From: Terriglobia bacterium | GTDB lineage: Bacteria > Acidobacteriota > Terriglobia > Acidiferrales > UBA7541 | Assembly (NCBI GenBank): GCA_023512135.1 | Contig: JAIMAG010000002.1 | Coordinates: 124,001 to 188,000, forward strand | Direction: 5' to 3' | DNA: 64,000 nucleotides | In this document: piece by piece, positions 1 to 64,000 of the stretch | How positions within the stretch are numbered: position 1 is the first letter of the stretch | Layout of the letters: the number at the start of each line of letters is the position of its first letter | Program-made: the position numbers and the translations under genes | Notes under the pieces: model-generated | Database searches by the model: none | What the model saw: the letters and a program-made list of their open reading frames with translations, nothing else | Told to the model about the DNA's origin: nothing

Positions 1-1
1 G

Positions 2-664
2 GAAGAAAAACGTAAGCGCATCGGTCACACGTTCATCGACGTGTTTGCTGAACAGGCCCGTCGGATCGGCCCCGTCCGTTTTCTGGTGCAGGGAACCCTG
101 TACCCCGATGTGATCGAATCCGTTTCCGTGAAAGGGCCGGCAGCGACCATCAAGTCTCACCACAACGTCGGCGGATTGCCGGCGGTGATGCCCTTCGAGT
201 TGATTGAGCCGCTGCGCGACCTGTTCAAGGACGAGGTGCGTGCAATAGGGCGTGAGCTCGGCTTGCCCGAGGAACTGCTCTCGAAGCATCCCTTTCCGGG
301 CCCGGGACTGGCGGTGCGGGTGCTGGGCGAAGTGACTGCCGAACGGCTCGCCCTGCTCCGGGAAGCGGATGCCATCGTGGTCGAAGAAATCCGGAAGGCG
401 GGCCTCTATGAGAAGCTCTGGCAGGCATTTGCCGTGTTGCTGCCCGTGCGCACGGTGGGTGTGATGGGGGATGAGCGCACCTACGGCTATGCGGTTGCCG
501 TCCGAGCGGTTACCTCCACCGATGCCATGACAGCCGACTGGGCGCGCCTGCCTGCTGAGGTGCTCGAAGCCATCTCCACGCGGATCGTCAACGAGGTGCC
601 CGGGATCAACCGGGTGGTGTACGACATCAGTTCCAAGCCGCCGAGTACAATCGAATGGGAATAG
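2..664 (+). CDS. guaA: GMP synthase (glutamine-hydrolysing), C-terminal part
   Basis: This is the 3' end of guaA; the start lies before the window. GMP synthase converts XMP to GMP using ATP and ammonia from glutamine. About 220 residues are visible of a protein usually near 510-520. They cover the end of the ATP pyrophosphatase domain and the dimerisation domain. Family hallmarks are the stretch [17 protein letters not shown] and the very C-terminal KPPSTIEWE, which is nearly invariant in GuaA. The reading frame is open from the first bases of the window. It is followed by a hairpin and a convergent regulator gene. Confidence 0.96.
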
Positions 665-697
665 AATTCCCCTGGGGGCGGGGGAGCCCCAGAATTC
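664..697. terminator. Candidate hairpin between convergent guaA and XRE gene
   Basis: GAATTC at 664-669 and 692-697 pair with each other, and TGGGG pairs with CCCCA inside, leaving a small bulge and a G-rich loop. It sits exactly between two convergent genes, which fits a bidirectional terminator. There is no T-tract, so intrinsic termination is uncertain. Confidence 0.4.
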
Positions 698-710
698 GCC
701 GGGCAGGGAG

Positions 711-1082
711 TCAGCGATTCGCCATCTTCTGGGCCATATAGAGCAGAAGCCGACGATCGGATTCGTCCATCCGGCCCAGCAGGCGACGAAACTTGTTCAG
801 CAAGCGCGCTTCCTTGCCAGTGCTGCCCCAGGCAATATCGTCTGCCGTCTTTCGCTTCGGCAGATTCGGCAGCTCGGGTGGTTCCTCGCCGTCATAGAAG
901 AGCTGGTAGAGGGGGACTTCCAAGGCCCGTGCCAGCTTTTCCAGGGTTTCGATGGCGGGAACCGTATGACCGTTCTCCACACGGGAGATGTAACAACGCA
1001 GCAACCCGGTCCGCTTTTCGATATCGCCTTGCGACAGATTTTTCTCTTCGCGCAGAGCGCGCAAGCGTTCACCAATAATCAT
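711..1082 (-). CDS. XRE-family helix-turn-helix transcriptional regulator
   Basis: This is a 123-residue DNA-binding protein. Residues 4-58 form a typical Cro/C1 HTH domain (GERLRALREEKNLSQGDIE, then CYISRVENGHTVPAIETLEKLA). The rest is a charged tail with a C-terminal helix (DESDRRLLLYMAQKMANR). The frame is open much further upstream, but homology begins at ATG 1082. No Shine-Dalgarno is seen there; instead a TTGCAG-17-AATAAT promoter ends six bases before the ATG, suggesting a leaderless transcript. It is divergent from the ECF sigma operon across a 96-bp region that holds a perfect palindrome. Its target is unknown, and self-regulation or control of the sigma operon is inference. Confidence 0.88.
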   Translation of the reverse strand: MIIGERLRALREEKNLSQGDIEKRTGLLRCYISRVENGHTVPAIETLEKLARALEVPLYQLFYDGEEPPELPNLPKRKTADDIAWGSTGKEARLLNKFRRLLGRMDESDRRLLLYMAQKMANR

Positions 1083-1088
1083 GCGTTT

Positions 1089-1117
1089 ATTATTGCACGA
1101 GATTACTGACACTGCAA
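1089..1117 (-). promoter_or_regulatory. Candidate leaderless promoter of the XRE gene
   Basis: Read on the minus strand: TTGCAG (1117-1112), a 17-base spacer, then AATAAT (1094-1089), with ATG six bases later. The expected transcription start coincides with the start codon. No ribosome-binding site precedes the ATG. Confidence 0.4.
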
Positions 1118-1138
1118 CCGGTTTTCCAGGTGTGGACT

Positions 1139-1158
1139 GTGGAGAAGTGATTCTCCAC
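1139..1158. promoter_or_regulatory. Perfect 8-bp-arm palindrome, candidate operator
   Basis: Arms GTGGAGAA (1139-1146) and TTCTCCAC (1151-1158) are exact reverse complements around GTGA. It lies between the divergent XRE regulator and ECF sigma gene, 20 bases before the sigma ATG. Binding by the neighbouring HTH protein is an inference. Confidence 0.4.
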
Positions 1159-1178
1159 TTCGATGTAACCTGTCCCTC

Positions 1179-1847
1179 ATGACACACGTCCCAAAAACGG
1201 GGCCAGAAAGCCCTCGCCGGAGCACGGAGCCGACCTCCGGTGCCGAGGAGCGGGAGCTGGTCCGCCGGGCACAGGCGGGCGACACGGCTGCCTATGAAGC
1301 TCTGGTGGAGCGTCACCAGCGGCGCGTATTCGCCATCGTGGGTGGCATCCTGCGCCGCCGGGAGGATGTCGAAGACGTCGCGCAGCAGGTCTTCTTGAAG
1401 GTCTATCTTTCGCTCCGGCGCTTTGACCTGCGCTCCTCGTTTTCGACCTGGCTCTATAAGGTTGCAGTCAACGAGTGCTGGGATTACCTGAGGAAGAAAA
1501 AAGCCCGGCGACTGGTGTACGAGGCCGACCTCAGTGAAGAACAGACGCGGCAGATGGAAACTTTGCAGGGCGACGCCGCCGGCCCGAGCGACTTGGTGCG
1601 ACGGGCTGAAGCCCGGCAACTGGCCGAACGCCTGCTCGCAGAGCTCGGCGAAGAAGAGCGACTGATGCTGATTCTGAAAGAGGTCGAGGGGTTTTCGGTG
1701 GAAGAGATCGCGGAAACGCTGGGCATGAACGTGAATACGGTGAAGGTGAGGCTGTTTCGCGCCCGCGGACGGCTGGCGGAATTCTACCGCCGCCGTCGGG
1801 GAGCGGCTCGGATTGCGGGCAGCCGGAACCGGAAGGAGAGGCCGTGA
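1179..1847 (+). CDS. ECF-type RNA polymerase sigma factor (RpoE-like)
   Basis: A 222-residue extracytoplasmic-function sigma factor that directs RNA polymerase to stress promoters. The sigma-70 region 2 spans about residues 40-110 (AYEALVERHQRRVFAIV, then STWLYKVAVNECWDYLRKKK). Region 4 is at about 165-205 (GFSVEEIAETLGMNVNTVKV, then RLFRARGRL). ATG 1179 is used; the first ~25 residues are polar and variable. Its TGA overlaps the GTG of the anti-sigma gene by four bases, so the two are translationally coupled. That genetic linkage is the usual one for an ECF sigma and its cognate anti-sigma factor. The signal sensed is unknown, but the downstream Spy-like and exporter genes suggest envelope stress. 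Confidence 0.94.
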   Translation: MTHVPKTGPESPRRSTEPTSGAEERELVRRAQAGDTAAYEALVERHQRRVFAIVGGILRRREDVEDVAQQVFLKVYLSLRRFDLRSSFSTWLYKVAVNECWDYLRKKKARRLVYEADLSEEQTRQMETLQGDAAGPSDLVRRAEARQLAERLLAELGEEERLMLILKEVEGFSVEEIAETLGMNVNTVKVRLFRARGRLAEFYRRRRGAARIAGSRNRKERP

Positions 1848-2329
1848 GCACGGTCTGCAGGGACTATCGAGAGCGCCTCGATCTGCTGGAAGATTACCTG
1901 GAAGGGCGGCTGCCGGCCTCGGAGCAGGCCCAGCTGTCGGAACACCTGGGCCGCTGCGAGCGCTGTGCGCAGGCACTGGCCGCGGCGCAGCTCGCCACGC
2001 AGGTGCTGCGTGAAGCCCGACTGCTGCGCGCTCCTGAACCCAGCCTCGGATTCGCACAACGGGTGACGGCACGCCTGCAGGCCGAGCAGCAGGCGATCGC
2101 CGACTTCTGGCATGCACTCGAAGTTTTTGCCCGGCGCGTTTCCTGGACCGCGTCCGTGTTGCTGCTGGTGCTGGGTGGCTATCTGTGGACTTTGGACCTC
2201 CCCACGCACCAGCAAGTCGGCCCACAGGAAACTGCTGAAGTGCAGGAGATTTTCCCTGAGCCGTATCAGCGTCCGGCCAATCCGGAAGAAGTCCTGCTGA
2301 GCCTGACCAGCAACGGAGCAGGAAGGTAG
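1844..2329 (+). CDS. Zinc-finger (ZAS-type) transmembrane anti-sigma factor
   Basis: A 161-residue predicted anti-sigma factor, likely holding the upstream ECF sigma at the membrane. The N-terminal ZAS motif H-x3-C-x2-C is seen as HLGRCERC near residue 30, with an extra early Cys at residue 5. One transmembrane segment follows near residues 98-115 (WTASVLLLVLGGYLW), then a short periplasmic tail of about 45 residues. The start is GTG 1844 with a strong AAGGAGAG site just upstream and a GTGA overlap with the sigma gene. No separate sensor domain is visible. Any signal input may instead come through the next gene product. Confidence 0.87.
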   Translation: MSTVCRDYRERLDLLEDYLEGRLPASEQAQLSEHLGRCERCAQALAAAQLATQVLREARLLRAPEPSLGFAQRVTARLQAEQQAIADFWHALEVFARRVSWTASVLLLVLGGYLWTLDLPTHQQVGPQETAEVQEIFPEPYQRPANPEEVLLSLTSNGAGR

Positions 2330-2332
2330 TCC

Positions 2333-2746
2333 ATGCATCGCAAAGCTACATTTCTGGTCGCTGCGGTTTTCGTGCTCGGGCTGGCCCTGGGTGCACTCAG
2401 CATGCACTTGGCGGCCGAACGATACTGGCCGGGCTACGGAGCCAAGAAAGAGTACCGCGAACGCGGACGCGACCCGCAGAGCGAACGGATGCGCCTGGTC
2501 GAGCGGTTGACCCGCGAGCTGGCCCTGACGGCCGAGCAGCAACAGCAGCTCGAACAGGTTCTTGCAGAAACTTCCGCGCGCTACGACGCCATCTACGAAG
2601 AGATACGTCCGCGACTGCGCCAGGTCCGGGAAGAGGGTCGCAACCGGATTCGGGAATTCCTGACGCCGGAGCAGCGGGAAAAGTTCGAAGCCTGGCTGCA
2701 CAAAATCGACGAAGAGCGCCGCAAGCGGGAATGCCATGACCGCTGA
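2333..2746 (+). CDS. Spy/CpxP-like periplasmic protein with LTxxQ motifs
   Basis: A 137-residue exported or membrane-anchored protein with one hydrophobic N-terminal segment (residues 5-25). The rest is an all-helical, charged domain carrying two LTxxQ motifs: LTAEQ near residue 65 and LTPEQ near residue 110. These motifs define the Spy/CpxP/ZraP chaperone-sensor group, which senses misfolded protein or metals in the periplasm. It starts three bases after the anti-sigma stop codon, so it belongs to the same operon. As the periplasmic member of a sigma/anti-sigma operon, it may be the sensor or an output chaperone; the sequence cannot decide. Confidence 0.72.
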   Translation: MHRKATFLVAAVFVLGLALGALSMHLAAERYWPGYGAKKEYRERGRDPQSERMRLVERLTRELALTAEQQQQLEQVLAETSARYDAIYEEIRPRLRQVREEGRNRIREFLTPEQREKFEAWLHKIDEERRKRECHDR

Positions 2747-2785
2747 ACCCGCGCGGCCCAGCAGGGTTTTGGAGAGGGAAAACAT

Positions 2786-4324
2786 ATGTGGATCAAAGAA
2801 CGGGTGACTTCTCTGTGGGAACGTTCGATGTTGCACCGGGCGATGCTGGTTTCGCCGTTTGTCGTCGCCCTGTTGCTGGCGGGCTTCTGGAAATTCGATG
2901 GTCGCGCAGACGTCCGCTACTTCACCGCCAAGGTCGAGCGGGGTGACATCGTCCAGGTCGTCCAGGCCACCGGGACGATCAACGCCGTCACCACCGTGCA
3001 GGTCGGCTCCCAGGTCAGCGGACGCATCGCCGAAATCTATGTGGACTTCAATTCCAAGGTCAAAAAGGACCAGGTCATCGCCAAAATCGATCCTTCCTCG
3101 TTCGAAACCCGGCTGCTGCAGGCGGAAGCTGACCTGCAGAATGCGCTCGCCAACGTGCGCGGCATCGAAGCTTCGATCGAAACGCAGCGCGCGGATGTGC
3201 GCGCGGCTCAGGCGAACCTGGACCGCGCCCGCGCGCAGTTCCGCGAGGCGGAGCTGAACCTGAAGCGCACGAAAGAGCTGTTCGAGCAGGGCATTGTGGC
3301 GGCTTCCCAGTACGACACCGTACAGGCCACCTACGACGCCGCAGCGGCGAATGTCCGCGTGCTCGAAGCGCAGCTCGAGCAGGCCCGGGCCCGCCTGCGT
3401 CAAACCGAAGCGCAGCTCGAGCAGGCCCGGGCCAGCGTTGCCCAGCGGCGCGCTAACGTGGAATCGGCGCGAGTGGACCTGAGCCATACCGTCATCCGCG
3501 CCCCGATTGACGGCACCGTCATTGCCCGCAACGTGGACGTCGGCCAGACCGTCGCGGCTAGCCTGCAGGCTCCGACCTTGTTCGTCATTGCCCAGGACCT
3601 GACCAAGATGCTCGTCTATGCCAAAACCGATGAGTCCGACGTGGGCAAGATTCAGCCCGGTGCCATGGCTACCTTCCGCGTGGATTCCTTCCCGCGCGAG
3701 GTTTTCCGCGGACGGGTGACCCAGGTGCGCATGAATGCTACCGTGGTGCAGAACGTCGTCACCTACGACACGATCATCGAATTCGACAATCCCGAACAGA
3801 AACTGTTTCCGGGCATGACTGCCTACGTCACCATCCCGATCGCCCAGGCGCTGGATGTGGTGAAGATTCCCAATGGCGCGCTGCGTTTCCATCAACAGAT
3901 CCCGGAAGCCGAACGAACTGCGCTCTTGCGCAAATACGGCTTCGAAGTGCCCAGTGCAGGGAACCGTGAGCTGGCTGGCGGTCGTCAACGGCCACAGTTT
4001 TCGGGCGGCCAGCGCCCCCAGGGCGGCGAACCCGGTGGCGGGGGTCCGAATGCAGAAATGATGCGTCGCCGCATGGCCTTCCTGGCAGGGATGGAAGGCG
4101 GCCAGGAGCAATGGATGTTTGTCTGGAAGCTGCTTCCGAACAATGAACTCCGCCCAATTCGCGTGAAGGTGGGCATCACCGATTACACCTTCACCGAATT
4201 GAAGGAAGGCGAAATCCAGCCGGGCGACGAGCTGGTCATCAGCCGCAGCACACTGGGTGCGCCGCAGACCGGCGGCTCGGACGGCGGTCCGCCAAGGGCC
4301 CCGGGATTCATCCGCCGGATGTGA
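2786..4324 (+). CDS. MacA/HlyD-type periplasmic adaptor of an efflux system
   Basis: A 512-residue membrane-fusion protein that links an inner-membrane ABC transporter to an outer-membrane channel. One N-terminal transmembrane segment (about 18-37) is followed by the barrel-sandwich half ([20 protein letters not shown]). A long coiled-coil hairpin spans about 100-225. The second half-lipoyl region ([19 protein letters not shown]) and the beta-barrel domain follow. A Gly/Gln/Arg-rich low-complexity stretch near 390-425 interrupts the C-terminal membrane-proximal domain, which is not typical of MacA. A GAGAGGG site precedes ATG 2786. The stop overlaps the next start. No TolC-type gene is nearby. 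Confidence 0.9.
3364..3433 (+). repeat. Two 28-bp perfect direct repeats inside the adaptor coiled coil
   Basis: The same 28 bases occur at 3364-3391 and 3406-3433, offset by 42 bp (14 codons). They encode repeated EAQLEQARA-type helical units. The repeat is explained by coiled-coil periodicity plus a recent in-frame duplication. Confidence 0.75.
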
Positions 4325-5190
4325 AGGTCATGAGCATCGAAGCAAAATCCGGGCCGACCGCGAACACCGCTTCGGGCGGCCACGCAGAACTGATTCGTCT
4401 AGAAAACGTCCACAAGATTTACCATCTGGGCGAAGTGCAGGTGCACGCCCTGCGCGGCGTGTCGTTGCAGATTGGTCGCGGTGAATTCGTGGCCGTGATG
4501 GGCGCGTCCGGTTCCGGCAAGTCCACGCTGATGAACATTCTCGGCTGCCTGGACCGGCCCACGCGGGGCTCGTACTTTCTGGATGGCACCGATGTTTCGC
4601 AGTTGAGCAAAGTGGAGCTGGCGCGAATCCGGAATCAGAAGATCGGATTCGTGTTTCAGCAGTTCAACCTGCTGCCGCGAACCTCGGCGCTCGAAAACGT
4701 CGAGCTGCCGACCATCTATGCGGGCCTCTCTCCTGCGGAACGTCACTCCCGCGCGCTGGCGGCTCTGGAGCGCGTCGGCCTGGCCGACCGCGCCCATCAC
4801 TTTCCGAGCCAGCTTTCCGGCGGACAGCAACAGCGGGTGGCCATCGCCCGCGCGCTGGTCAACCGCCCCTCGATTCTTCTGGCGGACGAGCCAACTGGCA
4901 ACCTGGATTCGCGGACCAGCGTGGAAATCATGGACATTCTCCAGCACCTGAACGAGGAAGAGGGTTTGACAGTCGTGCTGGTCACCCACGAGCACGATAT
5001 CGCCCAGTACGCCAAGCGTGTGCTCGAGTTTCGCGACGGCCGAATCCGCAAGGATTACCAGGTCTCCGATCGCTGGGTCGCACGCGAGGTCTTACCCACC
5101 CTTCCGGTACTGGACGATCTGGAAACAGTCGAACTGGGGGCCCAGGACGCGCCTGCGCCGGGACCCGTAAGTTCAAGTGAGGTTTGGTAG
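4321..5190 (+). CDS. MacB/LolD-type ABC transporter ATP-binding protein
   Basis: A 289-residue ATPase that energises the partner permease. Walker A is GASGSGKST (about residue 61), the signature is [15 protein letters not shown] and Walker B is ILLADEPT. This is the MacB/LolD subfamily that works with FtsX-like permeases. About 45 residues extend beyond the ATPase core and are of unknown role. The GTG at 4321 overlaps the adaptor stop by four bases; ATG 4330 is an alternative start. The permease follows within three bases. Full MacB is normally one fused polypeptide, whereas here ATPase and permease are separate genes. Confidence 0.92.
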
Positions 5191-5192
5191 CC

Positions 5193-6407
5193 ATGGACTT
5201 CATGAACACGCTGCGCATCGCGCTCCGCGCACTGTCGCGCAACAAATTGCGTTCGGCGCTGACCATGCTCGGCATCATCATCGGCGTCGGGGCCGTGATC
5301 GCCACGGTCAGCATCGGCCAGGGAGCCGAGTACCTGATCCAGCAGGGCATTGAAAGCCTCGGCACCAATGCAGTGTTCATTGCTGCGGGCAGCAACCGCG
5401 CCGGCGCACGCACCGGGTTCTGGGGCGTCCGCACGCTGACCGTGGAGGACATGGAGGCCATCCTGCGTGAAGTGCCGCTGATTCGTTCTGCGGCTCCGGT
5501 CGTCTTCACGCGCGCCCAAGTGGTCTACCAGAATCAGAACTGGCGCCCGCGAATCGAGGGCACCACCCCCGAATATTTCCAGATTCGCCGCTGGGGCGTA
5601 CAAGCCGGGGGCATCTTCAGTGAAGACGAAGTACGCTCAGCGGCCAATGTGTGCGTGCTGGGTGTCACGGTTGCGCGGATGCTGTTCGGCAATCAGGACC
5701 CGATCGGACAGACGATTCGCATCGGCGAAATCCCCTTCCGGGTCGTGGGCGTGCTGGAAGCCAAAGGCCAGAGCGCTATGGGCGAGGACCAGGACGATCG
5801 TCTGATTGCGCCGTACACCACCGTGCAGCGGAAGATTGCCGGGATCACCTGGATCCACTACATCAACGCCTCCGCCATCACGAAGGACGCGGCGCAGGCC
5901 GCGGTTCCGCAGATCGAGGCCCTGCTGCGCGAGCGTCACCGGATTCGCAATCCCGAGGACGATGACTTCTTCGTGAGCACGCAGTCCGATGTGGCCGAAA
6001 TGGCCACGCAGACCGAACGGGTCATGAACCTGCTGCTCGGTTCCATCGCCTCTGTCTCGTTGATCGTGGGTGGCATCGGCATCATGAACATCATGCTCGT
6101 CTCGGTGACCGAGCGCACCCGGGAGATCGGCGTTCGCATGGCCGTAGGAGCCACCGAAGCAGATGTGCGGCGCCAGTTTCTGGTCGAAGCGGTGACGATG
6201 AGCATGGCGGGCGGTGTGATCGGCATCGCCTCGGGATTGGTAGGTTCGTGGGCCATCGCCAAGTTCCTCGGGTGGCCCACACTGATCTCTGCCACCGCCA
6301 TCGTGATCGCCACGGTGGTGGCGGCCGGAATCGGCATCCTGTTCGGCATCTATCCGGCGTGGAAGGCCGCGCAGCTCGATCCGATCGAAGCGCTCCGCTA
6401 CGAATAA
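5193..6407 (+). CDS. MacB-type ABC transporter permease (FtsX family)
   Basis: A 404-residue inner-membrane permease. One N-terminal transmembrane segment (about 20-45, SALTMLGIIIGVGAVIATV) is followed by a ~220-residue periplasmic MacB core domain. Three C-terminal transmembrane segments follow, with the conserved VSVTERTREIGVRMAVGATE loop. ATG 5193 is preferred because a GTGAGG site lies ten bases upstream; an in-frame TTG at 5184 is less likely. Together with the two preceding genes it forms a MacA/MacB-like mechanotransmission exporter. The substrate (drug, peptide or lipoprotein) cannot be inferred. It is the last gene of the sigma-factor operon. Confidence 0.93.
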   Translation: MDFMNTLRIALRALSRNKLRSALTMLGIIIGVGAVIATVSIGQGAEYLIQQGIESLGTNAVFIAAGSNRAGARTGFWGVRTLTVEDMEAILREVPLIRSAAPVVFTRAQVVYQNQNWRPRIEGTTPEYFQIRRWGVQAGGIFSEDEVRSAANVCVLGVTVARMLFGNQDPIGQTIRIGEIPFRVVGVLEAKGQSAMGEDQDDRLIAPYTTVQRKIAGITWIHYINASAITKDAAQAAVPQIEALLRERHRIRNPEDDDFFVSTQSDVAEMATQTERVMNLLLGSIASVSLIVGGIGIMNIMLVSVTERTREIGVRMAVGATEADVRRQFLVEAVTMSMAGGVIGIASGLVGSWAIAKFLGWPTLISATAIVIATVVAAGIGILFGIYPAWKAAQLDPIEALRYE

Positions 6408-6446
6408 AAAAAACTGTGCCGGACTGTATGTCGCCGTGGACTCCGG

Positions 6447-6860
6447 TCAGAAGGGAAGATCTTCGTCGCCGATTTCGGGTTCGGCTGCTTCTGGCTCGGA
6501 GGCCGCGGGTTCCAGCTCCGCCGCGCCTTCTCCGCGCCCACCGAGCATCCGGAAGGTGTTCGCGACGATTTCGATGCTCGTGCGTTTGTTTCCATCCCGG
6601 TCATCCCACTGGCGGGTCTGGATTCTTCCCTCGATGTAGACCAGCGAGCCTTTCTTCAGGTGTTGCTGAGCGGTTTCGGCAAGTTTGCCCCAGAGCACAA
6701 TCCGATGCCATTCGGTGCGTTCCTGTCGTTCTCCGGTGCGGCTGCGGTAGACTTCGTTGGTCGCCAGCGTGAAGTTGCAGACGGCTTGCCCGCTCGAGGT
6801 ATAGCGCGTTTCGGGATCGCGGCCTAGCCGACCCACCAGGATGACACGGTTCACTGACAT
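6447..6860 (-). CDS. ssb: Single-stranded DNA-binding protein
   Basis: A 137-residue SSB that coats single-stranded DNA in replication and repair. The N-terminal OB fold is clear ([48 protein letters not shown]). After residue 108 comes an Ala/Glu/Pro-rich linker. The protein ends in the acidic tip GDEDLPF, the partner-binding tail of bacterial SSBs. Its start faces the 3' end of cpoB. It is convergent with the ABC permease, separated by 39 bases. Confidence 0.96.
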
Positions 6861-6931
6861 ACGTTGTCCTGCCCGCAGTGCAGGAAGGTAACACGCCTGC
6901 CTCGGCGAGTAAATAGCCGGGCGGAGATCGG

Positions 6932-7813
6932 CTAGCCCGACAGATTGACTCCGAGTTCGCGCAGTTTCGCGCGAGCACGCCGTTCCTCTTCGGTGCCCGG
7001 GTGGCGGCGCACCACTTCCCGAAGCTCCTGGACACCACTGGCCCGCTGGCCCAGCTCGAGCAGTGCGAGCGCTTTTTTCAGGCGCGCCGCAGCAAATTTG
7101 AAGCTTTTGGGATAGTTGTTCAGCACCTTGTCGTACTCGGCGATGGCCTCCTGATATTTCTTCTCTGCGTACAGAATTTCCCCCAGGTAGAACTGCGCGT
7201 TCGAGGCCAGGTCAGTGTCCGGATAGTATTTCAGGTAGTCGAGGAATTCCTGTCGGGCCAGGTCGTATTTTCCGCTGTTCAGATCTCGCAGGGCGTTCGA
7301 GTAGAGCACGTCCGGGGAGGGCGGCCGCGGAGCGGGCACGGCAGGACTGGTTTCGCCGGTGCCTGTCGGTGCGGTCGGCATGGTGCCGCCGGCCAACCGG
7401 GCATCGAGCGTCTGCATCACGCCTTGCGTTTCCACCATCTGTTGCTGCAGGCGGCCCATGCGGACTTTCACCTCTTCCAGGTTGTCGGCCAACGCCTGCA
7501 CCTGGGTGGCCAGGGTGTCCATGCGAGCGCCGGTATTGGCCTGCACGTCCTGGACATTCTTTTCCAGTCCCGCCATGGTCAGTTGCAGGCGGTTGACCGC
7601 GTCGAGCGATTGTTCGAGCAGAGTTTTCAGCACCGCATGCTTTTCGTCGAGTGAACGCTGCAGCTCGCGCTGAGACTGTGTGAGCAGGGCAATGTCCCGC
7701 TGCATCTCCAGAATTTCTTTTCGCTGTGCCGGGGTCGGCGAAGCCACCAGAACCAACAGAATCGCTCCGCTCAGCAGCAGGCCGGCCACCGGCTTCCACC
7801 ACACACGAATCAT
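6932..7813 (-). CDS. cpoB: Tol-Pal accessory protein CpoB/YbgF
   Basis: A 293-residue periplasmic protein and the last gene of the tol-pal cluster. A signal-anchor (residues 5-28) is followed by a long coiled coil (about 30-120, rich in Leu/Gln/Glu heptads). A Pro/Thr-rich linker and a C-terminal TPR-type region follow ([20 protein letters not shown], then [20 protein letters not shown]). This is the YbgF/CpoB architecture, which coordinates Tol-Pal with peptidoglycan synthesis in proteobacteria. ATG 7813 is chosen because AAGGAGGT lies six bases upstream; the frame is open seven codons further. Confidence 0.9.
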
Positions 7814-7863
7814 GACGACCTCCTTCCGCGGCATTCCGACATCCCATTCGGCTTGCGCGCGGC

Positions 7864-8625
7864 TCAGGGTTTGGCCAGAACGAAATGCGCACGACGGTTC
7901 TGCTGCCAGCAGTCCTCGTGGCTGACGAAGCAGAACGGCCGCTCCTTGCCGTAGCTCACCGTTTCGATGCGCTCGGCCGCCACGCCCAGGGAAACCAGGA
8001 ACTGTTTGGCTGCTTGCGCCCGGCGGTCCCCCAGCGCCAGGTTGTACTCGGTGGACCCGCGTTCGTCGCAGTGCCCTTCGATGATCACCCGAATCTCCGG
8101 ATGAGTCCGCAGGAACTGCGCCGTCCGGGCCAGCGCCTCACGAGCGTCCGGACGAATGTCGGCCTTGTCGTAGTCGAAAAAGGCGTCATAGACATTTTCG
8201 CGGAACAGTTCCTCGAGCGACTTGCTCGGTTCGCCAGTGCGCTCTACTGCCGGGGCACCGGCACCCACCGTAATTCGCACGCTGTCGGTGGCGGTGCCGC
8301 CCGGACCCGTGGCCGCAATCGAATAGGTGGTGGAAGCTTCGGGCGTGACTCGCGTGGAACCCTGCGCGGCCACGCGTCCGATGCCGGGCGACAGCGTCAC
8401 CTCGGTCGCGTTGGTGCTCGTCCAGTTCAGAGTCACCGATTCGCCCTTCTGGATGAAGGTCTGGGAAGCCTGCAGGGAAACCGTTGGCCGCTCGGGCGGT
8501 GCCGGTGGAGCGGGAGGCGGTTCGGGCGGGCGCACCACTTCGCTGCGCCGGCAGCCCGCCGCACTGAGTGCAACGGCAGCCGCCACAAGGAGCAGTGCCG
8601 CCTTGCGATTCCAGTTCTGGTTCAT
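7864..8625 (-). CDS. pal: Peptidoglycan-associated lipoprotein Pal with extra Ig-like domain
   Basis: A 253-residue outer-membrane lipoprotein that anchors the outer membrane to peptidoglycan. The signal peptide ends in the lipobox LSAAGC. The C-terminal OmpA-like domain is clear (FDYDKADIRPDAREAL, then VIIEGHCDERGSTEYNLALG, then GKERPF). Between them is an ~85-residue beta-rich stretch (about 50-135, VSLQASQTFIQKGESVTLNW and TYSIAATGPGGTATDSV) that resembles a bacterial Ig-like domain. Classical Pal is about 170 residues and lacks it. The start is ATG 8625 with GAGGAGG upstream. The gene lies between tolB and cpoB. Confidence 0.94.
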   Translation of the reverse strand: MNQNWNRKAALLLVAAAVALSAAGCRRSEVVRPPEPPPAPPAPPERPTVSLQASQTFIQKGESVTLNWTSTNATEVTLSPGIGRVAAQGSTRVTPEASTTYSIAATGPGGTATDSVRITVGAGAPAVERTGEPSKSLEELFRENVYDAFFDYDKADIRPDAREALARTAQFLRTHPEIRVIIEGHCDERGSTEYNLALGDRRAQAAKQFLVSLGVAAERIETVSYGKERPFCFVSHEDCWQQNRRAHFVLAKP

Positions 8626-8728
8626 GCTGCATCCTCCTCTGTACAAGCCACATCGCGAACGAGTCTCACTTCGGGTTCATCCTACCATCTTGCCTGCGGT
8701 GAACAAGAAGTTCCGACACGCGCTGTGT

Positions 8729-10120
8729 TCAACGCGGCGACCAGTTCGGCGACTCATTCTGGCCCGCAAAGGTCAACTGGCGCGGCTGGGTGCCATCGGC
8801 CAGCATCGTCCAGATTTGCCGCGTTCCGGTGCGCGTGGATTCGAAAACGATGTGCCGGCCGTCGGGCGCCCAACTGGGTCGTTCGTTGCGTCCAGCGTCG
8901 CGCGTCAGCTCGACCAGTTGCTGCGTGGCGATGTCCATCACGTAGATGTCGTAGTTGCCGGTAGGCCGCTGCCAGCTAAAAGCCAGCAACTGACCGTTGG
9001 GCGACCAGGCAGGATCCACCACGTACCCCATATCGGGCAGGGTGATCTTTTCCACACTCGAACCGTCGGCCGCCATGATGTAGAGCTGGGGTGTGCCCCC
9101 ACGATCGCTGACGAAAGCAATCTGCTGACCGGTGCGGGGATTCCAAACGGGCGAAGTGTCTGCTCCGGCCGAATACGTCAACCGCCGGAGATTCGACCCG
9201 CTCACGTCGATGAGAAACAGCTCTGGATCGCCGTGCATGCTGGACATGAAGACAATTTTCGAACCATCCGGGGACCAGGCCGGCGACGAGTTCGTGCCCC
9301 GATACCGATAGAAGGCTACCGATCGCCCTGTCTCCATCGAATGCATGCAGATCTGGGCACTGATCGTGTCGCCGCTTTTCTGGTAGCAGGTGAATGCGAT
9401 GCGGGAACCATCCGGTGACCACCGCGGCGTCAGGGCAATGGTCTGCAGGTTCGTGATGCGTCGCTGATTGGCGCCGTCGTAGTCCATCACCCACACCTCT
9501 TTGGAGCCGGTGCGATTGCTGATAAATGCGATCTGGGTACTGGCGATGCCGGGAATTCCGCCGCTCAGCAGGGAAACGATTTCGTCGGCAAGCTGGTGCG
9601 CCAGCCGGCGCGCCTGAGCTTCCGCGCTGTTTTCCGGATTCACGCTGGCACGGTAACGTTTTGCCAGGGCCGGCGGCGACTGCGGGTTTCGCACGTCGTA
9701 CAGCCACGCCTCCACCACCAGCTGCGTCCCAGCCAGCGACAGGTTGCCAAAAACCAGGAAGTGCGCGCTTGTCGGCGGCGCGGACCACTCCGCCGGCTGC
9801 AATTCTGCGGGCACGCTCGGCTGACGCAGGGGAAAGAAACTTTTGCTCACCATCTCGATGATGCCGGAATATTCCAGGTCCGCAAACAGGACGTCGCTGA
9901 ACAGTCGCGCCGCAGGATGCACCGCCTCGCCTCGCGCCGCAAAATCGGCAGCAGCCAGCCGGGCTTTCTCCACGCCCAGGCCGGTCCCGGTGCGGAACCA
10001 GTCCTGCGGCACCGGCGGGCCGCTCCGCAGCGCTGGGGCGATGACCCAGCCACAAGCCAGCACAGCGAGGGCGCACCGCAGCCCTTGTGGCACCGCTCGA
10101 TGGATATGCCTGGAGAACAT
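8729..10120 (-). CDS. tolB: Tol-Pal system protein TolB
   Basis: A 463-residue periplasmic protein of the Tol-Pal envelope-constriction machine. An N-terminal signal sequence (about 10-32) is followed by the small TolB N-domain (FSDVLFADLEYSGIIEMV). A six-bladed beta-propeller follows, with repeated WSPDG or WSPNG motifs (for example RWSPDGSRIAFTC and PAWSPDGSKIVFMS), ending in NWSPR. The length is near the usual 430-450. GAGGAAAC precedes ATG 10120. The order tolQ-tolR-tonB/tolA-tolB-pal-cpoB is conserved. Confidence 0.95.
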   Translation of the reverse strand: MFSRHIHRAVPQGLRCALAVLACGWVIAPALRSGPPVPQDWFRTGTGLGVEKARLAAADFAARGEAVHPAARLFSDVLFADLEYSGIIEMVSKSFFPLRQPSVPAELQPAEWSAPPTSAHFLVFGNLSLAGTQLVVEAWLYDVRNPQSPPALAKRYRASVNPENSAEAQARRLAHQLADEIVSLLSGGIPGIASTQIAFISNRTGSKEVWVMDYDGANQRRITNLQTIALTPRWSPDGSRIAFTCYQKSGDTISAQICMHSMETGRSVAFYRYRGTNSSPAWSPDGSKIVFMSSMHGDPELFLIDVSGSNLRRLTYSAGADTSPVWNPRTGQQIAFVSDRGGTPQLYIMAADGSSVEKITLPDMGYVVDPAWSPNGQLLAFSWQRPTGNYDIYVMDIATQQLVELTRDAGRNERPSWAPDGRHIVFESTRTGTRQIWTMLADGTQPRQLTFAGQNESPNWSPR

Positions 10121-10192
10121 GGACTCGTTTCCTCGGTCACCTCACTCATCTTTGGAATACTCTCTGCCCTCGTTCGTTGTTCGCTCCAGCCG

Positions 10193-10984
10193 TCAGGGCC
10201 TGCGAAAATCGAACCAGAACTCTACCTGCACATACGAGCCAGAATAGCCGGAGGGCAGCGGCTCCAGTGGATTCGAGTTGAGCACCGCCCGCAATGCCGA
10301 ACGGTCAACAGAGTCATTCCCGCTGGAGCGCACGATTTCTGTGTTCACAATGGAACCGTTGCGGAGAATCTGAAACGTCACCACAACGCGAGGCGCCCAG
10401 TGCACTCGCGGGTCAATCGTGGACTGCAGCCAGTTGCTGCTGATTTTCCGGCGTACCGCCTCGACATACCAGGGATAGCGTTCCCCGAAGGCTCCGCCGC
10501 CGGGCCCGCTGAAACCCAGCGCACCTTCCGTGCCGCTCCCGAGGCTGAATTGCGTGTACGGGAGCGCAGGCGCGCCGCCCTGGCCGTAGGGGATAGCCCC
10601 TTCGGGAGGAGGTGTAGGGTCTTCGAGCACTTTCGACGGCCGGCTGACGTAGCGTTGCGGCTGGTTCTTAGCAAATTCTGGAATCGCTGTCGCTTCCGTT
10701 TGATTGTCTGCGCGTTTGGGTTCTTCTTTGTGCAGGCCGCGGGTCGGGTCCACGACGCGGCTGGTGGTGACCACGTCAGGGCGGGGAAGGGGAACGCCCG
10801 GCAAGCTGCCCACCAAACCAACCGTGACAGCACCACTCCCTGCTCCACCCCAAACTTCGCCCCGATGGGAACGCAGCGTCGAAATCAACAGCAGGGCCCC
10901 CAGCGCCAGATGGAGCGTGCACGACCACACCAGGGGCCGTTTCAGGCTGTCCTGAGTCAGATTGTAGGAGGCGAGCACAGCCAT
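10193..10984 (-). CDS. TonB/TolA-type energy transducer of the Tol system
   Basis: A 263-residue protein in the position occupied by tolA in proteobacterial clusters. One N-terminal transmembrane segment (about 20-38) precedes a Pro/Lys-poor disordered region. A C-terminal TonB-C/TolA-like domain runs from about 170 (YPWYVEAVRRKISSNW, RVVVTFQILRNGSIVNTEIV, DRSALRAVLNSNPLEPLP). The long Ala/Lys helical domain of E. coli TolA is absent. It is the likely TolA equivalent, coupling TolQR proton flux to TolB/Pal. It starts two bases after the tolR stop. Confidence 0.8.
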   Translation of the reverse strand: MAVLASYNLTQDSLKRPLVWSCTLHLALGALLLISTLRSHRGEVWGGAGSGAVTVGLVGSLPGVPLPRPDVVTTSRVVDPTRGLHKEEPKRADNQTEATAIPEFAKNQPQRYVSRPSKVLEDPTPPPEGAIPYGQGGAPALPYTQFSLGSGTEGALGFSGPGGGAFGERYPWYVEAVRRKISSNWLQSTIDPRVHWAPRVVVTFQILRNGSIVNTEIVRSSGNDSVDRSALRAVLNSNPLEPLPSGYSGSYVQVEFWFDFRRP

Positions 10985-10986
10985 GG

Positions 10987-11409
10987 TTATTGTCGGCGTG
11001 GGCGCGCGCTGATCGGCTCGGTCACCACGCTAATGTTTTGGATGCCGGCTTGGCGCAGTTCGTCCACTACGGTGGCCCAGCTTCCGAAAGGAACTGTTTC
11101 ATCGCAGCGGATGAATACGGCCTGTCGTGCCGGGTCTTGCATCCGCTGCCGGATCTGTTCGCCGAGCTCCCGCAGCCGCACGGGTTCGTTGCCCAGATAG
11201 ACTCGCTGCGCGCGGTCAATCGTAATGACCAGGCGTTCTTCGGTGATCTCCCGGACGGTGCGGGTCTTGGGCAGATCCACTTCGATACCGGACTGCAGGA
11301 TCGGAGCCGTGATCATGAAAATCACCAACAGCACCAGGACAACGTCCACCAGCGGCACAATGTTGATTTCGGAAAGCGAAGTACCGGTTGGGCGTTGCAA
11401 TTGCGGCAT
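10987..11409 (-). CDS. tolR: TolR/ExbD-family proton-channel subunit
   Basis: A 140-residue inner-membrane protein with one transmembrane helix (about 20-42, INIVPLVDVVLVLLVIFMIT) that carries the conserved proton-path Asp. A periplasmic domain follows (GIEVDLPKT near 50). With TolQ it forms the proton-driven stator. It is assigned to Tol rather than Exb because of the tolB-pal neighbours. It lies six bases after tolQ. Confidence 0.93.
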   Translation of the reverse strand: MPQLQRPTGTSLSEINIVPLVDVVLVLLVIFMITAPILQSGIEVDLPKTRTVREITEERLVITIDRAQRVYLGNEPVRLRELGEQIRQRMQDPARQAVFIRCDETVPFGSWATVVDELRQAGIQNISVVTEPISARPRRQ

Positions 11410-11415
11410 ATCGTG

Positions 11416-12147
11416 CTATCCGTAGCTTTTCTCGATGGCGGCCAGGAACTCTGCTGTGAAGTTGTCCATCCGCGCGGCCAGCTCACGGATATGGTGCAGA
11501 TAGTGGTTGTAGGCAATGACGGCCGGAATCGCGGTAAACAAGCCCGCGGCGGTAGCGACCAGAGCCTCCGCAATTCCCGGCGCGACAGCGCGCAGGCTCG
11601 ACGCACCCGCTTCGCCCAAACCGCTGAAGGCATCCATGACGCCCCAGACCGTGCCAAACAGTCCGATGAATGGCGTCACCGAGCCCGTGGTAGCCAGCCA
11701 GGGCATGTAGCGCTCCAGCCGACGAACCTGTTCGGCCGAGGCCAGTTGCATGGAGACGGCAACCGCGTTCAGGCTCTTCAGCTTGCCACCGTGCGGATTG
11801 GACGACGCTAACTGCGATTCCAGTTCCCGGTAACCAGCCGTGTAGATGACGGCCAGCGGCGAGTTCGCTGCCGCAGTTTCCAGAGACTTCGGAGCTGGCA
11901 GCCGTTCAACAGCGCGAAAGAGCTGCAAAAACTGACTGGTCTGCTGCTCGATTGCGCGGAAACGGCGGTACTTCTGAAAAATGATGGCCCAGGAAAACAG
12001 CGAAAAGCCCAGCAGGATCAGCAGCACAATGCGCGCGACCCAGCCGGTTTGCTGCAGCAGGTCACCGAGCTGCCCGACGGCAGCCAGCGCAAACAGATTC
12101 ACAACGGCGTCCCCCAGAATTTCTGCGTCCCAAAGGTACGCTAGCAT
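11416..12147 (-). CDS. tolQ: TolQ/ExbB-family proton-channel subunit
   Basis: A 243-residue protein with three transmembrane segments. TM1 is near 38-58 (LILLGFSLFSWAIIF). TM2/TM3 lie in the conserved region PWLATTGSVTPFIGLFGTVW to ALVATAAGLFTAIPAVIAYN. It is the proton-channel component of Tol. ATG 12147 has no clear ribosome-binding site; GTG 12102, preceded by GGGGGA, is a good alternative and would give 228 residues, closer to typical TolQ. It is the first gene of the tol operon and divergent from miaB. Confidence 0.92.
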   Translation of the reverse strand: MLAYLWDAEILGDAVVNLFALAAVGQLGDLLQQTGWVARIVLLILLGFSLFSWAIIFQKYRRFRAIEQQTSQFLQLFRAVERLPAPKSLETAAANSPLAVIYTAGYRELESQLASSNPHGGKLKSLNAVAVSMQLASAEQVRRLERYMPWLATTGSVTPFIGLFGTVWGVMDAFSGLGEAGASSLRAVAPGIAEALVATAAGLFTAIPAVIAYNHYLHHIRELAARMDNFTAEFLAAIEKSYG

Positions 12148-12305
12148 AGGGGTACAGGTCGGTCAAACGAAAGCGGCAGCAGAAAGTTTCCTTTGCTGTT
12201 TCTTACGACACACAGCGTCGGCACACAGCAACTGTGTTCTCTTCACGGGCCGGTGGTGCAGTGGAGCTAATTTCGTGTCCGGCTGTGTTAGAATATTTTC
12301 ACCGC
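12148..12305 (+). promoter_or_regulatory. Divergent tolQ/miaB intergenic region with candidate -10
   Basis: A 158-bp spacer between divergent operons. TAGAAT at 12289-12294 is a good -10 for miaB, placing the start of transcription about five bases before ATG 12306. No convincing -35 and no Shine-Dalgarno were found. For tolQ no clear promoter is seen. Confidence 0.3.
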
Positions 12306-13715
12306 ATGGGGAATCAGATTCACATTCCGCTAACGGCCCTCACCGGCGGGCCCTTGCAGCCGTCGCGGTTGGCCGCGGGAGGTGTCGGCGCTACAGAGCT
12401 CCCTCCAGCCAGCGGACGCACATTTTATCTGGAAACCTTCGGCTGCCAGATGAACGTGCACGACTCGGAAAAGGTGGCCGGCGTGCTCTTGCGTCGAGGA
12501 TACCGCCAGGTGGACTCGCCCGCTGAGGCCGATCTGGTGCTCTACAATACCTGCTCGATCCGCGAAAAGGCGGCCCAGAAGGTTTTCTCGCGCCTGGGGC
12601 AGTTGCGTCACGGGGAAGGCCACCAGCTCGTTGGCGTGCTCGGTTGTGTGGCGCAGCAGGAGGGCGAGCGCATCTTCGAACGGGCGCCCTGGGTGAACCT
12701 GGTCTGCGGTTCCGCGAGCTATCGTCGCCTGCCCGAACTGCTGGCTGAACTCGAATCCGGGCGCCGCCGCGTGGTAGGTCTGGACACGGATACCGACGAG
12801 ACGTTCGAGACCGAATTCACGCGGCGCGACAATCCGTTCCGCGCCTATGTCACCATCATCGAGGGCTGCGATAAATCCTGCGCGTATTGCGTCGTGCCCT
12901 TCACCCGCGGGCCCGAGCGCAGCCGGACCTCCGACTCCATCCTCGCCGAGGTGCGCAGCCTGGTGGAGCTTGGCTACACGGAGGTCCAGTTGCTGGGCCA
13001 GAACGTAAATTCCTATCGCGATCCTTCTCCGCGACGGATGTCGTTTGCCGAACTGCTGGATGCTGTCGCGCAAATCCCGGGGCTTCGCCGCGTGCGGTTT
13101 ACCACCTCCCATCCGCGGGACTTCCATCCCGAAATTGTCCAGGCCATCGACGCCAACCCCGTCCTGTGTGATCACGTGCATCTGCCCGTTCAATCCGGCT
13201 CCACGCGGATCCTGCAGCGGATGAATCGGGAATACACCCGCGAGCAGTACCTGGAGCGCGTGGAAATCATCCGCCGGGCCCGGCGCCCCATCAGCCTCAC
13301 CACGGATCTGATCGTCGGTTTCCCCGGCGAGACCGAAGCGGACTTCGAGCAAACCCTCACCCTGCTCGAAGAAGTTGGTTATGACGGCGCCTTCTCGTTC
13401 AAGTTTTCGCCGCGACCGAACACGGCCGCGCTCTCGTTCCCGGACGACGTCCCGGAGGAAGAGAAGGGAAGACGACTCGCCGTGTTGCAGGAGAAGCAGC
13501 GGCAGATTCAACTCCGGCGCAATCAGGCGTTGGTGGGCAGCACCGTGGAAGTGCTGGTGGAAGGCCGCAGTCGTCCGGGTCAGTGGACCGGTCGCACATC
13601 CAGCAACCGGGTCGTGAATTTTACTTCGCCGCGCGTGCCAAATCTGGGAGAATATCTGCAGGTGTGCATCCTCGCCGCCGGGCCGCACAGCCTGGTCGGC
13701 GAGCAGGTCATTTGA
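12306..13715 (+). CDS. miaB: tRNA-2-methylthio-N6-dimethylallyladenosine synthase
   Basis: A 469-residue radical-SAM methylthiotransferase that adds the 2-methylthio group to i6A37 in tRNA. The N-terminal UPF0004 domain starts at FYLETFGCQMNVHDSEKVAG (about 40-60) with its three cluster-binding Cys. The radical-SAM motif is CDKSCAYC near residue 194, followed by VPFTRGPERSR. A C-terminal TRAM domain ends the protein. ATG 12306 is preferred; the ~35-residue N-terminal extension before the UPF0004 domain is variable. No miaA is in the window. Confidence 0.95.
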   Translation: MGNQIHIPLTALTGGPLQPSRLAAGGVGATELPPASGRTFYLETFGCQMNVHDSEKVAGVLLRRGYRQVDSPAEADLVLYNTCSIREKAAQKVFSRLGQLRHGEGHQLVGVLGCVAQQEGERIFERAPWVNLVCGSASYRRLPELLAELESGRRRVVGLDTDTDETFETEFTRRDNPFRAYVTIIEGCDKSCAYCVVPFTRGPERSRTSDSILAEVRSLVELGYTEVQLLGQNVNSYRDPSPRRMSFAELLDAVAQIPGLRRVRFTTSHPRDFHPEIVQAIDANPVLCDHVHLPVQSGSTRILQRMNREYTREQYLERVEIIRRARRPISLTTDLIVGFPGETEADFEQTLTLLEEVGYDGAFSFKFSPRPNTAALSFPDDVPEEEKGRRLAVLQEKQRQIQLRRNQALVGSTVEVLVEGRSRPGQWTGRTSSNRVVNFTSPRVPNLGEYLQVCILAAGPHSLVGEQVI

Positions 13716-13730
13716 GTGCAGGAGGCAACG

Positions 13731-14216
13731 ATGGAAATCGAAATGAAAATTCGCGGCTTGATGATGGATCCGGTGACCAACATGCCCATCGTTGTGCTGA
13801 AGGACGTTCATGGCAACGCAATCTTGCCCATCTGGGTGGGAGTCTACGAAGCAAACGCTATCGCACTGGAAATCGAAAAGGTGCAGACTCCCCGGCCGAT
13901 GACCCACGATCTGATGCGCAATCTCTTGCTCGGGCTGAACGTGCGCGTGCAGAAAGTGGTCGTCAACGACCTGAAAGATGACACCTTCTACGCCCTGATC
14001 TGGATGGAGCGGGATGGGCGGGTGATGTCCATCGATTCGCGGCCCTCCGATGCACTGGCGCTGGCGCTGCGTGTCGATTGCCCCATCTATGTAGAAGAGG
14101 AAGTCCTGAAAAACTCGCGGATTGCCAGCGCGGTGGCCGAGAAGAACACCAGCGAAGAGCTCCGCAAGTGGCTGGAAAACCTCAGCGATGAGGATTTGGG
14201 CCGCTACAAGATGTAG
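13731..14216 (+). CDS. Bifunctional nuclease (BFN/DUF151) family protein
   Basis: A 161-residue protein of the BFN family (DUF151), which has DNase and RNase activity in plants and is of unclear role in bacteria. The N-terminal BFN domain shows the typical GLMMDPVTNMPIVVLKD, LPIWVGVYEANAIALEIE and SIDSRPSDALALALR. A short C-terminal UVR-like helix (SEELRKWLENLSDEDLGRYK) is common in this family. ATG 13731 is chosen because AGGAGG precedes it by six bases. The gene follows miaB by 15 bases, suggesting co-transcription. Confidence 0.88.
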   Translation: MEIEMKIRGLMMDPVTNMPIVVLKDVHGNAILPIWVGVYEANAIALEIEKVQTPRPMTHDLMRNLLLGLNVRVQKVVVNDLKDDTFYALIWMERDGRVMSIDSRPSDALALALRVDCPIYVEEEVLKNSRIASAVAEKNTSEELRKWLENLSDEDLGRYKM

Positions 14217-14422
14217 GCCTGCCTCGATTTTGCTACGCGGGTAACTTCTTGAATTGCTGCATTTTTTGCTTGCGTTTGTCCGCGCGCCGCGGGTAGAGTT
14301 ATACCACAAATGGGGCACATTTTCGAGACAGGGCCAGATGTGGTGCCCCGTTTCCGCCTCGGCCACAGGGCGGAACAGGAGGGGGAAGTCCCGTCAGGCA
14401 AGTGTGGAGGACGGGCCTTGCA
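14217..14422 (+). promoter_or_regulatory. parA upstream region: candidate promoter and two leader hairpins
   Basis: A 206-bp gap. TTGTCC (14276-14281), an 18-base spacer and TATACC (14300-14305) form a moderate promoter candidate, giving a leader of about 110 bases. Two inverted repeats lie in the leader. TTCCGCC/GGCGGAA is at 14352-14358 and 14369-14375. CCCGTC/GACGGG is at 14390-14395 and 14410-14415; its second arm abuts the GGAGG ribosome site at 14406-14410. Confidence 0.35.
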
Positions 14423-15223
14423 ATGACGACCATCCTGGCGATTGCCAATCAAAAGGGCGGCGTCGGCAAAACCACTACCGCCATCAACTTGGCTGCCGCT
14501 CTCTCACTCCGCAAAAAGCGCACCTTGCTGATCGACCTCGATCCACAGGCCAATTCCACCATTGCCTTTTTCGATCCCACGGAAATCCAGGCCTCGGTCT
14601 ACGACGTGCTGAGTGACCACCGGGTGGATTTGGCCAGCGTCATCCGACCGACGAAAGACCCGTACCTGTTCGTTGCGCCCGGGCGCCTGGCCCTCGCCAA
14701 GCTCGAACAGCAGTTGGCGGGCCAGTTCGATGCGCCGTACAAACTGAAAGACGCCTTGGCGCCGATTCAGAAGAACTACGATTTCATTGTTCTCGACACC
14801 CCGCCGGCACTCGGGATACTCACCGTGAACGCCCTGGTCGCCGCGACCCATCTGATTGTGCCCATCCAGGCTGCCTATTTCGCGATCGAGGGAACCGACG
14901 ACCTGCTGGAGACGTACGAACGGGTCCGCGCGCGTCCCAACCCCAGCCTGAAAATGATGGGGGTGGTCATCACCCTGTTCGATAAGCGCACCAATATCTC
15001 GCGGGATACTCACGAGCAGATTCGTTCTGTTTTCGGGCCGGTGCTCTTCAAAACCCGCATCAGCAAGAACGTGCGCCTGGAGGAAAGTCCGGCGTACAAA
15101 GAGACGATATTCACATTTGCGCCCAAATCGCCCGGCGCGCAGGAATACCGCCGGCTGGCGCAGGAGGTCATTCAACGTGCCGAGGAAGATCGGATTGCCC
15201 GTCACACTGAAGATGCGGCATGA
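14423..15223 (+). CDS. parA: ParA/Soj chromosome-partitioning ATPase
   Basis: A 266-residue ParA-family ATPase acting in chromosome-origin segregation with ParB. The deviant Walker A KGGVGKTTT is near residue 10-18 (IANQKGGVGKTTTAINLAAA). The A' motif (LLIDLDPQANST) and a later FIVLDTPPALG Walker B follow. It lacks an N-terminal HTH domain, as chromosomal Soj-type ParA does. ATG 14423 has GGAGG 12 bases upstream. The 3' end overlaps parB by 47 bp. The usual mnmG/rsmG neighbours are absent, so the locus is displaced from the common origin-proximal arrangement, or the origin lies elsewhere. Confidence 0.94.
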   Translation: MTTILAIANQKGGVGKTTTAINLAAALSLRKKRTLLIDLDPQANSTIAFFDPTEIQASVYDVLSDHRVDLASVIRPTKDPYLFVAPGRLALAKLEQQLAGQFDAPYKLKDALAPIQKNYDFIVLDTPPALGILTVNALVAATHLIVPIQAAYFAIEGTDDLLETYERVRARPNPSLKMMGVVITLFDKRTNISRDTHEQIRSVFGPVLFKTRISKNVRLEESPAYKETIFTFAPKSPGAQEYRRLAQEVIQRAEEDRIARHTEDAA

Positions 15224-16034
15224 CGCCCATTATGTCGAATCGCTGACCAGCTACAGCGGGGCAGCGATCGGGCGCATGCTGCCGATCGAAAAGATTCGTC
15301 CGAATCCCGATCAGCCGCGCAAAGCGCTGGGCGACCTGACCGAACTGGCCAACTCCATCCGCGAAAAAGGCGTGCTCGAGCCGTTGCTGGTGCGCTATGT
15401 GCCCCGCGAGGATACCTACTACATCATCTCGGGCGAACGGCGTTATCACGCCGCCCGCGCCGTAGGATTGCGCGAGCTTCCCTGTATCGAAAAAATCGCC
15501 GATGACGCGGAGACGCTCGAGCTGGCCCTGATCGAAAACCTCCAGCGAAAGGATCTCACCCCGTTCGAGGAGGCCGAGGGACTGTCTCGACTCGCCGAGC
15601 AGTTCGCCTACACCCACGAAGACATCGCTAAAAAGATCGGGCGCGCCCGCTCCTCGATCACGGAGACGCTTTCGCTGCTGAACATCCCCATCGCCATTCG
15701 CCGCCGGTGTCTGGAGAAGGGAATTACCAGCAAATCTTTGTTGCTGCAGATAGCCCGCCAGCCCAACGAAAAGAAAATGGCGGAAATGGTGCAACGCATT
15801 GTCCAGGGCCGTCTGACGCGGGAAGAAGTGCGCCAGCAGCGACGCGAGGAGAAAACTTCCGGACCTCGCCCGCAACCCTTCCTGTTCAGTTTCGTTCCCG
15901 AAGACGAATCCTTCCGTTTGCGCGTGCAGTTTCGTAAGGCTCACGTTTCGCGAGATGAGCTGATTGCCGCCCTGCGCTCGGTTCTGGTGGCCCTGGAACA
16001 AGAAGGCGCCCAGGCAGACTCGGCGGTGGCCTGA
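15177..16034 (+). CDS. parB: ParB/Spo0J DNA-binding partition protein
   Basis: A 285-residue ParB. The ParB/Sulfiredoxin-like CTPase domain is at about 35-125 (LPIEKIRPNPDQPRKALGDL, YIISGERRYHAARAVGL, LIENLQRKDLTPFEEAEG). The HTH follows (THEDIAKKIGRARSSITETL), then a C-terminal dimerisation region. GTG 15177 is chosen because AGGAGG lies nine bases upstream; this puts the start inside parA (47-bp overlap). The conserved GERR and ENLQR motifs indicate a functional parS-clamping enzyme. No parS site (TGTTTCACGTGAAACA-like) was noticed in the window. Confidence 0.94.
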   Translation: MPRKIGLPVTLKMRHDAHYVESLTSYSGAAIGRMLPIEKIRPNPDQPRKALGDLTELANSIREKGVLEPLLVRYVPREDTYYIISGERRYHAARAVGLRELPCIEKIADDAETLELALIENLQRKDLTPFEEAEGLSRLAEQFAYTHEDIAKKIGRARSSITETLSLLNIPIAIRRRCLEKGITSKSLLLQIARQPNEKKMAEMVQRIVQGRLTREEVRQQRREEKTSGPRPQPFLFSFVPEDESFRLRVQFRKAHVSRDELIAALRSVLVALEQEGAQADSAVA

Positions 16035-16087
16035 AGGATGGCCTTCGCCGGATCGGCTGGCCCCTGCGAGGCGCGCCGAGCCGGGAT

Positions 16088-16420
16088 ATGATGTTGAACC
16101 TCACCCGGGAACAGATGCAGCTTCTCCAGCGGCTGGCTGGGCAGGGTTTTGAAATCGTCGCGTTTTTGATGTTCGAGCGCTACATCGGCGTGCGAAAAGG
16201 GAACTGCGCAGTGCTTCTGGAGCCTGTGTCCGGCAGTGGTTTTCGCTTCTACAACGCTCCCTGTTATTTGGTGGATGGGCACTTGAGCGCCTGCATCGAA
16301 CAGGGCGGTCGGAAATGGTTCGTCTGGAAAGGGAAGCGGGTCGAAGCCACCTCGGAACGACTGTCTGAACTGACCTGCTTCCGCCGGGAGCTCGAAATGC
16401 TGCTCGGGGGCTCCGCTTGA
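16088..16420 (+). CDS. Hypothetical protein, 110 residues
   Basis: Not recognised. It is a small soluble alpha/beta protein with no signal peptide. It begins with a helical segment (LTREQMQLLQRLAGQGFEIV) and continues with several short beta-like strands (YIGVRKGNCAVLLEPV, FRFYNAPCYLVDG, RKWFVWKGKRVEAT). It ends in a charged helix. Three Cys are present but without a metal-site pattern. The stop overlaps the TTG start of the next unknown gene by four bases, so the two are probably translated together. It lies downstream of parB on the same strand. Confidence 0.6.
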   Translation: MMLNLTREQMQLLQRLAGQGFEIVAFLMFERYIGVRKGNCAVLLEPVSGSGFRFYNAPCYLVDGHLSACIEQGGRKWFVWKGKRVEATSERLSELTCFRRELEMLLGGSA

Positions 16421-16770
16421 ACCAGCCCTCTCAGTTCGAGTTCACTGTGGATGAGTTGGTGCTGGCTCTGGTCAGCTTGATTCGGGTCGTGGACCCGACT
16501 CTGCTCCAGCACGGGCCGGATGGGGTCACGCTGGAACTGGAACCGCTGATGCGCAAACCCAATCTCACGCCGGCTGAGCTGCTGTTGCTGAAGCTCCGCA
16601 GTGCATTCGATGAAGATTCCCCGCAGAGTTCCTGTACGGTGACGTTGTCGGTCGAAGAGGCACAGCAGTTGGAAGCGTCGCTGGCGCAAATCGAAGCGCT
16701 CCACAACTGGCCCCCCGACGTTCGGCGCCTCAGTGCGGCCTTGCGCGCTCGTCTGATGGCCAGCGGGTAA
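16417..16770 (+). CDS. Hypothetical protein, 117 residues
   Basis: Not recognised. A mostly helical, acidic protein (FTVDELVLALVSLIRVVDPT, LTPAELLLLKLRSAFDED, VEEAQQLEASLAQIEAL). It has no signal peptide or transmembrane segment. The start is TTG 16417 in a TTGA overlap with the preceding stop, which suggests translational coupling; no ATG is available early in the frame. Base composition is like its neighbours. The two unknown genes may encode an interacting pair. Confidence 0.55.
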   Translation: MNQPSQFEFTVDELVLALVSLIRVVDPTLLQHGPDGVTLELEPLMRKPNLTPAELLLLKLRSAFDEDSPQSSCTVTLSVEEAQQLEASLAQIEALHNWPPDVRRLSAALRARLMASG

Positions 16771-16916
16771 GACTGTCGGCCAGCAGTACCCCCTCAGTCG
16801 AGCCGGATGCCGAACCCTCGCGGGGCGAGGTACAATCGCCTGTCGAACGGCTGGGATATCTCCCGGATGCTGCCGGCCCTCCCAGCCACCTGTTTCATCG
16901 CCAGGTACGAACGAAT

Positions 16917-17897
16917 ATGTTTTACGATCTCCTCTGCATCGGCGCCGGCCCCACAGGCCTGGCCACCGCCATCGAAGCACGGCGCCGTGGTCTCCGCACG
17001 CTCGTGGTGGACAAGGGCTGTCTCTGCAATTCGATCTACCACTACCCGACCAATATGATTTTTTTCACCACGCCGGAATTGCTGGAGATTGGCGGCCTGC
17101 CGATGGTCTGCGCTGGAGAAAAACCCACCCGCACCGAGGCCCTCAAGTACTATCGGAAGTGCGCCGAGCATGAACAGCTCGAGCTGCGCTTGTACGAGCG
17201 GGTGGTCGCTGTCGAACCACACAACGGGGCTTTCTCCGTGCGCACGGAGTCTGCCAGCGGTCTGGCCGAAGAATACCGCGCGAAAAGAATCGTCGTTGCG
17301 ACCGGATACTACGACCTGCCGAATCGGCTGAATGTGCCCGGCGAGGATTTGCCCCACGTTTCGCACTATTACCGGGAAGCGCATCCCTGCTGGAATCGCG
17401 ATGTCGTGGTCATCGGTGGCAAGAATTCAGCCGTGGAGGCCGCTCTGGATCTGTTCCGGGGAGGTGCGCGCGTTACGTTGATCCATCGTCGGGCACAGCT
17501 CGGGAGCAGTGTGAAGTACTGGCTGCGGCCGGACATCGAAAACCGGATCAAAGCCGGCGAAGTGCAGGCGCGGTTCGAAACCGTCGTGACCCGCATCGAA
17601 CCGGGCACGGTCTGGGTGCGGCCGGTGGATTCCTCTGCCGAAGAACGACCGGTGCGTGCCGATTTTGTGTTCGCTCTGACCGGCTACCATCCGGACTTCG
17701 AGTTTCTGCGTGCACTCGGGATTGCGCTCGAACCGGACACCAACCGGCCCGCGCACAACCCGGAAACCCTGGAAAGCAACGTGCCCGGCATATATCTGGC
17801 CGGCGTGGTGCTGGGCGGGAATCAAACCGGAGAAATCTTCATCGAAAACGGAAGATTCCACGGCCAACAGATTGTGCGTGCGATCGCAGGGAACTGA
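16917..17897 (+). CDS. ypdA: YpdA-family FAD-dependent disulfide reductase
   Basis: A 326-residue flavoprotein of the YpdA family; YpdA is proposed to be bacillithiol disulfide reductase in Firmicutes. An N-terminal FAD-binding GAGPTGLATAIEARRRG (about residue 9-25) and a second nucleotide-binding VIGGKNSAVEAALDLFR (about 165-181) are present. So is the YpdA-typical NSIYHYPTNMIFFTTPELLE. It lacks the CxxC of thioredoxin reductase, as expected. ATG 16917 is preceded by no strong ribosome site. Whether this organism makes bacillithiol cannot be judged, as no bsh genes are in the window. An orphan NuoI gene follows 62 bases on. Confidence 0.88.
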   Translation: MFYDLLCIGAGPTGLATAIEARRRGLRTLVVDKGCLCNSIYHYPTNMIFFTTPELLEIGGLPMVCAGEKPTRTEALKYYRKCAEHEQLELRLYERVVAVEPHNGAFSVRTESASGLAEEYRAKRIVVATGYYDLPNRLNVPGEDLPHVSHYYREAHPCWNRDVVVIGGKNSAVEAALDLFRGGARVTLIHRRAQLGSSVKYWLRPDIENRIKAGEVQARFETVVTRIEPGTVWVRPVDSSAEERPVRADFVFALTGYHPDFEFLRALGIALEPDTNRPAHNPETLESNVPGIYLAGVVLGGNQTGEIFIENGRFHGQQIVRAIAGN

Positions 17898-17924
17898 CGC
17901 CAGCACTGTGCAGGTCCGGGGCTT

Positions 17925-17953
17925 TTGCCGGCAAGCACAGGATTTGCTAGACT
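17925..17953 (+). promoter_or_regulatory. Candidate leaderless promoter of the nuoI-like gene
   Basis: TTGCCG (17925-17930), a 17-base spacer, then TAGACT (17948-17953). The expected transcription start, seven bases after the -10, is the A of ATG 17960. No Shine-Dalgarno is present. Confidence 0.45.
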
Positions 17954-17959
17954 GAACGC

Positions 17960-18445
17960 ATGAGTGCGGCTCTCTACGAACTGAAAACAGCGGTGGGCGC
18001 GCTGTTGAAAGGGTTCGCCGTGACCTTCCGCAATCTCTGGCGCAAGCCTGTCACCGAACACTATCCGGACGCGCCGGTGAACTTCATGCCACGCTACCGC
18101 GGCATCCATGTCTTGCAGCGGGACGAAAACGGGTTGGAGAAGTGTGTAGCCTGTTTCCTCTGCGCAGCGGCCTGCCCGGCACAGTGCATCTACATCGAAG
18201 CGGCTGAAAATACCGCCGAAAATCGCATCTCGGCCGGCGAGCGCTACGCACGCGTCTATAACATCGACTATTCTCGCTGCATTTTCTGCGGCTACTGCGT
18301 CGAATCCTGTCCGACCGACGCCATCACCCACGGCCATGGCTTCGAACTGGCCACCTACGACGTCACCGCACTCCTCTACCGCAAAGAAAAGCTGCTCGAA
18401 CCCTGGCCTCCACAGAAAACGAGCGCTCCGGCGCCGCTCGCCTGA
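17960..18445 (+). CDS. nuoI: NuoI-type 2x[4Fe-4S] subunit of complex I
   Basis: A 161-residue homologue of NADH-quinone oxidoreductase subunit I, which carries electrons between clusters N6a and N6b. Two 4Fe-4S motifs are complete: CVACFLCAAACP near residue 55 and CIFCGYCVESCP near residue 98. The surrounding sequence is NuoI-typical (PRYRGIHVLQRDENGLEKC, ERYARVYNIDYSRC, HGFELATYD). It stands alone: no other nuo gene is adjacent, although nuoI is usually inside the nuo operon. It may be the sole nuoI or an extra copy serving another complex. Confidence 0.87.
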   Translation: MSAALYELKTAVGALLKGFAVTFRNLWRKPVTEHYPDAPVNFMPRYRGIHVLQRDENGLEKCVACFLCAAACPAQCIYIEAAENTAENRISAGERYARVYNIDYSRCIFCGYCVESCPTDAITHGHGFELATYDVTALLYRKEKLLEPWPPQKTSAPAPLA

Positions 18446-18482
18446 TTCATCGGTGCAAATCCATTCCGCAGGATTTTCGCAA

Positions 18483-18515
18483 GGGCGGCCTTCGCCACCC
18501 GGCGGTATATTTTTC
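18483..18515 (+). terminator. Candidate terminator after nuoI
   Basis: GGG-C-GGC pairs with GCC-A-CCC around a short loop (18483-18500), with one mismatch. A T-rich stretch (TATTTTTCC) begins about eight bases later. It lies between convergent nuoI and the aspartase-like gene. The distance to the T-run is long for an intrinsic terminator. Confidence 0.35.
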
Positions 18516-18525
18516 CATCCGCAGA

Positions 18526-19962
18526 CTAACGGGAGCCTCGGCCCGTTTTCTGCAGCGCTTCTTTGACGGGCGGCGAAGGCTCGGTCATGCGGTATGGATC
18601 CAGGATTTTCCGGAGCAGTTTCTCGTCGAGCAGTTTTTTCTCCAGCGCAATCTCGGTCACGGTGCGACCGGTGCGCACGCTTTCTTTGGCAATTTCGGCC
18701 GCTGCGGCATACCCGATATAAGGATTCAGAGCAGCAGCGAGCGAAATGGTCGCTTCGGCGTAGTACTTCAGCCGCTTCTCGTTAGCGGTGATGCCGCGGA
18801 CGCATTTGTGGGTCAGCACGCGAATCGTGTTTTTCAGAATCTCGGCCGAATGCAGCACGTTCCAGGCCATGGTGGGCATCATGACGTTCAGCTCCAATTG
18901 GCCGGCCTGCACGGCCAGCGCAGTGGCTACGTCGCCACCGACAACCTGGAAGCCGACCATGGCCGTCAGCTCGCCCATCACCGGATTGATTTTTCCGGGC
19001 ATGATGGAAGACCCGGGCTGCAGGGCCGGGAGGGTGATTTCGGCCAGGCCGGTATTGGGGCCGCTGGCGAGCAGACGGAGATCATTCGTGATGCGAATCA
19101 GCTCCAGCGCGAGATTCCGCAGCGCCGCCGAAGCCACCGACATCGCCAGGTTCGATTGCATCGCATAGCGCATATCGTCGGTCGGAATCAACCGCTGGCC
19201 ACTGATGCGACTCAGGTGCCGAACAACACGCCGCTGGTACTGGGGATGCGTGTTCACGCCGGTGCCGACAGCCGATCCACCCAGTCCCAGCTCGCGCAGC
19301 ATCTCCTGGGCCTGACGAAGCACCACCGCAGCGCGTCGCATCGCCGTGGCATACGCGGCAAACTCCTGGCCCAGCCGGATGGGTACCGCATCCATCAGAT
19401 GCGTGCGCCCGGATTTCAGCAGATGGTCGAACTCTTTCCCCTTGCGCGCGAATGCCCGCTCCAGTTCCGCCAGGGTGTCGAGGAGCTGGTCGAAAAGCAT
19501 CAACGCGGCCAGCCGCATCGCCGTCGGAAACACGTCGTTGGTGGACTGGCCGAAATTCACGTGGTCGTTCGGGTGCACCACGGTGTAGTCACCGCGCCGG
19601 CCGCCGAGCAACTCGATGGCTCGATTGGCTATGACCTCGTTCGTGTTCATGTGGAAACTGACCCCAGCGCCGGCCTGATAGACGTCCACCACGAACTCGC
19701 CATCCATCTTGCCCTGGATCACTTCCTCGGCAGCCTTGATGATGGCGCCGGCCCGCCGCGCGTCGAGAAGCCCCAGTTCGCGATTGGTGCGGGCCGCTGC
19801 CTTCTTGATCATGCCCATCGCCCGAATCAGCAGGGGATGCGCGCGATAGCCGCTGATCGGATAGTTTTCAACGGCACGTTGCGTTTGCGCGCCGTAATAA
19901 CGGTCCGCGGGAACCTCTACCGTGCCGAGGGAATCCTTTTCAGTTCGAGTTTTGACTTTCAT
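18526..19962 (-). CDS. Aspartase/fumarase superfamily lyase (aspartate ammonia-lyase-like)
   Basis: A 478-residue enzyme of the fumarase/aspartase superfamily, which eliminates water or ammonia from succinyl-type substrates to give fumarate. The signature loop GSSIMPGKIN is intact, and so are QSTND (139-143) and GRTH (185-188). The C-terminal half (LNPYIGYAAAAEIAKESV) matches aspartases better than fumarase C. The first substrate loop is odd: V101-S-F-H-M-N replaces the usual T-S-T-N-M-N. The Thr101 equivalent, which contacts the substrate carboxylate in characterised aspartases, is therefore Val. ATG 19962 has GAGGAGG upstream. The true substrate is uncertain. Confidence 0.8.
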   Translation of the reverse strand: MKVKTRTEKDSLGTVEVPADRYYGAQTQRAVENYPISGYRAHPLLIRAMGMIKKAAARTNRELGLLDARRAGAIIKAAEEVIQGKMDGEFVVDVYQAGAGVSFHMNTNEVIANRAIELLGGRRGDYTVVHPNDHVNFGQSTNDVFPTAMRLAALMLFDQLLDTLAELERAFARKGKEFDHLLKSGRTHLMDAVPIRLGQEFAAYATAMRRAAVVLRQAQEMLRELGLGGSAVGTGVNTHPQYQRRVVRHLSRISGQRLIPTDDMRYAMQSNLAMSVASAALRNLALELIRITNDLRLLASGPNTGLAEITLPALQPGSSIMPGKINPVMGELTAMVGFQVVGGDVATALAVQAGQLELNVMMPTMAWNVLHSAEILKNTIRVLTHKCVRGITANEKRLKYYAEATISLAAALNPYIGYAAAAEIAKESVRTGRTVTEIALEKKLLDEKLLRKILDPYRMTEPSPPVKEALQKTGRGSR

Positions 19963-20208
19963 GCGCCGAAATCCTCCTCGCAGTCGTTCAGGCGCGTGCA
20001 GGCAGAGAATAGCACAACCGTGCGAGCGGCACTTGGGCAGCGGGCCGGAAGCCGACTGGGTCATAGAACGTAAAAACCGGGCTATTTTAACTGCGTCCGC
20101 TAAGGTATCTTATGTTTACTTAGAAAACACTGACCGAACTCAGCCGCCATACACAGCCAACCCTGCTTTTCCCTGCCAGAGACTCGGGGGAGATCGCGCA
20201 GTGCCGAG
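19963..20208 (-). promoter_or_regulatory. AT-richer intergenic region upstream of the lyase gene
   Basis: A 246-bp gap between nadE and the lyase gene, both on the minus strand. An AT-rich core (about 20085-20140) contains minus-strand TAAAAT and TAAGAT hexamers that could be -10 elements, and a CTAAG/CTTAG inverted repeat. No clear -35 was found. No open frame or RNA gene is seen. Confidence 0.3.
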
Positions 20209-21864
20209 CTAGCCGTAGAACTTGTGGGCGATGGGCAGACGGCGTCCCAGACCAAAGGCCTTCGAGGTGATTTTCAGTCCCGGGGGTGCTTGCTTGCGCT
20301 TGTATTCGTTTCGGTTGACGCGTTCGATGACTTGCTGGACCAGTTCCGGTGCGTAGCCGTACTGCTCGACGATTTCGTGGGGGCTGCGCAGGTCTTCGAT
20401 GTAGGCGCGCAGAATCCGGTCGAGGACATCATAGGGCGGCAGAGTATCTTGATCGGTCTGGTTGGGACGGAGTTCGGCAGAAGGCGGCTTGGTCAGGATG
20501 GATGCGGGAATGACTTCTTTCCCCGTTTCGTTGCGGGACTTTTGGTTGATGAACTTGGCCAGCTCGTAGACCATGGTTTTCGGGACGTCGGAAAGCACGG
20601 CCAGCCCGCCGGCCATGTCGCCATAGAGGGTGCAGTAGCCGACGGCCAGTTCCGATTTGTTTCCGGTGCTCAGTACCAGTGAGCCGAACTTGTTCGAAAT
20701 GGCCATCAGGATGTTGCCGCGGATCCGAGCCTGGATGTTTTCTTCGGTGACGTCGGCTGCGCGACCGTGGAACACGGGAGCCAGCGTGCGCAGGTAACTC
20801 TTGAATGTCTCCTGGATCGGAATCACCTCGAGTTTCACGCCCAGGTTTTCTGCCACAGCGCGTGCGTCGGTCAAACTCTGCGGACTTGAATATGGGCCGG
20901 GCATTGCTACGGTCAGGACATTCTCTCGGCCGACTGCGGCCACGGCAATGGCCGCTACTACAGCCGAGTCGATTCCCCCGCTCAAGCCGATCACGACCTT
21001 TCGAAAACCGCATTTGATCAGGTAGTCGCGCGTACCGACCACGAGCGCCCAGTACGCTGCTTCGAGTTCGTTTTCCGGCTGTGTGCGCAGCTCCCCGGTG
21101 CCCGTGCGGGTATCGAACAACACCAGGTCTTCTTCGAACGACCGAGCTTGCGCCGCTACGCGCCCATCGGCCAGCACGACGACGCTCGAGCCATCGAAGA
21201 CGAGTTGATCGTTGCCGCCGACTTGATTCACATAGACGACCGGACGGGCGTGGTGGCGGGCCAGGGCTTGGAGCATTTCCAGCCGCAGGGTGCGCTTGTT
21301 CAGGGTGTAGGGAGAGGCCGAGATGTTGAGGATGACCTCGATCCCCTGCTCGACCAACTCGGCGACGGGGTCGCGTTCATACCTCGGCTTGGTCCAGAAT
21401 GTTTTGTCATTCCAGATATCTTCACAGATGGTGAGCCCGATGCGTGTACCACACAGCTCCAGAACCTGCTGGCGGCGCGCTGGCTGAAAGTAGCGGAGCT
21501 CGTCGAAGACATCGTAGGTGGGCAGCAGCATCTTCTGCTGCTCGAACACGACGCGACCGCCTTCGATCAGGGCGGCAGCGTTCGCGGCCGGCTTGCCGGC
21601 GGCATCGCGCGGCTTTCCCACGTACCCGACAATGGAACGAAGCGGAATCTTCTCCGCTAGTCGCCTCAGCTCGCGCAGGTTTTGTTCGAGAAATGCGGGG
21701 CGCTCCAGCAGGTCCTGCGGCGGATAGCCACACAGGCAGAGCTCGGAAAAAACGGCCAGGTCTGCGCCGCGCTGCCGTGCTTGTTCTGCGAGAGCTACGA
21801 TGCGGGCGGAGTTGCCGTCAAAATCGCCAACCGTAGGATTGAACTGGGCTAGAGCAATTTTCAT
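20209..21864 (-). CDS. nadE: Glutamine-dependent NAD+ synthetase
   Basis: A 551-residue two-domain enzyme that amidates nicotinate adenine dinucleotide to NAD+. The N-terminal nitrilase-like glutaminase domain (1 to about 260) has its Glu (FSELCLCGYPPQDLL), Lys (QKMLLPTYDVFDE) and Cys (LTICEDIWND). The C-terminal ATP-pyrophosphatase domain has the P-loop GLSGGIDSAVVAA (near 292) and the YCTLYGDMAGGLAVLSDVPK region. It ends in the typical GRRLPIAHKFYG. The length is usual for glutamine-using NadE. Probably monocistronic. Confidence 0.96.
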   Translation of the reverse strand: MKIALAQFNPTVGDFDGNSARIVALAEQARQRGADLAVFSELCLCGYPPQDLLERPAFLEQNLRELRRLAEKIPLRSIVGYVGKPRDAAGKPAANAAALIEGGRVVFEQQKMLLPTYDVFDELRYFQPARRQQVLELCGTRIGLTICEDIWNDKTFWTKPRYERDPVAELVEQGIEVILNISASPYTLNKRTLRLEMLQALARHHARPVVYVNQVGGNDQLVFDGSSVVVLADGRVAAQARSFEEDLVLFDTRTGTGELRTQPENELEAAYWALVVGTRDYLIKCGFRKVVIGLSGGIDSAVVAAIAVAAVGRENVLTVAMPGPYSSPQSLTDARAVAENLGVKLEVIPIQETFKSYLRTLAPVFHGRAADVTEENIQARIRGNILMAISNKFGSLVLSTGNKSELAVGYCTLYGDMAGGLAVLSDVPKTMVYELAKFINQKSRNETGKEVIPASILTKPPSAELRPNQTDQDTLPPYDVLDRILRAYIEDLRSPHEIVEQYGYAPELVQQVIERVNRNEYKRKQAPPGLKITSKAFGLGRRLPIAHKFYG

Positions 21865-21991
21865 CGCAGCCCAGTAGCATACACTGAAACTTTTGCCGGG
21901 GGGTGATGAAGAATGATGTCTGGTGCGGGTGCTGCGACGAGCAAACGCGGTACCCGGCCTCGGCCTGGTCGGGTCGATTCGGCCGTCGGTC

Positions 21992-22315
21992 TTACACGCT
22001 GAACGAGCTGCCGCAACCGCAGGTGCTCTTCACATTCGGGTTGTTGAACTTGAACCCGGCACCTTCCAGCGTCTCGATGTAGTCAATTTCGACGCCGTTC
22101 AGGTACATCAGGCTCATCTGGTCCACCAGCACCTTCAGGCCGTCCACTTCCACCACGTTGTCGGTGCTGTTCTGGTTGTTGTCGAAGGCCATGTGGTACT
22201 GGAAACCCGAGCAGCCTCCACCCACCACCGCCACGCGCAGAGCGGCCGGGCGCGGATTCTGCTGGTCCATGATTTCCTTTACCTTGGCAACGGCTACCGG
22301 CGTCATATGAATCAC
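21992..22315 (-). CDS. erpA: ErpA/IscA-type iron-sulfur cluster carrier
   Basis: A 107-residue A-type carrier that delivers Fe-S clusters to apo-proteins. The three conserved cysteines are present: GGGCSGFQY near residue 43 and the C-terminal CGCGSSF. The start is GTG 22315 (IHMTPVAVAKVKEIM follows), with GAGGTGAG about nine bases upstream; ATG 22306 is possible. Homology does not extend into the open frame upstream. It is divergent from the isocitrate dehydrogenase gene. A good extended -10 lies 40 bases before the start. Several Fe-S clients are nearby (two ferredoxins, NuoI, Rieske). Confidence 0.93.
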   Translation of the reverse strand: MIHMTPVAVAKVKEIMDQQNPRPAALRVAVVGGGCSGFQYHMAFDNNQNSTDNVVEVDGLKVLVDQMSLMYLNGVEIDYIETLEGAGFKFNNPNVKSTCGCGSSFSV

Positions 22316-22354
22316 GGTCGTTCTCACCTCATTCCTGCAAGTTATCGCGTTTTC

Positions 22355-22363
22355 ATTATAGCA
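22355..22363 (-). promoter_or_regulatory. Extended -10 promoter element for erpA
   Basis: On the minus strand TGC is directly followed by a consensus TATAAT (TGCTATAAT). No recognisable -35 lies 16-18 bases upstream, which is tolerated with an extended -10. It gives a leader of about 33 bases. Confidence 0.5.
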
Positions 22364-22524
22364 GAATCCCGACACTGAGTACCAGACGAGGGCTGGCCCG
22401 GTGCGTCGATGCTGTTCACGGCAGACAATGATGCAGTTTCGAACCTTTGCCGCAGCGGTTTGCTTTCTGATGGATTGCATGTGATACCCAAAGTTGGTCA
22501 TTTCTCTTACAATAGCTCGTCACG

Positions 22525-23526
22525 ATGCAACACACGGTCACGCTGATTCCGGGCGACGGCATCGGTCCCGAGGTCGCGCAGGCAGCTCGCACGGTCATTG
22601 ATGCTTCCGGCGTCGCGATCCAGTGGGAAGAGGTACAAGCTCCCAGCGAAGCCGAACGCCGCCACGGGGAGTTCCTGCATGCCCAACTGGTGGAATCGGT
22701 GCGGCGGAATCGAGTCGCCCTGAAGGGTCCGATCGCTACGCCCATTGCTACGGGCCCGCCCAGCATCAACGTAGGTCTGCGCAAAGCGCTCGAGCTGTAT
22801 GCCAATCTGCGGCCGGTGAAAAACCTGCCCGGAGTGAAGAGTCGCTACGAAGGCGTGGACCTGATCATCGTCCGGGAGAACACCGAAGACCTGTATTCCG
22901 GCCTGGAGCACACGGTCGTTCCGGGTGTGGTGGAAAGCTTGAAAATCATCACCGAGAAGGCGTCGACCCGCATTGCTCGGTTTGCGTTCGAATATGCGCG
23001 CAAGCACAGGCGCCGCCAGGTCGCCGCCATCCACAAAGCCAACATCATGAAGCTTTCCGACGGCTTGTTTCTGACTTCGGTGCGCAAGGTGGCCGTCGAG
23101 TTTCCGGAAATCCGGTATCGCGAGTTGATCGTGGACAATGCCTGCATGCAGCTCGTACTGGACCCCACCCAGTTTGACGTGCTGTTGCTGCCCAATCTGT
23201 ACGGCGATGTGGTCAGCGACCTGGCGGCTGGTTTGGTGGGCGGACTCGGAGTGGTCGGCAGTGCCAATCTGGGCGACGAGGCGGCAGTGTTCGAAGCGGT
23301 CCACGGAACCGCGCCCGATATCGCTGGAAAAGGCATCGCCAACCCCACCGCTCTGCTGCTCAGTGGAATCATGATGCTCGAACATTTGGGAGAAGTCGAA
23401 GCTGCGCGCAGAATCGAGCAGGCTCTGCATACCGTCTATCGGCAAGGACACTGCCTGACCCCGGATGTCGGTGGTTCCGCTTCGACCATGGAATTCGCGC
23501 GCGCTGTCATTGCCGCGATGTCTTAA
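22525..23526 (+). CDS. NAD-type isocitrate dehydrogenase (IDH/IPMDH family)
   Basis: A 333-residue beta-decarboxylating dehydrogenase of the TCA cycle type. Family landmarks are TLIPGDGIGPEV at the N-terminus, RENTEDLYSGLEHTVVPGVV (about 118-137), KANIMKLSDGLFL (about 172-184) and the metal-binding region NLYGDVVSDLAAGLVGGLG. The ENTEDLYSG loop and the SLKIIT segment favour the NAD-dependent isocitrate enzyme over 3-isopropylmalate dehydrogenase. The length (333) also fits that subgroup. A TACAAT -10 sits at 22508-22513, only 11 bases before the ATG, and no ribosome site is seen. Confidence 0.88.
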   Translation: MQHTVTLIPGDGIGPEVAQAARTVIDASGVAIQWEEVQAPSEAERRHGEFLHAQLVESVRRNRVALKGPIATPIATGPPSINVGLRKALELYANLRPVKNLPGVKSRYEGVDLIIVRENTEDLYSGLEHTVVPGVVESLKIITEKASTRIARFAFEYARKHRRRQVAAIHKANIMKLSDGLFLTSVRKVAVEFPEIRYRELIVDNACMQLVLDPTQFDVLLLPNLYGDVVSDLAAGLVGGLGVVGSANLGDEAAVFEAVHGTAPDIAGKGIANPTALLLSGIMMLEHLGEVEAARRIEQALHTVYRQGHCLTPDVGGSASTMEFARAVIAAMS

Positions 23527-23583
23527 CAGGTGCGGCACACCGGAGCGAAGCACGCACATCGGTCTCCGCCGTACTGCTCGGCG

Positions 23584-23612
23584 TTGACTTTCCTTCCCGG
23601 CTTCGAAACAAT
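23584..23612 (+). promoter_or_regulatory. Candidate promoter of the ferredoxin gene
   Basis: TTGACT (23584-23589), a 17-base spacer, then AACAAT (23607-23612). This gives a leader of about 48 bases before GTG 23667. Confidence 0.4.
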
Positions 23613-23666
23613 AGAAGCTGCGGTTTTTGCGGAAAGTTGAACTCTGCATCAGCAAAAGGGGAAGCT

Positions 23667-24062
23667 GTGGCCGAACATCCAGCTGTTGCACCGACGAGCA
23701 AGCGTCTGCAGGAGTACATCGAGGGCAAGGTGGTCAAGTCCTATCCCATGTCAAAAGGAATGACCACCAAACGGAAGCGCAAGCCACACATCCTGGCGGT
23801 CATCAACGAATCCTGTACCGGCTGTGCCGGCTCGCCGGCGTGCGTGGACTACTGCCCGGTGGATCAGTGCATGTTCTGGGTGCCGGACCCGGAACATCCT
23901 CCGTTCGGCCGTATCGAGGTGGACCCGCTGCTCTGCATCGGCTGCAAACTCTGCACCAGCAAGGGGCCAGACGGCACCTTCCTCGAAGGTTGCCCGTGGG
24001 ATGCCATTGACATGGTGCCCACCGAAGAGTGGGAAGCTGTCCACGGCTCTCTTCCCTACTGA
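23667..24062 (+). CDS. Ferredoxin with two atypical [4Fe-4S] motifs
   Basis: A 131-residue ferredoxin-like protein. The first motif is C-x2-C-x5-C-x3-CP (CTGCAGSPACVDYCP). The second is C-x2-C-x2-C-x12-CP (CIGCKLCTSKGPDGTFLEGCP is the full span, given here as its Cys spacing). In ordinary bacterial ferredoxins the last spacer is three residues. A basic ~45-residue N-terminal extension precedes the clusters. GTG 23667 is chosen because AAAGGGGA lies just upstream; TTG 23637 is the other option. The redox partner is unknown. It follows the isocitrate dehydrogenase gene but has its own promoter candidate. Confidence 0.8.
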   Translation: MAEHPAVAPTSKRLQEYIEGKVVKSYPMSKGMTTKRKRKPHILAVINESCTGCAGSPACVDYCPVDQCMFWVPDPEHPPFGRIEVDPLLCIGCKLCTSKGPDGTFLEGCPWDAIDMVPTEEWEAVHGSLPY

Positions 24063-24145
24063 GAGCTTTGCCCCCGCGGGTTTGCCGGCATCTCAGAAAA
24101 CTTTTCACCACCCGCGAATCAGGTCGCGTGTGGCTGTCTGTAGCT

Positions 24146-25006
24146 TCATTCGCGCTGGCGTGCTCGAATGGCGCGGAGGGTTTCTGCCGCCTGAAGGGCA
24201 ACGCGTTCGGGCATTTCCGCCGCTCCATCGGCGTAGCGGCTGATCAGGTCCAGGTCTTCCGGCTGTCCCACCAGCACCAGTGCCCGTAAGGCTTCCCAGA
24301 CCATTTCCGGACTGGGAGAAATTTCCACCAGCGCGTCGCCTGTGGCCACCGGCTGGAGGTTCCCAGCGACCCAGCGCTTCACGGTGCCCGGCACAGGGGA
24401 ACGCACCTCGAGCACTTCCCCTCCCTGCTGCAGTCGTGCCAGTAGAGTGCCCGGGTTGACCGTGTCTCCTGGCCGTAACCGCTGCTGCAGAGTGCCTGCC
24501 GACGGTGCCGTGACAGCATAGGGTTGCAGCATGGCCCGCAGCTCGCCATGGCCGGAGTCATCGCCGTGCCGCACCAGCGCCAGTGCAGCATTGCGTCGCA
24601 CCATCGGGTTGCTGTCTTCCAGCAAATCCAGCAGTCTGGCGTGAAACTCGGGCACGCCGGCCTGCTGGCCCATTACCCAGGCAGCGGTGATGCGGATCTC
24701 CGCCAGCGGATGTTCGGCCAATCGCACAACTTCCGGATACCAGCGCCGGACGCTGGCATCACCGCCGATGATGCGTTCTCCGATTTGCGCCAGCGCGTGC
24801 TGTATCTTCCGTGGTTTGTCTGCCGCGGCCAGGTATTCGGCCATCTGCCGGTCATCGAGCGGTCGTCCAAACCAGGTGGACTGCCAGAACAGGAAGGGCA
24901 TCAGAACCAGCAGTACCGCGAAGAGCAACACCGCATAGGTCCACCGGCGCGCCACACCGGTTCGGCCCATGGAGTTCGGTTGCGGTGCTGGCACTGGTTC
25001 GTTCAT
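24146..25006 (-). CDS. HEAT-repeat membrane protein with inserted barrel-sandwich (lipoyl-like) domain
   Basis: A 286-residue protein and the last gene of the respiratory block. A cytoplasmic N-tail is followed by one transmembrane segment (about 22-42). HEAT-like helical repeats span about 60-165 (EIRITAAWVMGQQAG, NPMVRRNAALALVRHGDD). A beta-rich segment at about 170-245 then reads like a biotinyl/lipoyl-type sandwich (VTAPSAGTLQQRLRPGDTVN, then VRSPVPGTVKRWV), without the modified Lys. One more helical repeat pair closes the protein. The start overlaps the DUF420 stop (ATGA). Linkage to ctaA/ctaB suggests a role in oxidase assembly, but no function is established here. Confidence 0.65.
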   Translation of the reverse strand: MNEPVPAPQPNSMGRTGVARRWTYAVLLFAVLLVLMPFLFWQSTWFGRPLDDRQMAEYLAAADKPRKIQHALAQIGERIIGGDASVRRWYPEVVRLAEHPLAEIRITAAWVMGQQAGVPEFHARLLDLLEDSNPMVRRNAALALVRHGDDSGHGELRAMLQPYAVTAPSAGTLQQRLRPGDTVNPGTLLARLQQGGEVLEVRSPVPGTVKRWVAGNLQPVATGDALVEISPSPEMVWEALRALVLVGQPEDLDLISRYADGAAEMPERVALQAAETLRAIRARQRE

Positions 25007-25479
25007 CCCGCTGCTGTACCCGCAGACGCACAAAACAAGCCGGCGGCCGAGCCAGGGGCTGGCTGTGCGGGATAGATATGGTACAGCAGAATGTAGATCA
25101 AAATCCCGGTGACCGAAACGTAGAGCCAGAGCGGCAGCGTGACCCGCGCCAGCCGTTTATGCCGTGGATAGTCGCCGCGCAGGCCGCGCCGCAGAGTGAC
25201 CAGCGCCAGCGGCACAATTCCCGCCGCCAGCACGATGTGTGAAATCAGAATCGCAAAGTACACGGGACGAATCCATCCGCTCGCCGTAAAAGGGACCGAG
25301 CCGACACGGATGTGGTAGACGACGTAGGAGAGCAGGAACGCCGCCGAGCAACCGAACGCGCTTAGCATGCACGTCCGATGCGCTCCGATCCGGCCGCGAC
25401 GAATCAGAACATAACCGGTCAGCAGCAGCACCGTGGCTGCCCCGTTCAGCAGTGCATTCAAGCTGGCATGGGCGAGCAA
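25003..25479 (-). CDS. DUF420 family membrane protein
   Basis: A 158-residue protein with four predicted transmembrane helices (about 10-28, 42-62, 75-97, 115-137). It carries the DUF420-typical His-containing segments (IGAHRTCMLSAFGCSAAFLL, SYVVYHIRVGSVPF, ILISHIVLAAGIVPLALVTL, RHKRLARVTLPLWLYVSVTG). DUF420 proteins usually sit beside cytochrome c oxidase assembly genes; the Bacillus member CtaM is needed for oxidase activity. Here it follows ctaB and a small membrane protein. No oxidase subunit gene is in the window. Confidence 0.85.
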   Translation of the reverse strand: MLAHASLNALLNGAATVLLLTGYVLIRRGRIGAHRTCMLSAFGCSAAFLLSYVVYHIRVGSVPFTASGWIRPVYFAILISHIVLAAGIVPLALVTLRRGLRGDYPRHKRLARVTLPLWLYVSVTGILIYILLYHIYPAQPAPGSAAGLFCASAGTAAG

Positions 25480-25504
25480 AGCAGAGGGCCTTTCGGAGCC
25501 GGGG

Positions 25505-25819
25505 TTATGGCACGTCCTTGGATTTTTCCTGCGGGCCGGGATTCGCTGCCGCGGCGCTGCCTGCGGGCTCCGGCTGCGCTTTCGTTCTACGCCAGGCGGG
25601 CAGCACAGCCAGCCAGCCCAATCGCTTTGCGATCGTGTAAAACATGGCCCCGAAGATGGCGGCCATGGTCAGGCAAACCAGCACGAGCAACAGACCGTCC
25701 ATGGTGACCTGGGGCGCCAGCAAGGCTGCCTGGAACGCCCAGACCAGTCCACCCAGCGCGAGCAGGGTGATCAACAAACAGAGCAGCGCGAGCACCGCTT
25801 CTTCCTGTTTGGGTGTCAT
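25505..25819 (-). CDS. Small two-helix membrane protein in the heme A cluster
   Basis: About 104 residues, not recognised as a known family. Two transmembrane segments are predicted (about 8-32 and 38-62). A basic patch (KRLGWLAVLPAWRRTKAQ) and a Pro/Ala-rich soluble tail follow. ATG 25819 is chosen; an ATG nine codons earlier is possible and neither has a strong ribosome site. It lies between ctaB and the DUF420 gene, so a role in oxidase assembly is likely by context only. Confidence 0.6.
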   Translation of the reverse strand: MTPKQEEAVLALLCLLITLLALGGLVWAFQAALLAPQVTMDGLLLVLVCLTMAAIFGAMFYTIAKRLGWLAVLPAWRRTKAQPEPAGSAAAANPGPQEKSKDVP

Positions 25820-25849
25820 TGTTTCGATTCCTGTCACGCAGACCACTGC

Positions 25850-26740
25850 CTAGAGTGCATGTTTGTCCAGCATCATCAGCAAGCACAGCCCTGCGATGTG
25901 CACCACGGTCACGTGCATCAAAAACTTGGCGCGGCTGTTTGTGCGGTTCCGTGCCGCGCTCCAGGCAGCCTGGAGCAAGCCCGCACCCAGCACGACGGCT
26001 GCAACCAGATAGAGACTGCCGGTCATACCTCGCAGAAACGGCAGCAGCCCGAGAACGAACACCGCCACTGAAAATCCCAGAATCTGTCGAAACGTGCTCC
26101 GGCCGGTGCGTTCGACCACAGGCAACATGCGGATTCCGGCCCGCGAATAGTCTTCACGGTACATCCAGGCAATCGCCAGGAAATGCGGGAACTGCCAGCA
26201 GAACAGCAGCGCATAGAGCAGCCAGGCGTCCAACTCGAGTGTGCCGCGAACCGCAGCCCAACCGATCAGTGGCGGAACGGCACCGGGAAACGCCCCGACG
26301 AGCGTGGCCAGCGTGGTCTGCTTCTTCAACGGCGTGTACAAACCCAGATAGCTTGCACAGGTGGCGAAGCCCAGAAGCGCTGCCAGGCTGTTCACGAACA
26401 CGAGCAGGTGTACCGTGCCCAGCAACGCCAGCAGGACGCCAAATGCCAGCGCCTGCCGAGGACGCAGCACTCCCATCGGGAGCGGGCGCCGCGCCGTGCG
26501 CCGCATCCTGGCGTCGGAGTCGCGCTCCAGATAGTGATTCAGCGCCGAAGTCCCACTGGCCACCAGCAGCGTGCCCGCCAGTGTGTGCGCCATATGCAGC
26601 CAGTCCACGGGAGCATCCGCTGCCATCCAGTAGCCGGTCAGCGTCGTGAGCACGACCAGAAAGCTGACGTCGGGTTTGGTCAGCTCCAGGTAGGCCGATG
26701 ATTTTGCTCGGAAGGACAGCGCAGAGACCTGCACGCTCAC
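25850..26740 (-). CDS. ctaB: Protoheme IX farnesyltransferase (heme O synthase)
   Basis: A 296-residue UbiA-family prenyltransferase that makes heme O from protoheme. Seven to nine membrane helices are predicted. The allylic-diphosphate site is seen as YLERDSDARMRRTARRPLP (about 65-85), and the second Asp-rich loop as WMYREDYSRAGIRMLP. GTG 26740 is used: it overlaps the ctaA stop (GTGA), and AAGGAGG lies seven bases upstream. The frame is open much further upstream, but that part is antisense-type sequence within ctaA. Heme O is then used by CtaA. Confidence 0.93.
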   Translation of the reverse strand: MSVQVSALSFRAKSSAYLELTKPDVSFLVVLTTLTGYWMAADAPVDWLHMAHTLAGTLLVASGTSALNHYLERDSDARMRRTARRPLPMGVLRPRQALAFGVLLALLGTVHLLVFVNSLAALLGFATCASYLGLYTPLKKQTTLATLVGAFPGAVPPLIGWAAVRGTLELDAWLLYALLFCWQFPHFLAIAWMYREDYSRAGIRMLPVVERTGRSTFRQILGFSVAVFVLGLLPFLRGMTGSLYLVAAVVLGAGLLQAAWSAARNRTNSRAKFLMHVTVVHIAGLCLLMMLDKHAL

Positions 26741-27675
26741 TGCCGGCCTCCTTCCTGCAGTGCGGAGGGATAGATCGCGGTGCGGAGGCCTGTTTCGTCC
26801 ACGGCCCGGGAAGCCGTCACGCGACGCAGGGCCAGCCACAGCAGAGTCGCCGTGGCCAGCGTCAGGGCACCGCAGGCCAGATGCGCCACCGTCAGCCAGA
26901 CCATCTCGGGCAGCGGTTGCAGGGCCTGCTGATTGCGCACGACGGCCCACCAGGCTCCCAGTCCGAGCAGAATCTGCGTGCCCACCAAGCTCGAGAGCAG
27001 AATGCGTAGCCGGGTGACCATGGCCACAGCAGGGGCAGCTTGGCGCACCAGCCGGCCCGTCCAGGAAGTCGCCACCAGAACCGCACCGGCGCCGAGCAGA
27101 TGCGGTGTGATGCCCAGCCAACCGTGGCGGTAGGCCGCGCCCAGGATGAGCTGGACCAGAATCGTCAGAGCGGTCCACAGAGCAAACTTCTCCGTCTGCC
27201 GGGAAGCTTCGGTGGCTGGCAACGGTGCAGCCGTCAGCCACCATCGGCTGGTGAACAGCGCCAGAGCAGCCACAAGGGTGAAAAAGATCTGGGCCATCGT
27301 CGCATGCGCAATCGAAATCGGACGGGGCAGGTAGAACAGCACCGTCAGCCCACCCAGAACCCCCTGCAGGATCACCAGAGCCAGCGCCGCGTAGGCGAGG
27401 CGACGGACCCAGGCGCGGTGTTCGGTGCGGCCGACCCACACCACCAGCCCGATCGTCATCAGCCCGACCAGGGTGGCAATCATCCGATGACTGTGCTCAT
27501 ACACGATGCCGCCGACCATGGGTGGAAAGAGCGAGCCGTAGGAGAGGGGCCAGTCCGGCACAGACAGCCCTGCGTCGTTGCTGGTCACCAGTCCACCGGC
27601 GACGAGCAACAGCAGGGTGGCTACCGCGGTCGCAAACGCATAGCGATGCAGTCCTGGACGGTACTGTGTGTGCAT
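26737..27675 (-). CDS. ctaA: Heme A synthase (COX15/CtaA family)
   Basis: A 312-residue integral membrane enzyme that oxidises heme O to heme A. Eight transmembrane segments are predicted in two four-helix halves. Conserved histidines are visible in YEHSHRMIATLVG (about 60) and SIAHATMAQ (about 122), and the N-terminal DAGLSVPDWPLSYG motif is typical. ctaB follows with a four-base overlap. The presence of ctaA/ctaB implies an aa3- or related heme-A oxidase elsewhere in the genome. Confidence 0.93.
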   Translation of the reverse strand: MHTQYRPGLHRYAFATAVATLLLLVAGGLVTSNDAGLSVPDWPLSYGSLFPPMVGGIVYEHSHRMIATLVGLMTIGLVVWVGRTEHRAWVRRLAYAALALVILQGVLGGLTVLFYLPRPISIAHATMAQIFFTLVAALALFTSRWWLTAAPLPATEASRQTEKFALWTALTILVQLILGAAYRHGWLGITPHLLGAGAVLVATSWTGRLVRQAAPAVAMVTRLRILLSSLVGTQILLGLGAWWAVVRNQQALQPLPEMVWLTVAHLACGALTLATATLLWLALRRVTASRAVDETGLRTAIYPSALQEGGRQ

Positions 27676-27733
27676 GAACGGTCAGAATGCTGCGCGGAGC
27701 GCGATCCCCTCTGCGCCCCGCGCCTTGATTCCT

Positions 27734-28507
27734 TCAGCTTCCCTGGAAGACGAACTCCACCGTCTTCGTTTCGTTCGGTCCCAGGGTGACCTGCTGGGTC
27801 GTCGTTCCCAGCTTTTCGTGCCAGGCTTCCAGTGTATAGGTGCCCGGGGGCAGGTTTTTCAGCTCGAAGGTGCCCGCTTCACCGGTCACCTGGAAGTAGG
27901 GATGCGCAATCACGGCGATGTAAGCTTGCATCCAAGGGTGGATGTTGCACTTCACCGGAATGGCTACTTCCTGACGCGCAAACGAATCCACGATTTTTTC
28001 ACCCCTGGGTGGCTGGGAACGGTTCCATTCCCGATTGACTTTTGGAATCGGGTGGATGTTGTGCGTTGTGTCGTCACTGTTCACGATTTCGATCGGCTGA
28101 CCGGTGCGCACAGCCAGCACCCGCGGCTGGTACATGCAACCTTCCTGGTCAAGCTCGATCGCTTCCGTGGCCGGCGGAAACGTGTAGCCTTCCAAACCTT
28201 CTTTCACGTAGACCACCACGCGGGCCAGGCCTCCGTTCGCTCCGGTCTCCACCTCGCGCACTGTCACGGGCCCACGATGCAAACGTGCACATGCCGCATC
28301 GGCATCCATGCGCAGCCGCACGGGAGGCGGCGGGGTTCCCGTGAACTTCACGATGCCGGAAATGGTGCCGGCCGTAGCCGGGTCCACGGTTTTGCCGGCC
28401 GCGGGGGTCTCCGGAGCCGTCGTCGGCGTTTCTTCTTTCTTCCCGCAGCCAAGACTGCCGAAAGCCAGTATGGCCGAAAGCAGAATCAACAGGACGTGAG
28501 CTTTCAT
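27734..28507 (-). CDS. Cupredoxin-like, carboxypeptidase-regulatory-like exported protein
   Basis: A 257-residue probable lipoprotein or secreted protein. The signal peptide ends near GSLGC, a suboptimal lipobox. The central part looks like a cupredoxin: NSDDTTHNIHPIP supplies a His, and CNIHPWMQAY supplies Cys, His and Met in the usual type-1 copper spacing. A C-terminal carboxypeptidase-regulatory-like beta sandwich follows (GEAGTFELKNLPPGTYTLEA). ATG 28507 has AAGGAGG upstream. It lies between the octaheme cytochrome and ctaA genes, so it could carry electrons between bc complex and oxidase; that is inference. Confidence 0.72.
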   Translation of the reverse strand: MKAHVLLILLSAILAFGSLGCGKKEETPTTAPETPAAGKTVDPATAGTISGIVKFTGTPPPPVRLRMDADAACARLHRGPVTVREVETGANGGLARVVVYVKEGLEGYTFPPATEAIELDQEGCMYQPRVLAVRTGQPIEIVNSDDTTHNIHPIPKVNREWNRSQPPRGEKIVDSFARQEVAIPVKCNIHPWMQAYIAVIAHPYFQVTGEAGTFELKNLPPGTYTLEAWHEKLGTTTQQVTLGPNETKTVEFVFQGS

Positions 28508-28604
28508 TTCAGAAGATTCCTCCTTGTATTTCTGCACCACGTGTGGTTCTGGCTTTTCGCCAGAATCCACGCCTTTCGAGACTAACAGAACCCACCCCGG
28601 TCGT

Positions 28605-31600
28605 CTATTCGCTCCCCCCGGTGCTGGCTCCCGTGGCGCGCGGCGAACGGGAAATCAACAGCCGCTGTTCTGCTGGTGTCATCAGGAACATGTACCGCAC
28701 CAGCAATTCGGCGTGGTCACCACGGTAGTTGCGCAGCGACGCCGGCAGCGGGCCGGCAAAAACCCACCGATCCCCTTCGCGCCGGAACAATCCGGACGGC
28801 ATGGCCGTGCCCGGAATCATCCGGGCCGGGTCGAGCAGCCAGCGCTGTGTCCAGGGCGGCCGCAGTCGCTCGCCGGCGAGCAGGAAATTCGGTGCCGTCG
28901 CGTTGCGGTCGTGCGCCGGATCGCCGGTGGCGTGGCAACGCAGGCACGGCGCGGCCGGATGCGTGAACAGGTCCCGCGCCATCGTGCGTTCCGCTTCCGT
29001 CAGCGGCTGGATCACCGGCGGGATGAAAGGACGCTCCTGTGCGGAGAGCGCTTCGAAGAAGCGCACCAGTTTGCGAATTTCGTTGTCCGATAGATAGAAC
29101 GTCGGCATGCGAATGTCGAGGTAATTGCGCACGCCGTTGCGGTGAATATCCGTTTCGCTGAGGGCCGGGTTTTCCAGGAAGCGCGCCAGCCAGCGGGGAT
29201 TCAGCCGTGCACCGGCCCCGAACAGAGGGGGCGGAAGTTTGTCGGCGTTGGGGCCCTGGTACTGTGGCAGGTCCTGCAGGGCCGAGCGCTGCCCAACGCG
29301 AATCTGGTGACAACCCATGCAGTTGTACTTGGTGATGATCCACCAACCATCCTGAATGTCCTTGCGCGCGCCTTCGGGACGATAGAGCATGTCGTTCGGC
29401 ACCTGCGGATCGACGCTGCCGAGCAGGAACGTCGTCAAGGCATTGATGTCTGCCGGGGTCAGGTTCGGCTTGGGCATGCGCAGCCGGTCGCGCGGATCCG
29501 GTTTGTATTTGCCTTGATCGAAGATGGCCGGGTTGGCCAGCTTTTGTTCGAAGAAACCTTTGTGGTCATACCACTTCCCGCGCGGAGAAGGTGATCCGTC
29601 GGGCAGGATGCCGCGCTTGGCGTTGTGGGTGAGCAGGGCGAAATCCAGCCGGTCCACCGGCTTGCTGCCCTCGTTGGTCAGCTCGGTGCCGATGCGGCCC
29701 TCTTCTTCGAGCGTGGCAATTTCATGGCAGCCCGCGCAGCCGTAAAATTTCACCAGTTCCCTGCCCCGTTCACGCAGATTCGGATCGTCTATGTACGGTG
29801 CGGGCGGATAGTTCGCGTCGGAACGCCGCAGCGTGATCAGATAGCTGGCGATATCCCGCGCCTCCTGCCAGGTCAAGCGCAGGCTGGGCATCACCGTGGG
29901 CAGCATCACGACCAGTTCGTGCTTGCCGTCCGGCGAGCGGGAATTTTTCAGATCGAACACGAACGGTTTGCCGTGCCTGGCGTAGTCCTCCGGGCCCAGG
30001 TCCTTTTTGGCGATCGGGTCGTAGGGGCGTGTGCGTTGGCGCGGGTTGTAGATCCAGCGGACCAGGTAGTCGTAGTTTGCTTTTTCGCCCACCCGGCTCA
30101 AGTTGGCTGCGAAGTCTCCGCCGATTTTGTTCGCGCCTTCGCCGATCGAATGACAGCCGAGACAGCCCCGCGTCTCGAACAATCGCTTGCCGCGCGCCGG
30201 ATCTCCCCGAGGCTGCTTTTCGAGCGGCCCGGGCAGTCCCATCTGCCAGATGAACGCGGAGATGGCCTGGATTTCGCTCTCTTCCAGGCGGAATTGCGGC
30301 ATTTTCGTGTCGGGACGGAATTCGTGCGTATTGGCCAGCCAGTACGGAATCCATTCTTTCTTCAGCTTGACGCGCACCTCTTTCAGGCTCGGCCCGACTT
30401 TCTTCTCTTCCCGCATCAGGCTGACCGTGCGCTGCTGGAGCTGTTCGATTTCTGCATCGAGCTGGCTCATCACCACGGGCAGGCTGGCGGCGCGTTCGTT
30501 CAACTGCCGAGCGACTTCGAGCGGCGTGGCGGGATCGTCGGCACGCCGCTGCAGGCGGGCGATTTCCTGTTCGTACTCGCGCTTCTGCTGCTCGAGCTGA
30601 CGGATCCGCTGCCGTGCGCTCAGCAACTGCTCGGCTTCATTGTCGAAACCTTCGAAGCGGTGACACCCCACACAGCCGCGCTCGCGGTACAGCTCTTTGC
30701 CGCGGTTCAGCACCGGCGCATAGTCCAGCACCATGTCCTGGGCATGGCACATCTGGCAGCCCGCTTCGAAGTTTTCGCGATAGTAGAGCGGCCAGAGCCA
30801 GTACTTGTGACGTCCATGGCCCTTGATCACGCTGGAGGTGGCCCGGCCGTTGCCACCATGGCAGGGCGAGCAGCCGATCCGTTCGAGCGCTTTGGCCGGA
30901 TCGCGGTCGGGATCGTGCAGCCGCAGCAACTCGATATTCGGATGGCTGCTGAACGGCGCATCGGGATTCCCTTCCAGGTTCAAATCGGCCTTGGTCAGGG
31001 TCAGATTCGGTGGCACCAGGGCAAGGTCCATGCCGATGTGGCAGGACTGGCAGCGATCCACCAAGCCGGCACTTTCGTTGTGGATCTGGCGGATACGAAC
31101 GTCCAGGTTGTTCACGGCGCGGAGCAGGCCTTGTAGCTGCTGGCCCGTCAGGCCGGCCAGCTTCTCGGAAAAGTAGGACTCCAGTTGCCGCCGCAGGGCA
31201 TCGGCTTCGGCGAGCACGGCGGCACGCTCGGCGACCAGGGCCGCTTTGCGGTCTTTCAAGCGATTGAATTCCCGCTCCAAGTCGGTGTAGCTGAGCTGAG
31301 CCTGTTCTGTGCCGTCGCCATGCAGGCCGGGCAAGGAAAGCGAATAGGTTTGCTGCTTAGCCTGTTCGACTTCACGGAGCCGCGACTGCCGGTCATCCGC
31401 ACTGGCGATTTCCAGCTGGTAGACCAGGGCTGCGACCCGACCCCGGGCCTCCTGAAAGACAGGGGTCAGCACGCCCAGCCGGCGGTTGATGCGCGCAATT
31501 TCTGTATCAATTTCGCTCAGCCGGGGAGCGACGGCAGCTTCTGCCGCCTTCCACTGGGCTTCCAGCTTCTGGTATTCCGGAGAATTGCGGATGGACTGTT

Positions 31601-31808
31601 CGGCCTGCTGTTGCTTGGGAATTTCCCGCTGCAGATAACTGGAATAGGCCTCGATGAAGCGCTTCTGGTAGGAACGCCAGGGACGCAGCCCGTACATTTC
31701 GTCGTACAGAGCCCACGCAAGCGAAACAATCAGCAGGAAAGACCAGAGCAGCAGGTGAAAGCTCAGCGATTTGCTGGTGATTGGGTCTTGGGCGGGTTGT
31801 GCGGGCAC
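28605..31808 (-). CDS. Membrane-anchored octaheme cytochrome c of the bc complex
   Basis: A 1067-residue protein with one N-terminal transmembrane anchor (about 17-36) and a long coiled-coil region. Eight CxxCH heme motifs lie near residues 253, 313, 348, 377, 549, 690, 829 and 954 (CQSCH, CSPCH, CQMCH, CVGCH, CLGCH, CAGCH, CMGCH, CLRCH). A second coiled coil separates hemes four and five. The last four sit in class-I-like cytochrome c modules with downstream Met candidates (MPKPN, MPTFYL, AMPSG). GTG 31808 has AAGGAG nine bases upstream. It is the fourth gene of the Rieske/cytochrome b operon and replaces a simple cytochrome c1. Confidence 0.9.
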   Translation of the reverse strand: MPAQPAQDPITSKSLSFHLLLWSFLLIVSLAWALYDEMYGLRPWRSYQKRFIEAYSSYLQREIPKQQQAEQSIRNSPEYQKLEAQWKAAEAAVAPRLSEIDTEIARINRRLGVLTPVFQEARGRVAALVYQLEIASADDRQSRLREVEQAKQQTYSLSLPGLHGDGTEQAQLSYTDLEREFNRLKDRKAALVAERAAVLAEADALRRQLESYFSEKLAGLTGQQLQGLLRAVNNLDVRIRQIHNESAGLVDRCQSCHIGMDLALVPPNLTLTKADLNLEGNPDAPFSSHPNIELLRLHDPDRDPAKALERIGCSPCHGGNGRATSSVIKGHGRHKYWLWPLYYRENFEAGCQMCHAQDMVLDYAPVLNRGKELYRERGCVGCHRFEGFDNEAEQLLSARQRIRQLEQQKREYEQEIARLQRRADDPATPLEVARQLNERAASLPVVMSQLDAEIEQLQQRTVSLMREEKKVGPSLKEVRVKLKKEWIPYWLANTHEFRPDTKMPQFRLEESEIQAISAFIWQMGLPGPLEKQPRGDPARGKRLFETRGCLGCHSIGEGANKIGGDFAANLSRVGEKANYDYLVRWIYNPRQRTRPYDPIAKKDLGPEDYARHGKPFVFDLKNSRSPDGKHELVVMLPTVMPSLRLTWQEARDIASYLITLRRSDANYPPAPYIDDPNLRERGRELVKFYGCAGCHEIATLEEEGRIGTELTNEGSKPVDRLDFALLTHNAKRGILPDGSPSPRGKWYDHKGFFEQKLANPAIFDQGKYKPDPRDRLRMPKPNLTPADINALTTFLLGSVDPQVPNDMLYRPEGARKDIQDGWWIITKYNCMGCHQIRVGQRSALQDLPQYQGPNADKLPPPLFGAGARLNPRWLARFLENPALSETDIHRNGVRNYLDIRMPTFYLSDNEIRKLVRFFEALSAQERPFIPPVIQPLTEAERTMARDLFTHPAAPCLRCHATGDPAHDRNATAPNFLLAGERLRPPWTQRWLLDPARMIPGTAMPSGLFRREGDRWVFAGPLPASLRNYRGDHAELLVRYMFLMTPAEQRLLISRSPRATGASTGGSE

Positions 31809-31838
31809 CCCTGAGTCTCCTTCGTGTCCCAGAACGTT

Positions 31839-32795
31839 TCAGACGTTAAACCACGGCGTAACCCAGACGTACTTGATGCGAAAGACCAACCGCAGCAGCA
31901 TTTTGATCGGCAGCGCAAGCATCAGGATCAGCAGGATTTGCATCGTGACAATCTGCAGCAGGCTCATGCGGCGGTAGATCTTGCGACTGAACTCGGTGGC
32001 CATACAGATGCGGTGGATCAGGTACGCCGCGCCGGCAAAATACAGCCCGACCACAATGGCGCCGAACACCGTCCAGGCCCAGATGTTCTGGGGCACGATG
32101 TACTTGAAGATCCACCACTCGTGCAGGTTCCGGTTCACCTCAAAGACGAGCCGGTTGTGATCCCAGGTCTGCGTCGGCCAGAACCACATCCAGCCCGGGC
32201 CGCGGATGAATGTGCCGATCACAATCATGATCACCCAGAGCCCGATGAAGCCGACCAGGAACGTCCAGATCGCAAAGCGACGCTGCTTGTAGGTGTAGTA
32301 GCCGTTGCCGAGCGGGTTTTCGTCAATGTACGGGATCACCATCAAACCGATGATGATCAGCGTCGGCATCACCACCCCGGCGATCCAGGGATCGAAATAA
32401 ACCAGCATCTCCTGCAGGCCCAGGAAATACCACGGCGCTTTGGCCGGGTTCATGGTCAGATTCGGATTGGCCGGTTCCTCGAGCGGGGCGTTCAGCGTGA
32501 TGGACCACACGGTCAGAATCACGGTGACGATAATCGCGGCGAGGAACTCCACGCGCATCAGATAAGGCCAGGTGTGCACTTCGCGCGGCCAGCCGGGCTG
32601 CCAGGGATGCACCTTGCGGTGATGGGTCTTGGCCAGTTGCGGGTCTTTTTCCAGTTGTTCAATCAGCCGGTCGGTTTCGAATGCCTGTCGAAACGCATAC
32701 CACGTGTAGAACGGCACCAGAAACAGCAGGGCCACGATCGGCACGTTGTCCGGTGCCGAAACAATCTCCCAGAGCTGGTACCAGTCACCCCACAT
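31839..32795 (-). CDS. Cytochrome b C-terminal half (subunit IV-like) of the bc complex
   Basis: A 318-residue membrane protein equivalent to the C-terminal part of cytochrome b. Transmembrane segments are predicted near 20-38, 84-104, 118-160, 178-205, 240-270 and 285-310. The Qo-site loop reads NPAKAPWYFLGLQEMLVY; the usual PEWY motif, whose Glu takes part in quinol oxidation, is therefore APWY. NPLG-type and PYIDENP segments are conserved. The longer than usual C-terminus carries extra helices. A GAGGAA site precedes ATG 32795. It pairs with the N-terminal half encoded just upstream, as in cytochrome b6f. Confidence 0.88.
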   Translation of the reverse strand: MWGDWYQLWEIVSAPDNVPIVALLFLVPFYTWYAFRQAFETDRLIEQLEKDPQLAKTHHRKVHPWQPGWPREVHTWPYLMRVEFLAAIIVTVILTVWSITLNAPLEEPANPNLTMNPAKAPWYFLGLQEMLVYFDPWIAGVVMPTLIIIGLMVIPYIDENPLGNGYYTYKQRRFAIWTFLVGFIGLWVIMIVIGTFIRGPGWMWFWPTQTWDHNRLVFEVNRNLHEWWIFKYIVPQNIWAWTVFGAIVVGLYFAGAAYLIHRICMATEFSRKIYRRMSLLQIVTMQILLILMLALPIKMLLRLVFRIKYVWVTPWFNV

Positions 32796-32836
32796 GGTTT
32801 CTGCGTTCCTCGCTTCCCCCTGGCGACCTCACGGGG

Positions 32837-33805
32837 CTATTTTGTCTTTTCCCACTCCTTCGTGCCGGCAGGTCGCATAATGACCGGCCGAGGCCCTTTC
32901 TCTTCCTTGATTTCCGATTCCAGCATCACCGGCGCGGGCCCGGAAATGCCGCCGTCTTTGCGCACGCGCCAAAAATGGACGCCCATGAAAATCGCGGCGA
33001 GCACCGGAATGGCAATGCAGTGCCAGATGTAGGCGCGCAGCAGCGCATTGGCATCCACAATCGAGCCCCCGAGTAGCGCAAAGCGCACATCGTTGTACGG
33101 GGTCATGCCCAACTGCGGACCAAACGGGCCCTCATGTCCGAGCAGGGGTGTGGCGCGCGCCATGTTCGTGCCCACCGTCACCGCCCAGAACCCCAACTGG
33201 TCGTCGGGCAGCAAGTAACCGGTGAACGAGAGCAGCATGGTCAGCACCATCAGAACCACGCCCACACACCAGTTGAATTCCCGCGGCCGCTTGTACGATC
33301 CGGTCATAAACACCCGGAACATGTGCAGCCATACCGCGATGATCATCAGGTGGGCTGCCCAGCGGTGCATGTTGCGCAGCAGCTTGCCGAACGGAACGTC
33401 GTGTTCGAGATACAGGATGTCCCGGAAGGCCTGCACCTTCGTCGGGTGGTAGTAAAACATCAGCAGAATGCCGGTGAAGGTCAGGACAATGAAGAGGTAG
33501 AACGTAATCCCACCCATTCCCCAGGTGAAGCTGTAGCGAACGGCATCGCGGTTCACCTTGGCGGGGTGGAGGTGAAAGAAGACATTCGTCAACACGCTCA
33601 GGGCACGGTTCCGCGGCGTGTCGTCGTGCTTGACGCGGAAGATCGAACGCCAGAGCTGTGTTTTTTCCGGTTCCTTCAGCGTCTGCAGGTCTTCCTTGGC
33701 CTTCTCGAGGATGGTTTGCGTCGCCTGCTTTGTCTTTTCGCGGACCGATTCCAGCAGGCCAACTCCGGCGCTCTGCCCTTCTTTGCGCCCGTTTTCCTCT
33801 GCCAT
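32837..33805 (-). CDS. Cytochrome b N-terminal half (b6-like) of the bc complex
   Basis: A 322-residue protein carrying both b hemes. Histidine pairs are visible: NMHRWAAHLMIIAVWLH has two His 14 apart, and the WHC...GVH pair later is separated by 14 residues, a b6-type spacing. An extended soluble N-terminus of about 90 residues precedes the first helix (WGMGGITFYLFIVLTFTG). The Qo-site region SFTGYLLPDDQLGFWAVTVG is conserved. About 45 charged residues follow the last helix. It sits between the Rieske and cytochrome b C-half genes. Together they form a quinol:cytochrome c oxidoreductase core. Confidence 0.93.
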   Translation of the reverse strand: MAEENGRKEGQSAGVGLLESVREKTKQATQTILEKAKEDLQTLKEPEKTQLWRSIFRVKHDDTPRNRALSVLTNVFFHLHPAKVNRDAVRYSFTWGMGGITFYLFIVLTFTGILLMFYYHPTKVQAFRDILYLEHDVPFGKLLRNMHRWAAHLMIIAVWLHMFRVFMTGSYKRPREFNWCVGVVLMVLTMLLSFTGYLLPDDQLGFWAVTVGTNMARATPLLGHEGPFGPQLGMTPYNDVRFALLGGSIVDANALLRAYIWHCIAIPVLAAIFMGVHFWRVRKDGGISGPAPVMLESEIKEEKGPRPVIMRPAGTKEWEKTK

Positions 33806-33849
33806 TCCCCTGCCCTCCGCGAATTGCCGCTTATCTCTGCGGCCAGCCG

Positions 33850-34437
33850 CTAGACCACCACATACGCCCCGGGATTGTCGAATTCATCGCGTCCCATGAT
33901 GGGGTCGCGGATGTACAGCCGGCTGGTGTCCACAATGATTTGTCCGGTCGCATCCAGTTCCACGTGGGCCCGGTCCATGGGACGCGGCGCCGGCCCCTCG
34001 AAGTTGATGCCTTCGGAATCGAACCCGCTGCCGTGGCACGGACATTTGAATTTCCGTTCGCTCTCTTTCCAATCCGGAGTGCAGCCCAGGTGCGTGCACT
34101 TCGCAAAAATCACGAACAGGCGACCCGGGTCCCGCACGACCCAGATGCGATGGCTCTGTTGAAAACGCGTGTCCACACCGATGGTGAAGTCGGACGGGTA
34201 GCCAATGGAGAAAACCGCTTTGGGCTCGAACAAGGCACGGGGGAAGAAGAAACGCAGGAACATCAGAAAATTCACTCCCAGATACCCCCACACACTGGCC
34301 CACACCAGGCGACGCCGCGTCAGCAGGACCTGGGAGGTGTCCTCGGCTTCCCCTTGCTTGGCGGTTGGCTTTTGGCCGGCTGTAGCAGCTCCGCCTGGCG
34401 CCGGGGGCGCAGGCTTCTGCTCAGTCTGCTCCGACAT
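33850..34437 (-). CDS. Rieske [2Fe-2S] protein of the bc complex
   Basis: A 195-residue Rieske protein that accepts electrons from quinol at the Qo site. A Pro/Ala-rich N-terminus (1-38) precedes one transmembrane anchor (about 44-66). The cluster-binding boxes are CTHLGC (C114, H116, C119) and CPCHGSGF (C132, C134, H135), including the disulfide Cys pair. ATG 34437 has AGGA about eight bases upstream. It is the first gene of its operon, with a near-consensus promoter 70-100 bases upstream. Confidence 0.95.
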   Translation of the reverse strand: MSEQTEQKPAPPAPGGAATAGQKPTAKQGEAEDTSQVLLTRRRLVWASVWGYLGVNFLMFLRFFFPRALFEPKAVFSIGYPSDFTIGVDTRFQQSHRIWVVRDPGRLFVIFAKCTHLGCTPDWKESERKFKCPCHGSGFDSEGINFEGPAPRPMDRAHVELDATGQIIVDTSRLYIRDPIMGRDEFDNPGAYVVV

Positions 34438-34508
34438 ATGTATCCTAGGGAGTGCGAATCAATTGTTGCTGCTTCCCGTCCGGTGAAGCAGGCTACGCCC
34501 AACAGTTG

Positions 34509-34537
34509 TTTATATTCGTGGCCGCCAGAACTGTCAA
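34509..34537 (-). promoter_or_regulatory. Near-consensus sigma-70 promoter of the bc-complex operon
   Basis: Minus strand: TTGACA (34537-34532), exactly 17 bases, then TATAAA (34514-34509). Eleven of twelve positions match consensus. The -35 overlaps the hemH stop codon (34536-34534). Predicted transcription start is near 34502, giving a leader of about 65 bases. Confidence 0.7.
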
Positions 34538-35556
34538 GCCGAATCCGCAGCACGTTCACGGCCAGTCGCACCTGTCGGTACAGGCGCCAGTCCGAGCGCG
34601 CCGAGTACCAGTTCCGTCAAAGCGGCGATGAAGGTCGGCGAATCGTTCAGCGCGGGCATCACCGCAAAGTTCCGGATTCCCACGGCTTCGGCCTCCTCCC
34701 GCGCTTCGATGTTCAGCTCGTGCAGGGTTTCGATGTGCTCCGAGACAAAAGAAATTGGAATCACCAGCACCGAAGTCACCCCGTCCGCGCCCAGACGGGC
34801 AATCGTATCGTCCAGCGAAGGTTCCAGCCATTGCTGGCGACCAACTTTGCTCTGGTAGCAGAGCACATGCGGATTGTTCCAACCGCCATGCTGCATCACC
34901 CGTTGTACCGTTTCTTCCACCTGCTGCTGGTACGGGTCGCCGCGCTCGATGAAGCTGACCGGCAGCCCGTGCGCGCTGAACACAAAATGAACCTTCTCCG
35001 GTTCAGCAAACTGCGCCAGGCTTGTGTGGATGTTTTCGACAAAAGCTTCGATCAGCTTGGGGTGATCGTGAAACGAGCGTACCGTGTGTACCGGACAGCC
35101 GGCATTGGAAAACCGCCGCTGCCACTCCTTCAGGCTGCTGCCTGTGGTCGAGAACGAAAACTGTGGATAGAGCGGCAGAAGCACAATTTCCTCTGGACCG
35201 TATTCATTCAGTGCTCGCACCGCATCTGCGGTGAAGGGTTTCCAGTACCGCATGGCCACCACCACCCGGGCGTCCATGTGCGCGGAAAGTTCGCGTTCCA
35301 GCGCCTGTGCCTGCCGCTCGGTCAGCTCCCGGATGGGAGACCCGCCACCGATCTCGGCGTAGGCCTTGGCGACTTTTTTCGCGCGCCGCATGGAGATCCA
35401 CTTCGCCAGCGGTCGCCGCGCCAGCCAACCGAACGGCAGGTCCAGAATGTCCGGGTCGCAGAACAGGTTGTAGAGAAAGGGTTCGACGGCCTCCAGGCGA
35501 TCCGGGCCGCCCAGTTGGAACAGCACCACACCGATGCGTTTCCGTTTGTTGTCCAT
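34534..35556 (-). CDS. hemH: Ferrochelatase
   Basis: A 340-residue enzyme that inserts iron into protoporphyrin IX. The catalytic-site segments are visible: FVFSAHGLPVSFIERGDPY (about 188-206, with the essential His) and PISFVSEHIETLHELNIE (about 260-278). It is the last gene of the ccm operon, following ccmD by 29 bases. Placing heme synthesis directly beside heme export is unusual but functionally sensible. No other heme-biosynthesis gene is in the window. Confidence 0.94.
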   Translation of the reverse strand: MDNKRKRIGVVLFQLGGPDRLEAVEPFLYNLFCDPDILDLPFGWLARRPLAKWISMRRAKKVAKAYAEIGGGSPIRELTERQAQALERELSAHMDARVVVAMRYWKPFTADAVRALNEYGPEEIVLLPLYPQFSFSTTGSSLKEWQRRFSNAGCPVHTVRSFHDHPKLIEAFVENIHTSLAQFAEPEKVHFVFSAHGLPVSFIERGDPYQQQVEETVQRVMQHGGWNNPHVLCYQSKVGRQQWLEPSLDDTIARLGADGVTSVLVIPISFVSEHIETLHELNIEAREEAEAVGIRNFAVMPALNDSPTFIAALTELVLGALGLAPVPTGATGRERAADSA

Positions 35557-35585
35557 GATGTTGTCGAGCCTGGCACTCTGATGCG

Positions 35586-35723
35586 CTATTTTGCGAGCGT
35601 CTCCCTGATCCGTTCGACCTCTTCCCGCAGGCGTGCCATGCCGCGGGCGATGCGAATCTCAAAAAGGAAGAACACGGCCCAAGCCACCAGGTACGCGGCC
35701 AACAGGCTTTCGAAGTTTTTCAT
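35586..35723 (-). CDS. ccmD: CcmD-like small membrane protein
   Basis: A 45-residue gene. The product starts MKNFESLLAAYLVAWAVFFL, a single transmembrane helix, and continues with a basic-acidic cytoplasmic helix (EIRIARGMARLREEVERIRE). This is the size, topology and position of CcmD, which stabilises the CcmC-CcmE heme complex. ATG 35723 has GAGGAG nine bases upstream. It lies between ccmC and hemH in the operon. Confidence 0.75.
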   Translation of the reverse strand: MKNFESLLAAYLVAWAVFFLFEIRIARGMARLREEVERIRETLAK

Positions 35724-35738
35724 CGCTGCGGATTCTCC

Positions 35739-36449
35739 TCAAAAACGATTTCCCGGATTTGTGCTGAGGCGCAGCCGCAGCTCTTCCAGTTCGCTGCGCA
35801 ACTGCTCCAGCCGGAACCGCTGTCGCAGCAGGAGCACAAGCAGCGCCACCATCGCTGTCAAACTCACCAGCAGCACCCACCACATCGTCGGGTCCAGCCC
35901 GGAACCTTCCCCGCCGGCAATCACCGGCGCCGGATGCTGTGTGCGCCACCAGCGGATCGACATGTACACGATGGGCACATCCAGGAACGCAAAGATGCCA
36001 AACACAGCCGAGGTCACCGCCCTTCGCGCGGGATCTTCTACCAGGCTGCGCAGCAGCAGATAACTGACGTACAGCAGCCAGAGCACAAAGGTCGACGTCA
36101 GTCGCGCATCCCACGTCCACCAGATGCCCCAGACCGGCTTGGCCCAGATAGGGCCAGTGAGCAACACAACTGTGCAGAACGCAAGGCCTACCTCAGCGGC
36201 CGAGACTGCCAGCTGATCCCACACTTGCCGGCGGCGCACCAGATAGCTCAGGTTGGCAACGAACACAATGAAAAACGCCAAGAATGCTGTCCAGGCGCTG
36301 GCGACGTGGAAGTAAAAAATGCGCTGGATTTCGCCCATGGTGCGTTCGGTTGGCGCCAGAAAGAATATGGCGTAGCCGGCTATGGCCATCAGCGCCGCGA
36401 CGGCCAGCGTGCCAACCAGTCCGGAGCGAGAGGTTCCGCTTCTGGGCAT
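35739..36449 (-). CDS. ccmC: Heme handling protein CcmC
   Basis: A 236-residue membrane protein that loads heme onto CcmE. Six transmembrane segments are predicted. The tryptophan-rich WWD motif is WGIWWTWDARLTS (about 107-119), flanked by the heme-ligand His near 48 (FYFHVASAW) and another near 172. ATG 36449 lies one base after the ccmB stop; GGAAG is eight bases upstream. The C-terminus ends in a Leu/Arg/Glu-rich cytoplasmic helix (LEQLRSELEELRLRLS), longer than in E. coli CcmC. Confidence 0.92.
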   Translation of the reverse strand: MPRSGTSRSGLVGTLAVAALMAIAGYAIFFLAPTERTMGEIQRIFYFHVASAWTAFLAFFIVFVANLSYLVRRRQVWDQLAVSAAEVGLAFCTVVLLTGPIWAKPVWGIWWTWDARLTSTFVLWLLYVSYLLLRSLVEDPARRAVTSAVFGIFAFLDVPIVYMSIRWWRTQHPAPVIAGGEGSGLDPTMWWVLLVSLTAMVALLVLLLRQRFRLEQLRSELEELRLRLSTNPGNRF

Positions 36450-36450
36450 G

Positions 36451-37146
36451 CTAGTCTTCCAGCAGGTATTCGAACAGCAGCGCACTGGCTGCCAGATAGA
36501 TCACATCAAAGCCGATCAGAAATTTCATGGCCGTCCAGTCCATCGCCGGCTCCTGAACGAGCAGGCTGGCGGTAGCGGTCACGCTGGCAATCAGCACAGG
36601 CACGAGCAGCGGGAGCAGCAGCAGCGGCAGCAGCAACTCACGCATGCGCGCCTGCGCCCCGATGGCCGCAAAGACGGTGCCGGTGGTCACCATCCCGGCC
36701 GTGCCCAGCGCGAGCACAACGAGAATTTCTCCCAGCACAGGCAGAATCGTCACATCGTACAGCGCAGCGAAAACCGGCAACAGCAGCAGCTCCGCCACAG
36801 TCAGAAACACAAAGCTGGCCAGGGCCTTCCCCAGAAAAATAGAAAATGGCGCGATGGGCGCCAGCCGCAACGCGGACAGGGTATCGTTATTCTGTTCCCG
36901 CACAAACGACGGTTGCAGCATCAACGATCCGGCAAAGAGCAACGCCAGCCAGAGCAGTCCGGGCCCGTAGCGGCGAGATTCCTCGCGCGTGGGTTCGAAG
37001 GTGAAGCTGAACAGCACCACCACCAGCAGTACGAACACCAGCGTGGTGTGGAGCAGCTCGCGGGTGCGCAGCTCGGTGCGCAGTTCCTTGGCAAAAATCC
37101 AATAAGTTGCCGTGCCGATCCCCATCGAACCATCCGGCTCTTTCAT
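36451..37146 (-). CDS. ccmB: Heme exporter membrane protein CcmB
   Basis: A 231-residue permease with six predicted transmembrane segments. Typical CcmB regions are AKELRTELRTRELLHTTLVF near the N-terminus, SFVREQNNDTLSALRLAP (about 85-102) and the mid-protein GTVFAAIGAQARMRELLLPL. ATG 37146 overlaps the ccmA stop (ATGA). With CcmA it forms the ABC transporter whose ATPase releases heme-loaded CcmE. Confidence 0.93.
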   Translation of the reverse strand: MKEPDGSMGIGTATYWIFAKELRTELRTRELLHTTLVFVLLVVVLFSFTFEPTREESRRYGPGLLWLALLFAGSLMLQPSFVREQNNDTLSALRLAPIAPFSIFLGKALASFVFLTVAELLLLPVFAALYDVTILPVLGEILVVLALGTAGMVTTGTVFAAIGAQARMRELLLPLLLLPLLVPVLIASVTATASLLVQEPAMDWTAMKFLIGFDVIYLAASALLFEYLLED

Positions 37147-37865
37147 TGCGGCGCAGAGGGATGTGGCGCTGCATCGTCCACCACGGTGCCGGCCGCCAGG
37201 GTCACGCACCGGGTGGCCAGCTCCGCCAAAGCTTCCCGGCTGTGCGTGCTGACGACGATGGTCTTGCCCTGCTGCTTCAGCCGCGCCAGGGTTCGACCCA
37301 GCCAGGCCAGCCCGTTCTGGTCGAGGCCGGTGGTGGGCTCATCGAGCAGAATCAGGGCTGGATTGTGAAGCAGCGCACGCGCGATCGAAAGCCGCTGCCG
37401 CATTCCGCGGGAATAGGTGCGCACCAGATCGTTGCGCCGAGGCCACAGCTCGGTGGCCTGCAGCCATTCGTTCAGCAAGGATTCTGACTCGATGCCGTAC
37501 AGACGAGCAAAAAACCGGAGATTCTCGGCGCCGGTCAACTCGTCGTAGAGCAATGTCTGGTGTCCCAGATAGCCAATGGTGCGCGCGCTCTCGGGGACTC
37601 CCGGGGCCGTTCCTTCCCACACGACCTGGCCCGAGGTGGGCTGGCAGAGCCGGGCGGCAACCCGCAGCAGAGTCGTCTTTCCGCACCCATTTGGTCCGAG
37701 CAGGAGAACAAATTCCCCGGCACGAATCTGCAAAGAAACCTCGCGCAGGGCGTAGAGCAGGCCGTAGCGCTTCGAGACCCGTTCCAGATGCAAACCCACG
37801 CTCGTCGTGTCGGCAGGGGCGGGCCCGGCGGTAGCGGCTGTGATACTCTCCGCGGACACGGGCAA
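37143..37865 (-). CDS. ccmA: Heme exporter ATP-binding protein CcmA
   Basis: A 240-residue ABC ATPase. Walker A is GPNGCGKTT, the signature is TYSRGMRQRLSIARAL and Walker B is LILLDEPTTGLD. Subfamily and context (ccmB follows with ATGA overlap) support CcmA. About 22 Ala/Thr-rich residues precede the ATPase core. The start is TTG 37865 with AAGGG five bases upstream; GTG 37859 is equally possible. Confidence 0.9.
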   Translation of the reverse strand: MPVSAESITAATAGPAPADTTSVGLHLERVSKRYGLLYALREVSLQIRAGEFVLLLGPNGCGKTTLLRVAARLCQPTSGQVVWEGTAPGVPESARTIGYLGHQTLLYDELTGAENLRFFARLYGIESESLLNEWLQATELWPRRNDLVRTYSRGMRQRLSIARALLHNPALILLDEPTTGLDQNGLAWLGRTLARLKQQGKTIVVSTHSREALAELATRCVTLAAGTVVDDAAPHPSAPQ

Positions 37866-37867
37866 CT

Positions 37868-39052
37868 CTACCCTTTCAGAAAGCCGCGCAACCGCTCCTG
37901 GGCGAGGCGGTATTCGCGGTCAAACTCTTCGGCGGAGATGGTCCCTGCCTGTCGCCGCAGCTCGAGACGAAACAACGTTTCTTTGATCTCCTCGAGATTC
38001 TGGCGCACCTGTCCCTCGACCTCGGCTTGGACACGCACGGCGTGCGCCGTCGGCTTGCGCAACAGGTAAAACGCCCCCAGCGTGAACAGTGCCGCAAATC
38101 CAACGATCAGAATCCATTTCAGGCTGTCCAACCGCGGAGGCAACATTGTCACCATGCCCGTTGGCGTTTGCTCGGCCGTGGCCGGTGCCGCTTCAGTGCC
38201 GCTGGCCTGGGGGAGTGCAGCCGTGCCCTGCAGATGGATTTCAAAAGTAGTGCCCCGCGCCAGACCCTCGCGCGCATACAGGTTGTAACCCTGCTCGCTG
38301 CCGGCCGGTTGCAGTCCGGTTCCTGCCAGCTGTACCGCCGTCGGCGCAGCCAGCAGCACGCGCGTCGTTTCGTAAATTGAAGAAAGTCTCAGCGTGGTTT
38401 GTCCTTCCGGGTACGGGAGCTGATAGGAGATGCGAATTCCGTTCTCGCCCGGACGAATAGGGAACGCAACGGCGTGCCGCCCTCCACCCTTTTCCATCGT
38501 GCCCTGCACCACCGGCATCCCGGCCGGCCCCCAGGCCGAAACCTGGGAAAGTTCGGCTCCGGTCGGCAGCACAAATTCAAACGTGCCGTCCGGGCGGTAA
38601 AACGTGAGCGGCGGCTGGGTCGTGTTTTCCAGGATAAACTCTTCGCCAATCAGCAGGGTCGGCCCATTGGGCTGAAAGACGAGGAATCGCGATGCCACCC
38701 GAAAGGCCCGGGCATCCGCCGTCGCATCGTAGATTTCGATGTCGGCCGTTGCCCGTCCGGGCGGAATGTTTTCGTGATAGTTGACGTTCTGATGCTGGAC
38801 GCGCACCAGCATCGGCGTAGTGCCAATCGCCGGGTGCGAGAACTGGAACCGCCCCTGGGAATCGGTGCGGGTCGTGGCAACAGCCTGCATGCCGCCCTGC
38901 AGTTCCAGTAACACGACCTCCTGATTCGCGACGGCGGTGCCCCGGGTGGCATTTCGCACGGTGCCACTCAGGGTGCCGGCCTGGGTGGCCAGCGCTCCCC
39001 AGCCACACAGCCAGACACAGATAGCAACCCGCAGTGGTGTGCTCATGCTCAC
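37868..39052 (-). CDS. Exported membrane protein with carboxypeptidase-regulatory-like domain and CcmI-like tail
   Basis: A 394-residue protein of no named family. A signal peptide (about 5-25) is followed by a carboxypeptidase-regulatory-like sandwich (about 26-110, TLSGTVRNATRGTAVANQEV and DSQGRFQFSHPAIG). A second beta-rich domain follows (about 125-290). One transmembrane helix (about 313-333) leads to a cytoplasmic helical tail. The tail (EEIKETLFRLELRRQAGTIS, then AEEFDREYRLAQERL) resembles the helical module at the start of CcmI. GTG 39052 overlaps the preceding stop (GTGA); ATG 39046 is possible. It sits inside the ccm operon before ccmA. Confidence 0.65.
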   Translation of the reverse strand: MSMSTPLRVAICVWLCGWGALATQAGTLSGTVRNATRGTAVANQEVVLLELQGGMQAVATTRTDSQGRFQFSHPAIGTTPMLVRVQHQNVNYHENIPPGRATADIEIYDATADARAFRVASRFLVFQPNGPTLLIGEEFILENTTQPPLTFYRPDGTFEFVLPTGAELSQVSAWGPAGMPVVQGTMEKGGGRHAVAFPIRPGENGIRISYQLPYPEGQTTLRLSSIYETTRVLLAAPTAVQLAGTGLQPAGSEQGYNLYAREGLARGTTFEIHLQGTAALPQASGTEAAPATAEQTPTGMVTMLPPRLDSLKWILIVGFAALFTLGAFYLLRKPTAHAVRVQAEVEGQVRQNLEEIKETLFRLELRRQAGTISAEEFDREYRLAQERLRGFLKG

Positions 39053-39402
39053 GGCGAAGAAGTTCTCTCCGATACCCTGGCTTTTGCAGCCGCCTGGCGA
39101 ACTGCCGGGGAAACGACCCCGCCGGTCAGCAGTTCGATCTCGGCAATGACCTGCGCTGCTTCAGCTTCCAACGCTTCTTTCATCTGTTCGAAATCTCTAT
39201 CTGAATATTTGCCGGCCCGGTACTCGAATTTCAGGTCGCGCAGATTTTCATAGATCGTGTCGCGTCGCTCCAGCAACTGATCCAATCGAGTCCGATGGGG
39301 CAGCGCGTCTTCCGGCGTGTGCTCCACGCGAAACACAAAGACCAGCACGGCGCCCGTCAGCGCCACACACGCCAGAGCAATTGCCACGCTGGCAGCGTCC
39401 AT
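39049..39402 (-). CDS. Small CcmI-like membrane/coiled-coil protein
   Basis: A 117-residue protein with one N-terminal transmembrane helix (about 5-25) and a cytoplasmic helical hairpin. The helical part (RRDTIYENLRDLKFEYRAGK, then YSDRDFEQMKEALEAEAAQV) follows the pattern of the CcmI/CycH membrane module, in which a Gly-containing turn splits two helices. The periplasmic TPR domain of full CcmI is absent. ATG 39402 lies 31 bases after the ccmH stop. Likely a heme-ligation accessory; the function is inferred from context. Confidence 0.62.
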   Translation of the reverse strand: MDAASVAIALACVALTGAVLVFVFRVEHTPEDALPHRTRLDQLLERRDTIYENLRDLKFEYRAGKYSDRDFEQMKEALEAEAAQVIAEIELLTGGVVSPAVRQAAAKARVSERTSSP

Positions 39403-39433
39403 GACCGGTTTTTCCCTCGACTGCGCGCTCGTG

Positions 39434-39943
39434 CTAGAAATCCGCTTCTGTTTCCTGCGCGGCCTGCTGACGTGCGCGCGCCAGTGCTTCTGGCGAAACC
39501 GCAGGCCTGCTGGCCACCGGGGCAGTTCGTGCCGCGCGCCAGCGCCAAAGCACTACGATGAGCACACCGATGCCGGCCATCCACGCCAGGGGCGGCATCA
39601 GCCACGCCCAGCGGCTCACCCCGGTGGTGGGCGGCTCCGCCAGAACGCGCAGGCCATACTCCTGCACAAACGACTGCAGGATCAGGTCGTCGGGCTCGTT
39701 CCGCGCCACTCGTTCATCCAGCTTGTTCAGCATCTCCGTCGAAACGGTGCACCCGATGTGGTTGCATTCCCCCAAAATCTGGTTGCAACCGCACAGACAC
39801 ATCATTTTTTTCGACAGAGCCTTGGCCTGCTCGGACCGCTGCGCCTCCACCGCCACGCCGGCCAGCAACAGCAGAGCACCAAGCAGGACTGCCGGACGAA
39901 ACAGCCTGCGAAACAGAACGCGGGACCGGAAAACGTCAGTCAT
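39434..39943 (-). CDS. ccmH: CcmH/CycL-type cytochrome c maturation protein with CxCxC motif
   Basis: About 169 residues. A signal peptide (about 15-35) is followed by a periplasmic CcmH helical domain and a C-terminal transmembrane helix (about 115-137). Canonical CcmH reduces apocytochrome thiols with an LRCxxC motif. Here the region reads MMCLCGCNQILGECNHIGC, giving Cys at 49, 51, 53, 60 and 65: CxCxC without CxxC. The later KLDERVARNEPDDLILQSFV, QEYG is CcmH-like. ATG 39943 is used (AGGA upstream); ATG 39949 is possible. The start overlaps the ccmF end. Confidence 0.85.
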   Translation of the reverse strand: MTDVFRSRVLFRRLFRPAVLLGALLLLAGVAVEAQRSEQAKALSKKMMCLCGCNQILGECNHIGCTVSTEMLNKLDERVARNEPDDLILQSFVQEYGLRVLAEPPTTGVSRWAWLMPPLAWMAGIGVLIVVLWRWRAARTAPVASRPAVSPEALARARQQAAQETEADF

Positions 39944-42005
39944 GTGCATCCTGTGGTCGCGCGGCCGGCACCGGTTGCAGGACCGGCTGGCGGGCCGGCT
40001 CGGCTGTGGTACGAAGAGCGAGCACCGGTTGCCGGTTCGGCAGCAGAGCTATGCCGGTGCCGAGCACCAGCACCACCCCGCCCAACCAGATCCACTTCAC
40101 CAGCGGGTTGACATACGCGTGGATGACCGGCTGGCCCGTTTCCGGACTCGGCCCGGCATAGACCACGTAGAGGTCTTCACGCAGCGTGGAGTAGATGGAA
40201 ACCATCGTGCCGGTCATGCCGCTCGGGTTGTAGCGCCGACGTTCCGGGTAGAGCAACATCACCGATTTGCCATCGCGCAGCACTTCGATCGTGGCCCGTT
40301 CTGCGATATAGTTCGGTCCGGGCCGCTGCGTGAACGTCTGCAGCAGGATCGTGTACCGGCCCAGCTCCATGCTGGTGCCCGGCGTCATTTCCATCTGTTT
40401 GTCCTGATTGAAGGCTGCCCCGGCCAGCCCGATGAAAATCAGCACGATACCGAAATGAACGATGTAGCCGCCGTAGCGGCGCGTGTTCCGCATAGTCAGG
40501 TGCTCGACGGCGCGCAGAAAGCCCATCCCAGTTCGCGCCCGAATCACGCGGGCCCCGCGCACGAATTCGAGAACGATTGTCAGGGCGACGAACACCGACA
40601 GCACAAAGCAAACCAGCGCGTAGAAATCGCGCAGACCCAGCGGATAGGCAACCGCACCGGTCAGCAAGCCGACGGCGAGCGGCCAGCCGAAATTGCGCCG
40701 CAGACTTTCCAGCGACGTTTTCCGCCAGGCGAGCAGCGGCCCCACGCCGGTCAGAAACAGCAGAAATAGCCCGATGGGAATCGTCACCTTGTTGAAGAAC
40801 GGCGGCCCCACGCTGATCTTTGTTCCCTGTACCGCTTCAGAAATCACCGGGAACAGCGTGCCCCACAGCACGGCAAAGCAGGCCGCCAGCAGCACCAGGT
40901 TGTTGAAAAGAAAACTTGATTCCCGCGAAACCAATGAATCGAGTTGATTTTCGCTCTTCAGATAGTCCCGGTTTTTCAGGTACGCCCAGGTGCAGAGGAC
41001 CAGGGTCAACAGCAGGAATCCCAGAAACCAGTGGCCCACGTCCGATTGCGCAAAGGCGTGCACCGAGCTGACCACCCCGCTGCGCGTCAGCATCGTTCCC
41101 AGAATGCACAGCAGGAAGGTGATGAACACCAGCCAAACATTCCAAACCTTCATCATTCCGCGCTTTTCCTGCATCATCACCGAATGCAGGAAGGCTGTGC
41201 CGGTCAGCCAGGGCAGCAGCGAAGCGTTTTCGACCGGGTCCCAGCCCCAGTAGCCGCCCCAGCCGAGCACCGCGTAGGCCCAGTGCGCGCCGAGCAGAAT
41301 TCCCAGACTCTGAAAGCCCCAGGCGATCATGGTCCAGCGTCGCGTGATGTGGATCCACTTCTCGCCCGGGTAACGTCCCAGCAGTGCCGCCAACGCGAAG
41401 GCGAACGGAACCGTAAAACCCACGTATCCCAGGTACAGTGCCGGTGGATGGATCACCATCTCCGGATACTGCAGCAGCGGATTCAGCCCGCGACCGTCCG
41501 GTTGTGTCACCACTTGTCGGCTGCCGTCGGCGGCCACCGTACCCAGGACTTGGAACGGATTGGCTACAAATACATTCAGAATCAGGAAGAACAACTGCAC
41601 GCAGGCCAGCACCACCCCCACATAAGGCATCAGCTCAGGATGCTTGTTCCGGTTGGTCCACAGCACGAAAAACACGTACACGGCCAGCAGCCAGCTCCAG
41701 AACAACAGCGAGCCTTCCTGGCCTGACCACAGTGCCGCAAATTTGTAGAACAGATGCTGATCGCGGCTGCTGTGATTGGCCACGTAAGCCACGGAAAAAT
41801 TGTCGGTCAGAAAGAGAAACACCAGACTGGCGGTGGCGAGAGTAATCAGGACGCAGGCGGCCAGACTGGCCTGATAGGCGCTCCTAGTCAGTAACACCTT
41901 GCGCCCGGCGATGGCGGCAATGCCTGCGGCCACGGCATAGCTAGCGCAGACCAGAGCCAATATCAGAGCATATGATCCAAACAGGTCCACCGTTGCACCG
42001 TACAC
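39936..42005 (-). CDS. ccmF: Cytochrome c heme lyase subunit CcmF
   Basis: A 689-residue membrane protein with about 14-15 transmembrane segments that ligates heme to apocytochrome c. The WWD motif is WGGYWGWDPVENASLLPWL (about 248-266), followed by HSVMMQEKRGMMKVWN. The large periplasmic domain near the C-terminus (about 540-640) is present. GTG 42005 is taken as the start; GTG 41990, closer to the first helix (LFGSYALILALV), is an alternative. The gene lies between ccmE and ccmH. Length is near the usual 640-690. Confidence 0.94.
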   Translation of the reverse strand: MYGATVDLFGSYALILALVCASYAVAAGIAAIAGRKVLLTRSAYQASLAACVLITLATASLVFLFLTDNFSVAYVANHSSRDQHLFYKFAALWSGQEGSLLFWSWLLAVYVFFVLWTNRNKHPELMPYVGVVLACVQLFFLILNVFVANPFQVLGTVAADGSRQVVTQPDGRGLNPLLQYPEMVIHPPALYLGYVGFTVPFAFALAALLGRYPGEKWIHITRRWTMIAWGFQSLGILLGAHWAYAVLGWGGYWGWDPVENASLLPWLTGTAFLHSVMMQEKRGMMKVWNVWLVFITFLLCILGTMLTRSGVVSSVHAFAQSDVGHWFLGFLLLTLVLCTWAYLKNRDYLKSENQLDSLVSRESSFLFNNLVLLAACFAVLWGTLFPVISEAVQGTKISVGPPFFNKVTIPIGLFLLFLTGVGPLLAWRKTSLESLRRNFGWPLAVGLLTGAVAYPLGLRDFYALVCFVLSVFVALTIVLEFVRGARVIRARTGMGFLRAVEHLTMRNTRRYGGYIVHFGIVLIFIGLAGAAFNQDKQMEMTPGTSMELGRYTILLQTFTQRPGPNYIAERATIEVLRDGKSVMLLYPERRRYNPSGMTGTMVSIYSTLREDLYVVYAGPSPETGQPVIHAYVNPLVKWIWLGGVVLVLGTGIALLPNRQPVLALRTTAEPARQPVLQPVPAARPQDAHD

Positions 42006-42011
42006 ACGGAA

Positions 42012-42473
42012 TTATTCCGGCTGCCCGGACGAAGAGCTGCCGGCTGGTGAGGATACGCTGGAACTCGTTGTCGTCGACGGATTCGGCACCGCCTCGTATT
42101 TGGAAGCGCATTTCGCCTGAACGTGGTCGGCAAGAAACCGTCCATCGGGGGCCAGCCGACCTTCGACCAGCGCCTGGGCGCGGTCCACGAAAGTGTCCGG
42201 CAGTGGATTCTGGCCAACGTAGCTGACCGGCAGCGTGTGCCCATCCTGTTCGAGCACAAAATCGACGCGGCCGCGCAGTCTTTCGATGGAGCCCGGTTGA
42301 ACGTCTCCACCCACACGCAAACGGCGCTGAGCCTGAGCACCGCTGAGAGTTTTCAATTCGGCGATGGTGTAGTAGTACGTCTTGCTTTCCGTAACACCGA
42401 CCCACCCGAGCCAGGCCGTTGTGCCCAGGATGACGGTGCCGGCGAGCAGGAATTTTCCTTTCCGCTGTTTCAC
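42012..42473 (-). CDS. ccmE: Heme chaperone CcmE, CxxxY type
   Basis: A 153-residue membrane-anchored periplasmic heme carrier and first gene of the ccm operon. One N-terminal helix (about 8-27) precedes the OB-fold (RRLRVGGDVQPGSIERL, LPVSYVGQNPLPDTFVD, ALVEGRLAPDGRFLADHVQA). The heme-attachment motif is C122-A-S-K-Y126, that is CxxxY. Canonical CcmE uses HxxxY. A Ser/Thr/Pro-rich tail follows. GTG 42473 is preferred because GAGGGGGAGG lies upstream; ATG 42500 lacks a ribosome site. Confidence 0.9.
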   Translation of the reverse strand: MKQRKGKFLLAGTVILGTTAWLGWVGVTESKTYYYTIAELKTLSGAQAQRRLRVGGDVQPGSIERLRGRVDFVLEQDGHTLPVSYVGQNPLPDTFVDRAQALVEGRLAPDGRFLADHVQAKCASKYEAVPNPSTTTSSSVSSPAGSSSSGQPE

Positions 42474-42522
42474 TGCCTCCCCCTCGGGCGCGCCGTCCAT
42501 TGTAACACAAGCGCGCGGCGGC

Positions 42523-42828
42523 TCACCGGCGAGCCAGCTTGTCTTTCAGGCAGCGGCGCAGCTCGTCGCTCAGTGCGGTAATCCGAAGACCCTCGCAGAC
42601 CAGAAACTTGCAGCTGAGCAGCGTGGCCGGGGTGGCGTCGCCGGGAAACTGACACTCCACGCGACAGTACTGGCATTCTTGATTCCAGCAGAAGCGGCCA
42701 TACGGAATCGTCTCCGGGCTGATGAACTGGAAGCAACGAAGCAGGGAGTTTTTTTCCGGAACCCGGAACTTTTTCCCGAGGATGTGGATCTCCACCAGTC
42801 GTTCATAGGGACGGAACGGGTCGGACAT
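42523..42828 (-). CDS. Small Cys-rich protein, possible [2Fe-2S] ferredoxin-like
   Basis: A 101-residue soluble protein. It starts with a short beta hairpin (VEIHILGKKFRVPEKNSLLR) like the N-terminus of plant-type ferredoxin domains. Cysteines follow in RFCWNQECQYCRVEC and later in LLSCKFLVCEGLRI. The pattern C-x4-C-x2-C then a distal C resembles a [2Fe-2S] site (as in formate-dehydrogenase or complex-I type domains), but the fit is imperfect. It lies between ccmE and accA on the same strand. Function unknown. Confidence 0.6.
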   Translation of the reverse strand: MSDPFRPYERLVEIHILGKKFRVPEKNSLLRCFQFISPETIPYGRFCWNQECQYCRVECQFPGDATPATLLSCKFLVCEGLRITALSDELRRCLKDKLARR

Positions 42829-42847
42829 AACCGGCTCGCCGCAGCGA

Positions 42848-43822
42848 TCAACCGCGCGCCTGCACCGCGTAGGATTCGCGGAAGGCCTGCCCCATCCTGC
42901 GGAACTTCCGGTAGCGTTGCTCCAGAAGCTCTGCGGGGGGCAGCCGAACCAGTTCGGCCAGTTGTCGGCTGAGCACTTCCTGCAGAATCCGCGCGGTTTC
43001 TTCGTGATTGGTGTGGGCCCCGCCTTCCGGTTCGGGTACGACTTCGTCCACCAGGCCGAGCTGTTGCATGTCGTTCGCTGTGATCTTCAAGGCAGCTGCG
43101 GCTTGAGGTGCCTTGGCTGCATCCCGCCAAAGAATCGAGGCACAGCCTTCCGGCGAAATCACCGAGTAGATCGCATTTTCCAGCATATTGATGCGGTCAC
43201 CGACGGCAATCGCCAACGCTCCGCCCGAGCCGCCCTCCCCGGTGATGGTGACCAGAATCGGCACCGGCAGCAGCATGATCTCGCGCAGATTGCGAGCAAT
43301 GGCTTCGGCCTGGCCGCGCTCTTCGGCATCCACCCCCGGATAGGCTCCCGGTGTATCCACAAAGCAGAAAATCGGCCGTCCGAATTTCGCCGCCAGTTGC
43401 ATCGTGCGCAGTGCCTTGCGATAGCCTTCCGGTTTGGGCATGCCGAAATTGCGGGCCAGTTTTTGCTTGGTATCCCGTCCCTTTTGATGCCCCACCACCA
43501 GAACCGGGCGGCCGGCAAACCGCGCCATGCCGGTCACGATGGAAGGGTCGTCGCCGAAGGCGCGGTCACCGTGCAGCTCGCTGAAGTGGTCAAACAGCAA
43601 ACGCGCAAAATCCAGTGTGTAGGGACGCTGCGGATGCCGGGCCAGTTGCGTGCGTTGCCAGGCGTCCAGGTGTTCGAAGAATTCCCGGCGCAGCTCGGCG
43701 ACTTCACGGCGCAGCCGTTCGAGCTCCGCTTCCGTTTGAGCGTCCTTGTGCACAAGACGGCGGAGCGTTTCCACGTCCCGCTCGAGCTGTTCGATCTCGC
43801 GCTTGCGATCGTTTGCATCCAT
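42848..43822 (-). CDS. accA: Acetyl-CoA carboxylase carboxyltransferase subunit alpha
   Basis: A 324-residue subunit of acetyl-CoA carboxylase, which makes malonyl-CoA for fatty-acid synthesis. The AccA hallmarks are PYTLDFARLLFDHFSELHGD, HQKGRDTKQKLARNFGMPKP, CFVDTPGAYPGVDAEERGQA and the oxyanion region GEGGSGGALAIAVGDRI. An N-terminal coiled coil (1-45) is usual. dnaE ends seven bases upstream. accD is not in the window. Confidence 0.96.
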   Translation of the reverse strand: MDANDRKREIEQLERDVETLRRLVHKDAQTEAELERLRREVAELRREFFEHLDAWQRTQLARHPQRPYTLDFARLLFDHFSELHGDRAFGDDPSIVTGMARFAGRPVLVVGHQKGRDTKQKLARNFGMPKPEGYRKALRTMQLAAKFGRPIFCFVDTPGAYPGVDAEERGQAEAIARNLREIMLLPVPILVTITGEGGSGGALAIAVGDRINMLENAIYSVISPEGCASILWRDAAKAPQAAAALKITANDMQQLGLVDEVVPEPEGGAHTNHEETARILQEVLSRQLAELVRLPPAELLEQRYRKFRRMGQAFRESYAVQARG

Positions 43823-43829
43823 GACGCAA

Positions 43830-46800
43830 CTACCCTGTCGCCGCGACCGCGCCGGGACCGCACATTTCCGCGATCCGGCGGATCAGCTCTTCGTCGGCCT
43901 GCACGCGACGCTCGGTCTCGAAAATTGCCTGGGAACCGTCCGGGTGCACCAGCTCGAACGCCACCGGACACGGCCCCGGTCGGCTTTCGAGCAGGCTCTG
44001 CAACTGGTCCAGAAGCATGGCATCGAGCGAGGCCAGATCCACCCGCACACGCAGCACAGTCGGTCCCGGACGCGCAGCCTCGTCGAGCGGCTTTGCGTCA
44101 CTGGCCACCACGCGCGTGCCCGCATCTTCGACACTCACCCGTCCCCGGATCAGCAGCGGGGTTTGTCCCTTCAAATGATGCTCCAGGCGGGCAAAGGCTT
44201 CCGGGAACACCAGCACTTCGACGCTCCCGGTCATATCCTGGAGCGTGACGATGGCCCAGCGCTCGCCCTTGCGCGATCGCATGCTGCGCACGCTGACGAC
44301 GATGCCGGCCACCGTGACCTCGCTGCCATTGGATTGGCTTTCCAGCGCCGTCAATTCGGTCACATTCAGCTCGCGCAGTCGGCCCGCCAATTTCGCCAGC
44401 GGATGGCTGGAGACGTAGAACCCCACCGTGGCATATTCGTACTGCAACAGCTCGGCTTCGCTCCACTCTTCGACGTCGGGCAGCGGCACTTCACTGGCCA
44501 CGGACGGGGTGCCGCCAAACAGCCCGTGCTGGCCACTGGCCTGCGTGCGTTGCAGGGCCTGCCCGCGTTCCATGGCGCGGTCGATGGCCGCGAACAGTTG
44601 CGCCCGGCGCGCCCCGAGCGAGTCCATGGCGCCGGATTTGATCAGGCTTTCCAGCACGCGCCGGTTCAGCAATCGCGCATCTACTGCCTCGCAGAACTGA
44701 TCCAGGGAGCGGAACCGTCCCGTCTTCTGCCGTGCCTGCAGGATTCCGCGCACGGTGTTCTCGCCCACGTTCTTGATGGCCCGCAGCCCGAAGCGAATCG
44801 CATCGCCGACGGGCGTAAAGTCCACATCCGAAGAATTGATATCCGGCGGCAGCACCGTGATGCCCATGTTCCGCGCCTCGTGGATGTACTTCACCACTTT
44901 GTCGGCATTGCCGGTCTCCGAGGTGAGCAGTGCGGCCATGAATTCCACCGGATAGTGCGTTTTCAGATATGCTGTCTGATAAGCCAGCAGGGCGTACGCG
45001 CAGGAGTGCGATTTGTTGAACCCGTAGCCGGCAAATTCTGCCATCAGGTCGAAGATGCGCTCCGCCTTTTTCAGAGGAATCTTGTTGGCCCGGCAGCCGG
45101 CCAGAAATTTTTCGCGCTGTGCTGCCATCTCCGCACGCTTCTTCTTGCCCATGGCGCGGCGCAGCAGGTCGGCTTCTCCCATCGAAAAGCCGGCCAGGCG
45201 GTTGGCGATCTGCATCACCTGTTCCTGGTAGAGGATCACGCCGTAGGTTTCTTCCAGGATCTCTTTCAGTTCCGGCAGTTCGTAGGTGACCTTCTTGCGG
45301 CCGTGCTTGCGCGCGATGAAGTCGTCCACCATGCCGCCCTGCAGCGGGCCCGGGCGATAGAGCGCATTCAAGGCGGTCAGGTCTTCGAGCCGGGAAGGTT
45401 GATACCGCCGCAGCAGGTCGCGCATGCCGTAGGATTCGAACTGGAAGATGCCCGTCGTATCGCCCCGGCTGAACAGCCGGTACGTCTCCGGATCATCTAG
45501 GGGCAGCTCTTCCAGCGCGAGTCGAACGCCACGGTTCTGCTCAACCCAGGCGATGGTGTCGTGCAGCACGGTCAGCGTGGTCAGCCCGAGGAAATCCATT
45601 TTCAGCAGGCCGAGTCGCTCCAGCGCATTCATGTCGTACTGGGTGACAATTTCATCCCGATTCGTTTTGTAGAGCGGAACGATTTCCGTGAGCGGTTGCG
45701 GAGAGATGACCACACCGGCCGCGTGCGTCGAAGCATGCCGGGCGAAACCTTCCAGGCGTTTCGCGATGTCGATCAGCTCGCGCACGCGTTCGTCGCGCTC
45801 GACCTGGGCGCGGAGCTGGGGCGACTGCTGCAGCGCTTCCTCCAGGGTGATGTTCAGTTGCGGCGGCACGAGTTTCGCCAGCCGATCCACTTCCCCGTAC
45901 GGCATGTCCAGGGCCCGGCCGACGTCCTTGATCGCCGCCTTGGCCGCCATCGTGCCGAAGGTGATGATCTGCGCGACGTTCTCGCGGCCGTAGGTCCGGG
46001 TCACGTAGTCGATCACCTCTGCGCGTCGCCGCATGCAGAAGTCAATGTCGATGTCCGGCAGAGAAACGCGCTCCGGATTCAGGAAACGCTCGAACAGCAG
46101 TCCGTACTGCATCGGATCTACATCGGTGATCCCCAGAGCATAACTGACCAGACTGCCGGCCGCGGATCCGCGTCCGGGCCCAACAGGAATTCCCTGCGCC
46201 TTCGCGTACTGGATGAAATCCCAGACAATCAGGAAATAGCCGGCGAAGCGCATCTTCTGGATCATGGCGATTTCCGCGGACAGACGCGCCTCGTACTCGG
46301 TCAGGGGACGCCGCAACTGTCCCTGCCGGGCCATGCGCTCCAGATGCGGGATGCGCCGAGCGAATCCTTCGCGCACGACTTTTTCAAAGTACGAATCCAG
46401 CGTGTACCCTTCGGGGACACGAAATTCTGGAAACGGATTGGCCAGCCGTTCGATTTTTGGATTGCATCGCTCGGCAATGGCGAGGGTGCGTTCCAGCGCC
46501 TCGGGCAGCTCCGCGAAGACGCGTGCCATCTCCTCGGCCGTCTTGAAGTAGAACTCATCGGTGGCGAATTTCATCCGGTTCGGATCGCTGAGCGTCTTGC
46601 CAGTCTGGATGCAGAGGAGCACTTCCTGGGCGCGAGCGTCTTCGCGGGTCAGATAGTGGCAGTCGTTGGTGGCCACCAGCGGAATGCCGGTTTCTTTCGA
46701 CAGCCGCACCATTTCGCGGTTGACGCGCTTTTCGATTTCCAGGCCCTGGTCCTGGACTTCCAGGAAAAAGTTGTTTTTGCCGAAAATATCGCGCAACCGA

Positions 46801-47303
46801 TAGGCGGCTTCGCGGGCCTGCTCGTAGCGATCCTCGCACAGGTGCTCGGCCACTTCACCGCGCAGACAGGCGGAAAGCGCGATCAAGCCCCGGCTGTGGC
46901 GGGCCAGCAGTTCATAGTCGATGCGTGGTTTGTAGTAGAAGCCCTCCAGAAAGCCTGCGCTGACCAACCGGACCAGGTTGCGATAGCCTTCCGTGTCTTC
47001 GCACAGCAACAGCAGATGATTCGAGCGGCCGGTGCCCATCGCGTCGGGCGTTTCGCCGCCCCGGTCGTGTCGGCTGCCCTTGGCCACATAGACTTCGCAG
47101 CCGATGATGGGCTTGACGCCCCGCGTGGTCGCCTCATGGTAGAAGTTTGCGGCCGCGAACAGATTGCCGTGGTCGGTCACCGCTACCGCTGGCATCTGCT
47201 GGCGTGCGGCTGCCTCGACCAGCTCCACAATGTCGCAGGCTCCGTCCAGCAGGCTGTAGTCGGTGTGCAGATGAAGATGAACGAATCGCGCTGCAGCCCC
47301 CAT
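43830..47303 (-). CDS. dnaE: DNA polymerase III subunit alpha
   Basis: An 1157-residue replicative polymerase. The N-terminal PHP domain begins FVHLHLHTDYSLLDGACDIV. The palm motif with catalytic Asp residues is PDIDIDFCMRRR (about residue 412-423). Helix-hairpin-helix (about 800-900) and OB-fold (GSEVTVAGIVVSVRSMRSRK, about 990) regions follow. Length is standard for DnaE1. ATG 47303 has no ribosome site; a TACAAT lies eight bases upstream. It may be co-transcribed with accA, as in many bacteria. Confidence 0.97.
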   Translation of the reverse strand: MGAAARFVHLHLHTDYSLLDGACDIVELVEAAARQQMPAVAVTDHGNLFAAANFYHEATTRGVKPIIGCEVYVAKGSRHDRGGETPDAMGTGRSNHLLLLCEDTEGYRNLVRLVSAGFLEGFYYKPRIDYELLARHSRGLIALSACLRGEVAEHLCEDRYEQAREAAYRLRDIFGKNNFFLEVQDQGLEIEKRVNREMVRLSKETGIPLVATNDCHYLTREDARAQEVLLCIQTGKTLSDPNRMKFATDEFYFKTAEEMARVFAELPEALERTLAIAERCNPKIERLANPFPEFRVPEGYTLDSYFEKVVREGFARRIPHLERMARQGQLRRPLTEYEARLSAEIAMIQKMRFAGYFLIVWDFIQYAKAQGIPVGPGRGSAAGSLVSYALGITDVDPMQYGLLFERFLNPERVSLPDIDIDFCMRRRAEVIDYVTRTYGRENVAQIITFGTMAAKAAIKDVGRALDMPYGEVDRLAKLVPPQLNITLEEALQQSPQLRAQVERDERVRELIDIAKRLEGFARHASTHAAGVVISPQPLTEIVPLYKTNRDEIVTQYDMNALERLGLLKMDFLGLTTLTVLHDTIAWVEQNRGVRLALEELPLDDPETYRLFSRGDTTGIFQFESYGMRDLLRRYQPSRLEDLTALNALYRPGPLQGGMVDDFIARKHGRKKVTYELPELKEILEETYGVILYQEQVMQIANRLAGFSMGEADLLRRAMGKKKRAEMAAQREKFLAGCRANKIPLKKAERIFDLMAEFAGYGFNKSHSCAYALLAYQTAYLKTHYPVEFMAALLTSETGNADKVVKYIHEARNMGITVLPPDINSSDVDFTPVGDAIRFGLRAIKNVGENTVRGILQARQKTGRFRSLDQFCEAVDARLLNRRVLESLIKSGAMDSLGARRAQLFAAIDRAMERGQALQRTQASGQHGLFGGTPSVASEVPLPDVEEWSEAELLQYEYATVGFYVSSHPLAKLAGRLRELNVTELTALESQSNGSEVTVAGIVVSVRSMRSRKGERWAIVTLQDMTGSVEVLVFPEAFARLEHHLKGQTPLLIRGRVSVEDAGTRVVASDAKPLDEAARPGPTVLRVRVDLASLDAMLLDQLQSLLESRPGPCPVAFELVHPDGSQAIFETERRVQADEELIRRIAEMCGPGAVAATG

Positions 47304-47311
47304 GCCGGCTC

Positions 47312-47339
47312 ATTGTATCAGATTTGCTTCCGCAGCGAA
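47312..47339 (-). promoter_or_regulatory. Candidate near-leaderless promoter of dnaE
   Basis: Minus strand: TTCGCT (47339-47334), 16 bases, then TACAAT (47317-47312). The expected transcription start is within two bases of ATG 47303. The -35 match is weak. Confidence 0.33.
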
Positions 47340-47355
47340 GGCACTCCAACCACCC

Positions 47356-47877
47356 TCAGCCACCGCGTGTGTGCGGCCAGAATCCTTCACCCCAGGCGAG
47401 CGCACGTTGATAGACGTCGCGCAGCCGGTCGTCGTCCTCCCATTCCGTGAACATCGCGGCGATCCGCCGACTCTCGAACAGCGGCTCCAAACAGTGCGTG
47501 ACCAGGATCTCACGCGCACTGTCGTCCACCGAACGGAGCGCTGCGCCCAGCACCTGTTTCAGTCCGAGCAGAGTTTCTGTCGGAGCGGGCTCGAGATCTG
47601 CCAGCGCCCAGAATGTCCGGACCAGCTTTTGCGCCACGGTCTGCAGGTGGCCAGGATCACCACGCACGGAAAGCTGGCATGCAAAATAATCCATCACGAA
47701 TGCATGGAATTCTTCCGGAGAGCACTGCGGGCGAATTTGCTCTGCGAATTCCGGCAGTGTGCGCGGCTCAGCCTGTGGCTGGTGCATTGCCGCGAACCGC
47801 AGCCATTCCTGCACCCGTTTGGCTGCTTCTGGCTGCTGTGCTGACAACCGCGGCCGCGCCTCGTCCCGTTCGTTCAT
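47356..47877 (-). CDS. Hypothetical protein, 173 residues
   Basis: Not recognised. A predicted cytoplasmic, mostly helical protein with no signal peptide (EFAEQIRPQCSPEEFHAFVM, VAQKLVRTFWALADLEPA, LVTHCLEPLFESRRIAAMF). It ends in a Trp/Asp-rich segment (MFTEWEDDDRLRDVYQRA). ATG 47877 lies six bases after the stop of the CCA-type enzyme, so the two are likely co-transcribed. Confidence 0.6.
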   Translation of the reverse strand: MNERDEARPRLSAQQPEAAKRVQEWLRFAAMHQPQAEPRTLPEFAEQIRPQCSPEEFHAFVMDYFACQLSVRGDPGHLQTVAQKLVRTFWALADLEPAPTETLLGLKQVLGAALRSVDDSAREILVTHCLEPLFESRRIAAMFTEWEDDDRLRDVYQRALAWGEGFWPHTRGG

Positions 47878-47883
47878 CGTGAC

Positions 47884-49425
47884 TCAACGCTTGCGCGCAC
47901 CGTGCTTGCCGGTGCGCGACGATTTGTTTTTTGCACCGGAACGCTTCGGTCTGGGCGGATGTTCCGTCGCAGCAGCCTTGGGGCTCGCCGCGGCGGGTTG
48001 TGTTTCTGCCGGTTCCGGCGTCGTGCCGGGCGCTGCGCCGGAGGACTCCTGGGACGGCGGCACTTTCTTGTCCCGAGCCCTAGTTTTTTTCTTCTCTTCT
48101 TTTTTCTTTCTCTTTGGTTCCGGTTTGATCCCGGCCAGTTTTCGCAGGAGCTGGCTCCGCTCTTCCGGAGTGCGTCCTTTGCCGCGCAATTGCGCTTCGA
48201 AAAAGCGCTCCAGGATGCGATCGAAATTCGGCCCGCGCGGCACGCCCAGCGCTTCCAGTTCCGCAATCGGGAGCAAGGCGCGCAGTGGCCGCCACTTGTA
48301 GAGGTAGTTGCGAATTTTGGCGTGGACGGCAGGCTTTTTGAAATGGGCCAGGATAAAGGCCTGCGTGGCCAGAGGCACGGTTTCCAGGTACCGAAACGCA
48401 TCGAGCGGCTTGGCCGTTTTCCGGCTGGACAGCACTTTCACGGCTGCGGCGGCTTCTCTTTCGAAGCCTGTCAGGCGGTCCACTTCGGCGGTTCGGAAAC
48501 CCAGTCGTGCCAGCGCCGCATTTCGCTCCCGCACGCCGAATCGCCGATAGAGGAAGAACACCACGGGCGCCAGCAGGCGGGGTTCGACCGGGTTGCCCAC
48601 CAGCTCACGGTAGCCGGCGGCCAGCATCTGCTCCCGCACTTTGGCCAGCCGCAGCAGACCGTTGTAGTCCGGTTCGCGGCGACTGAATTTCGGGTGGACG
48701 ATGCGCAGCAGGTCCTGGTCCTGCCATTCTTTCAGGATTTCGGCGGGATTGTCCTCGCGGCCGAGCTGGCGGATTTCCTCGCCTGCCTGTTTCGGATCGA
48801 TCGCATCCGCCAAGCCGCGCTCGAGCGCCAGTTCGAACCATTCTTCGGTCCGGCTCTCGATCGAAAATCCGAGCCGCACCTTGTAGCGCAGCAGCCGCAG
48901 CAGCCGTACCGGATGATTCGTAAAGCTGTGCATCGAAATGACGCGGATCTCGCGCTGTTCGATGTCCGCCAGACCGTTGGTCGGATCGAGCAGCAGCCCG
49001 CGGGACGCCGGATTCAGCGACAGCCCGATGGCATTGCAGGTGAAGTCGCGCCGACGCAGGTCTTCCATGATCGTTGCCCAGCGCATCTCGCGGAGCACAC
49101 CCGGGCGTTCGTAGATCTCTTCGCGCGCCGCGGCCAGGCTCCCGTCCACATCGCCGTGAAAGATCAGTTCGACGTGGCGGAGCCTTTCGTCCACACTGAG
49201 GATCTGCGCACCGCCCTTTTCCAGCTCCCGCGCGATGCGTGCCGGGTTTCCTTCGACCACAAAGTCGAGATCCCGAATCGGCAAGCCGGTGATCAGATCA
49301 CGAACCGCTCCTCCGGCCAGGTACAGGTTGAGTCCTTGTTCGAGCGCCAGCTCCTGCACGCGCAACACCGCCGCGCGCTGCTCGGCCGAAAGCCGGCTCT
49401 CCAGCATGAACATGTAGTCAGGCAT
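47884..49425 (-). CDS. tRNA nucleotidyltransferase / poly(A) polymerase family, with basic tail
   Basis: A 513-residue class II nucleotidyltransferase. The catalytic head has LYLAGGAVRDLITGLPIRDL (about 34-53) with the metal-binding DLDFVV, and RRRDFTCNAIGLSL (about 124-137). The neck region (RLLRLLRYKVRLGFSIESRT) is typical. This family adds CCA, CC or A to tRNA or adenylates RNA, and the specificity cannot be read safely here. From about residue 415 a Lys/Arg/Pro/Ala-rich disordered tail extends nearly 100 residues, ending SSRTGKHGARKR. ATG 49425 has AAGGAG four bases upstream. Confidence 0.88.
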   Translation of the reverse strand: MPDYMFMLESRLSAEQRAAVLRVQELALEQGLNLYLAGGAVRDLITGLPIRDLDFVVEGNPARIARELEKGGAQILSVDERLRHVELIFHGDVDGSLAAAREEIYERPGVLREMRWATIMEDLRRRDFTCNAIGLSLNPASRGLLLDPTNGLADIEQREIRVISMHSFTNHPVRLLRLLRYKVRLGFSIESRTEEWFELALERGLADAIDPKQAGEEIRQLGREDNPAEILKEWQDQDLLRIVHPKFSRREPDYNGLLRLAKVREQMLAAGYRELVGNPVEPRLLAPVVFFLYRRFGVRERNAALARLGFRTAEVDRLTGFEREAAAAVKVLSSRKTAKPLDAFRYLETVPLATQAFILAHFKKPAVHAKIRNYLYKWRPLRALLPIAELEALGVPRGPNFDRILERFFEAQLRGKGRTPEERSQLLRKLAGIKPEPKRKKKEEKKKTRARDKKVPPSQESSGAAPGTTPEPAETQPAAASPKAAATEHPPRPKRSGAKNKSSRTGKHGARKR

Positions 49426-49479
49426 GAGGCTCCTTTTCCTTCCGTCGTGCAGCTTCGGCTCGACCGCGATGGTCTGCCC

Positions 49480-50370
49480 TCAGGCGCGCGGGTGGTGTGC
49501 CTTGTAGATGTGCCGGAGCCGCGCCTGCACGACATGGGTGTAGATCTGCGTCGTGGAAATATCGGCGTGGCCCAGCATCATCTGCACCGAACGCAGGTCG
49601 GCACCGCGCTCGAGCATGTGGGTCGCGAAGCTGTGCCGCAGCGTGTGCGGCGAAAGTTTGCTGCGGATTCCTGCCAGCCGTCCATAGCGCCGCAGCGTTT
49701 TCCAGAATGCCACCCGGGTCAGCTTTCTGCCCGAGCGGCTCAGAAACAACCAAGGAGGCAGCGGGCCGCCGGCGCGCACCAGCTTCGGGCGTCCCTCGCG
49801 CAGATATCCCTCCAGCGCCGCCAGCGCCGGCCGTCCGATGGGCACGAGCCGTTCCTTGTCCCCTTTTCCGAGACAGCGCAGGTAGCCGGCATTCCGCTCG
49901 ATGTCCGCCACGCGCAGGTTGATCAGTTCTGATACCCGCAGGCCGGTGCTGTAGAGCAGCTCCAGCATGGCTTTATCGCGCAAGCCGAGCACCGTGTTCA
50001 CGTCGGGCGCAGCGAGCAGCCGATCCACCTCCTCGAGGGACAAGAATCCAGGCAGTTTCTTCCAGACTTTGGGCGATTCCAGGTTTTGTGTCGGGTCGGT
50101 GCGCACCGCTCCTTCCGCCAGGGCAAAGCGGAAAAAACCGCGCAGGGTGGCCAGGTACCGGGCCACCGAGCGGCTGTCGAGCCGGGCGCGATACAGACTC
50201 CCGAGGAAATCCACGATGTCGTCGCGAGTCAGTGTCGCCAGGGCCTTGCCCTGCTGCTCGACCCAGCGGGCAAACCGGCTGAGGTCGCGCCGGTAGGCCT
50301 GGATGCTGTTCTCCGCCAGGCCTTTTTCTACGCGCTGGTGCGTCAGAAAACTCTGCATCACCGCCTGCAT
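49480..50370 (-). CDS. xerD: Site-specific tyrosine recombinase XerD
   Basis: A 296-residue tyrosine recombinase resolving chromosome dimers at dif. The N-terminal SAM-like core-binding domain is at about 1-90 (LAENSIQAYRRDLSRFARWV). The catalytic domain holds R (STGLRVSELINL), K (GKGDKERLVPIG), H-x-x-R (HTLRHSFATHMLERG), H (MLGHADISTTQIYTH) and the nucleophile Tyr in QIYTHV. Length fits chromosomal XerC/D, and XerD is the better match by the LSPHTLRHSFATH region. ATG 50370 has AGGAGC ten bases upstream and lies two bases after murJ. Confidence 0.9.
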   Translation of the reverse strand: MQAVMQSFLTHQRVEKGLAENSIQAYRRDLSRFARWVEQQGKALATLTRDDIVDFLGSLYRARLDSRSVARYLATLRGFFRFALAEGAVRTDPTQNLESPKVWKKLPGFLSLEEVDRLLAAPDVNTVLGLRDKAMLELLYSTGLRVSELINLRVADIERNAGYLRCLGKGDKERLVPIGRPALAALEGYLREGRPKLVRAGGPLPPWLFLSRSGRKLTRVAFWKTLRRYGRLAGIRSKLSPHTLRHSFATHMLERGADLRSVQMMLGHADISTTQIYTHVVQARLRHIYKAHHPRA

Positions 50371-50372
50371 GG

Positions 50373-51974
50373 CTAAACCGCTCCTGACCTGCCCGTCGGC
50401 TGTGCCCGCCGGGCGATTCCCCAGACCTCTTCCACTTCCGGGCACCGCAGCAACCACGCCAGCCCCAGGAACAACGCCGTAGCGCCCAGAATCAAAAGGC
50501 CCAGGATCCCCGCATGGGCGAGCACGCCCTGGAATCGTTCAAAGGGAGAAAGCTGCAACGCCAGATAGCATGCCGCGCCCATCACCGCTGCGCAGAACGT
50601 GGTCTTGCCCAGGGAAATCAAGATGTCCAGGGTTCCCAGCCGCCCGTAGCGTTGCCGGAAAATCACGAACAGCACAAAGAAATTGAAGTATGCGGCCACC
50701 GAGGTGGCCAGCGCGGGACCGCCATTCTGGAAGACAGGAAAGAACAGGTGCAGGCACAGCACATTGACGACGCAGTTCAAAATCAACGCATAAATGGCCA
50801 CACGAACCGGTGTGCGCACGTCCTGGGAAGAATAGAAGCCCGGCACAATCAGCTTCACTCCCGCCAGCGCTGGCAGTCCTACCGCGTAGTAGAGCAGTGC
50901 TCGTGCCGTCAGCGTGGTGGATTCCGTGTCGAACTCACCGTACTGAAACAGTACCCGGATGATCGGCTCCCGCATCACCACCAGCCCCACCATGGCCGGG
51001 ATGGTGATGAAACTGACGATCCGCAAAGAAAAAGCGAACGTCTGCTTCAGCTTCTCGTATTCCAGCGACGCCGCCTGATGCGACATCATGGGCAGAATGG
51101 CTGTCGCCACGGCGATGGCATACCCGCCGAGCACCAGCTCCATGACGCGGTCTCCGTACTGCAAGGCCGTCAGCGTGCCTTCCGGCATGCGCTCCGCGGT
51201 GGCGAAAATAGTGCTCACCACCACGTTGATCTGATAGACCCCGTACCCGAGGAACGCCGGCACCATCAGCCGGGCCACCGAGCGAATGCCCGGATGGCGA
51301 AAGCTCACTCCGAACTCGAACCGCATCCCCTGTTTAACGAGCAGCGGGAGCAGCATCAGAAACTGAAGCGACCCGCCTAAAAGCACCCCTACTGCCAGTG
51401 CCTGCGCCGGATCGGCAAAGTGCCGCCGCAGCGCACCAAACGAAAACACAATGATGGCTATGTTCAACAGAACTGGAGTCGCCGCCGGCGGCCCGAAAAT
51501 GTGAAAGCAGTTCAGAATCGCCATTGCCAGCGCCGCCAGCCCGATGAAAAAAACATAGGGGAATACCACCCGGTTCAATCCGATGGCGTCTTCCCAGTGG
51601 CCCGGCGCGCGGTCCAGCGCAGTGAACAGCAGCACCACTTCGCGGGAGAAAATCATGCCCAAAACGGTCACCACCGCCAGCAGCAGCGCGAGTGTCCAGA
51701 ACAGCCGATTGGCGAACTCCCAGACCTCGTCCGGAGACCGTTTGGCCACATAGCCAGTGAACACCGGAATGAACGCCGCGCTCATCGCTCCCTCGCCCAC
51801 GAGGCGGCGGAGCATATTGGGGAGCCGATAAGCCAGCCAGAACGAATCCGCCAGGGGGCCAGTTCCCAGAAGCAGGGCGATGCGCTGGTCGCGCCAGTAG
51901 CCAAGGATACGGCTGGCAATGGTAACGAGGGTGATGATCGAGGCGGATTTCAGGATCTGCTTCTTTTCGACCAA
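50373..51974 (-). CDS. murJ: Lipid II flippase MurJ
   Basis: A 533-residue MATE-like/MVF membrane protein that flips lipid II for peptidoglycan synthesis. Fourteen transmembrane segments are predicted. Family landmarks include the N-terminal ITLVTIASRILGYWRDQRIA, the LPNMLRRLVGEGAMSAAFIP loop (about 51-70) and PFFYS-like segments. ATG 51974 has no obvious strong ribosome site. It is divergent from the plus-strand 52089 gene. Confidence 0.94.
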   Translation of the reverse strand: MVEKKQILKSASIITLVTIASRILGYWRDQRIALLLGTGPLADSFWLAYRLPNMLRRLVGEGAMSAAFIPVFTGYVAKRSPDEVWEFANRLFWTLALLLAVVTVLGMIFSREVVLLFTALDRAPGHWEDAIGLNRVVFPYVFFIGLAALAMAILNCFHIFGPPAATPVLLNIAIIVFSFGALRRHFADPAQALAVGVLLGGSLQFLMLLPLLVKQGMRFEFGVSFRHPGIRSVARLMVPAFLGYGVYQINVVVSTIFATAERMPEGTLTALQYGDRVMELVLGGYAIAVATAILPMMSHQAASLEYEKLKQTFAFSLRIVSFITIPAMVGLVVMREPIIRVLFQYGEFDTESTTLTARALLYYAVGLPALAGVKLIVPGFYSSQDVRTPVRVAIYALILNCVVNVLCLHLFFPVFQNGGPALATSVAAYFNFFVLFVIFRQRYGRLGTLDILISLGKTTFCAAVMGAACYLALQLSPFERFQGVLAHAGILGLLILGATALFLGLAWLLRCPEVEEVWGIARRAQPTGRSGAV

Positions 51975-52015
51975 TCGGCTGCAGCCCCCGGCCTAAATCA
52001 AACAAACAAAAGCAC

Positions 52016-52045
52016 TTGACACCAATTTGGCAAAAAGAATAGCAT
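52016..52045 (+). promoter_or_regulatory. Promoter of the 52089 gene
   Basis: Consensus TTGACA (52016-52021), 18 bases, then TAGCAT (52040-52045). A TGGCA/TGCCA inverted repeat lies just downstream (about 52060-52078), between promoter and GTG 52089. Confidence 0.55.
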
Positions 52046-52088
52046 AGTTTTTGCGGCTTGGCAATAAGTCTCTGCCAGGCATTACTTT

Positions 52089-52592
52089 GTGAAAACTCGC
52101 AGCCCAGCTTCTGCCCTGAAGAAGGCCGTTATTCGCCTGCGCAACGGTGAGATCCTCCGGGGCTACCTCAACCCCGCTCTGCTGGAACACCACGCCACGG
52201 TGGAGCTGCTGACTACCGAGGGTGCGCAGAAGCCAGTTCCTATGGCAGAAATCTACGGGGTCTACTTTGTCCGCGAGTTTGGCGAAATATTCGAGCCAGA
52301 GCGAAAAACATTTCTCAGCCGGCCTAAGCTCCCCGGCCTGTGGGTGCGCATCCGCCATGCAGATGGTGGGGAATGTTTTGAGGGCGTAATCGAAAACGAC
52401 TTGCTGGGACTGCTGGATCGGGGCATCCAGTTTACTCCGCCCGATTTGAACGGCCCTTGCACCCGCATCTACCTGCCGCGCACGTCAGTGAAAGAGATAA
52501 CGGTTCTCGGCCTGATCGGCGTCAGCCCCCGGCCGCAGCGACGGCCGCGGCCGGTTGCTCCGCCGACCTTGCAGCGACGCCTGTTCGATTAA
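52089..52592 (+). CDS. Hypothetical protein with two tandem beta-barrel-like repeats
   Basis: A 167-residue soluble protein of no recognised family. It contains two similar ~50-residue units. The first begins KKAVIRLRNGEILRGYLNPA (about 11-30) and the second PGLWVRIRHADGGECFEGVI (about 82-101). Each continues to a Val/Ile-rich strand (EIYGVYFVREF, SVKEITVLGLI). The pattern V-x-I/L-R-x-x-x-G-E-x-x-x-G suggests small Sm-like barrels. A Pro/Arg-rich tail follows. GTG 52089 is the only reasonable start. It has a good promoter of its own. Confidence 0.65.
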   Translation: MKTRSPASALKKAVIRLRNGEILRGYLNPALLEHHATVELLTTEGAQKPVPMAEIYGVYFVREFGEIFEPERKTFLSRPKLPGLWVRIRHADGGECFEGVIENDLLGLLDRGIQFTPPDLNGPCTRIYLPRTSVKEITVLGLIGVSPRPQRRPRPVAPPTLQRRLFD

Positions 52593-52713
52593 TCCGCTGC
52601 ACCACGGTTTCCGCTTCCCTGCTCCGACGCTGTGCGAGTTCGGAAGGAGCCGCAGCGCCGCGTGGGTTTTGGTGTACATTGGCGTTGCGGCAGGCGTGCC
52701 GATGGAGGCAGCA

Positions 52714-53745
52714 ATGCGACTCGGAGAAATTGCCAGGCAACTGGATTGCGAGCTGGAGGGGAATCCGGAAATCGAGATCACCGGCGTCGCCGGAATCGAA
52801 GAAGCCGGGCCGGGCGAGCTCACGTTTCTCGCCAACCCGCGCTATCGTCCGGCCGCGCGCCGGACGCGTGCGGCAGCCGTGATTGTCTCGCGGGAGGAGT
52901 CACCCCTGCACACGGCGCTGTTGCGTGCCGCCGACCCCTACCTGGCGTTTGCCCGCGCCATCGAGCTGTTCCACCCGCCCGACCGCTATGTGCCCGGCGT
53001 GCACCCTACGGCCATCATCGCGCCCTCGGCACGCATCGGTCCGGGCGCGCACATCGGCCCCTACTGCTTTGTGGATGAAGACGTGGTGATTGGCCGCAAC
53101 GCCGTCCTGCACAGCTTTGTCGTGATCTATCGCGGTGCGCGGATCGGCGATGATTTCTTCGCTCACTCCCATGCTGTCGTGCGCGAAAGATGTCGGCTGG
53201 GCGACCGCGTTGTCTTACAGAATGGCGCGATTGTGGGCAGCGACGGCTTTGGCTTTGCCCGTCAACCCGATGGCACCTGGTACAAAATGCGACAGGCCGG
53301 ACCGGCTGTTCTCGAAGACGACGTCGAAGTGCAGGCCAATGCCTGCGTGGACCGCGCCACCGTGGGCGAAACCCGCATCTGCCGGGGCACGAAAATTGAC
53401 AACCTGGTGCAGGTCGGCCACGCCAGCGAAGTGGGCGCCAATACGCTGCTCTGTGCTCAGGTGGGCCTGGCCGGCTCCACTGTTGTGGGTGCCAACTGCA
53501 TTTTGGCCGGCCAGGTCGGTGCGGCCGGGCATTTGGAGATTGGTGACGGTGCCATTCTCACCGCCCAGAGCGGCATCCACAGCGATGTGCCTGCCCGCAC
53601 GACGTACTCGGGCTACCCGGCGATTGAAAATGCCCGGTGGCTGCGCTCGGTGGCGATTTTCAACCGGCTGCCGGAGCTGCACAAAACCGTTCGCGCCCTC
53701 CAGCAGGAGCTGGTACAACTGCGGCAGAAGCTCGCGGAGCGGTAG
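52714..53745 (+). CDS. lpxD: UDP-3-O-acylglucosamine N-acyltransferase
   Basis: A 343-residue enzyme of lipid A biosynthesis that adds the N-linked acyl chain. The N-terminal uridine-binding domain (LGEIARQLDCELEGNPEIEI, LTFLANPRY) is followed by a left-handed beta-helix of hexapeptide repeats (about 100-300). The catalytic His region is LVQVGHASEVGANTLLCAQV. A C-terminal helix ends the protein. ATG 52714 is chosen because GGAGG is five bases upstream. Its presence shows an LPS-type outer membrane. It stands alone rather than in the bamA-lpxD-fabZ cluster. Confidence 0.95.
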   Translation: MRLGEIARQLDCELEGNPEIEITGVAGIEEAGPGELTFLANPRYRPAARRTRAAAVIVSREESPLHTALLRAADPYLAFARAIELFHPPDRYVPGVHPTAIIAPSARIGPGAHIGPYCFVDEDVVIGRNAVLHSFVVIYRGARIGDDFFAHSHAVVRERCRLGDRVVLQNGAIVGSDGFGFARQPDGTWYKMRQAGPAVLEDDVEVQANACVDRATVGETRICRGTKIDNLVQVGHASEVGANTLLCAQVGLAGSTVVGANCILAGQVGAAGHLEIGDGAILTAQSGIHSDVPARTTYSGYPAIENARWLRSVAIFNRLPELHKTVRALQQELVQLRQKLAER

Positions 53746-53766
53746 ATGCTACGCAAACTTTGTCGC

Positions 53767-54483
53767 TCAGCCCAGCGGCTGCTGCTCTTCGGGCAATCCA
53801 CAGGCGATCGCGCGGTGAACTTCGCTGGCTAACCAGTGGCGATCCTCCAGAGTCATTCCAGTGGTGTGCAGAGCCGGGTGGAACCGCACGCGAATTGTGC
53901 CCGGACGAATCCCGATGGCTCCTTTCGGCATCACGCGGTGTGATCCGACCACCGAAACCGGCACCACCGGCACGCCGGCCGCAATCGCAATCACGAATGC
54001 GCCCTTTTTGAACGGTTGCAGGCGACCATCGCGGCTGCGGGTGCCTTCAGGAAAAATCAGAAACGACAGCCCATCGCGAACTCGGACGATGGCTTGCTCC
54101 ACACTGTCGCGGGCTGCTTCCGGGTCGGTGCGGTCTACCGGCACGAATCCGCCGATGAGCAGGGCACGGCTGAAAATAGGGATGCGGAACAACTCTTTCT
54201 TTGCCAGCAACGCGACCCGTTTCGGAATCGCGGCGACCACGGCAGGTGGATCGGCGTTGCTGGCGTGGTTGGCCAGAAATACACACGGCGATTCGGGTAT
54301 GTGTTCCCGCCCCTCGACTTCCACCCGGATGCCGGCCAACCGCAATGCCAGCCGAGCACCGAACACGCCGGCGCGGTACAACGGATTGATGTTTTTGGTT
54401 AGAGTCGCGTGCAGCAGGAACCAGGGCGCAACGCAGAGCAGGTACAGCAGCAGGAAGATGCCGACCAGCAGAGTCCTCAGCAT
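53767..54483 (-). CDS. plsC: 1-acyl-sn-glycerol-3-phosphate acyltransferase
   Basis: A 238-residue PlsC-family membrane acyltransferase of phospholipid synthesis. The catalytic NHASNAD (H-x4-D, about residue 71-77), the substrate-binding FPEGTRSRDGRLQPFKKGAF and the PVVPVSVVGSHRVMP segment are present. An N-terminal transmembrane helix (about 3-22) anchors it. It is the last gene of the mgtC-M61-plsC run. Substrate chain preference cannot be told. Confidence 0.93.
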   Translation of the reverse strand: MLRTLLVGIFLLLYLLCVAPWFLLHATLTKNINPLYRAGVFGARLALRLAGIRVEVEGREHIPESPCVFLANHASNADPPAVVAAIPKRVALLAKKELFRIPIFSRALLIGGFVPVDRTDPEAARDSVEQAIVRVRDGLSFLIFPEGTRSRDGRLQPFKKGAFVIAIAAGVPVVPVSVVGSHRVMPKGAIGIRPGTIRVRFHPALHTTGMTLEDRHWLASEVHRAIACGLPEEQQPLG

Positions 54484-54516
54484 AGTCCTACGCGCATCGG
54501 CCCGTCACCTTGCGGG

Positions 54517-56064
54517 CTAGTTCGGATCGGTCGAGCCCCGCAGCCATCCTTCGCGAATGCGACGCTGCCGCTCGGTCGCAGGAACGATTTCGGTGACCGA
54601 GGATCGTCCGCCATCGCGCTCCCGTCGAAGTCCCGCCCGCTCGAGCAGCTCGTCAACGGGCAGCGGATCGGTGCCGGCCACATAGCTCGCGAAAAACTCG
54701 GCGATGCGCGGCCCAACGATGGCCGGCGCGCTGCCGGTGCGCAGCAGCACCGCTTCCACCGCCCGTTGAATCCCTTCGGATTCTTCGTAGAACCGCCCCT
54801 GGTGCGCATAGGTTTCGTTCAGGTAGCGCAGCACGTCGTCCAGGCTGGCGCGATTGTCGCTCAGGTCGCGGATCAGCAGGTCCAGCAGCACGCCGAGCAG
54901 GTAGCCTTTGTTGTAGTAGGAAATGCTCAGGTCCGGCCGACGGTAGAGCCGGTAGCCTTCATGCCAGGCATCCAGGCTGGCTTCTTCGGCACTTTTCCAA
55001 CGATGCGCCGGGCGCGCCTCCAACTCGTCCAGCTCTGCAGCCAGGCTGTCGAAAAATTGCCGGGTCGACCAAAGCCCGCTGCGCACCAGGGTGTAATCGG
55101 TATAGGTGCTCGTGACCCCTTCGGCGAACCAGAGAGCGCGGGTGTAATTTTCGCGGGTATAGTCCACCGGCTCGAGCCCCCGGGGCCGGATTCGTTTTAC
55201 GTTCCACAGGTGGAAAAACTCATGTGCAGAAATTCGGGCTACGGAATCGCTGGAGCTGGCAAAGATGGCGGTAGAGTTAGCATGTTCCATCCCGCCGCCA
55301 CCCTCGCCAAAATGGTAGAGGAACAGGAATTCCTCAAACGGGGCTTCACGCATCAGTTCCGTTTGGTAGGCTACGATGCGCCGCAGCTCCGCTTCCAGTC
55401 GGTCGCGCTGAAAGCTGCCGTGCACCACCACCCGGATACGGGCTCCGTTCACTGCAAAGCGGAATTCGCTGAACGAGCCGATCTCGACCGGAGCATCCAC
55501 CAGTGCGTCGTAGCTCGCGGCACGGAAGGTGAATTCGTTCTCCGCAGGCAGCGCAATAGCGATCCGCCAGCCTTCCCGCAGGTCGGTGAAGGCAATCCGC
55601 ACCTCTTCGTGTCGCCGCTCGGGCACATAGAGCAACACGTTGGCCAGGTTCAGGAAGGCGTGCTCGGTGTTGAGCTGGGAGCTGAACGGCGAGGCTTCAT
55701 TCCAGAGCACGGCGTACTCCAGACGAATCGTGCCGCTGGCAGCGACCACCCAGGTGAGCTTGTCGCGCTTGCGCACGGGGACCGGCACAGGGGGTTCCGG
55801 GTCGTGCAGCCGGTGCGCGCGCACGTTCTGCACCCGATGCGCAAAGTCACGAATCTGGTAGAGCGCATTCCAGGCCGGCATCTGCACGACCAGTTCTCCC
55901 GTCACTTCTGGAACGGTCATCGTGACCACAAACCGATGCTCCTGGCGCTGCGCCAGCGACACCTGATACTGGATCGTGCCCTGTGCTGTGGTCGCGCACA
56001 GCAGTACCAGCAGCGCGGTCCAGACCAGGTGCGCGGCGCGCCGTCGTCGCAATTCATCCATCAT
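54517..56064 (-). CDS. M61-family (glycyl aminopeptidase-like) peptidase lacking a PDZ domain
   Basis: A 515-residue exported metallopeptidase. A signal peptide (about 10-32) precedes the M61 N-terminal beta domain. The gluzincin motif is SAHEFFHLWNVKRIRP (HExxH), with the upstream GGGGMEHANST and a downstream Glu in WFAEGVTSTYTDYTL. Family members normally continue with a C-terminal PDZ domain of ~100 residues. Here the protein ends soon after the helical region (ELLERAGLRRERDG), so the PDZ is missing. ATG 56064 overlaps the mgtC end. Confidence 0.87.
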   Translation of the reverse strand: MMDELRRRRAAHLVWTALLVLLCATTAQGTIQYQVSLAQRQEHRFVVTMTVPEVTGELVVQMPAWNALYQIRDFAHRVQNVRAHRLHDPEPPVPVPVRKRDKLTWVVAASGTIRLEYAVLWNEASPFSSQLNTEHAFLNLANVLLYVPERRHEEVRIAFTDLREGWRIAIALPAENEFTFRAASYDALVDAPVEIGSFSEFRFAVNGARIRVVVHGSFQRDRLEAELRRIVAYQTELMREAPFEEFLFLYHFGEGGGGMEHANSTAIFASSSDSVARISAHEFFHLWNVKRIRPRGLEPVDYTRENYTRALWFAEGVTSTYTDYTLVRSGLWSTRQFFDSLAAELDELEARPAHRWKSAEEASLDAWHEGYRLYRRPDLSISYYNKGYLLGVLLDLLIRDLSDNRASLDDVLRYLNETYAHQGRFYEESEGIQRAVEAVLLRTGSAPAIVGPRIAEFFASYVAGTDPLPVDELLERAGLRRERDGGRSSVTEIVPATERQRRIREGWLRGSTDPN

Positions 56065-56494
56065 TTTTTCGCTGCCTGCCGATGAATTTTTCCAGCCGGC
56101 CCACTGCCCAGAGGACAAACAGCGCCAGTAGCGCCGTGGCTGCGGCGGTGTAGTACAGCCCGGCACCGATCGCCATCCCGACGCTGGCGTTGACGAAGAT
56201 CGTTGCCGCCGTGGTGATGCCCACCACGCCGCCGCGTTCGCGCAGGATCGCACCGGCCCCAATGAAACCGATGCCCGGAATCAACTGTGCGGCAATCCGC
56301 ACCGGATCGCCGCCGTAGCGGTGCGCCACTTCGAAGGACAGAATCGTGTACAGGGTCGCGCCGATGCAGATGAACATGTTCGTGCGCAAACCGGCGGGTT
56401 TCTCCCGCAGCTCGCGCTCGAGGCCGATCACCCCGCCCAGCAAAAATGCGTAGAGCAACTTGAACAAAATGGAACCGCTCAGGTCTCCGGCCAT
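56054..56494 (-). CDS. MgtC/SapB family membrane protein
   Basis: A 146-residue protein with four predicted transmembrane helices. The MgtC signature is intact: GGVIGLERELREKPAGLRTN (about 20-39), LIPGIGFIGAGAILRERG and GITTAATIFVNASVGMAIG. MgtC proteins modulate magnesium homeostasis or ATP synthase in other bacteria. No Mg transporter gene is adjacent. It overlaps the start of the M61 peptidase gene. Confidence 0.88.
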   Translation of the reverse strand: MAGDLSGSILFKLLYAFLLGGVIGLERELREKPAGLRTNMFICIGATLYTILSFEVAHRYGGDPVRIAAQLIPGIGFIGAGAILRERGGVVGITTAATIFVNASVGMAIGAGLYYTAAATALLALFVLWAVGRLEKFIGRQRKNDG

Positions 56495-56579
56495 TTTTCG
56501 GCCTCCCCTGCTGCCAAGGCTGCCGCGCGATTCTACACTACAAACGGCCGGGCCGGCTGAAGGAGCGGTGCTGGGCCCG

Positions 56580-57488
56580 TTACAGACGAAAACGCGTCAG
56601 GTGAAGGAACTGCCGGGCACGGGCATGGATTTCTGAGCGGGTCAGCGTGCGGAGCCGCTCCAGTCCGAATCGCTCGACCACGAAACTGCCCAGCACCGAA
56701 CCGTACACCATGGCCCGCCGCAACGTAGCCTCGTTGAGGCGGTTCACCGAAGCCAGGTAGCCGATGAAACCGCCGGCGAAGCTGTCGCCCGCTCCGGTGG
56801 GGTCGCACACCTGCTCGAGCGGGAAGGCCGGCACCGCGAACATCGAATCCGGTCGCATCAGCAGCGCGCCGTATTCGCCGCGTTTTACGACCAGCGTCCG
56901 CGGGCCCATTCGCAAGATGCGCGCTGCGGCGCGCAGCAGATTGTGTTCCCCGGCCAGTTGGCGCGCTTCGCCGTCGTTGATCACCAGCACATCGACCTCG
57001 CGCAGTGTGCGTCGCAGTTCCGCGGGTGTGCGTTCGATCCAGTAGTTCATGGTGTCCAGCGCGACCAGCCGCGGCCGGCGCCGCATCTGTCGCAGCACCG
57101 AAAGCTGAAGGGTCGGCTGGATGTTGGCCAGAAACACATAGGGACAATCGCAGTAGCTGGCGGGCAGCTTCGGATCGAAATTCGCGAAGACGTTCAGCTC
57201 GGTCTGCAGCGTGATGCGTTCGTTCAGATGATCGGTGTAGCGGCCGGCCCAGAAGAAGGTCTTTCCCGGCGCGCACACGAGTCCCTGCAGGTCGATGCGC
57301 CGGCCGCGAAAAATGGCACGATCGCGTTCGCGGAAGTCCTCGCCCACCACACCGACCAGCTTGACCGGCGCGAAAAAGCTGGCGGCCACAGCAAAATAGG
57401 TCGCTGCACCGCCCAGGGTGCGATCCACCTTGCCATAGGGGGTCTCCAGCGCATCGAACGCAATCGAGCCGACGACCAGAACGGACAC
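56580..57488 (-). CDS. PfkB/ribokinase-family carbohydrate or nucleoside kinase
   Basis: A 302-residue kinase of the PfkB family. The N-terminal GG motif region is DRTLGGAATYFAVAASFFAP. The catalytic anion-hole motif is DPTGAGDSFAGGFIGYLA (about 240-257). Substrate cannot be read from sequence. It follows mtnP by 13 bases in the same direction, so a role in salvage of ribose or nucleoside moieties is plausible. MtnP itself releases methylthioribose 1-phosphate, which needs no kinase. Confidence 0.88.
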   Translation of the reverse strand: MSVLVVGSIAFDALETPYGKVDRTLGGAATYFAVAASFFAPVKLVGVVGEDFRERDRAIFRGRRIDLQGLVCAPGKTFFWAGRYTDHLNERITLQTELNVFANFDPKLPASYCDCPYVFLANIQPTLQLSVLRQMRRRPRLVALDTMNYWIERTPAELRRTLREVDVLVINDGEARQLAGEHNLLRAAARILRMGPRTLVVKRGEYGALLMRPDSMFAVPAFPLEQVCDPTGAGDSFAGGFIGYLASVNRLNEATLRRAMVYGSVLGSFVVERFGLERLRTLTRSEIHARARQFLHLTRFRL

Positions 57489-57501
57489 GGCGAGTTCGCT
57501 C

Positions 57502-58413
57502 CTAACGGGATGGCTGCGAGCTCCAGTATTTGCCGACCAGCAAACGAAGCGCGCGGCGCGTGCTCGCCGGCACCAGTCGCCGGTCGGTGACGAGGGCGTG
57601 CGCGAGGGCCTGCCCGCAGCGGCAGTTGCGCTCGACCGGCAGCGCAGCTACGGCCGCGCGAATCACTTTCTGCACGTTTTCGGTGTTCCGGTTCAGGTTG
57701 GCGATGATCTCGCTGGCGGTGACGGCGTCGTGCTGCGGATGCCAGCAGTCGTAGTCGGTGATCATGGCCACGGTGGCGTAGCAGATCTCCGCCTCGCGCG
57801 CCAGTTTGGCTTCGGTCAGGTTGGTCATGCCGATCACGTCGAAGCCCATGCTGCGGTAGGTGTTGGACTCGGCCAGCGTCGAAAACTGCGGACCCTCGAT
57901 GCAGACGTAGGTGCCGCGGTCATGCACATCGACCCCAGCCTGCCGGCACGCCTCCGCCAGCCAGCCGGAAAGCTGCGGACACGTCGGACGGTCGAAACTC
58001 ACATGTGCCACCAGCCCCCTGCCGAAGAAAGTGGCCGCGCGCCCGCGCGTCCGGTCGAAGAACTGGTCGGGAATCAGGAATTGCAGGGGCCGCAGCTCTT
58101 CCTTCAGCGAACCCACCGCGCTGACGGAAATGATTCGCTCCACGCCCAGCGATTTCAGCGCATAGATGTTCGCCCGGTAGTTGATTTCACCGGGCAGCAG
58201 GCGGTGCCCGCGTCCGTGCCGCGCCAGAAACGCTACCCGTTTGCCTTCGAGTGTCCCGACCACCAGTGCATCGGAGGGCTGGCCGAACGGTGTTCGGATG
58301 CGAAGCTCGCGGGTCTCGGCGAGACCCGGCATCGTGTAGAGCCCGCTGCCGCCGATGATCCCGATGCGGACCACCGTTGAGTTTTCTCGTTGTCGCGTCC
58401 GTGTTTTTGCCAT
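57502..58413 (-). CDS. mtnP: S-methyl-5'-thioadenosine phosphorylase
   Basis: A 303-residue enzyme that phosphorolyses methylthioadenosine to adenine and methylthioribose 1-phosphate. Family regions are RIGIIGGSGLYTMPGL, VAFLARHGRGHRLLPGEINY, GTYVCIEGPQFSTLAESNTY and the MTAP-type MGFDVIGMTNLTEAKLAREA, then TDYDCWHPQHD. ATG 58413 is chosen (GGAG nine bases upstream); GTG 58419 is possible. It is in the run acyl-CoA dehydrogenase-meaB-hydrolase-mtnP-pfkB. Confidence 0.93.
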   Translation of the reverse strand: MAKTRTRQRENSTVVRIGIIGGSGLYTMPGLAETRELRIRTPFGQPSDALVVGTLEGKRVAFLARHGRGHRLLPGEINYRANIYALKSLGVERIISVSAVGSLKEELRPLQFLIPDQFFDRTRGRAATFFGRGLVAHVSFDRPTCPQLSGWLAEACRQAGVDVHDRGTYVCIEGPQFSTLAESNTYRSMGFDVIGMTNLTEAKLAREAEICYATVAMITDYDCWHPQHDAVTASEIIANLNRNTENVQKVIRAAVAALPVERNCRCGQALAHALVTDRRLVPASTRRALRLLVGKYWSSQPSR

Positions 58414-58452
58414 CGGCACAAACTCCCGTTGTTGTCGTTCGCGTGCAGACGT

Positions 58453-59292
58453 TCAGTCCAGCGGAACTGGTTCCGCCACCAGCCTGCCGTCCTGCTCGCG
58501 CAATCGGGCGGCGGGCACTTCCGGATCATGCGCGAACAGGCACAGCCAGTTTTCTTGTGCGGCCTGCGGCAGCAGCCGCTTTTTGTGCTCCAGCGTGGTC
58601 AGCGGATACAGGTCGTAGCCCATGATCCAGGGATAGGGCAGGTGCGCCGTGGTGGGCACCAGGTCAGCGAAGAAAAATGCGGTTTGCCCGCGGCTGCTGA
58701 TCCGTACACATTGCATGTCGCGCGTGTGTCCGGGCACGCGCAGCACCTCGACCCCGGGCGCCACTTCACGATCCCCTTCGAGCAACCAGAACTGCCCGGC
58801 TTCTTCCACCGGCAAAAAATTCTCTGCCAGATAACTGGCGCGATCGCGTTCAGTCGGGTGTTTGGCGTGTTCCAGTTCGCCTCGCTGCACGACGTATCGC
58901 GCGCGGGGAAAGGTGGGCACGGTACGGCCGTTCACCCGCCGCGTGTTCCAGCCGCAGTGGTCAAAGTGCAGATGCGTGTTGATTACCAGGTCTACATCCG
59001 TTACCGGAGTGCCGCGCGCGGTGAGCAGCTCCGGCAGACGGGTTTCGCCCTCCAGTCCGTAGATGTCTCGCATGCGGTGGTCCCATTTATCTCCGGCGCC
59101 GGTTTCGACCACAATCTGTTTTCCGCCGCTGCGGATGAGCAGGCAGTTCATGGCAATGCGAATTCGATTGCGCGCGTCGGCAGGGATTTTTTTCTCCCAC
59201 AGGGGTTTCGGCACGACGCCGAACATCGCGCCACCATCCAGCCGCACGTAGCCTTCGGTCAAAACCAGGACTTCGATTTCTCCGACGAGCAT
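58453..59292 (-). CDS. Metallo-beta-lactamase-fold hydrolase
   Basis: A 279-residue MBL-fold protein. The zinc-binding motif is NTHLHFDHCGWN (HxHxDH), with further ligands in RVPGHTRDMQCV and a late His. The N-terminal EVLVLTEGYVRLDGGAMFGV and NCLLIRSGGKQIVVETGAGD are typical of the quorum-quenching-lactonase-like or MBL-fold groups that act on small esters. The true substrate is unknown. It lies between meaB and mtnP, with 14 and 39 bases of spacing. Confidence 0.86.
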   Translation of the reverse strand: MLVGEIEVLVLTEGYVRLDGGAMFGVVPKPLWEKKIPADARNRIRIAMNCLLIRSGGKQIVVETGAGDKWDHRMRDIYGLEGETRLPELLTARGTPVTDVDLVINTHLHFDHCGWNTRRVNGRTVPTFPRARYVVQRGELEHAKHPTERDRASYLAENFLPVEEAGQFWLLEGDREVAPGVEVLRVPGHTRDMQCVRISSRGQTAFFFADLVPTTAHLPYPWIMGYDLYPLTTLEHKKRLLPQAAQENWLCLFAHDPEVPAARLREQDGRLVAEPVPLD

Positions 59293-59306
59293 TGTCTTCG
59301 AGCCGT

Positions 59307-60263
59307 TCAGCGCAGGTCTGCCTGCGCCAGGATTTCCTCCACAGCCGTGTAGGGATCTTTTTTGCGCTCGGCCACCTGTTCGGCCAGCGCCGCCAGCGTC
59401 TGTGCACTCCGGTGATCGCCGACCAGGCGCTCGAGCAGTCGAGCCTGGAGCAGGTCGAGCAACCGCTGCTTCCAGCGTTCGATTTTCATGGCCCGGCGAC
59501 GGCCACTTTGCTCGACGTGCGCGCGGTAATGGGCGATGGCCTCGGCCAGCTCGGCGGTGCCCCTATCTTCGGTGGCCACCGTGCGCACGACCGTGGGCCG
59601 CCAACCGTCGCGTGCCGGTGCCAGCTCCAGCATGGCACGCAACTGCTGCTCGAAGCGGTCTGCCCCTTCGCGATCCGATTTGTTGAGGACGAAGATGTCT
59701 CCGATTTCCATCAGGCCTGCCTTCATGTTCTGGATGTCGTCGCCCAGGCCGGGCACCAATACGACCAGCGTACAGTCGGCCAGCCGCGCAATCTCGACTT
59801 CGTCCTGGCCCACCCCGACCGTTTCGATCAGGATCACCTGTTTACCGGCAGCATCGAGCACGAGCGCCGCATCGGCGGTGGCGCGAGCCAGTCCGCCCAG
59901 AAAACCGCGTGTGGCCATCGAGCGGATGAACGTCCCCGGGTCGGAAGCATGACCCTGCATGCGGATGCGGTCGCCCAAGATGGCGCCGCCGGTGAACGGG
60001 CTGGTGGGGTCGACAGCCAGGATGCCCACCGATTGCTTCTGTCGCCGGTAATGCGCAGCGAGCCGATCCACCAACGAGCTTTTCCCGGTGCCGGGCGCAC
60101 CGGTGACGCCAATCAAATAGGCCTGGCCCGTGTAGGGAAAGATCCGCTGCAGGATGGCTTCCGCTTCCGGCTCGCCGTTTTCGATCGCGGTAATCGCGCG
60201 GGACAACGCGCGCACATCACTTCGGCGAATCTGCTCGACCCACTGGTCCACGGCCACGGGCAT
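59307..60263 (-). CDS. meaB: Methylmalonyl-CoA mutase-associated GTPase MeaB
   Basis: A 318-residue G3E P-loop GTPase that chaperones cobalamin loading of acyl-CoA mutases. The P-loop is GAPGTGKSSLVDRL (about residue 55-68). DPTSPFTGGAILGDRIRM, ETVGVGQDE and VLNKSDREGAD (base-specific NKxD) follow. The family-typical C-terminal dimerisation helices are present. ATG 60263 is used, two bases after the acyl-CoA dehydrogenase stop; the ribosome site is weak. No mutase gene is in the window. Confidence 0.93.
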   Translation of the reverse strand: MPVAVDQWVEQIRRSDVRALSRAITAIENGEPEAEAILQRIFPYTGQAYLIGVTGAPGTGKSSLVDRLAAHYRRQKQSVGILAVDPTSPFTGGAILGDRIRMQGHASDPGTFIRSMATRGFLGGLARATADAALVLDAAGKQVILIETVGVGQDEVEIARLADCTLVVLVPGLGDDIQNMKAGLMEIGDIFVLNKSDREGADRFEQQLRAMLELAPARDGWRPTVVRTVATEDRGTAELAEAIAHYRAHVEQSGRRRAMKIERWKQRLLDLLQARLLERLVGDHRSAQTLAALAEQVAERKKDPYTAVEEILAQADLR

Positions 60264-60265
60264 CG

Positions 60266-61420
60266 TCAGGAGTTCGCTTTTCCGAGCAACTGGCGGGCAA
60301 TCACCAGACGCTGGATTTCGCTGGTGCCTTCGCCAATCGTGCACAGTTTCACGTCGCGATAGTACTTTTCGGCCGGATAGTCTTTGATGAATCCGTACCC
60401 GCCGTGAATCTGCACCGCTTCGTTGGCCACGCGCACGGCCACTTCTCCCGCGTAGAGTTTGGCCATGCTGGCTTCCTTTGTGAAACGCCCGTCGCCGCGG
60501 TCGGCCAGCCAGGCAGCGCGGTAGGTCAGCAGGCGCGCGGCTTCGATCTGCGTCGCCATATCGGCCAGTTTGAACTGGATGGCCTGGAACTCCGCAATCG
60601 GACGGCCGAACTGCTTCCGTTGCCTGGCGTAGCGCAGCGAAGCTTCATAGGCCCCCTGGGCCATGCCCAGCGCCAAGGCGGCAATCGAAATCCGCCCGCC
60701 ATCGAGAATCGCCAGGCTGTTTTTGAACCCCTCGCCCTGTCGGCCCAGCAAGTTCGCGGCGGGAATCCGGCAATCGGTGAAGACGATCTCCGAAGTGTCG
60801 CTGGCGCGCAGTCCCAATTTGTTTTCTTTTTTGCCCGGGCGGAAGCCGGGAGTGCCCTTTTCGACGATGAACGCGGAAATCCCGTGGTGTCCTTTTCCGG
60901 GGTCGGTCACGGCCATGGCCACGCAGATGTCGGCGTAGTGGCCGTTGGTGGTGAACGTTTTGGCTCCGTTCAGCACCCAGCAATCACCCTGTCGCACGGC
61001 CGTCGTTTTCGTGCCGGCGGCATCGGAACCCGCCTCTGGCTCGGTCAGCGACCAGGCCCCGAGTTTCTTGCCCTGGGCAAGCGGTACCAGGTACTTCTGC
61101 TTCTGCTCTTCGGTGCCGAACTTGTAGATATGGTTCGCGCAGAGAGAATTGTGCGCGGCCACCAGAATGCCCACCGAACCATCCACGCGCGACAGCTCTT
61201 CGATCGCAATCACATACTCGATGTAACCCAGCCCGGCGCCGCCGTAGCGCTCCGGAAAGATAATCCCCAACAGGCCCATTTCGGCCAACTGAGGAAGGAT
61301 TTCCACGGGGAACCGCGAAGCTTCGTCCCACTCCATCACTTTGGGTGCGATTTCACCCTCGGCGAATTCCCGCACCGTGCGTCGCAGTTGCTGCTGTTCT
61401 TCGCTGAGTGAGAAGTCCAC
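60266..61420 (-). CDS. Acyl-CoA dehydrogenase (short/branched-chain type)
   Basis: A 384-residue FAD enzyme of fatty-acid or branched-chain amino-acid oxidation. Conserved parts are [20 protein letters not shown] (about 125-144), [40 protein letters not shown] and the C-terminal [19 protein letters not shown]. The catalytic base is in [22 protein letters not shown] 61420 (DFSLSEEQ follows) is preferred; GTG 61429 is possible. An extended -10 promoter lies about 42 bases upstream. It begins the run with meaB. Confidence 0.93.
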
Positions 61421-61461
61421 TCCCCGCACCCCCGTTTTTCGATTCTCTCTTCCCAGACAGA

Positions 61462-61470
61462 GTTATACCA
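61462..61470 (-). promoter_or_regulatory. Extended -10 promoter element of the acyl-CoA dehydrogenase operon
   Basis: Minus strand TGG followed by TATAAC (TGGTATAAC). No clear -35. It gives a leader of about 35 bases. Confidence 0.42.
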
Positions 61471-61523
61471 CACGCGGGCAGCACCCAGCACTTGGGCCGC
61501 GCTCCGTTTTTTCCGGCATGTAT

Positions 61524-62870
61524 TCAAGCCAGCACGAACAGAACGAGCGTGGTGAGCAGGGTTGAAAGCAGGAACGTCATCACACAGTAGCCCATGATGT
61601 CGCGGATGCGCAATCCGGCCACGGCCAGCGCAGGCAGGGCCCAGAACGGCTGCAGCATGTTGCTGCCCTGGTCGCCGAAGGCAACGGCCATAGCCGTTAC
61701 CGCCGGAGAAACTCCCAGCTCGATCCCCGCCGGAATCATCACCGGTCCCTGTACAGCCCACTGGCCGCCCCCTGAGGGAACAAACAGGTTCACCAGCAGG
61801 GCTGAATAGAAGGTGTATACGGGGAAGGTTTCCGGCGTAGAAAAGGAAACGAACCATTGTGAGATCACCTCGCCCAATCCGCTCTGCTGCATGATGCCCA
61901 TGATGCCCCCGTAGAGGGGATACTGCAGCACGAGCGGCCCGGCCACCCGCGCCGATTCGTTGAATGCACGAATGTAGGTGCTGGGACGCCCGTGCAGGGC
62001 CATCCCGCCGGCCAGAAACAGCAGAATGACGATGTTCAGATCCAGCCGGAACCCGTTCGTAGCGAAATGCCAGACCAGATAGATGCACGCCGGCACCAGG
62101 ATCAACCACAGCAGGATGGGGCTGCGTTCCAGCCGCGTGGCCGGGGTCGCGTCGAACTTCGCCTCTTCTGCGGTGAATTCTTCTCCCGTGGCGATCAGCG
62201 CGGCCGGGGACAGCCGTCGAATCTGGCTGCCGCGGGGCATCATCCACAGAAACAGCAGAGGCATTCCCACCAGCATGCCGGCCACAAGCGCCAGATTGAA
62301 CGGGGCGAACAGCGTTTCCGACAGCGGCGTGGACTCCACACCCGTGTGCCGCGCGATGAAATTCAGTGGACTGCCCGGCGTCGCACTGACCAGTGCAATG
62401 GAGCTGGAAAGTCCCGATTCCCAGATGACAAATCCGGAGTATGCTCCAGCCACCAGAAAACCGTAATCGCACTGCGGCACTCGCCGGGCCACCTCGCGCG
62501 CCAGCAACGCGGCGGCCACCAGCGCAACGCCCCAGTTCACCAGGGCCAGCAGCATGGCCGTCAGCGTCACGACCACAATCGCACTGCCCTGCGTGCGCGG
62601 CAGCGACGCCACGCGAGTCAAAGCCCGACGCGCCGGAGCTGAGCTGGCCAGCGTGTAGCCAGCCAGCAGGATCAGCACCATCTGCATCGAAAACGCGAGA
62701 ATTTGCCACAATCCGTCGTACCACTGTCGAACCAGCATCAGTGGCGCCGTGGGCGTCAGCCACGCGGCCAGCAGAAAACAGACCGCGGTCAGCAGGGCGC
62801 AGAACAGAAACGGATCGGGCACCCACCGCTCGACCACACCCACCAGCAATCGCACCAGCCGGTTCAGCAT
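61524..62870 (-). CDS. atoE: Short-chain fatty acid transporter (AtoE family)
   Basis: A 448-residue transporter with about 11 transmembrane segments. Family-typical stretches are VERWVPDPFLFCALLTAVCF at the N-terminus, MLLALVNWGVALVAAALLAR, GFVIWESGLSSSIALVSATP and, near the C-terminus, LFVPSGGGQWAVQGPVMIPA and GDQGSNMLQPFWALPAL. AtoE imports short-chain fatty acids such as acetoacetate or butyrate. The next gene in the run is the acyl-CoA dehydrogenase, a likely metabolic partner. Confidence 0.9.
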   Translation of the reverse strand: MLNRLVRLLVGVVERWVPDPFLFCALLTAVCFLLAAWLTPTAPLMLVRQWYDGLWQILAFSMQMVLILLAGYTLASSAPARRALTRVASLPRTQGSAIVVVTLTAMLLALVNWGVALVAAALLAREVARRVPQCDYGFLVAGAYSGFVIWESGLSSSIALVSATPGSPLNFIARHTGVESTPLSETLFAPFNLALVAGMLVGMPLLFLWMMPRGSQIRRLSPAALIATGEEFTAEEAKFDATPATRLERSPILLWLILVPACIYLVWHFATNGFRLDLNIVILLFLAGGMALHGRPSTYIRAFNESARVAGPLVLQYPLYGGIMGIMQQSGLGEVISQWFVSFSTPETFPVYTFYSALLVNLFVPSGGGQWAVQGPVMIPAGIELGVSPAVTAMAVAFGDQGSNMLQPFWALPALAVAGLRIRDIMGYCVMTFLLSTLLTTLVLFVLA

Positions 62871-62906
62871 GTATGGATCTTCCGGAGCGAGTTCGGCAGC
62901 AGCCTG

Positions 62907-64000
62907 TCAGTGTGCCGGGCCGAAGAAGACCCCGTTCAAGAACAGCAGGTTCAGACCATCCTGAAAGGCGCGATAGTTCGGGTCTTCGGCAAATGCGATC
63001 ACATGGCCGCGGCCCATCGGTTGATGCATCAAAAATGCCTTCTGCCCGATCTGCTGTCGCGAAGGTTCGTAGATGAAACCGCTGGCCAGCACTTGCTCGG
63101 ACGGAAAATAGATGCCCACGTTGCGTCCCTGATCGAGCTTGAGCGGCGTGAAGATGTGGTCGCTTTCCACCAGCGCATAGGTGTCGTCATCGTAGCCGGC
63201 TGCCAGCCAGTGCTCCGGATCGAGCTTCACCCGCAGGATCGCCCCGGGCGTGGGAAACGGCGGCTCGCGCTCGGGCAGGATGTGCGTTTCGTAGTCGAAT
63301 GCCCCGCCGCTCTCCTGCCCTTTTGCGCCGCCCGGCTGGGTGCCTTCGGAACGTGCAGCGCGCTCCGGTTTGCCGCTGCGCAGTTCGCGCTGGGAGGCCA
63401 GCAACCCTACTTTTTCTCCCGTGAGCCAGCGGGTCGCAGCGCCGAACGCGATCAGGGTGCCGCCCTGCTGCACCCATTCTTTGATCCGGCTGGCGCCGCG
63501 TTCGCCCAGGATGGCGTCGTAGCCCGGTCCGAAGCCACCATCGGGCAGAATCAACACGTTGTATCGGGACAGATCGGCCCCGGCCAGTTGCAAGCCGTGG
63601 ATCAGCGTAACCGGCACGTGATAGACCTGCTCGAGCAGGTAGCGCGTCCACCCCGCCGAGTTCGGACTGGTCGGCAGATTCCACAGCATGGCCACGCGTG
63701 GCGGTTCCACATAGCGGACGTGCCGGCTGCCCAGGTTCACGCCTTCTTCGATCCAGCCGGAATCGGTTGCATAGAAATCCGCGCCGTGGTGTTCAGCGAT
63801 GTGCTGGAGCTGCTCGTAGAGATCTTCGGGGTTGTCTTTCACCTTGATGATCAGCGAGCCGATCGGATAGCGCCGGCCGTTCAGCACGATGGGCTGGTCG
63901 GTCATGTAAACGCGAATCCGATGCCGCAACAGCGCCGCCAAACCTTCCGCAGCGGAATTGGAATCCCACGGCACCAGGTAGGCCAACTGCGCCCGCCCGC
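62907..64000 (-). CDS. C-terminal part of an M14-type peptidase-related protein (partial)
   Basis: The gene continues beyond the window end; about 364 codons are visible and no start is seen. The visible part is a beta-rich segment (VYMTDQPIVLNGRRYPIGSL, KDNPEDLYEQLQHIAEHHGA) followed by a glutamine-amidotransferase-like domain (VAMLWNLPTSPNSAGWTRYL, YNVLILPDGGFGPGYDAILG, EWVQQGGTLIAFGAATRWL). A C-terminal extension follows. This arrangement is seen at the C-terminus of large M14 zinc-carboxypeptidase homologues; the peptidase domain itself is outside the window. A Ser/Gly-rich insert (near 63330) separates two strands. Confidence 0.6.
   Translation of the reverse strand, partial: GRAQLAYLVPWDSNSAAEGLAALLRHRIRVYMTDQPIVLNGRRYPIGSLIIKVKDNPEDLYEQLQHIAEHHGADFYATDSGWIEEGVNLGSRHVRYVEPPRVAMLWNLPTSPNSAGWTRYLLEQVYHVPVTLIHGLQLAGADLSRYNVLILPDGGFGPGYDAILGERGASRIKEWVQQGGTLIAFGAATRWLTGEKVGLLASQRELRSGKPERAARSEGTQPGGAKGQESGGAFDYETHILPEREPPFPTPGAILRVKLDPEHWLAAGYDDDTYALVESDHIFTPLKLDQGRNVGIYFPSEQVLASGFIYEPSRQQIGQKAFLMHQPMGRGHVIAFAEDPNYRAFQDGLNLLFLNGVFFGPAH

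Follow-up and report, generated by a model that had tools for sequence, protein, structure and literature searches.

A probable System I* cytochrome c maturation operon with a Cys-type CcmE and a cysteine-cluster CcmH in a Terriglobia bacterium

The window analyzed here, a 64,000-nucleotide stretch of a Terriglobia bacterium genome, carries at 35586-42473 what is probably a complete bacterial System I* operon, ordered ccmE-F-H-I-X-A-B-C-D, in which heme would be attached to CcmE at Cys122 and a five-cysteine cluster in CcmH replaces the usual CxxC pair (Table 1). The combination of a CxxxY CcmE with a CcmH is ordinary for the phylum and has already been described in kind; the part worth following is the two companions of the Cys-type CcmE, namely the cysteine-cluster CcmH and a conserved operon member that we refer to as protein X.

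Table 1. Features of the ccm operon and its immediate neighbors in the window, in order of transcription (profile scores in bits)
Feature	Coordinates	Strand	Evidence or remark
Ferredoxin-like [2Fe-2S] protein, CX4CX2C	42523..42828	-	PF13510, 22.1, just under cut-off 22.8
ccmE, Cys-type heme chaperone	42012..42473	-	GTG start at 42473; in-frame ATG at 42500
CASKY heme-attachment motif, Cys122 (TGC 42108-42110) to Tyr126	42096..42110	-	Codons and alignment
ccmF, cytochrome c synthase subunit	39936..42005	-	PF16327, 238.6; PF01578, 127.7
ccmH, cysteine-cluster type, without LRCxxCQ site	39434..39949	-	PF03918, 63.3
CLCGCNQILGECNHIGC cluster of CcmH, Cys51/53/55/62/67	39749..39799	-	Alignment of 59 Cys-type CcmH
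Short CcmI-like protein, 117 aa, no TPR part	39049..39402	-	Conserved beside ccmH/ccmF
Protein X, unnamed conserved operon member, 394 aa	37868..39052	-	
ccmA, ATPase of heme-release complex	37143..37865	-	TIGR01189, 137.7, cut-off 131.6
ccmB, start uncertain, overlaps ccmA	36451..37209	-	PF03379, 114.7
ccmC, predicted to load heme on CcmE, start uncertain	35739..36485	-	TIGR01191, 140.8, under cut-off 186; PF01578, 109.7
ccmD-like, 45 aa	35586..35723	-	TIGR04391, 17.1, under cut-off 24; directly after ccmC
hemH, ferrochelatase, after ccm genes	34534..35556	-	PF00762, 386.3

The five proteins that mark System I*, CcmA, CcmB, CcmC, CcmE, and CcmF, are all recognized by profile matches. The operon is compact, with ccmF starting 6 nt after ccmE and a packed gene run continuing to hemH. 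The WWD motif of the ccmF product (WGGYWGWDPVENAS) is intact and the ccmC product carries WGIWWTWDARLTS; the short CcmI-like protein has no match in Pfam or NCBIfam, and there is no ccmG within the operon. The [2Fe-2S] ferredoxin-like gene directly precedes ccmE and keeps this position in near relatives. Downstream of the operon (28605-34437) are genes for a Rieske protein, a split cytochrome b, and a cytochrome of 1067 aa that has eight CxxCH motifs, which are likely clients of the ccm operon, and a heme A synthase-type gene also lies after the ccm operon, Rieske, and cytochrome genes.

The ccmE product is a clear member of PF03100 (78.6 bits in a profile search, cut-off 24.6), and it is encoded on the minus strand, as the plus-strand frame over the same interval is broken by an internal stop. 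A GGGGGAGG stretch ∼5 nt upstream makes the GTG a better start than the in-frame ATG; from the GTG the protein has 153 residues with CASKY at 122-126, and from the ATG it has 162 residues with CASKY at 131-135. When the protein is aligned by phmmer with solved CcmE chains (8ce8_E, 1sr3_A, and 1j6q_A), the Cys of CASKY falls on the His of AKHDENY, and the HxxxY motif of canonical System I is thus absent, with CASKY lying over HDENY. The first-pass annotation had given the same interval and GTG start, had read CxxxY for HxxxY from C122 to Y126, and had proposed alignment to CcmE families as a check; all of this holds, with Cys and not a conserved His at the attachment position. Of 197 distinct CcmE loci read in Acidobacteriota, 182 have Cys there, although 78 of the 197 come from a named collection and were retrieved by a pattern that itself includes the Cys. 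This recurrence rules out chance or sequencing error as the origin of the Cys, and a second, His-type CcmE in the same genome is also ruled out, as PF03100 matches nothing but the window's CcmE across the 2.83-Mb genome.

CcmE is present in 242 of 396 genomes of the phylum, and the Cys type is the rule. This conclusion comes from the 119 distinct loci found with the PF03100 profile, which include the window and were chosen to span families, and of which 104 are Cys and 15 are His. The pattern-found loci (80, with 2 dropped as duplicates) are uninformative on this ratio because the pattern demands Cys; their named members are nearly all titled Acidobacteriota, many of them Terriglobia. Across all 197 loci the motifs are CASKY (109), CPSKY (69), CPSRY (2), CPTKY (2), and His-type (15). 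Two weak PF03100 matches (L196 and L197) are excluded as not being CcmE by profile, and the short loci L008-L037 (3.3 kb each) are outside the counts, with refetched ones carrying new numbers. An 18-row CcmE alignment was picked as Cys-type, and the invariance of Cys in it proves nothing.

The sequence and AlphaFold2 (AF2) model of the window's CcmH mark it as a variant of predicted CcmH fold and not as a canonical CcmH. It matches PF03918 (cut-off 25), as do all 59 CcmH proteins in our alignment, yet the canonical LRCxxCQ is absent, with KMMCLCGCNQ in its place, and instead of the CxxC thiol pair of the family there is a cysteine cluster with CxC spacing. The AF2 model (mean pLDDT of 87, and 91-95 around the cysteine cluster) matches 2hl7 (CcmH of Pseudomonas aeruginosa, E 0.013) and 2kw0 (CcmH of E. 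coli, E 0.020) with probability 1.00 each, although these E-values are modest, and it has the three-helix periplasmic fold of the family by these matches. With the CxxC missing, the predicted fold is thus retained while the thiol site has been exchanged. The alignment, composed of the window's CcmH and 58 others from 80 standalone CcmH frames, is divergent (mean column identity of 20%), and no columns other than C51, C53, C55, and C62 are invariant; C67, G54, G99, and P119 are at least 90% conserved. The gaps between the cluster cysteines vary widely (1-1-6-4, 1-2-7-1, 1-2-6-10, and others). The cluster is probably a thiol relay or a metal site.

These CcmH features segregate with the type of CcmE. 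All 103 Cys-type loci with a CcmH in view (37 of them profile-found) lack [RN]CxxC[QN] and carry a cluster that opens with CxC and continues with more cysteines, mostly to a total of five. A CcmH is in view in 14 of the 15 His-type loci, and all 14 combine RCxxCQ (LRCLVCQ, the canonical form, in L206) with a ccmG-like gene no more than 3.5 kb away on the same strand. Among the 182 Cys-type loci only two have a same-strand thioredoxin-fold gene within that distance; in L046 it codes for a TlpA-like lipoprotein, in a genome where another, more complete ccm locus (L264) exists, and in L149 a thioredoxin-like gene lies upstream of the operon. Nine further Cys-type loci have a nearby thioredoxin-fold gene on the opposite strand.

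A CcmH is not universal among Cys-type systems. In a PF03918 search of 77 genomes, mostly chosen for having a CcmE locus without CcmH, 51 have a match somewhere and 26 have none, such that many Cys-type systems evidently manage without CcmH. Forty of these matches were inspected, and 29 are beside or fused with ccmF, all 29 being cysteine-rich, with CxCGCxQxLLECNHVGC as the typical motif of ccmF-adjacent CcmH in split-locus genomes; two others (L296 and L297) are cysteine-rich with ccmF not in view. The remaining nine (L277-L282, L286, L289, and L299) are members of the CcmH family in other Acidobacteriota that carry APCC and stand alone, at a distance from ccmF. Genomes of the main family in the window's class divide their ccm genes between an E-A-B-C locus and an F-H-I-X locus, and a missing CcmH is ruled out there, as it is present with ccmF at the second locus. 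In a further group of Cys-type genomes CcmH gives no match, which parallels the state reported for Desulfovibrio. A single reading frame codes for a CcmF-CcmH fusion in several Acidobacteriota families (L059, L061, L062, L066, and L300).

Protein X is predicted to have beta domains, one membrane segment, and a C-terminal hairpin resembling the short CcmI (hhalign against CcmI-like proteins, 96.8%). It lies beside ccmI or ccmA in 99 of 182 Cys-type loci versus none of the 15 His-type loci. Foldseek pairs its AF2 model (pLDDT of 91), at ∼6 to 11% identity, with beta domains found in ribophorin I and in M1 aminopeptidases, matches that indicate no function.

System I* is the Cys-type CcmE system of archaea and some bacteria (Stevens et al. 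2011, PMC3601427), and in that study CPSKY is given for 25 of 36 examined bacterial genomes and CcmH for about one-third of bacterial Cys-type genomes, such that the absence of CcmH is not characteristic. The first description of System I* has no CcmH, whereas the window has one; given these data, we do not treat its absence as defining. The bacterial Cys-type systems with CcmH share with the window both that protein and the Cys-type CcmE. Desulfovibrio System I* has in common with it a CPSKY-like CcmE motif, the CcmABCF core, and no ccmG in the operon, but the Desulfovibrio operon is described as lacking CcmH (PMC3601427), whereas the window has the cysteine-cluster CcmH, the short CcmI-like protein, and protein X. 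The Ccm system of Methanosarcina acetivorans (CcmABCEF) has CxxxY in CcmE and is described without CcmD and CcmH, unlike the window, which has CcmH and a CcmD-like protein; heme attachment to its CcmE depends on Cys120 (Gupta et al. 2022, PMC9084895). E. coli System I (CcmABCDEFGH) shares the core proteins and the CcmH fold (2kw0) but has a His-type CcmE, a CcmH with LRCxxCQ, and CcmG in the operon, none of which are in the window's operon.

CxC-type CcmH proteins have already been noted in Geoglobus and Ferroglobus, and what is less known is the cysteine-cluster partner of bacterial Cys-type CcmE. The Geoglobus genome paper describes, beside ccmF in three Archaeoglobales, two CcmH proteins that carry LX[S,N]C[E,D,H]C but no LRCxxC (PMC4600277), and another source reports CcmH among archaea only in Ferroglobus (PMC4429474). 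Judged by description, these systems share with the window a Cys-type CcmE, a CxC CcmH without LRCxxC, and an adjoining ccmF, and they differ in being archaeal and in their CcmH motif. In the open-access literature we found no title or abstract describing a bacterial cysteine-rich CcmH motif, apart from the Geoglobus note, and no paper on CcmH or CcmE in Acidobacteria.

The association between CcmE type and CcmH type is strong (Fisher's p = 8e-13, a value that ignores kinship) and may reflect shared ancestry rather than functional coupling. In a CcmF tree (n = 70), 46 of the 50 Cys-type rows, including one from Bacillaceae, are in one set (support of 90) with four apart, and the His-type rows are in two sets. 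The Cys/His label needs only two changes on this tree, which points to a deep split between inherited modules and not to repeated co-evolution.

The genome has other genes for thiol chemistry and cytochrome maturation. TlpA-family proteins and CcdA are encoded outside the window's operon, with CcdA adjoining a TlpA lipoprotein with WCAPC on contig C35, and there are further WCxxC proteins; a CcmG-like donor may therefore exist. A System II is present on contig C34 (L259:8714-11758), with ResB (PF05140, 297.5 bits) and CcsA (PF01578, 177.2 bits) near genes with 10, 9, 5, and 13 CxxCH motifs. Two maturation systems thus coexist in this ∼2.8-Mb genome; no paper on System II in Acidobacteria was found in the open-access literature.

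In the proposed mechanism, CcmABCD would load heme onto CcmE via Cys122. By analogy with studied relatives, the cysteine most likely joins a heme vinyl group as a thioether, Tyr126 is a predicted axial ligand, and CcmABCD would then release the loaded CcmE. By the same analogy, transfer would run through CcmF, which together with CcmH would pass the heme to apocytochrome c, with the nearby 8-CxxCH cytochrome among the likely clients. CcmG and CcmH are described as reducers of apocytochrome thiols (PMC10746174), and the five cysteines of CcmH may serve as a redox relay (or metal site), preparing these thiols without an operon-encoded CcmG. A Cys thioether to heme is expected to be hard to break, and heme release is presented as an open puzzle (PMC3601427); a CcmH that is paired with Cys-type CcmE and never with the usual thiol pair is a candidate for this missing chemistry. 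A bolder version, which we advance tentatively and regard as rather doubtful, is that bacterial Cys-type maturation is a distinct co-inherited machine in which the five-cysteine CcmH and protein X take over from the thiol pair of CcmG/CcmH and from the CcmI of TPR type, and that the cluster in CcmH forms a new kind of redox or metal center giving electrons to apocytochrome thiols and aiding heme release from a CcmE Cys bond that is otherwise stable.

The role of the CcmH cysteines and the nature of the heme bond each have an alternative. The five cysteines could bind a metal, as zinc or an iron-sulfur cluster with a structural or redox-sensing role, leaving reduction of the thiols to a TlpA-family protein fed by CcdA. 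Such a site would fit with four cysteines that are invariant and fall inside a 12-residue stretch, together with a fifth, and the adjoining CcdA and WCAPC TlpA genes, together with the further WCxxC proteins, could provide the reductant; the widely varying cysteine spacing is better suited to thiols than to a fixed metal site, and we know of no CcmH on record with a metal-binding cysteine site. This alternative is a serious one, albeit short of an even chance. It is unlikely, although less so than the alternatives considered below, that Cys122 holds heme by iron coordination only and that CcmE passes it on as a loosely bound ligand. Non-covalent binding of ferric heme via Cys127 is reported for the Cys-type CcmE of D. 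vulgaris in a 2013 review (PMC3884852), and covalency here is therefore not certain, but Desulfovibrio desulfuricans CcmE is reported to bind heme covalently (PMC3601427), and heme stain is lost in the C120A variant of M. acetivorans CcmE (PMC9084895).

The remaining two alternatives concern the operon as a whole. That it is a vestige and that ResB-CcsA matures cytochrome c has in its favor the System II matches beside multiheme cytochrome genes, but it is very improbable, as every ccm gene has an unbroken frame in a compact run, CcmE, CcmF, and CcmC retain their key motifs, close relatives share the operon, and downstream of it comes a cytochrome bc-type cluster that includes the 8-CxxCH cytochrome. 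The first-pass annotation had noted a CcmH-like gene, CcmD, and no CcmG, and had concluded that this is a mixed system. Both genes are indeed present, CcmD as a CcmD-like gene with a score below the profile cut-off, and the absence of CcmG can be upheld for the operon alone, given the TlpA-family proteins and CcdA elsewhere in the genome. The conclusion itself does not stand: Cys-type CcmE with CcmH is documented (PMC3601427) and is the rule in Acidobacteriota, and its CcmH is non-canonical in every Cys-type locus where it is in view. The PF03918 match of CcmH would be consistent with recent joining of a Cys-type CcmE to a canonical CcmF-CcmH apparatus, but the window's CcmH is without the canonical motif, its CcmF groups with Cys-type CcmF on the tree, and CcmE, CcmF, and CcmH travel together, making such an event scarcely credible.

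Outside the phylum, where coverage extends to bacterial plasmid loci and a viral collection, related operons are found on plasmids of Cytobacillus and Metabacillus (Bacillota, Bacillaceae). These have CPSKY and the gene order E-F-H-(short)-(X-like)-A-B-C, in which the X-like gene is assigned by position and alignment without a significant score. Their CcmH has no CxxC and has C-x8-C rather than CxC, and a TlpA gene is at the end of the locus, after ccmC/ccmD. Four Pseudomonadota plasmid loci have a His-type CcmE, with CxxCQ in all three that have CcmH in view, and plasmid matches in Iamia and Deinococcus are to CcmF, with no CcmE in view. Four contigs of the viral collection (L301-L304) code for a Cys-type CcmE, with CcmH not in view, and may be misfiled bacterial DNA.
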